A stretch of DNA of 44,670 nt from positions 1-44,670 of the forward strand of contig JAFSNG010000008.1 in NCBI GenBank assembly GCA_017447515.1. The letters run 5' to 3'. Positions 1 to 44,670 of the stretch are shown one piece after another. Source of the DNA: Prevotella sp. (GTDB taxonomy: Bacteria; Bacteroidota; Bacteroidia; Bacteroidales; Bacteroidaceae). Numbering within the stretch: position 1 is the stretch's first letter; every line of letters begins with the position of its first letter. Both the position numbers and the translations under genes were made by a program. Below the pieces are notes generated by a model, which saw only the letters and a program-made list of their open reading frames with translations, did no database searches and was not told where the DNA came from.

Positions 1-131
1 AGTTCGCCATCGTCCGTTTGCATCAGCAGGTTCTGGTGACGTACGGTACCATCCTGACGGTGGTAGTCAATGGCAACATGCAGACTTTCGCCCCATGCGG
101 TATTATAATGTATGGTAAACTTGAGTTTCAT
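1..131 (-). CDS. malQ: Probable 4-alpha-glucanotransferase, N-terminal fragment (partial)
   Basis: The gene runs off the left edge; only the first 43 complete codons are visible. The translation starts MKLKFTIHYNTAWGESLHV and reads on through a DGTVRHQ stretch to TDDGEL. This resembles the start of the CBM20 starch-binding domain that opens Bacteroidota amylomaltases, which transfer alpha-1,4-glucan segments during maltodextrin metabolism. The catalytic GH77 domain lies outside the window, so the call rests on the N-terminus only; another protein beginning with a CBM20-like domain is possible. It lies 12 nt downstream of the htrA/degP stop on the same strand and may be cotranscribed with it. 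No signal peptide is seen, which fits a cytoplasmic enzyme. Confidence 0.5.
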   Translation of the reverse strand, partial: MKLKFTIHYNTAWGESLHVAIDYHRQDGTVRHQNLLMQTDDGE

Positions 132-143
132 ATCGTTGTTTGA

Positions 144-1622
144 CTAATCTTGCAGAGCCACAGCGAAGTAAGCCTTCTTGCCAGTAGGCATGATACCCTG
201 GATGTAGAGTACGGGCTCCTTCGATGTAGACGCCTTCTTGACGGCATCCTGCAGGTCGCTGATGGTCTTCATCGGCTCTTCGTTGACACGCTGGATGATG
301 AAGCCCTGAGGCACACCACCCTCCTTCAACTTGCCACCGCTGATCTTCGTGACTTGCAAACCATAGGCAATCTGAAGTTCCTTCTTCTGCGACTCGGTAA
401 TCTCGCGGAACTGTCCACCCAGCACGTCGAGGTCGGCATCCTTCACCACCTTCGTAGTACCCTGGGCATTCTTCAACGTCAGCGAGACGCTCTTCTCCTT
501 CTTGTTACGCAGGTACTTGACGGTCACCTTGTCGCCAGGACGCTTCTGGGCAATGATAGCCTGCAGGTCACCCATGGTCTTTACCTTCTTGCCATCAACC
601 TCGGTGATGACATCCTCTTTCTCCAGACCGCCATCAGCTGCGGCACCGTCCTCGATGACCTTATCGATGCGTACACCTTCCATCGTGCCGTAGTCCTGAA
701 CATCCTTGTCCTGATCCTTCATGGCGTCAACATAGTCCTTGACGCTGCCACCCTGGATACCAATCATGGCGCGCTGGTAAGAACCGTATTTCTTGAAGTC
801 CTCGACGGCCTTGTTCATAATAGCCGTAGGAATGGCAAAGCCGTAACCGATGTTAGAACCCGTCTGCGAATAAATCATGGCGTTGATACCAATGAGTTCG
901 CCACGCGTGTTGACCAGCGCACCACCCGAGTTACCCTGATTGATGGCAGCATCGGTCTGAATCATTGAAGAGACGCCCTGTCCCATCGAACGTGCCTTAG
1001 CCGAAACGATACCAGCAGTGACGGTATTGTTCAGTCCGAGGGGATTACCTACGGCCAACACCCATTCACCCACCTTCACGTCGTCAGAGTTAGCAATGAC
1101 GATAGCCGGAAGATTCTTGGCGTCAATCTTGATGAGTGCCAAGTCGGTAGTGGCGTCGGCACCAATGATGCGTGCGGAATATTCCTTGGAATTCTCGTTG
1201 AGCGTTACTGTCAGTTCGTCGGCACCATCTACAACGTGGTTGTTGGTGACGATATAACCATCAGCAGAGATGATGACACCTGAGCCTGCTGCTGCACGCT
1301 TTGGAGTCTGCACCTGACGCTGGCGACGACCACCATTGCCATTGCCCTGTCCGCGTCCGAAGAAACCTCCGAAGGGGTCAGAGAAGAAATCCTCGAAAGG
1401 ATCGGAATATTCTACAGTCTGTGTCTTTGAATTAATCACCGACTTGATATACACTACTGAAGGCAGCGATTTCTCTGCTGCGTAAGTCAAGTCTACTGGT
1501 TGTCCTGGTGCTACAGCAGGAGCAGCGGGGGCTGCGGCCTGTGTCTTGTTGCACGAAGCTGCCGAGAACGCAATGACCATCAAGTACACTGCCGGCATCA
1601 AACTCTTTACAATCTTTTTCAT
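144..1622 (-). CDS. degP: DegP/HtrA-family periplasmic serine endoprotease (lipoprotein)
   Basis: A 492-aa Do/HtrA protease that degrades or refolds misfolded envelope proteins. Residues 1-24 form a lipoprotein signal with lipobox SAASC (Cys24), so the protein is probably tethered to a membrane facing the periplasm. The trypsin-like triad is His129 (in TNNHVV), Asp160 (in TTDLALI) and Ser232 (in GNSGGAL). Two PDZ domains follow, at roughly 285-385 and 400-490; the first has the VITEVDGKKV carboxylate-loop context. A Gly/Phe/Arg-rich loop at about 75-105 (DPFGGFFGRGQGNG) matches the flexible LA-loop region of the family. Length is normal for the family. The probable malQ follows 12 nt downstream. 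A -7 box is seen 60 nt upstream. Family assignment is firm; DegP versus DegQ naming is arbitrary. Confidence 0.95.
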   Translation of the reverse strand: MKKIVKSLMPAVYLMVIAFSAASCNKTQAAAPAAPAVAPGQPVDLTYAAEKSLPSVVYIKSVINSKTQTVEYSDPFEDFFSDPFGGFFGRGQGNGNGGRRQRQVQTPKRAAAGSGVIISADGYIVTNNHVVDGADELTVTLNENSKEYSARIIGADATTDLALIKIDAKNLPAIVIANSDDVKVGEWVLAVGNPLGLNNTVTAGIVSAKARSMGQGVSSMIQTDAAINQGNSGGALVNTRGELIGINAMIYSQTGSNIGYGFAIPTAIMNKAVEDFKKYGSYQRAMIGIQGGSVKDYVDAMKDQDKDVQDYGTMEGVRIDKVIEDGAAADGGLEKEDVITEVDGKKVKTMGDLQAIIAQKRPGDKVTVKYLRNKKEKSVSLTLKNAQGTTKVVKDADLDVLGGQFREITESQKKELQIAYGLQVTKISGGKLKEGGVPQGFIIQRVNEEPMKTISDLQDAVKKASTSKEPVLYIQGIMPTGKKAYFAVALQD

Positions 1623-1682
1623 AATCTTACCTATTTATAATAAATGTGTTAATAACTTGCGACTGCTTTGTGTTTCGCGATG

Positions 1683-1690
1683 CAAATATA
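1683..1690 (-). promoter_or_regulatory. Candidate -7 box of degP
   Basis: Minus-strand TATATTTG matches the Bacteroidota -7 consensus TAnnTTTG and would give a leader of about 55 nt. There is no good TTTG -33 box at 19-20 nt; the nearest is an imperfect ATTG 22 nt upstream. Confidence 0.35.
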
Positions 1691-1795
1691 AGGTCAAAAA
1701 TTGAAATACTGACAATCTGTCACGCATTTTTGTCGCAATTTAACACTTTTCCCCGAGAGGTTAACGGCTGTTAGAATTTAACGCTTGAAATGTGA

Positions 1796-1830
1796 AAAGA
1801 CTGACAAAATTAACAATTCTATCAGTCTTT
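1796..1830 (-). terminator. Rho-independent terminator after the mannitol dehydrogenase-family gene
   Basis: A perfect 9-bp stem, AAAGACTGA at 1796-1804 and TCAGTCTTT at 1822-1830, begins 28 nt beyond the stop of the leftward gene at 1858. The minus-strand transcript ends in a short U-tract (GTCAGTCTTTTC). The AT-rich loop is 17 nt. It separates that gene from degP. Confidence 0.6.
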
Positions 1831-1857
1831 AGTTTGTTTCCTGCAATTAATTGCGTC

Positions 1858-3447
1858 TTATCTTGCAGCTACATACTTATGCAACGTAGCACGGACGGCA
1901 CCATTGCCTGCGTACAGCTCTTTTACCATACCCTCAATCTGTTCGCCCAGACCTGCCTCGTAGAGGTCGAGTCCGAAAACGTCCTTACGGCTGTAGAGCT
2001 TCTTCAGCGGGCTCCAGTCCTGATCGGTCTTGCCAATCTGCAGCGGAGCTACGATGGCCTGCAACTCTTCGAGCATGGGATCGGGCGAGCAGTCAAACAG
2101 CGTACCGTCGTCCTTGATACCCTTCAGATAACGGGCATAGCCAGCCAATGTCAGCGGAATCAGCACGAGGTTGCTCTTATCCAATCCGCGAGCGATATAC
2201 TTCTTCAGCGTCTCACCAAAGCGGATGGGCAGTTTCTGCGACGTATCCATTGCGATACGCTGGGGAGCGTCAGGCATAAACGGATTGGGCAGACGACGGT
2301 TGATGACGGCACCAATGAACTCATAGGGGTTCAGCACGCCTGGATCAACAACTACGGGCATGGCCTCCATATAACCAATCTTCTGGATGAACGGGCGCAG
2401 GTCCTCGTCAGCCATCTCGGCACTGATCAGCGTATAGCCCAACATGCAGCCGTAGATACTCATGGCAGTGTGCAGCGGGTTGAGACAGGTGGTCACCTTC
2501 ATCGTTTCCACTTTATCTACGGTCTCACGCGTCGTATAGAGCGCACCACCCAAATCCAATGGCGGACGACCGTTGGTATAGTTGTCCTCGATGACCAGAT
2601 ACTGCACCTCCTCGGCATTCACGAACGGTGCCGTAAAGGTGTGCTTCTCCGTCTCGATGTAGTTGTTGTCCTCGAAACCGTCCGCTGCCAGCATCTCCTT
2701 CACCTTCTCGTGTGGGCGTGGGGTAATCTTGTCAATCATCGACCACGGGAAGGTAATCTTCTTCTCGTCTTTCAAGTATGCCAGGAACTCAGCAGGCACC
2801 AGTCCGTCCTTCACCCAGCGCTCAGCATAGGCAAATACGCCAGCCTTCACCTTGTCGCCGTTGTGCGAGCAGTTGTCCATGCTCTGAACGGTGAGAGGCA
2901 GTTTACCTGCCTCGTATCTTTCGAACAGCAACGCACAAACCTTACCCATAGCAAACAGGGGCTTCATGCCACGAGCCAAATCGGCTTCGTTGAACGTGTA
3001 GCCCTTCTCAGTAATGGTGAACGAAATCATCTGCAACGACGGATTCTTGAAAATCTCCACCAGACGTTTCCAGTCGTCAAACTGCGGGTCAGCCTTCAAG
3101 GCTTCAGTTACGCTGGCAATCACCTTCTTCTCGATAGAACCATCCGAGCAGAGGTTCACGCAAAGCGACAGATTATTATAAGGTGCATACGCCTTGTCGA
3201 TGACCTCGAAGTCAAAGGTCTCTGCCACAATGACACCACGGTCGTACTTGCCCGTGTTCAGCGCGTCGTTCAGGATGGCTGCAGGGAATGCACGGAAGAT
3301 GTTACCACCGCCGAAATGTACCCATGTGGGTTCCTTGGCAGTCTTCTCGCGTAATTTCGCAATATCAAACTTCGGAAGCTCGTAACCTTTGGCTTCCCAC
3401 TCTGCGGCATTCAGCTGGCCGCTCAGTATTTCGTTCAGTTTCATCAT
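1858..3447 (-). CDS. Mannitol dehydrogenase / fructuronate reductase family oxidoreductase
   Basis: A 529-aa member of the polyol-specific long-chain dehydrogenase family (mannitol 2-dehydrogenase, UxuB, UxaB, arabinitol dehydrogenase), which interconverts keto-sugars or keto-acids and polyols or aldonates with NAD(H). The N-terminal Rossmann motif appears as VHFGGGNIFRAF, the Bacteroidota variant of the usual GxGNFHRAH. The catalytic signature K-x4-N-x2-H is present in KVTTCLNPLHTAM. An open frame extends 73 codons upstream, but that part is basic and Cys-rich and unlike the family; the tandem ATG at 3447/3444, 24 nt below a good promoter, is the likely start. The gene is monocistronic, between a divergent promoter region and a terminator. 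The substrate cannot be read from sequence. The neighbouring arabinose operon only hints at pentose, polyol or uronate use. Confidence 0.85.
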   Translation of the reverse strand: MMKLNEILSGQLNAAEWEAKGYELPKFDIAKLREKTAKEPTWVHFGGGNIFRAFPAAILNDALNTGKYDRGVIVAETFDFEVIDKAYAPYNNLSLCVNLCSDGSIEKKVIASVTEALKADPQFDDWKRLVEIFKNPSLQMISFTITEKGYTFNEADLARGMKPLFAMGKVCALLFERYEAGKLPLTVQSMDNCSHNGDKVKAGVFAYAERWVKDGLVPAEFLAYLKDEKKITFPWSMIDKITPRPHEKVKEMLAADGFEDNNYIETEKHTFTAPFVNAEEVQYLVIEDNYTNGRPPLDLGGALYTTRETVDKVETMKVTTCLNPLHTAMSIYGCMLGYTLISAEMADEDLRPFIQKIGYMEAMPVVVDPGVLNPYEFIGAVINRRLPNPFMPDAPQRIAMDTSQKLPIRFGETLKKYIARGLDKSNLVLIPLTLAGYARYLKGIKDDGTLFDCSPDPMLEELQAIVAPLQIGKTDQDWSPLKKLYSRKDVFGLDLYEAGLGEQIEGMVKELYAGNGAVRATLHKYVAAR

Positions 3448-3477
3448 ATTGAAAATTTGTTTTGGTTTTCTGTCGTG

Positions 3478-3509
3478 CAAAGGTACGCAATTATTTTTGA
3501 ACATACAAA
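3478..3509 (-). promoter_or_regulatory. Promoter of the mannitol dehydrogenase-family gene
   Basis: On the minus strand a TTTG -33 box (3506-3509) is followed after 20 nt by TACCTTTG (3478-3485), a match to the Bacteroidota sigma-A pattern. The predicted start point near 3471 leaves a leader of about 24 nt before the ATG at 3447, which supports that start. Confidence 0.55.
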
Positions 3510-3622
3510 TTTTTGAGCCACAATTGTAACAAAGAAAACAAGATAAAAAGCGGTTCATTCGTACACAATCTCTTAAAAAAGTGTAAAAAAGACACCGAGA
3601 AGCAATTTTCCTTCCGTTTTTT

Positions 3623-3657
3623 ATTGTCGTATCGAAAAATTGTTGTAATTTTACAAC
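3623..3657 (+). promoter_or_regulatory. Arabinose operon promoter with overlapping palindromic operator candidate
   Basis: A near-consensus promoter, ATTG (3623-3626), 19-nt spacer, TAATTTTA (3646-3653), precedes galM. The palindrome GTTGTAA-TT-TTACAAC (3642-3657) covers the -7 box, 38 nt before the ATG. An operator here would suit the repressor encoded third in the operon. That link is inference: the AraR motif of this organism is not known to me. Confidence 0.45.
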
Positions 3658-3695
3658 CAAAATCAATTAAGTGTAACTAAAAACGATTCATTACA

Positions 3696-4871
3696 ATGAA
3701 AAAATCAACATTCTTTCTGGCTGGAATGGCAGCGGTAGCAGCCCTGCTGACAGCATGTGCTTCTGGTGAGCAGAAAGCATTAACAAAGTCTGGACTGGAT
3801 GCAGCCCGTTTCGACACCATCATCAACGAGAAGCCCGTCAAGCTCTACACGTTGACCAATGCCAATGGCATGGAGGTGTGCATTACCAACTACGGCGGAC
3901 GTGTTGTTTCGCTGGTAGTGCCCGACAAGGACGGCAAACCTACCGACGTCGTTTTAGGCTTTGACAACATTGCCCAGTATGCCGACACGTTGAATTCGCC
4001 TACGGACTACGGTTCCAGCGTTGGCCGCTATGCCAACCGCATCCAGGGTGGTAAGTTCGCTCTGAACGACAGCACCTATCAGCTGAAGCAGAATGACGGT
4101 CCCAATTGTCTGCACGGTGGTGGCACCACAGGTTGGATGAACCAGGTGTACGATGCCGAGCAGATTGGCGACAGCATCTTGAAGTTGACCATCGTTGCTG
4201 AGGACGGCGAGAACGGATTCCCTGGCAAGGTGACGGCCGTTACGACCTACAAGGTGACAGCCGACAACACCCTCGACATCACTTGGGAGGCTGAAACCGA
4301 CAAGCCCACCATCATCAATCAGACTAATCACAACTACTATAATCTGAACGGTGACTTCACGAAGCCCGGCTACGATATGGTGCTCTACGTGAATGCCGAC
4401 AACTTCACTCCTTCTGACAAGCTTTACATCCCCACAGGCGAGATTAAGTCCGTCGAGGGTACTCCTATGGATTTCCGCACCGCTCACGCCATTGGCGACA
4501 GCATCAAGTCGGAGTTCGACCAGATTCAGAATGCCGGTGGTTACGACCACAACTGGTGTCTAAACACCTATAAGGACGGCAAGGGCGACGACACCGTCGT
4601 ATGTGCCAGCCTCTACAGTCCCGCAACGGGCATCTTCATGGAGATGTACACCAACGAGCCTGGCGTTCAAGTCTATAGCGGCAACTTCCAGGGCATTGGC
4701 AACGAGCCAAACATCAAGCACAAGGGTGGCGTCTATCCCCAGCACGTCAGCGTTTGTCTGGAGAGTCAGAAATATCCCGACAGCCCCAACAAGAAGGATT
4801 GGGTACAGCCCGTGCTGAATCCTGGCGAGAAATACTACAGCCACGCTGCCTACAAGTTTTCGACAAAGTAA
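3696..4871 (+). CDS. galM: Aldose 1-epimerase (mutarotase), lipoprotein
   Basis: A 391-aa mutarotase that interconverts alpha and beta anomers of aldoses so that incoming sugar matches the isomerase or transporter. The N-terminus is a lipoprotein signal with lipobox LLTACASG, so the enzyme sits in the cell envelope rather than the cytoplasm, as in related Bacteroidota arabinose operons. Family signatures are the GRVVSL strand, the GSSVGRYANRI block, the catalytic-base histidine region NCLHGG, the second histidine region QTNHNYYNL and the acidic region FMEMYTNEPGVQ near the C-terminus. It is the first gene of the arabinose operon, 20 nt before the symporter gene. The context suggests L-arabinose as the main substrate, although the fold alone cannot exclude galactose or xylose. 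Confidence 0.92.
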   Translation: MKKSTFFLAGMAAVAALLTACASGEQKALTKSGLDAARFDTIINEKPVKLYTLTNANGMEVCITNYGGRVVSLVVPDKDGKPTDVVLGFDNIAQYADTLNSPTDYGSSVGRYANRIQGGKFALNDSTYQLKQNDGPNCLHGGGTTGWMNQVYDAEQIGDSILKLTIVAEDGENGFPGKVTAVTTYKVTADNTLDITWEAETDKPTIINQTNHNYYNLNGDFTKPGYDMVLYVNADNFTPSDKLYIPTGEIKSVEGTPMDFRTAHAIGDSIKSEFDQIQNAGGYDHNWCLNTYKDGKGDDTVVCASLYSPATGIFMEMYTNEPGVQVYSGNFQGIGNEPNIKHKGGVYPQHVSVCLESQKYPDSPNKKDWVQPVLNPGEKYYSHAAYKFSTK

Positions 4872-4891
4872 AACATTAATTAAATAGTATT

Positions 4892-6571
4892 ATGGCATTA
4901 TTAGACTGGATTGTCATTGGCGTATTCTGTGCTGCGCTCATTGGCATTGTGATTTGGGTTGTATCACAGAAAAACGACAACTCGGCAGACTATTTCCTCG
5001 GCGGTAAGGATGCAACATGGATTGCCATCGGTGCATCTATCTTCGCCTCGAACATCGGTTCCGAACACCTCATCGGACTGGCTGGTGCCGGTGCTTCGTC
5101 AGGTATGGCGATGGCCCACTGGGAGATTCAGGGCTGGATGATTCTGATTCTGGGTTGGGTCTTCGTACCGTTCTACACCCGTTCAATGGTTTACACCATG
5201 CCTGAGTTCCTCGAGCGCCGCTTCAACAAGGAGTCGCGCACTATCTTGAGTGTCATCTCGCTGATTTCCTACGTGCTGACCAAAGTTGCCGTAACGGTTT
5301 ATGCCGGCGGCCTCGTATTCCAGCAGGTCTTTGGTATCAAGGAACTCTGGGGCATCGACTTCTTCTGGATTGCTGCCATCGGACTGGTGGTCATCACCGC
5401 TCTCTACACCGTCTTCGGCGGTATGAAGTCAGTGCTCTACACCAGCGTGCTCCAGACACCTATCTTATTATTAGGCTCGCTCATCATCCTCGTACTGGGT
5501 CTGAAGGCCCTCGGCGGATGGGATGAGATGATGGCTACCTGTTCTATCCAGACCGTCAACGAGTATGGCGACCACATGACCAACCTCATGCGCGACCTGC
5601 GCGATCCTGACTATCCTTGGCTCGGTGCACTCGTAGGCTCTGCCGTCATCGGTTTCTGGTACTGGTGTACTGACCAGTTCATCGTTCAGCGTGTATTGTC
5701 TGGTAAGGACGAGAAGGAGAGCCGCCGCGGTACCATCTTCGGTGCTTACCTGAAGCTCTGCCCTGTGTTCCTGTTCCTCATTCCTGGTATGATTGCCTAC
5801 GCAATGGCTACCAAGGGCATCACACTCCCCAATGGCGAAGTATTTACACTGTCTACTCCCGACGCAGCCTTCCCCACCCTCGTGGCAAAGATTCTGCCCG
5901 CTGGTGTGAAGGGGCTCGTCGTTTGCGGTATCCTTGCAGCTCTGATGTCTTCACTGGCATCTTTGTTCAACTCTTCAGCTATGTTGTTCACCATCGACTT
6001 CTGGAAGCGCCTGCGTCCCGAGACTCCTGAGAAGCAGCTGGTTCGCATCGGTCAGATTGCTACAGTTGTCATTGTTGTTCTGGGTATTCTGTGGATTCCC
6101 ATCATGCGTTCTGTCGGCGACGTGCTCTACAACTACCTGCAGGACGTTCAGTCGGTGCTGGCTCCTGGTATTGCCTCTGCCTTCCTGCTGGGTATCTGCT
6201 GGAAGCGTGCTTCTGCCAAGGGCGGCATGTGGGGTCTGCTCTCAGGTATCATCATTGGTCTGACCCGTCTGGGTGCCAAGGTGTACTATAGCAACGCCAC
6301 CAACGTCAGCGACAACTGGTTCAAGGCCGTATTCTTCGACTTCAACTGGCTCTACTTCTGCGGTGTCATGCTCATCGTCTGCTGTCTCATCGTCATCGTC
6401 GTTTCCCTCTGCACCGAGGCTCCCGACGAGAAGAAAATCCAGGGTCTCGTGTTCGGCACGTCTACTCCCGAGCAGATTGCCGCCACGCGCGCCAGCTGGG
6501 GCACATGGGACGTCATCCATACTGTTATCATCCTGGGTATTACTGTAGCATTCTACGCCTATTTCTGGTAA
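4892..6571 (+). CDS. Sodium/solute symporter (SSS/SGLT family), probable L-arabinose transporter
   Basis: A 559-aa inner-membrane protein of the solute:sodium symporter family with about 14 hydrophobic segments, first at residues 5-25 and last at the C-terminus (VIHTVIILGITVAFYAYFW). Signatures include ADYFLGGK after helix 1, ASNIGSEHLIGLAGAGASSG (the unwound substrate/Na+ helix region), MPEFLERRF and the YTVFGGMKSVLYT segment. Length matches bacterial SGLT homologues. It lies between galM and araR in one transcription unit, which points to Na+-coupled uptake of L-arabinose. Substrate specificity is inferred only from context. Confidence 0.9.
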   Translation: MALLDWIVIGVFCAALIGIVIWVVSQKNDNSADYFLGGKDATWIAIGASIFASNIGSEHLIGLAGAGASSGMAMAHWEIQGWMILILGWVFVPFYTRSMVYTMPEFLERRFNKESRTILSVISLISYVLTKVAVTVYAGGLVFQQVFGIKELWGIDFFWIAAIGLVVITALYTVFGGMKSVLYTSVLQTPILLLGSLIILVLGLKALGGWDEMMATCSIQTVNEYGDHMTNLMRDLRDPDYPWLGALVGSAVIGFWYWCTDQFIVQRVLSGKDEKESRRGTIFGAYLKLCPVFLFLIPGMIAYAMATKGITLPNGEVFTLSTPDAAFPTLVAKILPAGVKGLVVCGILAALMSSLASLFNSSAMLFTIDFWKRLRPETPEKQLVRIGQIATVVIVVLGILWIPIMRSVGDVLYNYLQDVQSVLAPGIASAFLLGICWKRASAKGGMWGLLSGIIIGLTRLGAKVYYSNATNVSDNWFKAVFFDFNWLYFCGVMLIVCCLIVIVVSLCTEAPDEKKIQGLVFGTSTPEQIAATRASWGTWDVIHTVIILGITVAFYAYFW

Positions 6572-6577
6572 ACAACA

Positions 6578-7255
6578 ATGACTACTTATTATAAAGAATT
6601 CCAAAAAGTACTGCTGTCTGTCGACTGCATCATCTTCGGCTTCGACCAGAACAAGCTGAAGATTCTCATCGGCCGTCGCAATATGGACCCGGGTCGTGGC
6701 GAATGGAGTCTCTACGGAGGCTTCGTTCGCAACGACGAGAGTCTGGACAAAGCAGCACAAAGGACATTACTCGAACTGACTGGACTGCGCAACATCTACA
6801 TGAGTCAGGTAGGCGCTTTCGGCAACATCGACCGCGACCCGGGCGAACGTGTCGTATCGGTAGCCTACTACGCACTCATCAATGTCAAGGACTACAGCGA
6901 GCGCCAGCGCAAGCAGCACGGTGTGGAATGGGTTAACATCGAGGATATTCCCCAGATGTATTCCGACCACAACGAGATGATTGCCAAGGCCCGCAAGCTC
7001 ATCCAGCAGAAAATCAAGACCAACCCCGTCGGTTTCGAGCTCCTGCCCGAACTGTTTACCTTAACCCAACTGCAGCGCCTTTACGAGGCTGTCAACGGCG
7101 AGCCACTCGACAAGCGCAACTTCCGCAAGCGTATCAAGGAGATGGACTTTATCGAGAAGACCGAGCTCATCGACAAGCTGTCGTCCAAGCGCGGCGCTGT
7201 ACTCTATCGTTTCAACAAGAAAGCATTTACTGAAGACAAGAACTTTAAGCTTTAA
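6578..7255 (+). CDS. araR: Nudix-fold transcriptional regulator of arabinose utilisation (AraR type)
   Basis: A 225-aa NrtR-family protein: a Nudix fold at about 10-145 and a winged helix at about 150-225. The Nudix box is present in outline (GGFVRNDESLDKAAQRTLLE) but lacks the catalytic REUxEE glutamates, so hydrolysis is unlikely and the domain probably senses a ligand. The C-terminal part (LTQLQRLYEAV, then NFRKRIKEMDFIEK) fits the DNA-binding winged helix of this family. It starts 6 nt after the symporter stop and is embedded in the arabinose operon, the position of the Bacteroides Nudix-type AraR repressor, for which arabinose is the known effector. The operator may be the palindrome at 3642-3657. 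Confidence 0.85.
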   Translation: MTTYYKEFQKVLLSVDCIIFGFDQNKLKILIGRRNMDPGRGEWSLYGGFVRNDESLDKAAQRTLLELTGLRNIYMSQVGAFGNIDRDPGERVVSVAYYALINVKDYSERQRKQHGVEWVNIEDIPQMYSDHNEMIAKARKLIQQKIKTNPVGFELLPELFTLTQLQRLYEAVNGEPLDKRNFRKRIKEMDFIEKTELIDKLSSKRGAVLYRFNKKAFTEDKNFKL

Positions 7256-7294
7256 ACTTAATTGTTAATTGTGAATTATTAATTATTTATTAAT

Positions 7295-8005
7295 ATGTTA
7301 GAAGAACTGAAAGCAAAAGTATTCAAGGCCAATTTGGACCTTGTAAAGCAAGGACTGGTTATCTTCACCTGGGGCAACGTCAGCGGCATTGACCGCGAAA
7401 AAGGCCTCGTGGTCATCAAGCCCTCAGGCGTCAGCTACGACGAAATGAAGGCTGAGGACATGGTGGTTGTCGACTTAGAGAGCGGCAAGGTGGTCGAAGG
7501 CGACCTCAACCCCTCGAGCGACACACCCACACACCTTGTTTTATATAAGGCATTCCCGAATATCCAGGGTGTCGTCCACACCCACTCCACCTATGCCACG
7601 GCTTTCGCACAGGCAGGCCGCGACATCCCCAACATCGGCACCACCCACGCCGACTATTTCTATAAGGATATCCCGTGCACGCGCGATATGACTAAGGAGG
7701 AGGTCGAGGGACAGTACGAGCTGGAGACGGGTAACGTCATCGTCAACGAAATCCTGAACATCCGCAAGATCAATCCTGACCACACGCCCGCCGTACTCGT
7801 CAAGAACCACGGTCCGTTCTCATGGGGCACGTCGCCCGACAATGCCGTCTACAACGCCAAAGTCATGGAGCAGTGCGCCAAGATGGCCTTCGTCTCGTTC
7901 ATGGTCAATCCTGCCACAACGATGAATCCGCTGCTGGTCGAGAAGCACTACATGCGCAAGCATGGTCCCAACGCCTACTACGGCCAGAAAGGACAGAAGC
8001 ACTAA
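7295..8005 (+). CDS. araD: L-ribulose-5-phosphate 4-epimerase
   Basis: A 236-aa class II aldolase-fold enzyme converting L-ribulose 5-phosphate to D-xylulose 5-phosphate. The divalent metal ligands of the family are visible: Asp76 in SSDTPTH, His95 and His97 in VVHTHST, and His172 in VKNHGPF. Asp120 (TTHAD) and Tyr229 (near-terminal NAYYGQ) coincide with the catalytic pair of E. coli AraD, which separates it from fuculose-phosphate aldolases of the same fold. Phosphate-binding residues are suggested by SGVS (44-47) and SSDT (74-77). The ATG at 7295 follows an AT-rich spacer of 39 nt after araR. The next gene, araA, begins 25 nt downstream. Confidence 0.95.
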
Positions 8006-8030
8006 TCGAACAACAAAACAAACAACATTT

Positions 8031-9569
8031 ATGAAAGCATTTGAGAATTTTGAAATATGGTGGGTGACTGGTGCGCAGTTGCTCTACGGAGGTGATGCAG
8101 TCGTAGCCGTTGACGGTCACTCAAAGGAGATGGTCGACGGTCTGAACAAGAGCGGCAACATCCCCGTGAAGATTGTTTATAAAGGTACGGCAAACAGCAG
8201 CAAGGAGGTTGAAGCCATCATGCTCGCCGCCAACAACGACGAGAAGTGCGTGGGTATCATCACATGGATGCACACCTTCTCGCCCGCCAAGATGTGGATC
8301 AAGGGCCTGCAGCAGTTGCAGAAGCCCCTACTCCATTTCCACACCCAGTACAACGCCGAGATCCCCTGGGCAGACATCGACATGGACTTCATGAACCTAA
8401 ACCAGAGCGCCCACGGCGACATCGAGTTCGGACACATCTGCACCCGTATGCGCGTGGCCCGCAAGGTGGTTTGCGGCTACTGGAAGGACGAGAAAGCTCA
8501 GAAGCAGATTGCCGTCTGGGCTCGCGTGGCTGCCGGTGTGAAGGATGCTCACGACGTGCGCTGTCTGATGTTCGGCATGAACATGAACAACGTTGCCGTG
8601 ACCGACGGCGACCGCGTAGAGTTCGAGCAGCGTCTGGGCTACCACGTCGACTACTATCCCGTTTCCTCGCTCATGGACTACTTCAAGCGCGTCACCGACA
8701 AAGAGGCCGATGACCTTGTTGAGGAATATAAGAAGCTGTATACCATTAAGATAGACGAAAGCGGCGAAGCTGTTTACTGGGAGAAGGTAAAGAATGCCGC
8801 CAAGGCCGAGATTGCCCTGCGCCGCGTCTTGAAGGACGAGGGCGCTACTGCCTTCACCACCAATTTCGACGACCTCGGCGATGCCGACATCAACGATCCC
8901 AACTTCTGCGGCTTCGACCAGATTCCAGGCCTCGCTTCGCAGCGTTTGATGGCCGAAGGTATCGGTTTCGGTGCCGAGGGCGACTGGAAGACCGCCTGCC
9001 TCTATCGCACCCTCTGGGTCATCCAGCAGGGCATGCCTACCGGTTGCTCGTTCCTCGAGGACTACACGCTGAATTTTGCTGGCAACCGCTCGTCGTGCCT
9101 GCAGAGCCACATGCTCGAAATCTGTCCGCTCATTGCCAGCGACAAACCTAAACTCGAAGTCCACTTCCTCGGCATCGGCATCCGCAAGCAGCAGACCGCC
9201 CGCCTCGTCTTCACTTCGAAGACCGGCCCAGGCATCAAGGCTACCGTCGTAGACCTCGGCAACCGCTTCCGCCTCATCTCGCAGGAAGTTGAGTGCATCG
9301 AGCCCAAGCCCATGCCGAAACTCCCTGTGGCCAGCGCCCTGTGGATTCCACAGCCTACGTTCGAGATTGGCGCCGCTGCCTGGATCCTCGCTGGCGGTAC
9401 TCACCACTCGGCATTCTCCTACGACATCAACGAGGAGTACTGGGAGGACTTCGCTGAAATGCTCGGCATCGAGTATGTCCGCATCAACAAGCAGACCACT
9501 ATCGCTGACTTCAAGCAGACCCTCCGAAACAACGAGGTCTACTTCATGCTCAACAAATCGCTGCAGTAA
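8031..9569 (+). CDS. araA: L-arabinose isomerase
   Basis: A 512-aa cytoplasmic Mn2+-dependent isomerase converting L-arabinose to L-ribulose. Catalytic and metal residues of the family are visible: Glu309 (in MAEGIGFGAEGDWKTA), Glu343 (FLEDYTLNF), His360 (LQSHMLE) and a histidine in GGTHHSAFS near the C-terminus. They correspond to E. coli Glu306, Glu333, His350 and His450. An open frame begins further upstream at 7962, inside araD, but the ATG at 8031 gives the canonical start MKAFENFEIWWVTGAQLLYG with a normal length. It is the last gene of the operon. No ribulokinase (araB) follows, so the pathway intermediate must be phosphorylated by a kinase encoded elsewhere. Confidence 0.97.
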   Translation: MKAFENFEIWWVTGAQLLYGGDAVVAVDGHSKEMVDGLNKSGNIPVKIVYKGTANSSKEVEAIMLAANNDEKCVGIITWMHTFSPAKMWIKGLQQLQKPLLHFHTQYNAEIPWADIDMDFMNLNQSAHGDIEFGHICTRMRVARKVVCGYWKDEKAQKQIAVWARVAAGVKDAHDVRCLMFGMNMNNVAVTDGDRVEFEQRLGYHVDYYPVSSLMDYFKRVTDKEADDLVEEYKKLYTIKIDESGEAVYWEKVKNAAKAEIALRRVLKDEGATAFTTNFDDLGDADINDPNFCGFDQIPGLASQRLMAEGIGFGAEGDWKTACLYRTLWVIQQGMPTGCSFLEDYTLNFAGNRSSCLQSHMLEICPLIASDKPKLEVHFLGIGIRKQQTARLVFTSKTGPGIKATVVDLGNRFRLISQEVECIEPKPMPKLPVASALWIPQPTFEIGAAAWILAGGTHHSAFSYDINEEYWEDFAEMLGIEYVRINKQTTIADFKQTLRNNEVYFMLNKSLQ

Positions 9570-9620
9570 TTTTTAGCAAGGACTACAGGACTTAAGGACT
9601 TTTATGCAATTTAAAAGGGG

Positions 9621-9661
9621 ACGGTTCCGCTGTGTAATCGCGATTACACGGTCGGAACCGT
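9621..9661. repeat. Two-tier palindrome downstream of araA, possible REP-like hairpin or terminator
   Basis: The 41-nt element nests two perfect inverted repeats: outer arms ACGGTTCCG / CGGAACCGT and an inner 18-nt palindrome made of GTGTAATCG and CGATTACAC, with 2- and 3-nt bulges between tiers. AAAAGGGG precedes it. No U-run follows on the plus strand. It could end the arabinose transcript or be a dispersed REP-like element; only one copy is visible here. The remainder of 9570-9866 is AT-rich with a promoter at its right end. Confidence 0.6.
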
Positions 9662-9786
9662 ATTCTATGCTAAATACTAAAAATTAATTGATATTTAATT
9701 ATATATTTGTATACCCTTTTACAAGTGCTTCTAGTCGCTTTTTCTTTGCTTTTTTGATAGTTTTAGGTTTTTTATGGTGATTTATT

Positions 9787-9816
9787 TTTGTGGTTCGAAA
9801 TAATTTCGTAAATTTG
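9787..9816 (+). promoter_or_regulatory. Promoter of the histidine kinase gene
   Basis: TTTG (9787-9790), an 18-nt spacer and TAAATTTG (9809-9816) fit the Bacteroidota promoter pattern. The predicted leader is about 45 nt to the ATG at 9867. Confidence 0.5.
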
Positions 9817-9866
9817 CAACCTAATAACGAAAGAAAGAAAACGTTTTATTGATATAAAAGAATAGG

Positions 9867-11117
9867 ATGAATCAAGACGAACGCGAGGTGTTGATGCAGA
9901 AAATAGCTGAAGCGAATTCGAGGCTTCACTCGATAGAGCTGCAATTGGACGCCGCAAACAAGAAACTGAACGAATATGAGGAAAAGGCGAGGAAGGCTGA
10001 GCAGGCCAGCCGCATGAAGTCGCTTTTCCTGGCAAACATGAGTCATGAGATTCGTACGCCCTTGAACGCTATCGAGGGGTTTTCCCGCGTGATGGCTGAA
10101 ACGGACTCGCCAGAGGACCGCATGAAGTACATGGAAATCATCGAGAGCAACAACGGCCGTCTGCTAGCGCTGATCAACGACATTCTTGACCTGTCGCGCG
10201 TCGAGGCTGGAGAAATCAGCATCAAGAAGGGCATGACGGACTTGAACGAACTGTGCCACAGCCTGCAAAACATCTTTAAGTTCCGTTGTCCTGATTCGCT
10301 GCAACTCATTTGGAACAAGCCGAACATGAAGGTGACGCTGAACACGGACGCGAACCGCGTGACGCAAGTATTCTCGAACTTGATAGGTAATGCCCTGAAG
10401 CATACGTCGAAAGGCAGCATCACTTACGGATACCGACTGATAAACGACGGTTGCGAGGTGGAATTCTTCGTGACCGATACGGGCTCGGGCATTGCCCCAG
10501 AGGATATTGATAAAATCTTCGGCACCTACGTGTCGCGCGACGCCGAGGAGCAGAAAGGCTACGGATTGGGGCTGGCGCTGTGTAAGACCATCGTCGAGAA
10601 AATGGACGGTACCATCAGCGTGCAGTCGAAACTGGGCGAGGGCTCGACGTTCCGCTTTGTGTTGCCTTTCGAGGGTACTATTGGCGGCATGAACAAGAAC
10701 AGCCGCACGACAACAAACTCAAGGACTATCCGTTCAACCACGATGACAAACCTCCAAAATGCCCCGCTGATATTGGTGGCAGAGGACGAGGACAGCAACT
10801 TCGAACTGGTGCGCATCGTGCTGTCGAAGCGCTACCGCCTGTTGCGTGCCGAGAACGGTATCGAGGCTGTCACAATGTGCGAGGACGAACATCCCGACCT
10901 GATACTGATGGACATGAGAATGCCGGGCATGAACGGACTGGACGCCACACGCATTATCAAGGAGGTGAACCACAACATACCCGTAGTAGCGCTGTCGGCC
11001 TACGCTTTCGACGAGAACATCCGCGAGGCAAAGGCTGCCGGTTGTGACGAATTCATGGCCAAGCCGTTCCGCGTGGAGGACTTGTTGGACATGGTAGAGA
11101 AATACGTAAAGAGATAA
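9867..11117 (+). CDS. Soluble hybrid histidine kinase with C-terminal receiver domain
   Basis: A 416-aa protein with no signal peptide or membrane segment, so probably cytoplasmic. Domains in order: an N-terminal coiled coil (about 5-50), HisKA with phospho-acceptor His60 (MSHEIRTPLNA), HATPase_c with N-box (NLIGNALKHT), G1 (DTGSGI) and G2 (GYGLGLALC), a Ser/Thr-rich linker, and a receiver domain from about 292 with the phospho-acceptor Asp349 (LILMDMRMPG) and the acidic pair in VAEDEDSN. It has no output or HTH domain, so phosphate must pass to another protein or the receiver acts through contacts. No partner regulator is adjacent. It is followed 22 nt later by a membrane-anchored EEP-family gene, perhaps cotranscribed. 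The signal is unknown. Confidence 0.9.
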   Translation: MNQDEREVLMQKIAEANSRLHSIELQLDAANKKLNEYEEKARKAEQASRMKSLFLANMSHEIRTPLNAIEGFSRVMAETDSPEDRMKYMEIIESNNGRLLALINDILDLSRVEAGEISIKKGMTDLNELCHSLQNIFKFRCPDSLQLIWNKPNMKVTLNTDANRVTQVFSNLIGNALKHTSKGSITYGYRLINDGCEVEFFVTDTGSGIAPEDIDKIFGTYVSRDAEEQKGYGLGLALCKTIVEKMDGTISVQSKLGEGSTFRFVLPFEGTIGGMNKNSRTTTNSRTIRSTTMTNLQNAPLILVAEDEDSNFELVRIVLSKRYRLLRAENGIEAVTMCEDEHPDLILMDMRMPGMNGLDATRIIKEVNHNIPVVALSAYAFDENIREAKAAGCDEFMAKPFRVEDLLDMVEKYVKR

Positions 11118-11139
11118 CAAGTAAAAAACGACTGAGAAT

Positions 11140-12207
11140 ATGGGAAAGTTAGCAGTATATAAGTATATTTCACTGATGTTCCTCGTCCTGCAATGTGTGC
11201 TGACGGTGTTTACAATCATGGCACTGTATGGCGGCGACGTCAATCCTGCAGGACATTCGGCCCGCGCCATGCTGGTGTACATCCTGCCGATTCTCATTGG
11301 TGCAAACGTCATCATGTTGCTGTACTGGCTCGTCCGCCGCAAGTGGATTTACGCGCTCATTCCCGTCATCACCATAGCCTTTTGCATACCGTATATCGGC
11401 ACCCTCTATCAGTTCCGCTCCGTCGACAAGAAGGCCGGTGGCGATAAGGGGCTGAAGGTTGCCACGTACAACGTAGCCATGTTCGGTCGCGAGACGTCGG
11501 GATTCCTGGCTTTGGACATCCTCGCCCAAATGCGCCGTCAGAAGGTGGACGTGCTATGTATGCAGGAGTATAACGAGACGAGCGGCGACAAGAAGAATTC
11601 GAAGAGCTATATGGAGTATTTCCCCTATATGGCGGTAGGTCGTGGCGACATGGTGGTGTTCAGCCGCTATCCCATCAAGGAAAGCAAGACGTTAGACTTT
11701 GAAGACTCGAACCAGAGCGCCATGTGGGCTGATGTCGACGTGAACGGGCAGGTCATCAGGTTTTTTAACGTCCACCTGCAAACGACTGGCATCAACCGCA
11801 CCATGCATCAGGCCAACAAATTGCAGGCCCAAAATCCGTATGAGGACTACAGCATGAGCAACAGCCGCGTGATGAACGCCATCTTCGGCAACTACATGTT
11901 GGGCATGATGTTCCGTGCCGGGCAGGCCATCACTATTGCGAACGAGAAGCACAATTCGGTGAATCCGTGTATCCTTTGCGGCGACTTCAACGACGTCCCT
12001 TACTCGTACGTCTACAACACGATGCTTGGCAACATGGTTGACGGATTCAAGGAGTGCGGTGGTGGATGGATGTACACCTTCCGCGGCAAGAAAGCCGTAC
12101 GCATCGACTACATCTTCCACGACGAATTCTTCAAGGGACTGACGTACTACAAGGAAGACCTGACGACGTCGGACCACCTGCCGGTATTCATGAAGGTGAC
12201 CTTCTAA
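11140..12207 (+). CDS. Membrane-anchored endonuclease/exonuclease/phosphatase (EEP) family protein
   Basis: A 355-aa protein. Residues 1-90 contain three hydrophobic segments (near 8-27, 44-62 and 68-86), followed by an EEP domain with the metal and catalytic motifs in order: ATYNVAMFG, CMQEYNE (metal-binding Glu), FNVHLQT, LCGDFNDVPYS, RIDYIFHD and TSDHLPVFM (final Asp-His). The active-site set is complete. EEP enzymes cleave phosphodiesters in nucleic acids, phospholipids or phosphoinositides; with three membrane helices an envelope phosphodiesterase is more likely than DNA repair. The substrate is not readable from sequence. It follows the kinase by 22 nt and ends at a bidirectional terminator. 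Confidence 0.85.
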   Translation: MGKLAVYKYISLMFLVLQCVLTVFTIMALYGGDVNPAGHSARAMLVYILPILIGANVIMLLYWLVRRKWIYALIPVITIAFCIPYIGTLYQFRSVDKKAGGDKGLKVATYNVAMFGRETSGFLALDILAQMRRQKVDVLCMQEYNETSGDKKNSKSYMEYFPYMAVGRGDMVVFSRYPIKESKTLDFEDSNQSAMWADVDVNGQVIRFFNVHLQTTGINRTMHQANKLQAQNPYEDYSMSNSRVMNAIFGNYMLGMMFRAGQAITIANEKHNSVNPCILCGDFNDVPYSYVYNTMLGNMVDGFKECGGGWMYTFRGKKAVRIDYIFHDEFFKGLTYYKEDLTTSDHLPVFMKVTF

Positions 12208-12242
12208 GCAATAGTTGGCGATATTATTCTCCAAGATAGCAT

Positions 12243-12284
12243 AAAAAAGACTGGCATCATATAACTGATGTCAGTCCTTTTTTT
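12243..12284. terminator. Bidirectional terminator between the EEP gene and atpG
   Basis: The arms GACTGGCATCA and TGATGTCAGTC form an 11-bp stem with one G-T pair, with an A-run on the left and a T-run on the right. It serves the rightward EEP gene and the leftward atp operon. Confidence 0.8.
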
Positions 12285-12300
12285 GTAATGTTTGCGGGGA

Positions 12301-13269
12301 TTAGTTGTCCTGGCTACCGCCGACCATGTCGAGCAGCTCAGTGGTAATAGCCGCCTGGCGTCCCTTGTTGTAGTGCAGGTTCAGCTCGCGCAACAGCTCG
12401 TCAGCATTATCCGTAGCAGTCTGCATGGCCACCATACGTGCTGCATGCTCGGAAGCCACACTGTCCAACAGGGCGGTATATAGCATCAGGTGAGCCATCT
12501 TCGGCATGAGCTGCGAGAGCACGGTGTTCATGTCGGGCTCGACGATGAAGTTGTCGTTCAGCGGAGCCACCTCACCTTCCTTCACCTCCTTCTTGCGACG
12601 GTTTTTCTTCAGGTACTCCTGAGCTTTCTTCGTGGCAATATTCGAGGTCAGGTCGCGTTCGTGGTCGCGTCCCAGTTCGCCCTCAAGGTCGATGGGCAAG
12701 AACTGCTTGGTGGTCAGAATCTGAGAGCCTGCCGACTTGAAGTGGTGGTAGAGAATCTCCACGCGGTCCAATTCGCCATCGGCAAACTTCGTACCCAGCT
12801 CCATAGCCAGCTCGATGCACTCCGACACGTTGGGGTGGTCGACGAGTGCAGCCTTGTCGCACTTGACGTCGTAGCCCAGCTTGCGGGCCTTCTCCGTCAC
12901 CTTGCGACCAATGGGCCACACCTCCACGCTACCCGGCCCTAACTCTTTGGTATATGCTTCAACAGTACGTTGCATCAGTTTGATGACGTTTGCGTTGAAA
13001 CCACCGCAGAGCGACGAGTTACTGGAGAACACGACGAGAGCCACCCTTTTCACGGGGCGCTCCTCGTCGAAGACGGTCTGTGCCTCAGCCTCGGAAGCAA
13101 GGAACGACTTGAGGATATGCTCCAACATCGTCTCGTAAGGAAGCATATTCTGAATAGCCACCTGCGCATGGTGCAGCTTCGAGCTGGCCACCATCTTCAT
13201 GGCAGAGGTTATCTTGCGCGTCGAGTTGACTGAAGCAATACGGCCTTTAATCTCTTTCAGGCTAGCCAT
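12301..13269 (-). CDS. atpG: F1F0 ATP synthase gamma subunit
   Basis: A 322-aa central rotor-stalk subunit. The N-terminal helix (MASLKEIKGRIASVNSTRKI, then TSAMKMVASSKL) and the C-terminal helix (AARMVAMQTATDNADELLRE, then NLHYNKGRQAAITTEL) are the paired coiled coil that enters the alpha3beta3 ring. The middle carries an extra charged segment (about residues 190-230, KKNRRKKEVKEGE), longer than the E. coli protein. It is the last gene of the operon, 6 nt after atpA, and ends at the shared terminator. Confidence 0.96.
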   Translation of the reverse strand: MASLKEIKGRIASVNSTRKITSAMKMVASSKLHHAQVAIQNMLPYETMLEHILKSFLASEAEAQTVFDEERPVKRVALVVFSSNSSLCGGFNANVIKLMQRTVEAYTKELGPGSVEVWPIGRKVTEKARKLGYDVKCDKAALVDHPNVSECIELAMELGTKFADGELDRVEILYHHFKSAGSQILTTKQFLPIDLEGELGRDHERDLTSNIATKKAQEYLKKNRRKKEVKEGEVAPLNDNFIVEPDMNTVLSQLMPKMAHLMLYTALLDSVASEHAARMVAMQTATDNADELLRELNLHYNKGRQAAITTELLDMVGGSQDN

Positions 13270-13275
13270 AGTCGC

Positions 13276-14862
13276 TTAGCTTTTATACGTTCCGGCGATG
13301 TCGGCCATCACAGCCTCAATCTTCTTCGTCGTCTCGTCGTCAATATTGCCTGCTGCCAAGGTCTCGATGACCTCAGGAGCCGACGAGCGAATCTTGTCGA
13401 GGAACTGGTTCTGACACTCACGCACCTTGTTGATAGGCACATCACGCATCAATCCATGGACACCGCAATAGAGAATGGCAATCTGCTCACCGACGGGCAT
13501 AGGCGAATACTGCGGTTGGATGAGCAATTGCTGATTCTTACGTCCGCGGTCGATGGTCATAGCCGTTACGGCATCCATATCGCTTGAGAACTTCGAGAAG
13601 GCCTCGAGCTCACGATACTGTGCCTGGTCAATCTTCAAAGTACCAGCCACCTTCTTCATGGACTTGATCTGTGCCGAACCACCCACACGGCTCACGGAGA
13701 TACCTACGTTGATGGCGGGACGGAAGCCCTGGTTGAAGAGGTCGGTCTCCAAGAAAATCTGACCGTCGGTAATCGAAATCACGTTTGTCGGAATGTAAGC
13801 CGATACATCACCAGCCTGCGTCTCAATGATAGGCAGAGCGGTCAACGAGCCACCACCCTTTACGTGACCCTTCATGCACTCAGGCAGGTCGTTCATCGCC
13901 TCGGCCACCTCCTGCTGCTCGTTCATCTTAGCTGCACGCTCCAACAGACGGGAGTGCAGATAGAACACGTCACCAGGATAAGCCTCACGTCCGGAGGGAC
14001 GGCGCAGAATCAACGACACCTCACGATAGGCAACAGCCTGCTTCGACAGGTCGTCATAGACAACAAGGGCGGGCAGACCACGGTCGCGGAAATACTCACC
14101 GATAGCAGCACCCGCGAATGGTGCGTAATACTGCATGGCGGCAGGGTCGGCAGCAGTAGCTGCAACGATGATGGTGTAAGGCATGGCGCCATACTCCTTC
14201 AGTGTCTGCACCAAATTTGCAACAGTACTGGCCTTCTGGCCGATGGCTACATAGATACAATACACTGGCTTGCCTGCCTCATAGAAACTCTTCTGATTGA
14301 TGATGGTATCCACAGCAATGGCTGTCTTACCCGTCTGGCGGTCGCCGATGATGAGCTCACGCTGTCCACGACCGATGGGAATCATCGAGTCGATAGACTT
14401 CAGACCCGTCTGAAGGGGCTCCTTCACGGGCTGACGGTAAATCACACCGGGAGCCTTGCGGTCCAATGGCATCTCGAAGGAATCCGTCAGGTCGATATCG
14501 CCCTTACCGTCGACAGCCTGACCCAGCGGATTAATGACGCGGCCAAGCATGTTGTCGTTGACGCGGATAGAGGCGACGCGCTTGGTGCGCTTCACCACCA
14601 TGCCTTCCTTAATGCCTGACGTGGGACCCAACAGCACACAACCGACGTTATCCTCCTCGAGGTTCTCAACGATAGCCATCGTGCCGTTCTCGAACTCAAG
14701 CAATTCCTTGGACTCGGCATTGCGCAGGCCATAGACACGAGCTGCACCGTCGCCAACGGTAAGCACGGTACCAACCTCGTCGAACTGGGAGGCGTCTTGG
14801 ATGCCCTTCAGCTGGTCGAGCAGCACTTGGGATACTTCGCTTGGTTTAATCTTATCTGACAT
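13276..14862 (-). CDS. atpA: F1F0 ATP synthase alpha subunit
   Basis: A 528-aa non-catalytic nucleotide-binding subunit of F1. The Walker A motif is [13 protein letters not shown], followed by a Walker B-like strand ending [13 protein letters not shown]. The arginine-finger region ([10 protein letters not shown]) is intact. The N-terminal segment [11 protein letters not shown] is the part that contacts the delta subunit and peripheral stalk. Length is close to the bacterial norm of about 505-530. The gene is separated by 6 nt on each side from atpH and atpG, so it is tightly cotranscribed. Confidence 0.98.
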
Positions 14863-14868
14863 TGTTTT

Positions 14869-15405
14869 TTACTTTTTTAGTGTTTGTAGAATGTTGTTGA
14901 GCTTCGACTTGACACTTGCATCCATGCGATACGTGTCGTATTCGAGTATGAAGCCTCCGATGATGTCGGGGTTTACCTCGGTCTCAAACTCCACAGTTCC
15001 CTGAGTCTTGCTCTCCACCATCTGGCGCATCTTCTGCTCAGTAGCAGGTGAGACGCGGGCGGCGGTGGTGAGTTTGCCTCGGATGACGTTCTTCTGTTTG
15101 CGGTAAAGCGTGACGTACGAGTTGGCCATAAACTGAATCACGTTCTCGCGGTCTTCCTTCAGCACGAGAGCAATAAAGCCCTTGGTCAGTGGACTGAGCT
15201 TCTGACCTGCTGCCGTTTCCAGCAGCTCCTGCTTCTTGTCCTTCGAGAGCATGGGATTGTCTATTGTCTGGCGCAATGCGGGCACGTCGATAAAGCTCTT
15301 CGCCAGGGTCTGCATCTCCTGATACACCTGATCTTCGAGCTTCTGGTCGGTAGCACTCTTCAGGAGCGCCCTCGCATATCTGACAGATATTACTCCAAAA
15401 TCCAT
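14869..15405 (-). CDS. atpH: F1F0 ATP synthase delta subunit
   Basis: A 178-aa peripheral-stalk (OSCP-like) subunit joining the b subunits to the top of F1. The N-terminal helical domain starts with ISVRYARALLKSA, typical of the family, and the C-terminal part contains VEFETEVNPDIIGGFILEYD, the conserved delta signature. Its position between atpF and atpA is standard. The spacer to atpF is 40 nt of AATTG-rich repeat-like sequence. Confidence 0.96.
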   Translation of the reverse strand: MDFGVISVRYARALLKSATDQKLEDQVYQEMQTLAKSFIDVPALRQTIDNPMLSKDKKQELLETAAGQKLSPLTKGFIALVLKEDRENVIQFMANSYVTLYRKQKNVIRGKLTTAARVSPATEQKMRQMVESKTQGTVEFETEVNPDIIGGFILEYDTYRMDASVKSKLNNILQTLKK

Positions 15406-15445
15406 ACGCTTAATTCAATTGATAATTGAAACTGACAATTGAAAA

Positions 15446-15958
15446 TTAATTAACAGAAACTTCATCCAGCATACGGTCAATCAAATCCATCTGCGACTTG
15501 TCGTCCTTCAGGTTCTGACGAAGCACCTTTTCGGCGATGTCGACACTCAGGTCGGCAACCTGCTTGCGGATGTCGGCAATGGCGGCCTTCTTCTCCTGCT
15601 CAATGGCAGTCTTGGCCTCGTCCATCAGCCGCGCACCCTCGGCACGAGCTTTCTCCTGAGCCTGTTCAACGATAGCATCGCGCGTCTCAGCAGCCTCTTT
15701 CAGAATCTGAGCCTGCTTGGCGCGAGCCTCCTGCAGAATGGATTCACCTTCCTTCTCGATATTGGCTAAGCGCTCCTGGGCCTCATGGGCCTTGCGTAGA
15801 CTTTCGTCAATGAATCTGTTTCGCTCGTCCACCATATTGACGATGGCGGGGAAACCATACTTAGCAAGCACCCAAAAGACCACCAAGAACGCCAGCAGCA
15901 TCCAGAACAGAAGTCCCAAATCGGGCGTGAGAATTGATGGTAATTTAGTGAAATCCAT
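15446..15958 (-). CDS. atpF: F1F0 ATP synthase b subunit
   Basis: A 170-aa peripheral-stalk subunit. It has a single transmembrane helix near residues 13-33 (LLFWMLLAFLVVFWVLAKYG), then a long charged coiled coil rich in Ala, Glu and Lys (about 45-150). The motif VDERNRFIDESLRKAHEAQE at the membrane exit is typical. Only one b gene is present, so a homodimer is expected. The spacer to atpE is 13 nt. Confidence 0.95.
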   Translation of the reverse strand: MDFTKLPSILTPDLGLLFWMLLAFLVVFWVLAKYGFPAIVNMVDERNRFIDESLRKAHEAQERLANIEKEGESILQEARAKQAQILKEAAETRDAIVEQAQEKARAEGARLMDEAKTAIEQEKKAAIADIRKQVADLSVDIAEKVLRQNLKDDKSQMDLIDRMLDEVSVN

Positions 15959-15971
15959 TTGCTACGCGTCT

Positions 15972-16217
<246 letters not shown>

Positions 16218-16270
16218 TTAATGTTTTTAAATTGTTAATATTATAATCTTTATTGTTTATTGTTACACGT

Positions 16271-17317
16271 TTAATGTTCATGCTCCTTATGTGCCAGTCC
16301 AATGAATACGGCACTCAGCATCGTGAACACGTAAGCCTGAACAAAGGCTACCAACAACTCCAGGGCATTCATGAACAACAGCATGATAATACTGAAGGCA
16401 TTCAGACCCAAGCCGAAACCAACACCCATTGACCAACCGAGGAAGATGACGCACGTGAACGAAAGTATCACAGCGTGACCTGCCATCATGTTGGCAAAGA
16501 GACGGATCATCAGCGCGAAGGGCTTGGTGAACACACCGAACAGCTCGATAACAGGCATCACCGGCACTGGATAAGCCTTCAGGAACAAGGGAACCTCAGG
16601 CCAGAAGATTTCCTTCCAGTATTCCTTGTTGGCAAAGATGTTGATAGCCAACATGGTGCACAATGCCAGGAAGAACGTGATGTTGATGTTGCCTGTCACG
16701 TTAGCACCGCCTGGGAATACGGGAATCAGTCCGATAAGGTTACACGTCAGGATGAAGAAGAAAACCGTGAGCAGATACGGGGCATAGGCCTTATAGTGCT
16801 TCTCGCCGATAGACGACTTGATGAGGTCGTCGTGTATCATCATCACAATCATCTCCATCGCTCCTACAAAGCCCTTTGGCGACTCCTTCGTAGCATCATG
16901 GTGCTTGTACCAGCGAGCGCAGCTCAGGAACACGATGATGAGCACAGCCACCACAATCCATATCTGCAACACCGACTTGGTGATGCTCAGGTCCAGCGGG
17001 CGCTCAGAGGTACCGTCAGCCATCTGCTCGTAGATCTTGCCATGAGCCTCAGGATTGAAGAAGAATCCGTCGGGCAGAGAGTGTGCCGTGCAGAAGTGCC
17101 ATTCGCCCGTCCGTCCACTACGAATGATAATGGGCAGGGGGATGCTCAAGTGCTTGCCTTCGTAGGTGGCGATATGCCACTCATACGAATCGGCCAAGTG
17201 CTCCAGCACAATCTCCGGGATGTTGAGCTCGCCGCCCTCTTCATGCTCGTTAGCCAGAGCCGGGAGTGCTGCCAGCGACAACATCAGCAAGAGAAATATT
17301 GACTTTAATTGTTTCAT
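16271..17317 (-). CDS. atpB: F1F0 ATP synthase a subunit
   Basis: A 348-aa membrane stator subunit forming the ion half-channels. It begins with a cleavable-looking signal (MKQLKSIFLLLMLSLAALPA, then LA) followed by about 95 periplasmic residues before the first core helix, an extension absent in E. coli AtpB but common in Bacteroidota. The essential stator arginine is in PFALMIRLFANMMAGH; the last two helices (ELLVAFVQAYVFTMLSAVFI) are conserved. It is preceded by the AtpI-like gene (24 nt) and followed by atpE (59 nt). Confidence 0.95.
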   Translation of the reverse strand: MKQLKSIFLLLMLSLAALPALANEHEEGGELNIPEIVLEHLADSYEWHIATYEGKHLSIPLPIIIRSGRTGEWHFCTAHSLPDGFFFNPEAHGKIYEQMADGTSERPLDLSITKSVLQIWIVVAVLIIVFLSCARWYKHHDATKESPKGFVGAMEMIVMMIHDDLIKSSIGEKHYKAYAPYLLTVFFFILTCNLIGLIPVFPGGANVTGNINITFFLALCTMLAINIFANKEYWKEIFWPEVPLFLKAYPVPVMPVIELFGVFTKPFALMIRLFANMMAGHAVILSFTCVIFLGWSMGVGFGLGLNAFSIIMLLFMNALELLVAFVQAYVFTMLSAVFIGLAHKEHEH

Positions 17318-17341
17318 TCTAAATAATTGTAGTTTAAACCG

Positions 17342-17731
17342 TTACAAACGATTAGACACTCTCGAAAAGAAGATGGAGTGGTGAATAAGCGACGCCATGT
17401 AGAATACCAGGAATACAACGAAGAATGTCAGCATCGACGCTCTGTCAGCAACGAAATACCACACGCCCAGCACAATCAGCGCCAACAGGAAGCGGAATCC
17501 CGATACAGCCGTAAAGAACGTGGGCAACATGTCGGGCTGGTGTTCAGCCAACCTGCGCCATATAAGTGCTGACGAGATGTCGACTATCAAGACAAACAGC
17601 GTGCTAACCATCTTGTCCGTCAACAGGTCATAGCCCCACACCATGCTGGCAATGCTGCAGCACAGGCAGAGAATGATGACCAGAACGATACTCTGGATGA
17701 CAAACGCTTTAGCTATCTTCTTGTAGTCCAT
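17342..17731 (-). CDS. AtpI-like four-helix membrane protein of the ATP synthase operon
   Basis: A 129-aa protein with four predicted membrane helices (about 12-32, 40-58, 75-95 and 99-118) and no motif I can assign on its own. Its place between atpC and atpB, with 24-nt spacers on both sides, is that of the AtpI/Atp1-type protein of bacterial atp operons, a factor implicated in c-ring assembly or ion supply. Sequence similarity to classical AtpI is weak by eye, so the role is inferred from position and topology. Confidence 0.7.
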   Translation of the reverse strand: MDYKKIAKAFVIQSIVLVIILCLCCSIASMVWGYDLLTDKMVSTLFVLIVDISSALIWRRLAEHQPDMLPTFFTAVSGFRFLLALIVLGVWYFVADRASMLTFFVVFLVFYMASLIHHSIFFSRVSNRL

Positions 17732-17755
17732 CTTTTACGCGCGTACCTTATTATA

Positions 17756-18001
17756 TTATTGCAGTTCCACACACAGACTCACGACGTTCTTCTGTACTTC
17801 CACGAAGCCGCCGATGATGTCGAGGGTATTCTGCTCGCCACCAGCCTGGAGGTACTCCACCCTGCCCTTGTCGAGCGACGAGATGATGGGTGCGTGGTTC
17901 ACCAGTATCTCGAACTGGCCCATCATGCCTGGCACGACAACACGCTCCACATCGCCCTCAAACTCTATCCTTTCGGGAGAAACTATCTTCAGCTTTAACA
18001 T
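17756..18001 (-). CDS. atpC: F1F0 ATP synthase epsilon subunit, short form
   Basis: An 81-aa protein made only of the N-terminal beta-sandwich of epsilon (MLKLKIVSPERIEFEGDVER, then VVVPGMMGQFEILVNHAPII). The C-terminal two-helix domain that inhibits ATP hydrolysis in E. coli and Bacillus (usual length about 130-140) is absent, and the stop is clean, not a frameshift. Short epsilon subunits occur in other Bacteroidota. A TTG codon three residues upstream is in frame, but the ATG at 18001 gives the family start. It follows atpD by 30 nt. Confidence 0.93.
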   Translation of the reverse strand: MLKLKIVSPERIEFEGDVERVVVPGMMGQFEILVNHAPIISSLDKGRVEYLQAGGEQNTLDIIGGFVEVQKNVVSLCVELQ

Positions 18002-18031
18002 AATTGTCAATTTTCAATAATCAATTGTCAA

Positions 18032-19624
<1,593 letters not shown>

Positions 19625-19687
19625 TCAAACAAAAAACAATTTGCTCACTTTTTTTGCAATAAGTACAAAAAAAAGGAAAAAAAGTCG

Positions 19688-19695
19688 TACCTTTG
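19688..19695 (+). promoter_or_regulatory. Candidate -7 box of the HAD-panB-MFS operon
   Basis: TACCTTTG lies 18 nt before the preferred ATG at 19714. No TTTG lies at 19-20 nt upstream. The leader would be only about 10 nt. Confidence 0.4.
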
Positions 19696-19713
19696 CGCCC
19701 GAAAATGAAGAAA

Positions 19714-20322
19714 ATGACATTAAAAGCAGCTTTATTCGACCTTGACGGAGTGGTTTTCGACACAGAACCTCAGTACTCCATATTCTGGGGTGCGATATGC
19801 CGTGAGTTCCATCCGGAGATACCTGGTCTGGAACATAAAATCAAAGGACAGACGCTGATGCAAATCTACGACGCATGGTTCTCAGGACCATTGGCAGACA
19901 GTCAGCCGCTCATCACCGAACGACTGAACGAGTACGAGCGGCAGATGGACTACGACTATATTGCCGGTTTCGAAGAATACATCTGCCGTTTGCGCCAGCA
20001 AGGCGTTAAGACTGCTGTAGTGACCAGCTCCAACCAACCGAAGATGGAAGCTGTATACGCGAAGCATCCTGAATTCAAGGGACTCTTCGATGCCATTCTG
20101 ACTTCCGAGGATTTCGAACGTTCCAAGCCCGATCCTGACTGCTATCTGAAAGCTGCAGAACGTTTTGGCGTCGAGCCAAAGGATTGTGTGGTCTTCGAGG
20201 ATTCGTTCAACGGTCTGAAGTCAGGTCGTGCCGCCGGCATGTATGTCGTAGGACTGGCCACAACGAATGCAGCAGAGGATATTGCACCCCTCTGCGACGA
20301 AGTCATTAGCAATTTCAAATAG
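19714..20322 (+). CDS. HAD-superfamily phosphatase / beta-phosphoglucomutase-like
   Basis: A 202-aa HAD subfamily IA protein. Motif I with nucleophile and acid is FDLDGVVFDTE, motif II is VVTSSN, the motif III lysine is in RSKPDPD, and motif IV is VVFEDSFNG. The alpha-helical cap (about 15-85) fits beta-phosphoglucomutase or small sugar-phosphate phosphatases. In-frame codons extend upstream (ATG at 19705, TTG at 19693), but MTLKAALFDLDG at 19714 matches family starts best and leaves a usable leader. It is followed 44 nt later by panB. No direct role in pantothenate synthesis is known for this family, so the pairing may only be convenient. The substrate is unknown. Confidence 0.85.
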   Translation: MTLKAALFDLDGVVFDTEPQYSIFWGAICREFHPEIPGLEHKIKGQTLMQIYDAWFSGPLADSQPLITERLNEYERQMDYDYIAGFEEYICRLRQQGVKTAVVTSSNQPKMEAVYAKHPEFKGLFDAILTSEDFERSKPDPDCYLKAAERFGVEPKDCVVFEDSFNGLKSGRAAGMYVVGLATTNAAEDIAPLCDEVISNFK

Positions 20323-20366
20323 TAATCATCAACTTCAAACGTCAAAAATCAAAATAATAAGATATT

Positions 20367-21188
20367 ATGGCAGGATATTTGGTAAGTGACAACCGTAAGG
20401 TGACAACCCATCGGTTTATGGAAATGAAGCAAAAAGGTGAGAAAATCTCTATGCTCACCTCGTACGACTATACCATGGCAGGCATCGTCGATAAGGCTGG
20501 CATTGACGCCATCCTCGTGGGCGACTCTGCATCGAACGTGATGGCTGGCAACGCCACCACACTACCCATGACGGTAGACTACATGATCTACCACGCACGC
20601 TCCGTAGTTCGTGCCGTACAGCGCGCATTGGTGGTTTGTGACATGCCTTTCGGCTCATATCAGGTCAATGCAGCAGAAGGTGTGACCAACGCTATCCGCA
20701 TCATGAAGGAGAGCGGTTGCGATGCCCTGAAGATGGAAGGCGGCGTAGAGATTCTCGACACCGTCAAGCGCATTCTCGATGCAGGCATACCCGTAATGGC
20801 GCATCTGGGACTGACCCCACAGTCTATTAATAAGTTTGGTACGTATGCCGTGCGCGCGAAAGAACAGGCTGAAGCCGAGAAACTGATGAGCGATGCCATT
20901 GCGTTGAGCGATGCAGGCTGTTTCGGCATCACGCTGGAAAAGGTTCCTGCCGCACTGGCCAATGAAGTGACCAAAGCCGTGAAGTGTCCGACGATAGGCA
21001 TTGGTGCTGGCAATGGTACTGACGGACAGGTTCTTGTCATAGCCGACATGCTGGGCATGACCCAGGGATTCTCCCCCCGTTTCCTGCGCCGTTATGCTGA
21101 TATAGGCAATATTATCACCGATGCTGTAGGGCGTTACGTGACCGACGTAAAGAGCGGCGATTTCCCCAATGAGAACGAATCGTACTAA
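20367..21188 (+). CDS. panB: 3-methyl-2-oxobutanoate hydroxymethyltransferase
   Basis: A 273-aa enzyme of pantothenate/CoA synthesis that transfers a hydroxymethyl group from methylene-THF to alpha-ketoisovalerate, giving ketopantoate. Family motifs are [30 protein letters not shown] (metal Asp), [11 protein letters not shown], the KMEGG loop, [12 protein letters not shown] and [15 protein letters not shown]. Length equals the family norm. The other pan genes are not in the window. It lies between a HAD gene and an MFS transporter gene whose GTG start is 3 nt after the panB stop. Confidence 0.96.
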
Positions 21189-21191
21189 ACA

Positions 21192-22361
21192 GTGAATACG
21201 CAAAGCACACCTGTACATATCAGACTGTGGCACAAGGAGTTCTGGTTGTTAGTTGTAGCTGACCTACTACTAACGATGTCAGTCTATGTACTCATTCCCA
21301 TCATGCCGTTATGGCTGATGAGCACAGAGAATTTCTCACCACTCGAAACAGGACTCTCCATGGGAGCCTACGCCGTTGGACTCTACCTGTTTGGAGCCCA
21401 ATGTTCTTGGCTTGTCCAGCGTTTCCGTCGTAATGTCGTATGTATGTGGGCTATCGTTTTCGTTGGTTTGTCTGTCGCTCTGCTATGGTACATCGACGGT
21501 CTGCGCTCCGAGTTTGTCGAGTTCTGGGTTATCCTGTTGCAACGATTGCTGTTGGGAGCATCCTTCGGACTGGCACAAATGGTGTTGTCTTCAACACTCA
21601 TCATCGACACCTGTGAATCGTACCAGCGGACAGAAGCCAACCACAGCGCAGCCTGGTTTGCGCGCTTTGCATTATCATTGGCACCCTTGGCCGGACTGAT
21701 AGCTTACAATCTGGTAGGGTTCGACAAAGTTCTTTTTGGTTCCATCGGCTGTGCAGTACTAAGCCTGTTGCTCATCCGCCAGGTGACATTCCCCTTCAGA
21801 GCCCCAGAAGAAGGCGTACACGTAGCATCCCTGGACCGTTTCCTGCTTCCCTATGGCCTGGTATTGTTTTTCAACCTGCTATTGATCACTACCGTGGTGG
21901 GACTGGTATTGTCACTTCCTCTCAATGCCGAATTCTATGCCATACTCATGGGGGGATTCCTGCTGGCTCTGCTGGCTCAGCGCTTTGTGTTCCGCGACGC
22001 TGAACTGAAAAGCGAAATCATCAGTGGACTATTTCTTCTGCTGGCAGTATTACTCATTCTGATGGTCTATCCGGCATCACCCATTGCTCCATTGCTCATG
22101 GGGCTGAGCGTAGGCATCATCGGCTCGCGCTATCTGCTGTTTTTCATCAAACTGAGCCGTCATTGCAAGCGAGGCACCTCTCAAAGCACATTCTTTCTTG
22201 CCTGGGAGACTGGCATTACCTTGGGATTAGCCTTAGGCTATGCTTTGTTCTACGACCATCGTGAACAGCTGTTCTATGTTGCCATCTCGTTGACACTTGT
22301 AAGCCTGCTGTTCTACCATTTCCATACGCATAATTGGTTTCTGAACCATAAAAACCGCTAA
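21192..22361 (+). CDS. MFS transporter
   Basis: A 389-aa integral membrane protein with about 12 hydrophobic helices, starting with EFWLLVVADLLLTMSVYVLI and ending near YVAISLTLVSLLFY. The motif-A region between helices 2 and 3 is degenerate (WLVQRFRRN). It starts at a GTG 3 nt after panB, so translation is probably coupled to panB. Export or import of a pantothenate-pathway compound is conceivable, but nothing in the sequence shows the substrate. Length and topology fit a drug/metabolite-type MFS carrier. Confidence 0.85.
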   Translation: MNTQSTPVHIRLWHKEFWLLVVADLLLTMSVYVLIPIMPLWLMSTENFSPLETGLSMGAYAVGLYLFGAQCSWLVQRFRRNVVCMWAIVFVGLSVALLWYIDGLRSEFVEFWVILLQRLLLGASFGLAQMVLSSTLIIDTCESYQRTEANHSAAWFARFALSLAPLAGLIAYNLVGFDKVLFGSIGCAVLSLLLIRQVTFPFRAPEEGVHVASLDRFLLPYGLVLFFNLLLITTVVGLVLSLPLNAEFYAILMGGFLLALLAQRFVFRDAELKSEIISGLFLLLAVLLILMVYPASPIAPLLMGLSVGIIGSRYLLFFIKLSRHCKRGTSQSTFFLAWETGITLGLALGYALFYDHREQLFYVAISLTLVSLLFYHFHTHNWFLNHKNR

Positions 22362-22385
22362 GAAACACACATTTTGACACAAATA

Positions 22386-22417
22386 TTTGGTAGATTCACC
22401 TTTTTTCCTTAACTTTG
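22386..22417 (+). promoter_or_regulatory. Promoter of the propeller-AraC regulator gene
   Basis: TTTG (22386-22389), a 20-nt spacer and TAACTTTG (22410-22417) give a full Bacteroidota promoter about 31 nt before the GTG start at 22449. An in-frame stop at 22431 rules out a longer protein. Confidence 0.55.
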
Positions 22418-22448
22418 TGCGGTGATTTTATAGCTAAAACCTTCGCCT

Positions 22449-24905
22449 GTGTCTAAAAGTGTTTTACATCTCTGGGGCGTTATGCTCGTCAGTTGTCTGC
22501 TTTGGCCGACAACCGTAAATGCTTTAGGCGATTCCGAACGCGTCTTTTCCTCGTACGATGCATCGAACGGACTGGCTGATAACAGTTCACAGTCTATCCT
22601 TTGTACCAAGACAGGACGTATGCTCATCAGCACCATCGGACACATCAATTTCTACGATGGCGACACCTTTGTACATATAGACCCGCAGGAAGAGAGCATA
22701 TTTCCACTGCCAAAGTACAGAGGACACTATCACCTCTATTTTGACAAGCATCACCACCTTTGGGTGAAAGACCAGCGCCAGGTTACCTGCGTGGACTTGA
22801 CATTAGAACGTTTCGCGACAAACGTGGGCGACATCTTCAAGGGACTGGGCATGCAGGAAACCGTCGAAGACTTGTTTGCCGACGTCAACAACCACCTGTG
22901 GCTACTCTCCGGCAACACATTATACGGTGTGGACGATAACACGGAAATCAATGTCCGCCACGCATCGGAACTGCAGGATGTCGCTGTCTATAACAACCGC
23001 CTCCTCTTGCAATTCTTCGGCAATGGCACAGTGTCAGCCATCGACATGAAGACAGGACAACACCAGTTTGACGTTCAGGCATTCACCAATAGCGATACGT
23101 TGCGCTTCAGCAATTCGTCAGTCATCCTACCCGACAGCAATATCTATTATCAGATACGCAATGGTGATAAAGAGGCATTGCTGTTACGACTCGACATCGA
23201 GAAGCGCCAATGGACCCAGCTGATGGCCCTACCCTATCACCTGAACAATATGGTGTTAAAGGATGGCGTGCTGTATATCGCCTCTGAATACGGTTATTGG
23301 ATGTACGACGTTGCGACGGGCGAGAAAGAACACGTCGAAGTCATCAAGATGTCGCGATTCCGCACATTGGAGACCGACATCAACACGATAGCTTTCGACC
23401 GTCAAGGGGGAATGTGGCTTGGTACCGAGAGGCGTGGCATACTTTATTCGCCTCCCTTCCGTTCGGCATTTGTCAACTACACCTGGAGCCAACCCGAAGC
23501 CCTCGCCTATGAGGCACTGCTAAGCAGGACACTGACCAATCTGCCCCAATTGCCACGCCACGTCAACTGCCAATACCGCGATAGCCGAGGATGGCTTTGG
23601 ACGGGGCTCTATACTGGACTGAAACTGGAACGCCCTGGCCAAAAGGACATCATTTATGATAATAAGAACGGTTTGCTGAATGCGATGATCCATAGCGTCA
23701 TTGAGGATGACAATCACAATATTTGGGCTGGAACAAGTTTCGGTCTCTCACATTTGATTATCAAGAATGGCGAGGTAGTCAATATTGATACCTACACCCA
23801 GAAAGACAATGTTCCCAACGAGTCGTTCGTCAACGCACGAGCCATGAAACAACCCGATGGAACCATCATCATGCAGTCGCTGGACCATATCATTGTGTTC
23901 AATCCCAAGGATTTGCCGCAGGACCTTCTGAGAAATATGAAGCTGGCTCCTAAACTGGTCAGGGTAATGGTCAACGGACACAATCTGGAGGCTGGCATGG
24001 AACTCGATGGCAAGGTTATTCTCGACCGTGCCGTATCGCGTATTTGGGAAATCAGTGTTGACTACGACCTGAACACACTGTCACTGACATTTTCCGGACT
24101 GAATTTCGCACGTCCTGTACAGACCTGCTATCGCGTACGTGTGCAAGGCTTGTATGACGATTGGAAGGTGTACACCTTCAACAACTCTCAAGGCCGCGTG
24201 GATGCCAAGGGACTCTTCCACCTGCAGTTGCCTGCACTGAAACCAGGTAAATATGTCGTCGAGGTACAGGTATCAATGGACCCCAACCATTTCGAACTGC
24301 GTCCCTACACGTGGACGGTTTACGTCAATGAACCTTGGTGGCGTTCTACAGGCATCTACCTGCTGCTCGGCCTGATTGTTGCCCTGCTGGCTATTGCCAA
24401 TGTGGTGCTGTACAACTACAACACCCGTCTAAGCATGATGCGCAGCAACAAGGAAGCCGACATCATGCGACGCATTCGCAACTATATGAGCCGTTGTGAT
24501 GAACTGCGCAACGAGTTGCTATTACCCAGCGCAATAGCTACGGAAGAAGAAAAGGAAGACGAACTCCAGCAGAACAAACTGTTCTTCGACACCATGCTCG
24601 TCATCATTCCTTATCTGCGTGCCCATTCAAAGGGGCAAGTTACCATGCGCACCCTTTCCGAAAAGACAGGTATGGATGTGACCAAACTCTTCGAATTGCT
24701 GTCGTCCAACTTCTATCAGAGTCCACGGCAGATGGTAGGCCGGCTCCGTTTGCAGGAAGCCTCAGAACTATTGCTCACTACTGACAAGAGCGTTGAGCAA
24801 ATAGCCAACGAACTGATGTTTGTAACACCAAACTATTTCATTTCCAGTTTCTACCACCATTTCCGTCAAACGCCAAAGGACTATCGGAAATCCAAGGCCC
24901 TATAA
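22449..24905 (+). CDS. Membrane-spanning beta-propeller/Y_Y_Y regulator with AraC-type HTH, no kinase
   Basis: An 818-aa regulator. In order: a signal/anchor (1-27), two-component-regulator propeller repeats through about 530 (clear in IHSVIEDDNHNIWAGTSFG), a Y_Y_Y domain (about 540-625, ending LKPGKYVVEVQVSM), one membrane helix (about 636-658, IYLLLGLIVALLAIANVVLY), a linker of about 50 residues and a C-terminal AraC-type HTH (about 715-818, with MRTLSEKTGMDVTKLF and SVEQIANELMFVTPNYF). The histidine-kinase and receiver modules of hybrid two-component systems are missing, so a periplasmic signal, probably a glycan fragment, must act through the membrane directly. The start is GTG (22449) or ATG (22482); the GTG gives the better signal sequence. 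No PUL genes are adjacent. Confidence 0.85.
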   Translation: MSKSVLHLWGVMLVSCLLWPTTVNALGDSERVFSSYDASNGLADNSSQSILCTKTGRMLISTIGHINFYDGDTFVHIDPQEESIFPLPKYRGHYHLYFDKHHHLWVKDQRQVTCVDLTLERFATNVGDIFKGLGMQETVEDLFADVNNHLWLLSGNTLYGVDDNTEINVRHASELQDVAVYNNRLLLQFFGNGTVSAIDMKTGQHQFDVQAFTNSDTLRFSNSSVILPDSNIYYQIRNGDKEALLLRLDIEKRQWTQLMALPYHLNNMVLKDGVLYIASEYGYWMYDVATGEKEHVEVIKMSRFRTLETDINTIAFDRQGGMWLGTERRGILYSPPFRSAFVNYTWSQPEALAYEALLSRTLTNLPQLPRHVNCQYRDSRGWLWTGLYTGLKLERPGQKDIIYDNKNGLLNAMIHSVIEDDNHNIWAGTSFGLSHLIIKNGEVVNIDTYTQKDNVPNESFVNARAMKQPDGTIIMQSLDHIIVFNPKDLPQDLLRNMKLAPKLVRVMVNGHNLEAGMELDGKVILDRAVSRIWEISVDYDLNTLSLTFSGLNFARPVQTCYRVRVQGLYDDWKVYTFNNSQGRVDAKGLFHLQLPALKPGKYVVEVQVSMDPNHFELRPYTWTVYVNEPWWRSTGIYLLLGLIVALLAIANVVLYNYNTRLSMMRSNKEADIMRRIRNYMSRCDELRNELLLPSAIATEEEKEDELQQNKLFFDTMLVIIPYLRAHSKGQVTMRTLSEKTGMDVTKLFELLSSNFYQSPRQMVGRLRLQEASELLLTTDKSVEQIANELMFVTPNYFISSFYHHFRQTPKDYRKSKAL

Positions 24906-26098
24906 CCTACCAAGCGCCAAGTTCGCGCGCCCGTACCTTTATAATATATAAATGCCTGATAGCGGTTTTCCGTTTGGAAGAAACTACCTTCCGACGGAGG
25001 ATTACTTCCGTCTTCGCTGACAAACTGGTACGAATAATATCCCTGTTTCTGCATCAGTCGGGCCCTGTATTTTCCAGCCTCCGCATCGTACTCCATGCGA
25101 TAGTGCTCACGCTGACTGTCGGTTGTCCAGTGGCCGCTGATGTAGATGTCACCCTGCCAGGGACACAGCAGTTCGTAGTTCACCCACACATAGTCACACG
25201 TGTAGTCCACCTCCTTGTTATCACTATTGCGGATGACAAAGGCTCCTTCAGCACTGACATCCGTCAGATAGTGTCTCCTGACGGTGGCAGCAAAGGGCCA
25301 CGCCTCGTAATTATGACCGTTCCACGCTATGCGGTCCAGTCCCATCGTGGTATGGCTGACGTCGAGTATCTCAAACTTATGGAATTCGTTGCCGGCATCG
25401 AATATCAATGCCTTGTTGTGTTCCCACGTCAGTCCCTGGGCAGAGACAAAGTTGGGACGGACATCATGCCGAGCCTGGTCCTCACGCCAGTTCTGCATCA
25501 CGACGGTATGTATCTCCTCGTCCACATTGAGCACGCGCACGGTGTTGTAGTTCACCGTCATCGACAACTGCTGGTGGCTGTCGTTATGGTCTATATCGGT
25601 ATTCGACGTCGCTTTCAACCCTACGCTCATCAGCGGTTCCACCACGTAGAACTCCACCTCCAGCACCTTTTCGTCATCATTGTCCTCGTCGACGACAGTC
25701 AGGCGGTAGTTTCCGCTCATCTTCAGCCTGCAACGCTCGTTAGGAATCGTCAGCCGGTAGTGCGTATACATCACGGTGGTATTGATGCTGTTCTGGTAAT
25801 CCTCTATGGGGTTGTCGTTGAATCCCACCAGCCAGTCGCTCTCAAACAGACCGTCGGACACGGTCCAGTCTGCCTCGCAATGCTCCAGATGATACACGAA
25901 GCGATGGTAGTCGTGCGACAGCTCGTCGAAACCTATCCGTAACCTATCGCCACTGCCCAACTCCATCACAGGACGGTTCATCCAGTCACCGTTCACCACA
26001 CTGGTCAGCGAACGCACGTTCTCCGTAAATATCCTGTTGCCAGCCCACCCTGTCAGGGTTGCCAGCATCAGCGTTGTCATCATCAAGAGTCGTTTCAT
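24881..26098 (-). CDS. DUF5103-family secreted/envelope protein
   Basis: A 405-aa protein starting with a clear signal peptide (MKRLLMMTTLMLATLTGWA). The body is beta-rich, with the features of the Bacteroidota DUF5103 family: RSLTSVVNGDW near the N-terminus, YHRFVYHLEHCEADWTVS, GNYRLTVVDEDN, and later WPFAATVRRHYLTDVSAEG and SFFQTENRYQAFIYYKG. The function of the family is unknown. An open frame extends 23 codons upstream but lacks protein-like content and crosses the predicted promoter. The last 25 nt overlap tail to tail with the propeller-AraC gene. Nothing else in the neighbourhood suggests a role. Confidence 0.85.
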   Translation of the reverse strand: MKRLLMMTTLMLATLTGWAGNRIFTENVRSLTSVVNGDWMNRPVMELGSGDRLRIGFDELSHDYHRFVYHLEHCEADWTVSDGLFESDWLVGFNDNPIEDYQNSINTTVMYTHYRLTIPNERCRLKMSGNYRLTVVDEDNDDEKVLEVEFYVVEPLMSVGLKATSNTDIDHNDSHQQLSMTVNYNTVRVLNVDEEIHTVVMQNWREDQARHDVRPNFVSAQGLTWEHNKALIFDAGNEFHKFEILDVSHTTMGLDRIAWNGHNYEAWPFAATVRRHYLTDVSAEGAFVIRNSDNKEVDYTCDYVWVNYELLCPWQGDIYISGHWTTDSQREHYRMEYDAEAGKYRARLMQKQGYYSYQFVSEDGSNPPSEGSFFQTENRYQAFIYYKGTGARTWRLVGYRALDFR

Positions 26099-26103
26099 GT
26101 GGG

Positions 26104-26135
26104 CAAAAGTAAGAAATAAAAATGAGTTGACCAAA
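26104..26135 (-). promoter_or_regulatory. Promoter of the DUF5103 gene
   Basis: Minus-strand TTTG (26132-26135), a 20-nt spacer and TACTTTTG (26104-26111). The -7 box ends 5 nt before the ATG at 26098, which implies a leaderless or near-leaderless transcript, or use of the downstream ATG at 26083. Confidence 0.5.
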
Positions 26136-26183
26136 TAAAAGCCAAACAAAAGCGGAATTAAATGCAAATAAAAACTAATTTAT

Positions 26184-26214
26184 TTTGTATTTTGCTCGTT
26201 TATTCGTACCTTTG
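26184..26214 (+). promoter_or_regulatory. Promoter of gyrA
   Basis: TTTG (26184-26187), an exact 19-nt spacer and TACCTTTG (26207-26214) make the best consensus match among the core-gene promoters. The start point near 26221 leaves a leader of about 65 nt. Confidence 0.65.
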
Positions 26215-26286
26215 CATGGTTTTAGAAAATAGTAAAAACGCGTCAGCGGGCTTAAAAATGCCCTTAAACGCAAAATTTGGAAAATA

Positions 26287-28827
26287 ATGGATCAGACATT
26301 TGACAACGACAGAATTGTAAAAATCAACATTGAAGAGGAAATGAAATCCTCGTACATCGACTATTCTATGTCGGTGATTGTTGCCCGTGCCCTGCCTGAT
26401 GTGCGCGACGGCTTCAAGCCCGTTCATCGCCGTATCCTCTATGGTATGATGGGTATCAACAACGTTAGCACACAACCTTATAAGAAATGCGCCCGCGTCG
26501 TCGGTGAGGTGCTTGGTAAGTATCACCCCCACGGCGACTCGTCCGTCTATGGTGCCCTCGTACGTATGGCACAGGAGTGGAACATGCGCTACACGCTGGT
26601 CGACGGTCAGGGTAACTTCGGCTCCGTCGATGGTGACTCACCAGCCGCCATGCGTTACACCGAGTGCCGCCTCTCAAAGATGGGTGAGCACATCATGGAC
26701 GACCTTGAGAAGGATACCGTCGATATGGTCAACAACTTCGACGACTCTTTGGTAGAGCCCAGCGTCATGCCTACCAAGATTCCTAACCTCTTGGTGAATG
26801 GTGGTAACGGTATTGCCGTCGGTATGGCTACCAATATGCCTACCCACAACCTGGGTGAGGTCATCGATGGTTGCTGTGCCTACATCGACAACCCCGATAT
26901 CGATACTGACGGACTGATGCAGTATATCCCAGGTCCCGACTTCCCCACTGGCGCCTACATCTACGGACTGGCAGGTGTGCGCGATGCCTACGAGACTGGT
27001 CGCGGACGTATCGTCATGCGTGCCAAGGCTGAGATTGAGACCACCGAGACCCACGACAAGATTGTCGTTACGGAGATTCCTTATGGTGTCAACAAAGCCG
27101 ACCTCGTGAAGTACATCGCCGACCTTGCCAACGAACATAAGATTGAGGGCGTAGCCAACGTCAACGACGAGTCTGGCCGTCAGGGTATGCGTATCGTGGT
27201 CGACTGTAAGCGCGACGCCAATGCCAACGTGCTGCTCAATAAACTGTTTAAGATGACCGCTCTACAGAGCTCATTCTCAGTCAATAACATTGCATTGGTC
27301 AAGGGTCGTCCCCGTCTGCTCTCGCTGAAGGAGTGCGTCAAGTACTTCGTCGAGCATCGTCACGACGTGACCATCCGTCGCACCAAGTACGACCTGAAGA
27401 AAGCCCAGGAGCGTGCCCACATCCTCGAAGGTTTGATCATCGCTGTGAACAACATCGACGAGGTGGTACACATTATCCGTAACAGTAAGACCCCCAGCGA
27501 TGCCCAGCGTAACTTGGAGCAGCGCTTCGAGTTGGACGAGCTCCAGTCGAAGGCTATCGTCGATATGCGTCTGTCGCAGCTCACTGGTCTGCGTGTCGAC
27601 CAGCTCCATCAGGAGTACGACGACCTCATGAAACTCATTGCCGACTTGCAGGAGATTCTCGACAATCCCGAGCGTTGCAAGCAGGTCATGAAGGACGAGT
27701 TGCAAGAGGTGAAGGAGAAGTATGGCGACCCGCGTCGTACGGAAATTATCCCCTTCGACCACGAGTTCAATGCCGAGGACTTCTATCCCGATGATCCTGT
27801 GGTCATCACCATTTCACATATGGGTTACATCAAGCGCACCCACCTCGACGAGTTCCACGAGCAGGGTCGTGGCGGTGTCGGTGCCAAGGCTGCACGTCAT
27901 CGCGACAACGACTTTGCCGAGTACATCTATCCTGCCACCATGCACAACACGCTGCTCTTCTTCACACAGAAGGGTCGCTGCTACTGGCAGAAGTGCTACG
28001 AGATTCCCGAGGGCGACAAGGGTTCGAAGGGCCGTGCCATCCAGAATATGCTCAACATCGATCCCGACGATGCCATCAATGCCGTATTGCGCATCAAGAA
28101 CTTCAACGACGAAGAGTTTCTCAAGTCGCACTACGTCATGTTTGCCACCAAGCAGGGTATCATCAAGAAGACCCGCCTCGACCAGTATAAGAACGTGCGT
28201 GCCGCTGGTGTCCGCGCCATCAATATCAACGAGGGCGACGAGGTGGTAGGCGTTCGCCTGACCAATGGTCATAACGAGATCCTGCTGGCCAACCGCAATG
28301 GTCGTGCCGTCCGCTTCGACGAGAACGACGTCCGCACCATGGGCCGTGTGTCTACGGGTGTCATCGGTATGCGTCTCGATGGTGGCGACGACGAGGTGGT
28401 AGGCATGGTATGTGTCAACGACCCGAACGTCGAGACCATCATGGTGGTCAGCGAGAATGGCTATGGCAAGCGCTCTGAGGTCGAGGACTACCGCAAGACC
28501 AACCGCGGTACGAAGGGTGTCAAGACCCTCGCCGTCACTGAGAAGACCGGTCGTCTGGTGGCCATCAAGGTGGTGACCGACGAGAACGACCTCATGATTA
28601 TCAACAAGTCGGGTATCCTCATCCGCCTGAAGGTGGCCGATGTGCGCGTCATGGGCCGTGCTACCCAGGGCGTCCGTCTCATCAACCTCGCCAAGAAGAA
28701 CGACACCATCGCCAGCGTCTGCAAGGTGATGTCGTCGCAGGAGGAGGATGTCGAAGAGGCCGAAGTGCTCAACGAAGAGGAGCCCAACGCTGATTCTCAG
28801 GGAACTCCCGTCATCGACGTAGAATAA
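26287..28827 (+). CDS. gyrA: DNA gyrase subunit A
   Basis: An 846-aa type IIA topoisomerase subunit that cleaves and rejoins DNA to introduce negative supercoils with GyrB. The catalytic tyrosine is Tyr124 (AAMRYTE), corresponding to E. coli Tyr122. The quinolone-determining region reads HPHGDSSVYGALVRMAQ: Ser85 aligns with E. coli Ser83, and Gly89 stands where E. coli has Asp87. The C-terminal beta-pinwheel includes a GyrA box (QGRGGVG), which argues for GyrA over ParC. An acidic tail (EEDVEEAEVLNEEEPNADSQ) follows. A secreted TPR gene starts 52 nt downstream on the same strand. Confidence 0.97.
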   Translation: MDQTFDNDRIVKINIEEEMKSSYIDYSMSVIVARALPDVRDGFKPVHRRILYGMMGINNVSTQPYKKCARVVGEVLGKYHPHGDSSVYGALVRMAQEWNMRYTLVDGQGNFGSVDGDSPAAMRYTECRLSKMGEHIMDDLEKDTVDMVNNFDDSLVEPSVMPTKIPNLLVNGGNGIAVGMATNMPTHNLGEVIDGCCAYIDNPDIDTDGLMQYIPGPDFPTGAYIYGLAGVRDAYETGRGRIVMRAKAEIETTETHDKIVVTEIPYGVNKADLVKYIADLANEHKIEGVANVNDESGRQGMRIVVDCKRDANANVLLNKLFKMTALQSSFSVNNIALVKGRPRLLSLKECVKYFVEHRHDVTIRRTKYDLKKAQERAHILEGLIIAVNNIDEVVHIIRNSKTPSDAQRNLEQRFELDELQSKAIVDMRLSQLTGLRVDQLHQEYDDLMKLIADLQEILDNPERCKQVMKDELQEVKEKYGDPRRTEIIPFDHEFNAEDFYPDDPVVITISHMGYIKRTHLDEFHEQGRGGVGAKAARHRDNDFAEYIYPATMHNTLLFFTQKGRCYWQKCYEIPEGDKGSKGRAIQNMLNIDPDDAINAVLRIKNFNDEEFLKSHYVMFATKQGIIKKTRLDQYKNVRAAGVRAININEGDEVVGVRLTNGHNEILLANRNGRAVRFDENDVRTMGRVSTGVIGMRLDGGDDEVVGMVCVNDPNVETIMVVSENGYGKRSEVEDYRKTNRGTKGVKTLAVTEKTGRLVAIKVVTDENDLMIINKSGILIRLKVADVRVMGRATQGVRLINLAKKNDTIASVCKVMSSQEEDVEEAEVLNEEEPNADSQGTPVIDVE

Positions 28828-28879
28828 AAATTTGTGTGTGACAATAAATAATTAATGTTTAACCAATAAAGAAAGACTT

Positions 28880-30100
28880 ATGAAAAAAGTTTTGATTATG
28901 GCAATCGCACTCATGGTCAGCACCATGACCTTTGCCGGAAAGAGTGACGCCTTGAAGGCTATCACCAAGTGTAAAGACTATGCGGAGGCAGCACAGCTGC
29001 TGAAGAACAGCCTCAGTCAACTGGCCGACAATGCTGAGAAGGCAGAGGCTTATAACCACCTCGTCGACCTGGCTATGGCCAAGGTGCAGAATGAGACAGG
29101 TACCATTGCCGAGAACCAGGCTGCCATGCAGCTCGGTACTGGCAAGTCCAAGGAGTACGACACACTGGGACTGGGCGACGGTATCTGCAACGCTATCGAG
29201 ATGGCTATCGAGTGCAACAAGTACGACCAGCTGCCCGATGCCAAAGGCAAGGTAAAGCCTCGTTTCGCTGAGAAGAATGCCCAGCGCATCTGGGCTGTAC
29301 GTGCCAACCTCGTCAACATCGGTCAGACCTGTGCCCAGAACGGCAACGAGGCTGGTGTGCTGAAGTACTGGGGTGCTTTCACCGATTCTGCCGAAGAGCC
29401 TCTCTTCGCCGCTATGGACAAGGCTCCCGAGAAGGAATATGCCGGTCAGGTAGCCTTCTTCGCAGGCCGTTATGCCTTCCAGGCTAAGGACATGGCCCGT
29501 GCCAACAAGTATTTCGAGATTGCCAAGCGCGACCCAACGCAGAAGGAAGAAGCCCTCAATTTCCAGCTCTTCGCCATGCGCCAGCAGCTGACAAGCCGTG
29601 AGGACTCACTGGGATTCATCAACAAGCTGAAGCAGATCTACGAGCAGGAGCCCGAGAACGATGTCGTCATCGACGGTATCAACTCGATGTACGAAGGACT
29701 GAAGGACAAGGCCGCACAGGCTGCCTTCCTCGATGCTCACCTGGCTAAGTATCCCAACTCATTCACCGCCCTGGCCGACAAGGGTCTCATGGCCATGAAC
29801 GAGAACAACGCTGAAGAGGGTGCAAAATGGCTCCGCAAGGCCAGTGAGGTCAAGGCTGACAATCCTGTCGTATGGACCTATCTGGGCGTTTGCCTGAACG
29901 TGCTTGCCGCCAATGCTACCGACAATGCCGTAGGCATGAAATATTTCGACGAGGCCATCCAGGCTTTCGACAAGGCCAAGGAACTCGACCCCACCCGCGC
30001 ACAGGCCAACTGGGGCTACAACCGCTATCAGGCCTACTACGGCCGCTACGGCGAGGAAGACCCCAAGACCAAGGCTGCCGAGGCTGACATGAGAAACTAA
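28880..30100 (+). CDS. Secreted tetratricopeptide-repeat protein
   Basis: A 406-aa protein with an N-terminal signal peptide (MKKVLIMAIALMVSTMTFA). The mature part is almost wholly alpha-helical and contains TPR-like repeats, clearest at about 175-210 (YAGQVAFFAGRYAFQAKDMA), 285-330 (ALADKGLMAMNENNAEEGAK) and 335-390 (VWTYLGVCLNVLA, then FDEAIQAFDKAKELDPTRAQ). TPRs mediate protein contacts, so a periplasmic scaffold or chaperone role is plausible; no enzyme motif is seen. It may be transcribed with gyrA or from its own start, and ends at a strong terminator that also marks the edge of the accessory region. Confidence 0.8.
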   Translation: MKKVLIMAIALMVSTMTFAGKSDALKAITKCKDYAEAAQLLKNSLSQLADNAEKAEAYNHLVDLAMAKVQNETGTIAENQAAMQLGTGKSKEYDTLGLGDGICNAIEMAIECNKYDQLPDAKGKVKPRFAEKNAQRIWAVRANLVNIGQTCAQNGNEAGVLKYWGAFTDSAEEPLFAAMDKAPEKEYAGQVAFFAGRYAFQAKDMARANKYFEIAKRDPTQKEEALNFQLFAMRQQLTSREDSLGFINKLKQIYEQEPENDVVIDGINSMYEGLKDKAAQAAFLDAHLAKYPNSFTALADKGLMAMNENNAEEGAKWLRKASEVKADNPVVWTYLGVCLNVLAANATDNAVGMKYFDEAIQAFDKAKELDPTRAQANWGYNRYQAYYGRYGEEDPKTKAAEADMRN

Positions 30101-30122
30101 TCTTCAGGTCAATAGATAAAAG

Positions 30123-30152
30123 ACTCCCACTCTTTCGAGCGGGAGTTTTTTT
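30123..30152. terminator. Bidirectional terminator between the TPR gene and the M15 peptidase gene
   Basis: A stem of ACTCCC-A-CTC with GAG-C-GGGAGT around a TTTC loop, flanked by an A-rich left side and TTTTTTTA on the right. It sits between two convergent genes and can serve both. Confidence 0.85.
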
Positions 30153-30153
30153 A

Positions 30154-30687
30154 TCACATCAACTTAACCTTTCTGCGATTGGCGAATGGTCGGACGGCGA
30201 AGTGAATCCAGAGGCTCGTTTTCGACTGCTCGATGAGCAGCTCGTCGAAGTCCTCCTGCGACTCATCTGCGATGTCAAGGAGTATACATGCATAGCGTAT
30301 TGCCTGTTCCTTACCCAGCACGTGGATATCCACCGCACACCCCGTCAGATGGTTCGACCCAGCCACACCACCTACGGCCTTGTTCACTGCCTCAGAGCGG
30401 TAACCGCTGTTGATGATAATCGGGTCGTTCCCTTCGCCATAGCGCCTGTTCCACTCATCGCGCAGCATTTCCAACCAACCACAGAGGCGCTTCAAATTCT
30501 CAATATGTACGTGCGAAGGGATGTTGCCATCCTGCGTTTTCGCACTTGTTTTGCAGAGCTCCCCCAGCGTGAAGTGTGGCGATAAGCGAGAGCCATCAAG
30601 CTCGCTTGAATGGCCGAGTGTAGCCACACTCGACGAAGTCAAATGCTGGGAGAGTCGTGCCTGCTTGTTAATACTTACTTCTGTCAT
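30154..30687 (-). CDS. Peptidase M15 family (D-Ala-D-Ala carboxypeptidase / endolysin-like)
   Basis: A 177-aa zinc peptidase of the M15_3 type that cleaves peptidoglycan peptides. The metal signature SxHxxGxAxD is visible as SNHLTGCAVD, and the final zinc histidine is in LWIHFAV. SPHFTLGELC near residue 35 and INSGYRSEAVN are family landmarks shared with phage endolysins. The N-terminal 30 residues (TEVSINKQARLSQHLTSSSV) are extra and carry no signal peptide, as in phage and mobile-element lysins. The open frame reaches 30810, but the upstream part reads through a tandem repeat; ATG 30687 is preferred. It follows the primase-like gene, a pairing like the VirE/DUF3987-lysin clusters of Bacteroidota. 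Confidence 0.85.
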   Translation of the reverse strand: MTEVSINKQARLSQHLTSSSVATLGHSSELDGSRLSPHFTLGELCKTSAKTQDGNIPSHVHIENLKRLCGWLEMLRDEWNRRYGEGNDPIIINSGYRSEAVNKAVGGVAGSNHLTGCAVDIHVLGKEQAIRYACILLDIADESQEDFDELLIEQSKTSLWIHFAVRPFANRRKVKLM

Positions 30688-30715
30688 AATCTCAAATCTA
30701 AAATCCATAAATGTT

Positions 30716-30745
30716 ACGGTGATACGGTGATACGGCGATACGGCG
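30716..30745. repeat. Tandem 8-nt repeat after the primase-like gene
   Basis: Four consecutive units ACGGTGAT, ACGGTGAT, ACGGCGAT, ACGGCG end directly at the stop codon of the gene at 30746. They fill the spacer before the M15 peptidase start. No coding sense is evident. Confidence 0.7.
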
Positions 30746-33421
30746 TCAGCGCATGACCTTGCCTGTTTTCTTGAACACGGCCTTGGTGGTGCCGTTCTCC
30801 ACGAAGTCACCAGCCTTCTCTACGAAGTGATCCTTCATCAGGCGGCTGATTTTCACACGTGCCACAGTATCGTTCGTCAGCGAGAAGCATCGCTTGGCAT
30901 CGTCAACGGTAAACTCTTCAGGCAGACGCTCGAAGGCATCGATGGTCTTCTGCTGACGATGGGCGTTTACTGACACATCGCGCAACTGGTCATCGAAATA
31001 CTTCTCAGCCATTGCCAGAAAGTAATGGCGCTGACAGGCGTACTGGATGGTCACCAACAACTCTGCCAGTCGCCAGTCCATATCGTCAGTCTCAAACTCA
31101 CCGCACCAATACTGGCCGTCCTGATGGATGTTAGCCCAATGGCGCATCACAATGAACGGAGCCGCGAAGTTCAGCCCATGATAGGCACAACGCTTGCAAA
31201 GCATTTCCTCGGCCTTCGACTCATTCTCCTTGGCATCAGCCATACGGCGTGCCGTCCATTCGTACAGTTCATCAACGATATGCTGAACAGTCAGTTCACC
31301 CTTCACACGATCCAACTTGAAAGCCCACTCTTTCAGTCTGCCGTCGCTCTCGAAGTCAACGTTCTGTTCGCGACTCATCATCTCAAAGTTCGTTGAGGGC
31401 AGTGGAATCACTGTCAGACGTGTAGCCAGACCTGAGCCGAAATTGCGCTCATTCACCTTGTTACGAAGTGCCAAGGGCGTGCCCGTATAGATATAGTTCC
31501 ATGTGACGATAAAGTTCTGAACTACGCTATCCAAGTTAGAGTATGCCTGGCCATCCTCTTCATTGTGGAAGGCCTTCAACTCCATCGACTGCTTATCAAT
31601 CCATGAGCCGCCCTTCTGAACGGTCAGCGTATTGTCAAGCTCAGTGTCGAAGGTCAGCATGTGCAGTTGCATCTCAGTACCATCCACTACCTCCACAGCG
31701 TTCACCATGTCCTGAATGAACTGGGCGTTACTGGTACGAGCAGGATGCACACGAAAGAGTGCCTTTGGCTTCTGCGGCTTCTCCTTGTTCGCACCCTTGG
31801 TCTTCATCTCCTCCTTGTAGCGGTTGATGGCTGCAATGCCAGCCTTATCCGCTGCCACCATAGGAGCCGCCAAGAGTTTGAACAGTCGAGTAGCAAACGA
31901 CTTACCACTGGCAGGGTCGCCAATTATCAGCGTCGAATTGTTGAGCCTGCGCAGTTCCTCAGGACGATGATAGAACCTGTAGGTGCAACGAGTCATCAAG
32001 GTCATCATCAGGCCACCAGCCACAAACACAGCCGCCGGATATTGGTTCTTCTTCAAGCCACGACAGATATCACGCAAAAGTGGGTAGTCATCAAACAAAG
32101 CCTCTATTTGGTCACCCCATTCCCACAGCCACTGGTCCATCGTCATCTGAGCCTCTGCCGCCGCCGACGTCGTTTGCGCCCCTTTGGTAATCTCTGCATA
32201 CGTCTTGCCCGATGCCTTGGCGATAGCATCCTGCATGGCCTTACTCGGCTGCTGGCTGAGGTATTTCTTCTCCCTCTCAGCCATGCGCTGAGCGGCACTG
32301 GAAACGGTCTGCTCCACGTTCTCGTCGCGCTCGTCGATGATCTCCTGCACCCACGACTGCGCCTTGAGCATGGCCAGCGTCTTCTGCTTGTCGCCATCGA
32401 ACATGATGAGCAAATCACTGGCCAATTTAAGACTCTCGTTGTGGCGGTTACTGTCGGCAGCGCATGGCAGTTTGTCGCCATAGCGCAGGTCAATAATAGA
32501 CTGTACATCATAGCCCTTCCACGTTAGTCCAGATGCTGGAACATCCATGTTCCTGACAGTCTCAGCCCCTTGTTCAGAACCCTCACTGGCCACAGCAGCA
32601 GTCTTAGCATGAACACTACCATCAGCCCCGTCAGCAGCAGGAAATTCATGGTGTAGTGGCTGAGTCTTCCTCTCACGATACTGGGGAGTGTACTCCCTGT
32701 CGAAATCTTCGTCATAATAATCAAACAGTAAATCCTCATTAATGTAAAGTATATCCTCCTCCTTGGGAGCGAATGAATTTCTGGTGGCATCAATGCAGCT
32801 GGAGTCAGCCTTGTAGCCGAGTTTTTCAGCAAAGACTATCTGGTTATCAGCCAAATTGCCTTCCTTGATGTCAGCGGTGAAGATGATGCGGATGCCCTTC
32901 TTCGAACTGGTGATATGCGCCAGTGCCGTGCGAGCCATCAGTTCTTGATTGGCTTTCAGGGCCTCGAATATTTCCAGCGGATTTTTCACATGGTCAATAT
33001 CCAGCATCACCAAACCGTTCAGATGACAGTCTGCCAACCTACGATGACAAAAAGGATTGCCATTGGCCGTAGGCGTTGCGTCAAACTCATAGCAACTGAA
33101 AATGAACGCTACAAGATTGTCCTTCAACTCCTGAGCAAAGGCCAGCAGACGCTCTTCGTCGCTCTTCTCAAAGAACTTCTGACGCGCACTAAGTTTCTTC
33201 AAACCACGCTTCTTAGCCAGAAACTTACCATAGTCCTCATTCTTCAGCCACTTGCCCGTGACCTCAGAATTGTGCTGCTCCACAGCCTCCAGAATCTCCC
33301 TTCGACTGTCAATCTTCCAGGCAGTAGAGGTATTCCTCACGCTGTCCCAGAACTTCTCTCGGCTGCACTTGACAGCCTGAGAGAAGTGAGTGTTTTCCTG
33401 ATAACAGAATCCCTTATTCAT
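30746..33421 (-). CDS. VirE_N/BT4734-like and DUF3987 protein, primase-helicase-like
   Basis: An 891-aa protein of mobile elements. The N-terminal half (about 60-260) resembles the BT4734/VirE N-terminal domain, related to archaeo-eukaryotic primases: LVMLDIDHVKNP carries the acidic metal pair, and KKGIRIIF and DATRNSFAPKEEDILYIN are further landmarks. The middle and C-terminal part matches DUF3987 (about 420-810) with Walker A IGDPASGKSFATRLF near residue 500. The likely role is priming or unwinding DNA during replication of a mobile unit; this is inferred from domain families. A GTG nine codons upstream (33448) extends the frame, but lies in a 14-nt tandem repeat, so the ATG at 33421 is preferred. 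It is followed by an M15 peptidase and preceded by small genes. Confidence 0.85.
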   Translation of the reverse strand: MNKGFCYQENTHFSQAVKCSREKFWDSVRNTSTAWKIDSRREILEAVEQHNSEVTGKWLKNEDYGKFLAKKRGLKKLSARQKFFEKSDEERLLAFAQELKDNLVAFIFSCYEFDATPTANGNPFCHRRLADCHLNGLVMLDIDHVKNPLEIFEALKANQELMARTALAHITSSKKGIRIIFTADIKEGNLADNQIVFAEKLGYKADSSCIDATRNSFAPKEEDILYINEDLLFDYYDEDFDREYTPQYRERKTQPLHHEFPAADGADGSVHAKTAAVASEGSEQGAETVRNMDVPASGLTWKGYDVQSIIDLRYGDKLPCAADSNRHNESLKLASDLLIMFDGDKQKTLAMLKAQSWVQEIIDERDENVEQTVSSAAQRMAEREKKYLSQQPSKAMQDAIAKASGKTYAEITKGAQTTSAAAEAQMTMDQWLWEWGDQIEALFDDYPLLRDICRGLKKNQYPAAVFVAGGLMMTLMTRCTYRFYHRPEELRRLNNSTLIIGDPASGKSFATRLFKLLAAPMVAADKAGIAAINRYKEEMKTKGANKEKPQKPKALFRVHPARTSNAQFIQDMVNAVEVVDGTEMQLHMLTFDTELDNTLTVQKGGSWIDKQSMELKAFHNEEDGQAYSNLDSVVQNFIVTWNYIYTGTPLALRNKVNERNFGSGLATRLTVIPLPSTNFEMMSREQNVDFESDGRLKEWAFKLDRVKGELTVQHIVDELYEWTARRMADAKENESKAEEMLCKRCAYHGLNFAAPFIVMRHWANIHQDGQYWCGEFETDDMDWRLAELLVTIQYACQRHYFLAMAEKYFDDQLRDVSVNAHRQQKTIDAFERLPEEFTVDDAKRCFSLTNDTVARVKISRLMKDHFVEKAGDFVENGTTKAVFKKTGKVMR

Positions 33422-33436
33422 AGCGGTAGCAAATTC

Positions 33437-33464
33437 TTCACTATTCACTTTTCACTATTCACTT
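33437..33464. repeat. Perfect 14-nt tandem repeat in a gene spacer
   Basis: Two adjacent copies of TTCACTATTCACTT fill the gap between the stop of the small gene at 33464 and the primase-like start. The copies are identical. Confidence 0.75.
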
Positions 33465-33757
33465 TACAGGGCCTGCAAATCAGTGATGTACAGAGCATTC
33501 TCATGTCGCGTCTGGCCGTTCTGGTCCTGCCATGTGCGATGCTTCCAGAAGCCCTTGGCCACGTAAGGCTGGTTCTCGAAGAACTGCGTGTCGCGCTGCT
33601 TAGAGGCATACTCGCCAGTCAGTTCACCATACACCTCGTCGCTACCGTGCTTCAGCACTACACCACGACTCTTGAAATACTCCGTTGTACCATCCTGTCG
33701 CTGGTACTGGCGCTCAGAGTATGCGCCTACCTCCTTGATCAATACTAATGCTTCCAT
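33464..33757 (-). CDS. Small unknown protein, possibly OB-fold single-strand DNA-binding
   Basis: A 97-aa protein I do not recognise. From MEALVLIKEVGAY it alternates beta-like strands with polar turns: YFKSRGVVLKHG, VYGELTGEYA, YVAKGFWKHRTWQDQNGQTR, then a terminal NALYITDLQAL. The aromatic and basic content of the strands and the place directly before a primase-like gene would suit a single-strand DNA-binding or accessory replication factor; this is speculation. An in-frame upstream start (33784) overlaps the preceding gene by 8 nt; the ATG at 33757 is preferred because the upstream residues MFNLLIYRN look untranslated. Confidence 0.6.
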   Translation of the reverse strand: MEALVLIKEVGAYSERQYQRQDGTTEYFKSRGVVLKHGSDEVYGELTGEYASKQRDTQFFENQPYVAKGFWKHRTWQDQNGQTRHENALYITDLQAL

Positions 33758-33776
33758 GTTCCTATAGATTAAAAGA

Positions 33777-34094
33777 TTAAACATTATCCAGAATCTCTTC
33801 TATCTCCAACGCCTGCATAGCCGTATTCAGCTCGCGATGCATGACCACGTCCACCAAGCGGCGGCCAAGGTCCTTCCTGACACTGTTATAGAACTTGTAA
33901 CGCTGGGGCGACTCCTTCAACCACCCGTTCTCCAACTGACACACCACACGTTCATGGCGATCACGAGGCTGACGCCGATAAGCCCTAAAGGTTACTTGAC
34001 CTGTCCACTCGTCACGACGAAGTGAACCTTCCACACACTTGCCTTCTACAAGGCGCTCCATTACTTCTAATGGAATCTCTACATATTTTCGCAT
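33777..34094 (-). CDS. Unknown small basic protein
   Basis: A 105-aa protein without a motif I can name. It begins MRKYVEIPLEVMERLVEGKC, has a basic middle (FRAYRRQPRDRHERVVCQLE) and ends in an acidic helix (MQALEIEEILDNV). The charge pattern is compatible with nucleic-acid contact but proves nothing. It sits between two other small unknown genes in the row leading to the primase-like gene. A 176-nt repeat-rich spacer lies upstream. It ends 19 nt before the preferred start of the next gene. Confidence 0.6.
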   Translation of the reverse strand: MRKYVEIPLEVMERLVEGKCVEGSLRRDEWTGQVTFRAYRRQPRDRHERVVCQLENGWLKESPQRYKFYNSVRKDLGRRLVDVVMHRELNTAMQALEIEEILDNV

Positions 34095-34270
34095 AATCTT
34101 ATCGAATTAATGAGCATCGGAAAGCGGGGTTTTAGTTGAGCTCATTTGTCCGGACACGTTTCCTCGCTCATCCTCCGACTCGGTTAATGCTTCGCATTGA
34201 AATCGCTCACGCTCGGCATAGCTCAAACGAGTTTGGCTCTGCTCTCGCTAAATCGCGATTTTATGCCTTC
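34095..34270. repeat. Repeat-rich spacer with GAGC iterations and palindromes
   Basis: A 176-nt gap between minus-strand genes with no convincing gene. Read leftward it iterates GAGC/GCGAG motifs (GCGAGAGCAGAGCC, GAGCGTGAGCGA, GATGAGCGAGG) and holds several palindromes: AAATCGCGATTT (34250-34261), AATGCGAAGCATT and TCCGGA. It looks like a dispersed Bacteroidota spacer element. Only one copy is in the window. Confidence 0.5.
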
Positions 34271-34702
34271 TTATTGCTTTTTCTTGCCGTATCTACGTAT
34301 CATATACTTCATGTGACCAGCAAACATCAACTGCGGCATATCCTCCTTCAACATCTTGCAGATGGTCTTGTAGTGTTGGTTAGCCACAGCACTCTTGAAA
34401 GTCATCTTCGTGCCAGTCATCACATACACCACCAAGCCGTAGGCCATGGCGGCACGATCCAGAGGGTGATAGTATTCGAGCATCTTCTCTACACGCTCTC
34501 TGCTATCCTGAGTCATCCAAAGCTCCAAGAGCTTCACCATCATCTTGGTAGCCAAAGTGGTTTCCCAAGAACCGATGGATTCCTCACCGTCAGTCTTCTC
34601 AATCCAAGGAGCCAGGTATTGCAGCACCTTACTGATTTCTGAGTTTTCTAAGTTGCTACCAATTTCAGTTGTAGTAGCTTCCAACATAACTGATTTTGCC
34701 AT
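34271..34702 (-). CDS. Unknown alpha-helical protein
   Basis: A 143-aa protein, not recognised. After an N-terminal polar stretch (MAKSVMLEATTTEIGSNLEN) it is predominantly helical (LATKMMVKLLELWMTQDSRE, then DRAAMAYGLVVYVMTGTKM) and ends strongly basic (YMIRRYGKKKQ). The hydrophobic stretch AMAYGLVVYVM is too short and mixed for a certain membrane helix. It is the first gene of the row that leads to the primase-like protein. The upstream region carries a terminator or attenuator hairpin 26-68 nt before the start. Confidence 0.6.
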   Translation of the reverse strand: MAKSVMLEATTTEIGSNLENSEISKVLQYLAPWIEKTDGEESIGSWETTLATKMMVKLLELWMTQDSRERVEKMLEYYHPLDRAAMAYGLVVYVMTGTKMTFKSAVANQHYKTICKMLKEDMPQLMFAGHMKYMIRRYGKKKQ

Positions 34703-34727
34703 AAATATAAAACCTTTTTAGTGATAC

Positions 34728-34770
34728 AAAAAAATTGCCAACGGTCGTCATTTCTGATTTCCGCTGGCAA
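34728..34770 (-). terminator. Terminator (or attenuator) between the unknown operon and the 143-aa gene
   Basis: On the minus strand the arms TTGCCAGCGG and CCGTTGGCAA form a 10-bp stem with a G-U pair, followed directly by seven Us. On the plus strand that pair would be an A-C mismatch, so the element is directional. It lies about 125 nt beyond the gene ending at 34895 and 26 nt before the start at 34702. The rest of the 192-nt spacer is AT-rich. Confidence 0.75.
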
Positions 34771-34894
34771 AGATTCTAAATCCAGTTTTATATTTACAAC
34801 TCTTTTCTGAAAATTTTAATTTTTGCTTAATCTGCTGATTTTTAGTTGGTTATACTGACCCCACCAACATTTCTAAAAGTGGGAGCAGGTGGGG

Positions 34895-35572
34895 TCATGT
34901 GGGGTCAGTCCTTTTGTGTCTTTTTTGGAAGCCAATTAGCAGGCCATAGAGCACTTTTGCCTCGTCAGATTCTAATTTTGCACTCAAACGTCTCACTGCA
35001 CTACTTGCACTATTATAATAAGGTTCGAAGGCAAATTCCAAATCCGTTAGCTGAAGCCCACGCGCTTTTATTTCCTCCAACTCCAAAAGACCACCTATAA
35101 ATGGAGCCACCGTCATCACACCATCGTACTTGTTTGACTTGAAGTGACGGCTTATAAACTCATTGATTTTGTTCTCATGGTTCTTCCTCAGGTCATCCAT
35201 CATCTTCGCTATACGCTGACCATCCACAAAGAACACATACTCGCCCTGCCATGCTCTGGTATTGGTCTTGATGGTCTCGCCATTCTTCTTAGCAGCCTCC
35301 ATCACAATAGCCTTCACCCTGTTCACAAAAACGTCGGCAGGTGGCAAGTCTGGCTTCACCTTTACTTTAGGCGCACTATTATCCTCAGCCGTTTCGTCCA
35401 CCATCTCTTCAAAATCGGCAAACTCCTTCTCCAGTTCCTCAGCCTCCTTTTCTTCCTGCTGCTTCCAGTCACCCTTCTGCTCAGGCACGTTATATTGTGC
35501 GAACTTAATCATGATGCTCCCAGCCTGGTGCACATGCTTATCGCCCTTGATATATTCCTTCGTATCACTCAT
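34895..35572 (-). CDS. Unknown acidic protein, last gene of the AAA operon
   Basis: A 225-aa protein, not recognised. Residues 35-60 are a highly charged helix (EEKEAEELEKEFADFEEMV), probably coiled coil. The C-terminal half is helical and ends basic (KLESDEAKVLYGLLIGFQKR). GEYVFFVDGQRIAKMMDDLR suggests a small folded core in the middle. It begins 16 nt after the 275-aa gene and is followed by a terminator, so it is the last gene of the AAA/DUF4143-headed unit. There is no signal peptide or membrane helix. Confidence 0.65.
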   Translation of the reverse strand: MSDTKEYIKGDKHVHQAGSIMIKFAQYNVPEQKGDWKQQEEKEAEELEKEFADFEEMVDETAEDNSAPKVKVKPDLPPADVFVNRVKAIVMEAAKKNGETIKTNTRAWQGEYVFFVDGQRIAKMMDDLRKNHENKINEFISRHFKSNKYDGVMTVAPFIGGLLELEEIKARGLQLTDLEFAFEPYYNSASSAVRRLSAKLESDEAKVLYGLLIGFQKRHKRTDPT

Positions 35573-35588
35573 CGTATTTTATCTCCTT

Positions 35589-36416
35589 CTACTCCAGCAG
35601 GTTCTTCTGTTGTTCTGCTATGCGTGCAGCAATCTCAGCAGGGTCAGCACCTTCAGGTATGCCCATCTTCAGCAACTGCGCTCCATCTTGAAACTCGTTC
35701 TTGTCGCCATAGATATTCTGTGTCCTTGGTTCTTCCAAACTTTTCTTCACAGCCTCATCCATTTGCTCCTGCCTGTCCTGTTGCTCCTTCTGCTGGGCAT
35801 ACATCTTCTTTTCCACGATGCCGCTTCGCTGACTCCAGGCTGTACCACGCAAAAGATTGTCTGCTTGTTCCAGCGCACGTTGCTGTAACTCTATCGTTGG
35901 GAATCGCAGCACGCATTGCTCGATGGTGTCAAGGTCGATGGCTTCGCCAGATGCTTTCATTTCAGTCAACAACGAGGTTACAACACCTATACGATGCCCT
36001 GCCTGTTCCTCTTTATCCTCCGTCATGCGCACACCCTCCCAGAGCCGCTTCAACAACGGATGATCATGTGTGGCTCCAGCCAATGCAGCGCAATAGGCAT
36101 GATACGGACTCTCCTTCGTTGGACGGAACATGGCCACCAGCATATACATCAGAATCATCAGCACCAGGAATGCCGACGTTTCGCCATACTTCTCCGTAAG
36201 CTCCTCTTGTAGTATCTCAACTGCCAACTCAGGACGCTTCGCTGCCAATAGCGGTTTCCATCGCACAGCAGCCTCATCCCATAACTCAGCAGGACTGGGC
36301 TCGTCGTACTCCACCGTTATCTCCTTCAGCGTGTCGTACAGGTCGCAGAACAACTGCTCGTCCAGCAGTTCGGCCGTCCGCATCCCACATCGCTTTGCAT
36401 CCCAACGTTCGTACAT
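35589..36416 (-). CDS. Unknown protein with one hydrophobic segment
   Basis: A 275-aa protein, not recognised. The N-terminal region is helical and acidic (LYDTLKEITVEYDEPSPAEL); a hydrophobic stretch at about 84-96 (FLVLMILMYMLVAMF) may be a membrane helix or a buried core helix. A Gln/Lys/Glu-rich coiled coil follows at about 200-230 (KKMYAQQKEQQDRQEQMDEA), and the C-terminus has PEGADPAEIAARIAEQQKNL. It starts 5 nt after the 299-aa gene and ends 16 nt before the 225-aa gene, so all three are surely cotranscribed. Confidence 0.65.
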   Translation of the reverse strand: MYERWDAKRCGMRTAELLDEQLFCDLYDTLKEITVEYDEPSPAELWDEAAVRWKPLLAAKRPELAVEILQEELTEKYGETSAFLVLMILMYMLVAMFRPTKESPYHAYCAALAGATHDHPLLKRLWEGVRMTEDKEEQAGHRIGVVTSLLTEMKASGEAIDLDTIEQCVLRFPTIELQQRALEQADNLLRGTAWSQRSGIVEKKMYAQQKEQQDRQEQMDEAVKKSLEEPRTQNIYGDKNEFQDGAQLLKMGIPEGADPAEIAARIAEQQKNLLE

Positions 36417-36421
36417 ACTCC

Positions 36422-37321
36422 TTATGCGTAAACAACTTGAATCTTATCGAGGAAATCCACTATGGCCTGCCACTTGCGAGGTATCAGTTCCTGTTCTTCC
36501 AAGCCCTTTAGAGCCTGGTCAGACAGTTCCTCCTGCACAATGGTTTCCAGTCCAATCTTGCGCCACTTACGGGCACCCTTGGGCCTCATCATAATCACCT
36601 TACCACTGGCACTCGCCGCCTTGATCATCGATTCCAGAATCAGATCGCCCTTCTGCAGCACAGCCTTCTCCTTGGGAGGCGCTGTAATGGTGGTCTTAGG
36701 CTCAGTATTCGTTCTGCGAGCCAGCTCTGTGTAGTATTCGCCCACCATATCAGAAATCTCTGGAAGGTTGGGATAAGGAAACTTAAACGTCACGCTGGCA
36801 ATGCCCTGGTCATACTCGCTCACCACGTCCCAGAACTCGCGTGTGCGATACTTTGCATTAATCTGCACCTGCAGGCGCTTACTCCACAGCCGACGGTTGA
36901 ACGTCTCTTCCATGATGTGTGCCACCGTCTGCGTATCGCTGAAAGCCTGCGCACGATTCTCGATGGCAATAATCTGCTTGTCCTTGCGATTGTCGATGAT
37001 GACGATGAGACTGGGATTGTCCTCCTCCGTCCAGCGGTTAAAGTCCTTCTCGTGTACCTGTGTCGTGGTGTTAGCCAGTCGCATCACGATGATACCGTCT
37101 CGCTGTGCCACTATCAGATGCTCAAACTGCTTATACTCGCTGTCGCTATTGTTGCGGCTTTTCGTAAATCGCAGTTTGCTCTCCTTCAGAAACAACTCGC
37201 CCAGCAACTCCTGCTTCATTGCCAGCGACTCCTCCACCTTCACTTCAGGCGAAAACATATCCGGCTCCTGCGGCTGGTTGATGGGCTTGAATAAGTATGT
37301 GTAAATTGTAAATCTTGTCAT
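36422..37321 (-). CDS. Unknown 299-aa protein following the AAA ATPase
   Basis: A 299-aa protein, not recognised. It mixes strands and helices: an N-terminal RFTIYTYLFKPI, a charged helix (MKQELLGELFLKESKLRFTK), strands (GIIVMRLANTT, SLIVIIDNRKDKQIIAIENR), and a helical C-terminus (IGLETIVQEELSDQALKGLE). The strand IIAIENRAQAFSD is followed by a helix containing TVAHIMEETFNRRLW. No signal peptide or membrane helix is seen. It starts 9 nt after the AAA gene and 5 nt before the 275-aa gene begins, making a compact operon. A later start (Met22, MFSPEVKVEE) is possible but the earlier one is in good spacing. Confidence 0.65.
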   Translation of the reverse strand: MTRFTIYTYLFKPINQPQEPDMFSPEVKVEESLAMKQELLGELFLKESKLRFTKSRNNSDSEYKQFEHLIVAQRDGIIVMRLANTTTQVHEKDFNRWTEEDNPSLIVIIDNRKDKQIIAIENRAQAFSDTQTVAHIMEETFNRRLWSKRLQVQINAKYRTREFWDVVSEYDQGIASVTFKFPYPNLPEISDMVGEYYTELARRTNTEPKTTITAPPKEKAVLQKGDLILESMIKAASASGKVIMMRPKGARKWRKIGLETIVQEELSDQALKGLEEQELIPRKWQAIVDFLDKIQVVYA

Positions 37322-37330
37322 ATATCGTTT

Positions 37331-38713
37331 TTATCTATTACTTTCATTATCACACAAATTAGAAACAGCAAACAGAGGGGTAATCCAGATGTGGCGAAGT
37401 GCATCAGCATCCTGCTTGTCGTGATTCTCCAACAAAGCAAAGTTCTCCAACGAACAGCGTATGGCCTCTGTGAGGTGCTTCTGACGCATAAACAGATAGA
37501 GGCTCTTCATCTTGCCGCTGACACCAGCCTTACACTCTATAGGGAGCACTTTCATGTCGCGGGCTATGATATAGTCCACCTCAGAGTTCGCGCCGTCTGC
37601 CGTGTTCTCCCAGTAATACAGATCGTGCTGAGAGCGAGGATTATTATATTTTATAAGTTCCCATCCCAGCATCATCTCTGCCAGGCCTCCTTTGTTCACC
37701 AAATCCTCGGCAGTTCCTGCCAGTATCATTTCCGTCAACTGACGTGCACCGCCCAGATCCATGTCGAGTATACGCAGCATAAGACCGCTATCCAAGTAGA
37801 TATACTTACGGAATTTGTCGTTTACCTCTGCCCCCAACGGCAGACCGTTGGCAGCTGTATGGCTCACACGCTTGATGACACCAGCATCGCACAGCAATCC
37901 CAACGCTTTCTTCACATCTTCTGCGCGACTGTCGCCCTCAACCTTGCTATAGGTAAACTTGCTTCCCGTCTGAAGGATAACACCCTGAAGCGTATTTCTC
38001 AGCAAAGTGGTATCCACCTTCTTGCCATATTTTTTAAAATCGTCATAATAGGTCAGTTGGATATCGTCCAGTTCCGTCTGACAATTGCGGTAGTCGTGCG
38101 TAGAAACCCAAGCAGCCACGCTTGCCGGCATGCCACCCACCATCAGGAATGTACGGTAGTGCTGCACCAAATCGTTATACAGCGGCGTGAGCAATGGCTT
38201 CTGATAGCTGGCTTCCTGTTTAGCCTTTATCCAAGCAGCCTTGCCTTCAGCCATCAAGAACTCATCAAACGAGAAGGGGTAAACGAACAATGAGCGAATC
38301 CTGCCTACACCAAACGATGGTAAATCCTTGAGGGCAAACTCCAGCAACGAACCTGCTGCCACCACATGCAGCCCAGGAAAATCCTCCTTAAATGCCCAAA
38401 GACTCTTGATAGCATCTGGCGAATCCTGAATCTCGTCGAGAAACAACAGGGTCTTCCCTGCCTCCACAGGCGTATTATACAACATGCTCAGATTGTTGGC
38501 CAGATCATGCACATCGTGTACACGCTCAAACACCTCTATCATATCAGGACGCTTCTCGAAATTCACTTCGATGAAGTAGTCGAACGACTCTGCCAAGTGC
38601 TCTACAGCCCACGACTTGCCCACCTGACGTGCTCCTCGAAGCAACAGCGGTTTCAGGCTGCTACTATTCTTCCACTCCATAAGGAGTCTGTCTATAGTTC
38701 TGTTTAAATACAT
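37331..38713 (-). CDS. AAA-family ATPase with DUF4143 domain
   Basis: A 460-aa protein. N-terminal AAA_14 domain with Walker A LLRGARQVGKSWAVEHLAES (about 22-41) and Walker B-type LLFLDEIQDSPDAI (about 90-103), then a C-terminal DUF4143 domain (about 190-400) ending in a PD-(D/E)xK-like segment, EVDYIIARDMKVLPIECKAG, which has the D...E-x-K spacing of a nuclease fold. Such ATPases are abundant in Bacteroidota; their function is unclear. It begins at ATG 38713 or ATG 38722; the first leaves a better leader below the promoter. It heads a compact row of unknown genes (9 nt to the next). A 33-bp-periodic repeat array lies upstream. Confidence 0.85.
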   Translation of the reverse strand: MYLNRTIDRLLMEWKNSSSLKPLLLRGARQVGKSWAVEHLAESFDYFIEVNFEKRPDMIEVFERVHDVHDLANNLSMLYNTPVEAGKTLLFLDEIQDSPDAIKSLWAFKEDFPGLHVVAAGSLLEFALKDLPSFGVGRIRSLFVYPFSFDEFLMAEGKAAWIKAKQEASYQKPLLTPLYNDLVQHYRTFLMVGGMPASVAAWVSTHDYRNCQTELDDIQLTYYDDFKKYGKKVDTTLLRNTLQGVILQTGSKFTYSKVEGDSRAEDVKKALGLLCDAGVIKRVSHTAANGLPLGAEVNDKFRKYIYLDSGLMLRILDMDLGGARQLTEMILAGTAEDLVNKGGLAEMMLGWELIKYNNPRSQHDLYYWENTADGANSEVDYIIARDMKVLPIECKAGVSGKMKSLYLFMRQKHLTEAIRCSLENFALLENHDKQDADALRHIWITPLFAVSNLCDNESNR

Positions 38714-38733
38714 ATTGCGCATCTTTTGGAATG

Positions 38734-38741
38734 CAAAGATA
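38734..38741 (-). promoter_or_regulatory. -7 box of the AAA/DUF4143 operon
   Basis: Minus-strand TATCTTTG, a perfect TAnnTTTG, 20 nt before the ATG at 38713. The expected -33 position (about 38761-38764) holds only CTTG and coincides with the most degenerate copy of the upstream repeat array. Confidence 0.5.
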
Positions 38742-38786
38742 GTGTTTTTCTATGAAATAAACAAGGAATTAATATAAATTAATGAT

Positions 38787-38868
38787 AAAATCGAGAGGAA
38801 TAAAGAGTAAAACTTTTATAAAAACGAGAGGAATATAGGTTCCTTTTATGACAAAAACGATATGAATT
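38787..38868. repeat. Direct repeats at exact 33-bp spacing upstream of the AAA gene
   Basis: The decamer CGAGAGGAAT occurs at 38792-38801 and 38825-38834, with a variant CGATATGAAT at 38858-38867; each is preceded by an A-run and the starts are exactly 33 bp apart. A fourth degenerate copy (ACAAGGAAT) lies at 38761-38769, in the -33 region. The regular spacing of about three helical turns suggests protein binding on one DNA face. The rest of the 298-nt gap (38723-39020) is AT-rich plus a second repeat family. Confidence 0.7.
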
Positions 38869-38875
38869 CCGTTCT

Positions 38876-39028
38876 CCATCTTCCATCAAACATCAGCCAT
38901 CTTCCCTCAGCCATCAGACATCTTTCCAGAGATTCTCCTGTACTTCCCAAGGTTTGTATGCCATAATATTACTCTTTTATTATTTTTGCCTATCTTCCAT
39001 CAGCCTTCAGACATCAGACATCATTCAG
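38876..39028. repeat. CATC-rich short repeats
   Basis: Iterated pieces of CATCTTCCATCA, TCAGCCATC and CAGACATCAGACATC form two clusters, at 38876-38933 and 38992-39028, separated by about 60 nt. The second cluster runs into the stop codon of the 97-aa gene. Units are not evenly spaced and have no CRISPR-like repeat/spacer pattern. Confidence 0.65.
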
Positions 39029-39314
39029 TCCCAACCACTATCATCATTATTTTCCATATAGCGGCCCATGCCGTTGCTATCCATAGCCATTCTCTGACAT
39101 TAAGCTCAGGGTGAGGGTCATACATCGCCAACGTGGCAATATAATATGCCTCGTTGAAAGCTTTCTCTGCATCGAACTTGAAATAATAAGGCCTATCCTT
39201 TACTCGCAGATATACCTTATACAGTTCTTTATTCAAATCGTCGCTACGCAGGAAGTCATCCAGCGTGCGACGATCAGTATATACAAAATCTCGCGGTAGT
39301 TTTTCTATCTTCAT
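39021..39314 (-). CDS. Unknown small protein
   Basis: A 97-aa protein, not recognised. The N-terminal half is polar (MKIEKLPRDFVYTDRRTLDD, then FLRSDDLNKELYKVYLRVKD); the C-terminal half has an Ala/Tyr-rich helix and a hydrophobic end (EWLWIATAWAAIWKIMMIVV) that could be a membrane helix. Its stop lies at the edge of the CATC repeat cluster, so the original C-terminus may have been trimmed. It starts 39 nt after the LPD28-like gene and may be transcribed with the restriction-modification genes. Confidence 0.5.
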   Translation of the reverse strand: MKIEKLPRDFVYTDRRTLDDFLRSDDLNKELYKVYLRVKDRPYYFKFDAEKAFNEAYYIATLAMYDPHPELNVREWLWIATAWAAIWKIMMIVVGTE

Positions 39315-39353
39315 ATTATGCTACCTTGTTGAATTGTTCATTTCCGTAAATAA

Positions 39354-39653
39354 TCAATAAAAGTGTCCGTATCTGATTTCAAACACATTTTTGTTGCCGT
39401 TCTCGCCAAAGGGTATCTTCGTGCGAGTAACAAATGTTCCAGAGTGATTGACCCATACGTGTGGTTCAATGAAAACGATATATCCCCATTCATCCTCATC
39501 GTCCTCACGAAACTCATACATGTGAAAACCTTTGGGGCATTCCTTGTGGTCAAATCTTTGGTCAAGATACCACCCACGAATGCAATGCTTCCTGCCGTCA
39601 GCAGTCTCAATGCCGATGTAGTATTTGTCGAAAGATTGGAGGAACTTAATCAT
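39354..39653 (-). CDS. Small LPD28-like protein coupled to the methyltransferase
   Basis: A 99-aa protein. The pattern GRKHCIRGWYLDQRF, then CPKGFHMYEFREDDEDEWGY, IEPHVWVNHSGTFVTR resembles the LPD28 domain found in large polyvalent proteins of phages and mobile elements; this recognition is by eye. Its ATG lies 2 nt after the methyltransferase stop (TAAGTATG), so translation is probably coupled. A role as an accessory of the restriction-modification unit, or a passenger of mobile DNA, is possible. No catalytic residues can be named. Confidence 0.5.
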   Translation of the reverse strand: MIKFLQSFDKYYIGIETADGRKHCIRGWYLDQRFDHKECPKGFHMYEFREDDEDEWGYIVFIEPHVWVNHSGTFVTRTKIPFGENGNKNVFEIRYGHFY

Positions 39654-39655
39654 AC

Positions 39656-41410
39656 TTACATCGCCAATATGGCTCTCAAATTCGTATCAGTAAACGTGCG
39701 CCAAATCATCAACTTGATAGGCTTATAGTCCTCGAACAGTTGCTTGACGAACTTAATCTCAAACACCAGACGGAAGTCATTCTCGTCTGCCGTTTCCACA
39801 AATTCATGCTTCGTGCCAACACGAGCGACTTCAATCTGATACAGGTCGCGAATACCCTTGCCTTTTGTGTAAGGCATGAAGTAATATAGCTTGTTGAGTT
39901 TCACCGTCGAAGGGAACTTTTTGCCTGTAAAGTATGCTTTTGCACGCTGATGGGTATAGGGTTCGATATACTTGTCAGGCACAAGACTTACCAGAACGTT
40001 CTTCGAGTCATCAAGATCACTATTGTCAATGTTCTTCTTGTGAGCGAATGGGTTGTTAATGATGCTGACATTCTTAGGATATTGCTCGTGCATGTCGAAC
40101 ATATCAAGCTCAAAGAGTTGTGGAGGAAGCATTTCGTGTCCTGCCTTATCAGCTTCTTCATACTGGCTCTCCTCAGGATACTGCGCATCAATCTCATTGA
40201 ACAAACGTATCAGCGAGCGTCCAATGGCAAATGCGAGATTCACAGGTACAGCATTTCCTATTTGTTTATACTGGTCTGACATGTTACCCTCAAACTCCCA
40301 ATAATCTGGGAAGGTCTGAATGCGTGCATACTCGCGAACAGTCAAAGGACGTGTCTCTGTTGGGTGACAGCGTTCCGTTTGTTTCTGAGCAGGTGCGCAG
40401 GTTAATGTCAGCGAAGGTTCGTCCATTGAAAGACGGCGAGCCATTCCTGTTTTACCACCTCCAAGATAGAAACTTCCACCCATATATTCTTTTTGTTCCT
40501 CTACAGGCAGGTCACGCCAATCACCACCCTCTGGAACCATTGCCATCACGCGGGCTTTCTTGGCAGGATAAAGTTGACCTTCAGACTCAGGCACATCTTT
40601 ATCAAATAGTTCACCGCTAAAGAATGCGTCACGTAGCGTCATTACTCGACGATATGGATCAGGCCACCTGAAACGGAAACCTTGTTCATAGATGTCATTT
40701 CGAATAGCAATGAGTATTAATCGTTCGCGTTTCTGTGGGACTTGGTACATAATTGCCTTCAGCACACGAGGCTCAACAAGTGTGTAACCAAGTTCTGCAA
40801 TGGCATTACGGATAATATCAAGTGTCCTTCCGTCTTCATGTGACAACAGACCCTTTACGTTTTCGCCCATGAACACTTTTGGCTGGATTTCACGAACTGC
40901 GCGAGCCAACTCAAAGAACAGGGTACCACGAGTATCGTTGAGACCGCCTTTTTTGCCTGCGTACGAGAAAGCCTGGCAAGGGAAACCACCTGAAAGGAAG
41001 TCCACTTTGCCACGAAGCGGAGTGAAGTCCACCTGATGAATGTCACCCTCCAACACATTCCATTCAGGGTGATTGCGTCTGAGTGTCTGGCAGGCCATAG
41101 CATCCATTTCGTTCAGTAGCACATGACGGAAACCAGCCAAATGCATACCAAGCGCCAAACCTCCAGCACCAGCAAACAGTTCTACAGAAGTAAAGTCGCG
41201 AAGAGGCGCAACATGAAACTCTTCATCCCAATTGGTGTCAAGCATCATTCGTACAGGCTCCACATCAGTAAGTTCCTCCATGTAGAAGCCCTCTTTGCCC
41301 TTTTCGTTCCTATGATAAGGATATACGCCGCTCTCGCCCCACTTCTGCGTTGTAGCAAGTGAGGTTCCCGTAAGGTCGGCTAAGTTCGTTGCAGATAAAA
41401 ATGTTGGCAT
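39656..41410 (-). CDS. DNA (cytosine-5-)-methyltransferase of a type II R-M system
   Basis: A 584-aa C5 methylase. Motifs in order: I SVELFAGAGGLALGMHLAGF (75-94, SAM binding), IV SGGFPCQAFSYAGKKGG with catalytic Cys145, VI FMGENVKGLL, VIII VPQKRERLILIAIR, and IX/X TVREYARIQTFPDYW and IGNAVPVNLAFAIG. The methylase core ends near residue 400. Extra parts are an N-terminal segment of about 65 residues with a MerR-like helix-turn-helix appearance (TNLADLTGTSLATTQKWGES) and a C-terminal domain of about 150 residues (from about 430) that I do not recognise. The start overlaps the restriction gene stop by 1 nt (TAATG). The recognition site cannot be read from the sequence. Confidence 0.93.
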   Translation of the reverse strand: MPTFLSATNLADLTGTSLATTQKWGESGVYPYHRNEKGKEGFYMEELTDVEPVRMMLDTNWDEEFHVAPLRDFTSVELFAGAGGLALGMHLAGFRHVLLNEMDAMACQTLRRNHPEWNVLEGDIHQVDFTPLRGKVDFLSGGFPCQAFSYAGKKGGLNDTRGTLFFELARAVREIQPKVFMGENVKGLLSHEDGRTLDIIRNAIAELGYTLVEPRVLKAIMYQVPQKRERLILIAIRNDIYEQGFRFRWPDPYRRVMTLRDAFFSGELFDKDVPESEGQLYPAKKARVMAMVPEGGDWRDLPVEEQKEYMGGSFYLGGGKTGMARRLSMDEPSLTLTCAPAQKQTERCHPTETRPLTVREYARIQTFPDYWEFEGNMSDQYKQIGNAVPVNLAFAIGRSLIRLFNEIDAQYPEESQYEEADKAGHEMLPPQLFELDMFDMHEQYPKNVSIINNPFAHKKNIDNSDLDDSKNVLVSLVPDKYIEPYTHQRAKAYFTGKKFPSTVKLNKLYYFMPYTKGKGIRDLYQIEVARVGTKHEFVETADENDFRLVFEIKFVKQLFEDYKPIKLMIWRTFTDTNLRAILAM

Positions 41411-42126
41411 TAAAGACCTCCTCTATCTTCGATTTCCTTAGCAATCTCTTTGATTTTGGCTAATATCATATGACTGCCGTCAATGTTATCCTCTTCAACG
41501 ACCTCACCAAAGGCCTTTGCAAGACGGTGATAGAATTGCTTGTCACCTGTCAAATGCTCCCAAAATTCTGCGCCACAGTATACAGGATAATGAGAATTGA
41601 TGATTTTATAATGTCCTGACAAATCATCTTCTTCTCCGTATAAGACACCAACTATCATGTCGTCAATCTGAATAGATAAACGATCAAGACGAGCCTTATT
41701 ATTGAGGTGCTTGAAATGACCTAAGATGGTAGCCACGTCATCTTTATTAATTGTTTGTGGCCCAGCCTTACATTGACAGTATTTCTTCCGTCCGTCAAGA
41801 GCATCCTCAAACTCTATGTCTATACCATCAATACCAGATGCACATCCAGCAACCTCAGCCAGTTGTGAAATAAAAATCTGAATATTTTGGCCAAAACTGG
41901 TATTGATACTTGTACCAAGAATACGAGGATACACTAACGCTTTGGCTAACGACTCTGGTTCTGTGTTTCCACAAAGGAACGCTGCCAGGTAGTTAACCAA
42001 GAAGGGATTAAACTTGAATTTCTTTAATTCCAATGCCTGCAACCCTTTTATGTGGTTGGGTATAATAATCTCACGGAAATAAGTCTTTCCGCTTTCAATT
42101 ATTTGTTTCTTTTGCTTTTCAGTCAT
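41410..42126 (-). CDS. Type II restriction endonuclease, PmeII-like
   Basis: A 238-aa protein. GIDGIDIEFEDAL followed by KKYCQCKAGPQTIN matches the PD-(D/E)xK core of the PmeII family, with Asp103 and a Q-x-K variant (Gln118-Cys-Lys120) in place of E-x-K. Glu105 and the preceding SFGQNIQIFISQLAEVAG helix are also family-like. It lies directly upstream of the cytosine methylase and shares the TAATG stop/start with it, which makes it the cognate nuclease. Specificity is unknown. Producing the nuclease before the methylase means that control of expression matters; a possible antisense RNA promoter lies just upstream. Confidence 0.82.
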   Translation of the reverse strand: MTEKQKKQIIESGKTYFREIIIPNHIKGLQALELKKFKFNPFLVNYLAAFLCGNTEPESLAKALVYPRILGTSINTSFGQNIQIFISQLAEVAGCASGIDGIDIEFEDALDGRKKYCQCKAGPQTINKDDVATILGHFKHLNNKARLDRLSIQIDDMIVGVLYGEEDDLSGHYKIINSHYPVYCGAEFWEHLTGDKQFYHRLAKAFGEVVEEDNIDGSHMILAKIKEIAKEIEDRGGL

Positions 42127-42142
42127 ATTTTTCTCTTTTAAT

Positions 42143-42173
42143 TTTGTTATTTCTAAAAATATATCTATCTTTG
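42143..42173 (+). promoter_or_regulatory. Plus-strand promoter of a probable small RNA
   Basis: TTTG (42143-42146), an exact 19-nt spacer and TATCTTTG (42166-42173) form a full consensus promoter pointing away from the restriction gene and against mrr. The predicted start is near 42180. No plus-strand gene follows. Confidence 0.6.
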
Positions 42174-42179
42174 CATCGA

Positions 42180-42235
42180 TGAATCCCGCTAACCTCTGGC
42201 CGCAAGGTCAAGTTAGTGGGTATTGTTTTATATAG
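42180..42235 (+). ncRNA. Candidate small RNA with GNRA-capped hairpin, antisense to the mrr 3' end
   Basis: Just below the promoter, arms CCCGCTAAC (42185-42193) and GTTAGTGGG (42212-42220) pair, enclosing TGGCC-GCAA-GGTCA, a second stem closed by a GCAA tetraloop. Both stems contain a G-U pair that would be an A-C mismatch on the opposite strand, so the RNA is read rightward. The following TATTGTTTTATAT is U-rich and could end the transcript just inside the mrr stop region (42228). The start and end positions are estimates. Confidence 0.55.
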
Positions 42236-43091
42236 ACTCTTCCTCCAGCGAGTTAAAGAAGTCCTCATCAATCTCATACGACTTGACTTCATTGAGGCCG
42301 ATGCCGTATTCTGCCAACTTATTGATGAGTTCCTCGCCATCCATCAAGTCTATCAAACGCTTTCCTTCGCTCGATGCCTCTTCTTTGGCCTCACGGGTGA
42401 ATGCACCTGTAGTGATAAGTACGCCTTTCTCAATGTTGGTTCCCAGTGAGCCACGGAAATCGCGGATTTGTGGTGCTCCAACTTGGCCTTTATAACGTTT
42501 ACACTGGAAAGCCACGTTAAAGCTGAAGATTCCATTGATACGCAATTTACCAGTTCCATCGATGCCACCGTCACCTGATTTCCTTGTAACCTCAACGTCA
42601 GAGAACCCACATTCACGCAACAGGCGCTGAGCCAGTTTCTCAAATGCATAAGGATTCATGTTGAACAAGATATCTGCCACCTGCTCGCGCCAGCCTTTCT
42701 TCTCTGCGGCAGGAACGTCTTCTGATTCAGGCTTCTCCGTGCCGTGCTTGTCGTTAGTGAACTTCTTGATTTCTTTCGTATCAATCTTGCCAGACTTGAG
42801 CATCTTTGCACCTTTCGATGTCAAAGCCCAAACGCCTTGCTTACTATTCTCTACAGCACCAAAGTTCTTCAAGTAAGTCCTTGCCCACATCAGCCTATAT
42901 TCCACCTCGCTCATAGTGAATGTGTGCATCTCCTCAACTACATCGTCTGGGAGATTCGTGATAGCCAAAACCTTCTTGTATATTTCTTCGTTAGAGCCAG
43001 ATCCTCCAAGCATATCGAGTGCCTTCAGGACTGGTTCAAAGAAATAATCAAAATTTGGACAGAGTTTCTTGCTTGTTTTCTTCTTAGCCAT
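42228..43091 (-). CDS. mrr: Mrr-type restriction endonuclease
   Basis: A 287-aa protein. The N-terminal region (about 10-105) is a winged-helix Mrr_N-like domain (FEPVLKALDMLGGSGSNEEI, later QGVWALTSKGAKML). After an acidic linker (about 112-132) comes the Mrr catalytic domain: AFEKLAQRLLRECGF with its Glu, KSGDGGIDG with Asp178, and FQCKRYKG with Gln196-x-Lys198. Mrr proteins cleave modified DNA, often m5C- or m6A-containing. Next to a cytosine methylase, its target range must avoid the methylase product. It is followed by a hairpin region before the restriction gene, so it may stand as a separate unit. Confidence 0.9.
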   Translation of the reverse strand: MAKKKTSKKLCPNFDYFFEPVLKALDMLGGSGSNEEIYKKVLAITNLPDDVVEEMHTFTMSEVEYRLMWARTYLKNFGAVENSKQGVWALTSKGAKMLKSGKIDTKEIKKFTNDKHGTEKPESEDVPAAEKKGWREQVADILFNMNPYAFEKLAQRLLRECGFSDVEVTRKSGDGGIDGTGKLRINGIFSFNVAFQCKRYKGQVGAPQIRDFRGSLGTNIEKGVLITTGAFTREAKEEASSEGKRLIDLMDGEELINKLAEYGIGLNEVKSYEIDEDFFNSLEEESI

Positions 43092-43208
43092 ATCGCATTA
43101 ATCTATTTTATAATCGTGAGACAGCGTCAAATCACCAGATTCCAAATCAGGAAAATCTCGCGTAAATATCTATCGTCGTTCATAATTAATTCATTTTATT
43201 CTAGCCTG

Positions 43209-43216
43209 CAAATTTA
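43209..43216 (-). promoter_or_regulatory. Candidate -7 box of mrr
   Basis: Minus-strand TAAATTTG, with only a weak -33 (GTTG 23 nt upstream). The leader would be about 110 nt long. In the rest of 43092-43296 I see no gene or stable structure apart from an 18-codon open frame that I do not accept. Confidence 0.35.
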
Positions 43217-43296
43217 CGAATAATTTCTGAGATATTTCACAACATAGCACATTTTTACACATCTTTTAATAAAAGACCACGGCACAAACTTATAAT

Positions 43297-44331
43297 CTAA
43301 AGTTCTGGTGGCAAGAAGAAATTTGTCTTATACTCTAGTGGAACTATATTTGATAGCAACTTTGCGCGCTGCTGTTCTGTAAGTACTGATGATATGAATT
43401 GCTTGATGTCATTTGCACATGGGTCTTGGATGTAAATACGCTCCAGATGTTCCATTTTGGAGAATATCTCACGATCAGTCTCACGATTAAAGAATGGAAA
43501 CGAATAGCCAATCACGACAAGAACTTGCGCGTCAGCTATTTTGTTGTAGAGAACGTCGCTCCGCTTGTCGAACTCCATTTTCTCCCAAGCAAAGATTAGT
43601 TGCAGGCAACCATCGCTGAACGACCTGGTTCTGTTTGCGATACAGTATTGACGAAATATCTTATCAAGAAGGCCTTCGCTTTTGATTGTTAGTAATACAT
43701 CTGCCTCGATGTTGTTCGCCCCATAGTAGTTGCCAGCTCCATTAATTCTAAATACCCTTGCGCTATCAGTTTCTGTCATCGTGTCATTTGGAACACACTC
43801 GTATAAGCGTCCATTGCCATACCCACGATAGGCAATGTCAAGCTGGAGGTCGTAGTTCCATGTCATAATATAGACATTGTCTGGTATCATGGCATTCCTG
43901 TTCAGAATGTTTGCAAAGAATGTGTCGTATCGTTTGTCGAAAGGATGGATGACTTGCTCTATCAGGAAAAACGACGACAGCAAGAGTTTGAGTTTGCCAA
44001 AATCACAGGCTTGATTGCACAGATAGAGTTTCTTGGCGAATGTGTCGATTGTGGCATGTTGGGCAGCTTTGTCTTGAAGCCATATCAGATCATCAATGAA
44101 CATTGATTTCATGGATGCTGCATCCAGCTCTTTGCCGCAAAATGAATATGGGGTGTTGAGACCTGCAATATCGCAGTTCTTCACCCAGTCGACGACAATG
44201 CTAAATTCATTGTCTATCTCGTTGACAACAGGAAGTCCCTCAACAATTCTCTTGGGGGAGTTCTTCGGCTCACCCTCGTTCCTTTTGCCATAACTGGCAC
44301 CTGCACCAAGTAAATATACAATCTTGCTCAT
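43297..44331 (-). CDS. SIR2-like family protein (probable NAD-dependent defence effector)
   Basis: A 344-aa protein with the SIR2-like Rossmann landmarks: IVYLLGAGASYGKR (GAGAS at 9-13), TWNYD (157-161, the TxNYD motif), and VLVVIGYSFPFFNRETDREI near 280. It lacks the zinc-binding Cys set of protein deacetylases, so it is closer to the SIR2-like NAD-cleaving proteins of anti-phage systems. No second effector or sensor domain is visible and there is no partner gene in the same unit. It lies beside Mrr and a restriction-modification system and just before an insertion sequence. The defence role is inferred from context and family. Confidence 0.75.
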   Translation of the reverse strand: MSKIVYLLGAGASYGKRNEGEPKNSPKRIVEGLPVVNEIDNEFSIVVDWVKNCDIAGLNTPYSFCGKELDAASMKSMFIDDLIWLQDKAAQHATIDTFAKKLYLCNQACDFGKLKLLLSSFFLIEQVIHPFDKRYDTFFANILNRNAMIPDNVYIMTWNYDLQLDIAYRGYGNGRLYECVPNDTMTETDSARVFRINGAGNYYGANNIEADVLLTIKSEGLLDKIFRQYCIANRTRSFSDGCLQLIFAWEKMEFDKRSDVLYNKIADAQVLVVIGYSFPFFNRETDREIFSKMEHLERIYIQDPCANDIKQFISSVLTEQQRAKLLSNIVPLEYKTNFFLPPEL

Positions 44332-44350
44332 AGTCTTTTGTTTTACTCCA

Positions 44351-44358
44351 CAAAAATA
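44351..44358 (-). promoter_or_regulatory. Candidate -7 box of the SIR2-like gene
   Basis: Minus-strand TATTTTTG, 19 nt before the ATG at 44331. A second candidate, TAAATTTG, lies at 44403-44410. Neither has a good -33 box. Confidence 0.3.
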
Positions 44359-44502
44359 CTAAGATTATTCGAAATGACGGCAATTATTATTGATTATTTT
44401 TGCAAATTTAATAAAACGCGCATTTTCTCCACACTTTCCCCACACTGTCTTAGCCTGAAATACGTTGACTCCTGCCAAGCCTCTTAAAAGTTAAAAAGAG
44501 TT

Positions 44503-44670
44503 ATGAGAAAAGGTCAACGTTTTGCACGTGCATTCAAGCGTGCCGTAGCAGTGGAATATCTGCAAAGTGGCGAGGAACGTAAAGTGATCGCTCTGAAATA
44601 TGGGCTTCCCAGCGTTCAAACTGTCAGTAATTGGGTAAGTTTATACCTAACTCCGCACGAAATTGAGACA
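44503..44670 (+). CDS. Transposase N-terminal part (IS3-type OrfA-like), cut by the window edge
   Basis: 56 codons from ATG 44503 run to the window edge. The reading begins MRKGQRFARAFKRAVAVEYL and continues with a helix-turn-helix (ERKVIALKYGLPSVQTVSNW) of the kind that opens IS3-family OrfA and other transposases. It is the only plus-strand gene of the accessory region. The left inverted repeat of the element probably lies at about 44440-44500, but no partner end is visible to define it. The family assignment is provisional because the catalytic part is outside the window. Confidence 0.6.
   Translation, partial: MRKGQRFARAFKRAVAVEYLQSGEERKVIALKYGLPSVQTVSNWVSLYLTPHEIET

Follow-up and report, generated by a model that had tools for sequence, protein, structure and literature searches.

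What does a small structured RNA gene do between two restriction genes that are both read from the opposite strand? The question is raised by a 44,670-nucleotide stretch of a Prevotella sp. contig (JAFSNG010000008.1, hereafter the window), for which the original prediction proposed a hairpin RNA with its own promoter, antisense to the end of mrr and possibly tuning mrr or the adjacent restriction operon. The neighbouring genes run leftward, as it had said: mrr, the EcoO109I-type endonuclease gene and the C5 methyltransferase gene all lie on the minus strand. The features of the locus are as follows (L numbers are our labels for other loci, and abi denotes an Abi_2-like gene).

39656-41410, minus strand: gene for the C5-cytosine methyltransferase that accompanies the EcoO109I-type enzyme
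41410-42126, minus strand: EcoO109I-type restriction endonuclease gene, occupying the abi position of L038, L040, L041 and L042
42127-42165, no strand: stretch holding the junction of the restriction-modification (R-M) operon and the RNA module, from comparison with L042 and L137
42143-42234, plus strand: compact RNA gene comprising promoter, leader, hairpin and U-rich end
42143-42173, plus strand: promoter TTTG-N19-TATCTTTG of the small RNA, an exact match in its -33 and -7 boxes
42166-42234, plus strand: conserved RNA unit (-7 box, leader, hairpin and U-rich end), matched by covariance model R1
42185-42220, plus strand: two-stem hairpin of 36 nt with a CUC/A internal loop and a GCAA loop, from fold and covariation
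42221-42234, plus strand: U-rich tail, a terminator-like RNA end overlapping the last 7 nt of mrr
42228-43091, minus strand: mrr-type restriction endonuclease gene, 3' neighbour of the RNA here and in L042

The feature in the window is a structured, strand-specific RNA gene with a promoter and a tail. The promoter is found exactly where it had been claimed, and we take its TTTG-N19-TATCTTTG form to be of the Bacteroidota type. The window contains eight occurrences of the pattern TTTG-N18-21-TAnnTTTG, whereas shuffles predict 0.42, so such promoters are real here, yet they do not make the place of the small RNA unique. After a leader of ~10 nt follows the predicted hairpin with its GCAA loop, CCCGCUAAC-CUC-UGGCC-GCAA-GGUCA-A-GUUAGUGGG, in which each stem has one G-U pair; the hairpin measures 32-37 nt in relatives. 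For the segment 42143-42300 (158 nt) the folding energy is -37.5 kcal/mol, with z = -2.69 and 2 of 200 shuffles doing as well, and the predicted transcript of 51 nt folds at -21.4 on the plus strand versus -13.6 on the opposite strand. R1 has a single match above noise in the window, with one hairpin per copy and no tandem repeats. Among the relatives, the -7 box is kept in most and a TTTG or TTGG at -33 in many (by eye), and the U-rich tail is present as well. The antisense overlap with the end of mrr exists, but it amounts to only ~7 nt (stop codon at 42228-42230, model end at 42234). Judging from its sequence, the gene is presumably transcribed.

Is this RNA conserved as a structure? Letter for letter, the 36-nt hairpin recurs in five further contigs, all Prevotella or Prevotellaceae by title, and a scan of viral contigs did not find it; L038 and L040 are not independent because their flanks are identical. 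BLAST with 101 bases gave no match among plasmids and, among phages, only five Lak phage records over 34 bases of the promoter part. A DNA similarity search of 151 genomes returned mostly promoter-only matches, and two of the matches, L009 and L016, were the first diverged relatives and supplied the first compensatory changes. Between the window and L042 none of the 69 sites in 42166-42234 differs, which is only suggestive, given that the neighbouring mrr differs by as little as 3.3-4.6%. When 399 genomes sampled from the GTDB family were searched with R1, 42 of them, including that of the window, gave 48 places at E <= 0.05, and 28 gave 32 places at E <= 1e-4; since the E-values are per genome, up to ~20 matches at the looser limit, and few at the stricter one, may be due to chance. 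In a draw of 295 genomes from the class, R1 matched at E <= 0.01 in 14 genomes, namely that of the window and 13 outside the family, where ~3 would be expected by chance.

The covariance-model check in Bacteroidota that had been put forward with the original prediction showed that the pairing is kept by compensatory changes. Across 36 distinct rows, 96.8% of the cells are paired and 12 of the 14 pairs are double-changed, as high a count being reached in 0 of 500 shuffles, although these rows were gathered by R1 and the set therefore leans towards the model, the first relatives having come from plain DNA similarity. RNAalifold recovers the identical two stems without an imposed structure. In a hairpin-only set of 16 rows, pairing is 100%, 7 of 13 pairs are double-changed, a number attained in 51 of 500 shuffles, and the covariation score is 0.531 (0 of 500 shuffles). 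The paired columns of 35 distinct rows (469 cells) hold 52 G-U pairs, 5 A-C combinations and 10 other non-pairs, G-U being present in 31 of the 35 rows and A-C in 4; thus the plus strand, the rightward one favoured by the original prediction, is the right strand. Alignment A3, which underlies these counts, has the second copies of L059, L056 and L061 shifted by one column and contains one spurious row, L046:1934-1982; all these faulty rows were kept in the covariation and RNAalifold counts, and only the spurious one was removed for counting G-U and A-C. The internal loop, C-Y-C/A, is conserved among the relatives. Promoter, covariation and wobble strand together speak for a small RNA gene that is strand-specific and has a promoter to itself.

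In the relatives, this RNA family is linked to Abi_2-like genes. A gene for an Abi_2-like protein of ~230 aa lies directly left of the RNA promoter in L038, L040, L041 and L042, divergent and ~43 nt from the -7 box (L039 has only 50 nt of sequence on the abi side), and similar genes adjoin many RNA copies from L044 to L072 and in L085. Pfam Abi_2 was above its cut-off in all five Abi proteins tested, the HEPN motif R(N/H/D)xxxH occurs as RNR[IL]AH in 16 of 16 proteins of the relatives, and PADLOC assigns the Abi proteins as PD-T4-5/AbiD-like. The sole PDB match of a 16-row Abi profile was 8vz6, which is PbAbiF with its ncRNA from a Prevotellaceae bacterium, at E 0.0021 and over a part without the HEPN motif; one Abi protein searched against the PDB gave no match at E <= 1, and 8vz6 was reached by the 16-row profile alone.

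The linkage was counted from both sides. The 16-protein Abi profile gave 49 matches in the same 399 family genomes, 30 of which were examined as loci. An R1 match lies at most 132 nt from abi in 25 of these 30 (26 with L117, where the motif was seen by eye), at E <= 0.009 in 23 and at 0.06-0.08 in L105 and L115; as 12 of the 30 loci (L093-L104) were profile rows, chosen for their RNA, the independent count is 13 of 18, or 14 of 18 with L117. The four Abi loci lacking the RNA, L119-L122, rank lowest among the 30 in protein score. Within the 25 linked loci, the RNA is solely 5' of abi and on the opposite strand in 21, solely 3' in three (on the opposite strand in L098, on the same strand in L099 and L100) and on both sides in L104. 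The hairpin-only model R2 matched 18 of the 30 Abi loci at E <= 0.0024, but only 6 of the 18 independent ones, so that at the other loci promoter and tail contribute much of the R1 match. Counted from the RNA, an Abi match is adjacent to 18 of the 48 places in the family, or to 15 of the 32 at E <= 1e-4; two further places carry abi fragments and three of the rest lie less than 300 nt from a contig end; many copies are thus without a visible partner. Of 11 RNA loci examined outside the family, 8 are accompanied by an Abi gene or pieces of one, against 0 of 34 control loci picked by promoter-only similarity. In L095, L094 and L093, and not in L096, an opposite-strand TAnnTTTG box stands ~10-15 nt past the RNA 3' end (by eye), and transcription of abi may there cross the RNA gene in antisense.

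The role first proposed for the RNA, tuning mrr or the restriction operon, was not supported: none of the eight EcoO109I-type loci related to that of the window (67-92% identity) carries the RNA, and its recurrent neighbour elsewhere is an Abi_2/AbiF-like HEPN gene. On these two observations we favour a partner RNA of an AbiF-like toxin over a regulator acting on mrr or the R-M operon. By analogy with two studied pairs, the window RNA is probably the antitoxin partner of an AbiF-type toxin. In Clostridioides difficile, the RNA hairpin RCd22 is the partner of an Abi_2 HEPN protein, AbiFCd, which it binds directly and thereby neutralises, both in cis and in trans (PMC12373285); PbAbiF is likewise inhibited by its RNA, through bulge nucleotides (PMC12737573). 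RCd22 has two abiF motifs and is co-transcribed before abiF, and an abiF RNA hairpin measures ~36-37 nt (PMC12373285), whereas our RNA has one hairpin, its own promoter and a mostly divergent layout, with a length in the window that falls within that range.

The original prediction recognised no named RNA family, and none emerged: Rfam had no match at the gathering cut-off in the whole window, and RF03085, the abiF RNA (gathering score 37 bits), had none in the 81 nt surrounding the RNA even at E <= 10, nor in the genome of the window, in L042 (3400-3700) or in L117 (2180-2310). Above its cut-off, RF03085 was found in 13 of 31 genomes searched, at places other than those of this RNA. Genome G393 holds seven such sites, some near contig ends. 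The Bacteroidales sites of RF03085 resemble the window RNA in having a TAnnTTTG box, a short leader, a hairpin of 33-37 nt and a U run, as well as the common strings CCC..CCUCU..UCAA..GGGU (by eye), and an Abi_2-type HEPN gene adjoins them as it adjoins the relatives of the window copy. The two differ in inner stem and loop, and in arrangement: RF03085 lies upstream on the same strand of a partner of ~300 aa (4 of 8 loci with a visible ORF), whereas here the RNA is mostly on the opposite strand of a partner of ~230 aa. A possible homology would rest on layout and short motifs. R1 overlaps RF03085 sites in five of eight loci, two of them at E < 0.05, and R2 scores 8.6-10 bits there on both strands alike; the membership that the R1 overlap at G301:C1 had led us to expect was not supported by R2, which does not tell RF03085 sites from noise. 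We therefore consider the RNA AbiF-like in layout and setting, and not a member of RF03085.

The idea of an RNA antitoxin is common to this RNA and to the type III toxin-antitoxin systems ToxIN, CptIN and TenpIN. In those systems the RNA consists of tandem repeats and the toxin belongs to a family other than Abi_2. The RCd22 paper also gives tandem repeats and an unrelated toxin family for type III systems (PMC12373285); our RNA, in contrast, has no tandem repeats. Neither this RNA family nor orphan AbiF RNAs were reported in the open-access literature that we searched, a scope outside which most subscription-journal papers fall.

How might the RNA work? Its own promoter would make an RNA of ~50 nt with a short leader, a two-stem hairpin and a U-rich end. 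In the usual setting, the hairpin would most likely bind the partner HEPN ribonuclease, probably with the C-Y-C/A internal loop towards the protein, and silence it, as RCd22/AbiFCd (PMC12373285) and PbAbiF (PMC12737573) suggest by analogy. The bound ribonuclease would be kept inactive, the RNA thereby acting as antitoxin. Because the common divergent layout puts the RNA antisense to the abi leader, cis repression of the toxin gene is plausible, and this layout probably also dampens its transcription. That the RNA binds the protein and acts as an antitoxin is what we infer from such comparisons.

In the window, the toxin gene itself is missing beside the RNA. Profile searches found no Abi_2 gene there nor elsewhere in its genome; the absence is clear locally, and genome-wide it is weak evidence because the assembly is 61% complete and control genomes matched only below the cut-off. 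The R-M operon stands at the abi position of the relatives: the order is mrr-RNA-abi in L042 and mrr-RNA-EcoO109I in the window. The stretch 42127-42165 differs by 45-52% from L042, whereas 42166-42234 is identical to it. Of the eight alignments with EcoO109I relatives, seven break off within 42121-42155 and that with L136 at 42009, L137 being alignable up to 42155, and the -33 TTTG thus falls within a stretch resembling the R-M side and the -7 box within the RNA core. Which neighbour of the RNA is older, abi or the R-M genes, can be suggested at most by such comparisons. In L059, abi lies between two different RNA copies (1501-1566 and 2370-2436); in L077 (RNAs at 1362-1426 and 1493-1560) and L061 both of these RNAs are kept and 29 nt replace the 766 nt holding abi, for which loss of abi is a simpler reading than gain. 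Among 20 proteins near orphan copies, several belong to defence or toxin-antitoxin types (AAA_15/AAA_21, type III restriction, DNA methylase, HepT, YhcG, RhuM), and others are ordinary. As no abi was found and the EcoO109I R-M operon occupies its position, we propose that the window RNA is an orphan antitoxin.

Upstream of mrr lies the noncoding stretch 43160-43277, of which L042 (2329-2403) and L041 (1034-1116) carry copies with 93% identity, the one in L041 followed by a different restriction-like gene; the interval from this stretch to the RNA gene seems to be one in which defence genes have been swapped. In a wider search the noncoding 43150-43290 was matched, outside its own genome, only over short lengths of 24-51 bases. 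Farther on, a 344-aa protein encoded on the minus strand at 43297-44331 carries an N-terminal LLGAGAS motif, which we presume to be SIR2-like; Pfam, NCBIfam and PADLOC yielded nothing for this protein at the thresholds applied.

Taken together, we regard it as likely that the small RNA gene in the window is intact and belongs to an RNA-protein pair of the Abi_2/AbiF type whose protein gene is missing here, which would make it an orphan antitoxin, even though only 18 of the 48 places in the family have an Abi match next to them, RF03085 does not match and its sites are not picked out by R2, and the mostly divergent, opposite-strand layout is unlike the same-strand one of characterised AbiF RNAs. 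That the RNA instead tunes mrr or the EcoO109I operon, as a cis-antisense or a trans-acting RNA, appears improbable to us. Its position between mrr and the EcoO109I gene on the opposite strand would suit such a role, as would the divergent site before a start codon, which is the arrangement used with abi; moreover, the minus strand of 42001-43208 has no TAnnTTTG box, so that the EcoO109I gene may be read from before mrr through the antisense of the RNA. However, its absence from the eight EcoO109I relatives, the short overlap with mrr and the quite different genes adjoining its relatives argue against tuning as its function, and an antisense side effect on the restriction operon may exist in this one genome.

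A simple terminator, or an attC-like recombination site at which defence genes are swapped and where pairing would serve only DNA or termination, could explain why the same core is flanked by different genes in the window, L041, L042 and L038; we consider this very unlikely, because a promoter box stands at a fixed distance before the hairpin in most relatives, the wobbles favour one strand and the linkage is to a single protein family. The R boxes of integron attC sites read RYYYAAC and GTTRRRY. An attC site was rejected, as CGCTAAC and GTTAGTG of the window, compared by eye, each depart from this consensus twice. It also seems quite unlikely that the RNA guides or activates the Abi ribonuclease in the manner of the Cas13 lineage: AbiD/F proteins are proposed as ancestors of RNA-guided Cas13 (PMC12165695), but the characterised AbiF RNAs neutralise their protein (PMC12373285, PMC12737573), the transcript is almost entirely hairpin with scant room for a guide, and the RNA occurs without the protein gene.

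As an orphan antitoxin, the window RNA could neutralise AbiF-like toxins arriving on mobile elements, or it could be a recent relic. More tentatively, and with the balance tipping against it, one might envisage a second AbiF-linked family of antitoxin RNAs, widespread in Bacteroidia, outside Rfam, usually antisense to the toxin leader and perhaps of an origin separate from RF03085, of which many toxin-less copies, the one in the window included, are kept as immunity RNAs against AbiF-type toxins of rival mobile elements. A covarying, Abi_2-linked RNA in several families of Bacteroidia, with its own promoter and mostly in opposite orientation, widens the known range of AbiF-type pairs. RNA loci without a toxin are natural experiments, and should orphan copies have kept the ability to neutralise related toxins, they would be RNA-based anti-addiction or counter-defence genes.
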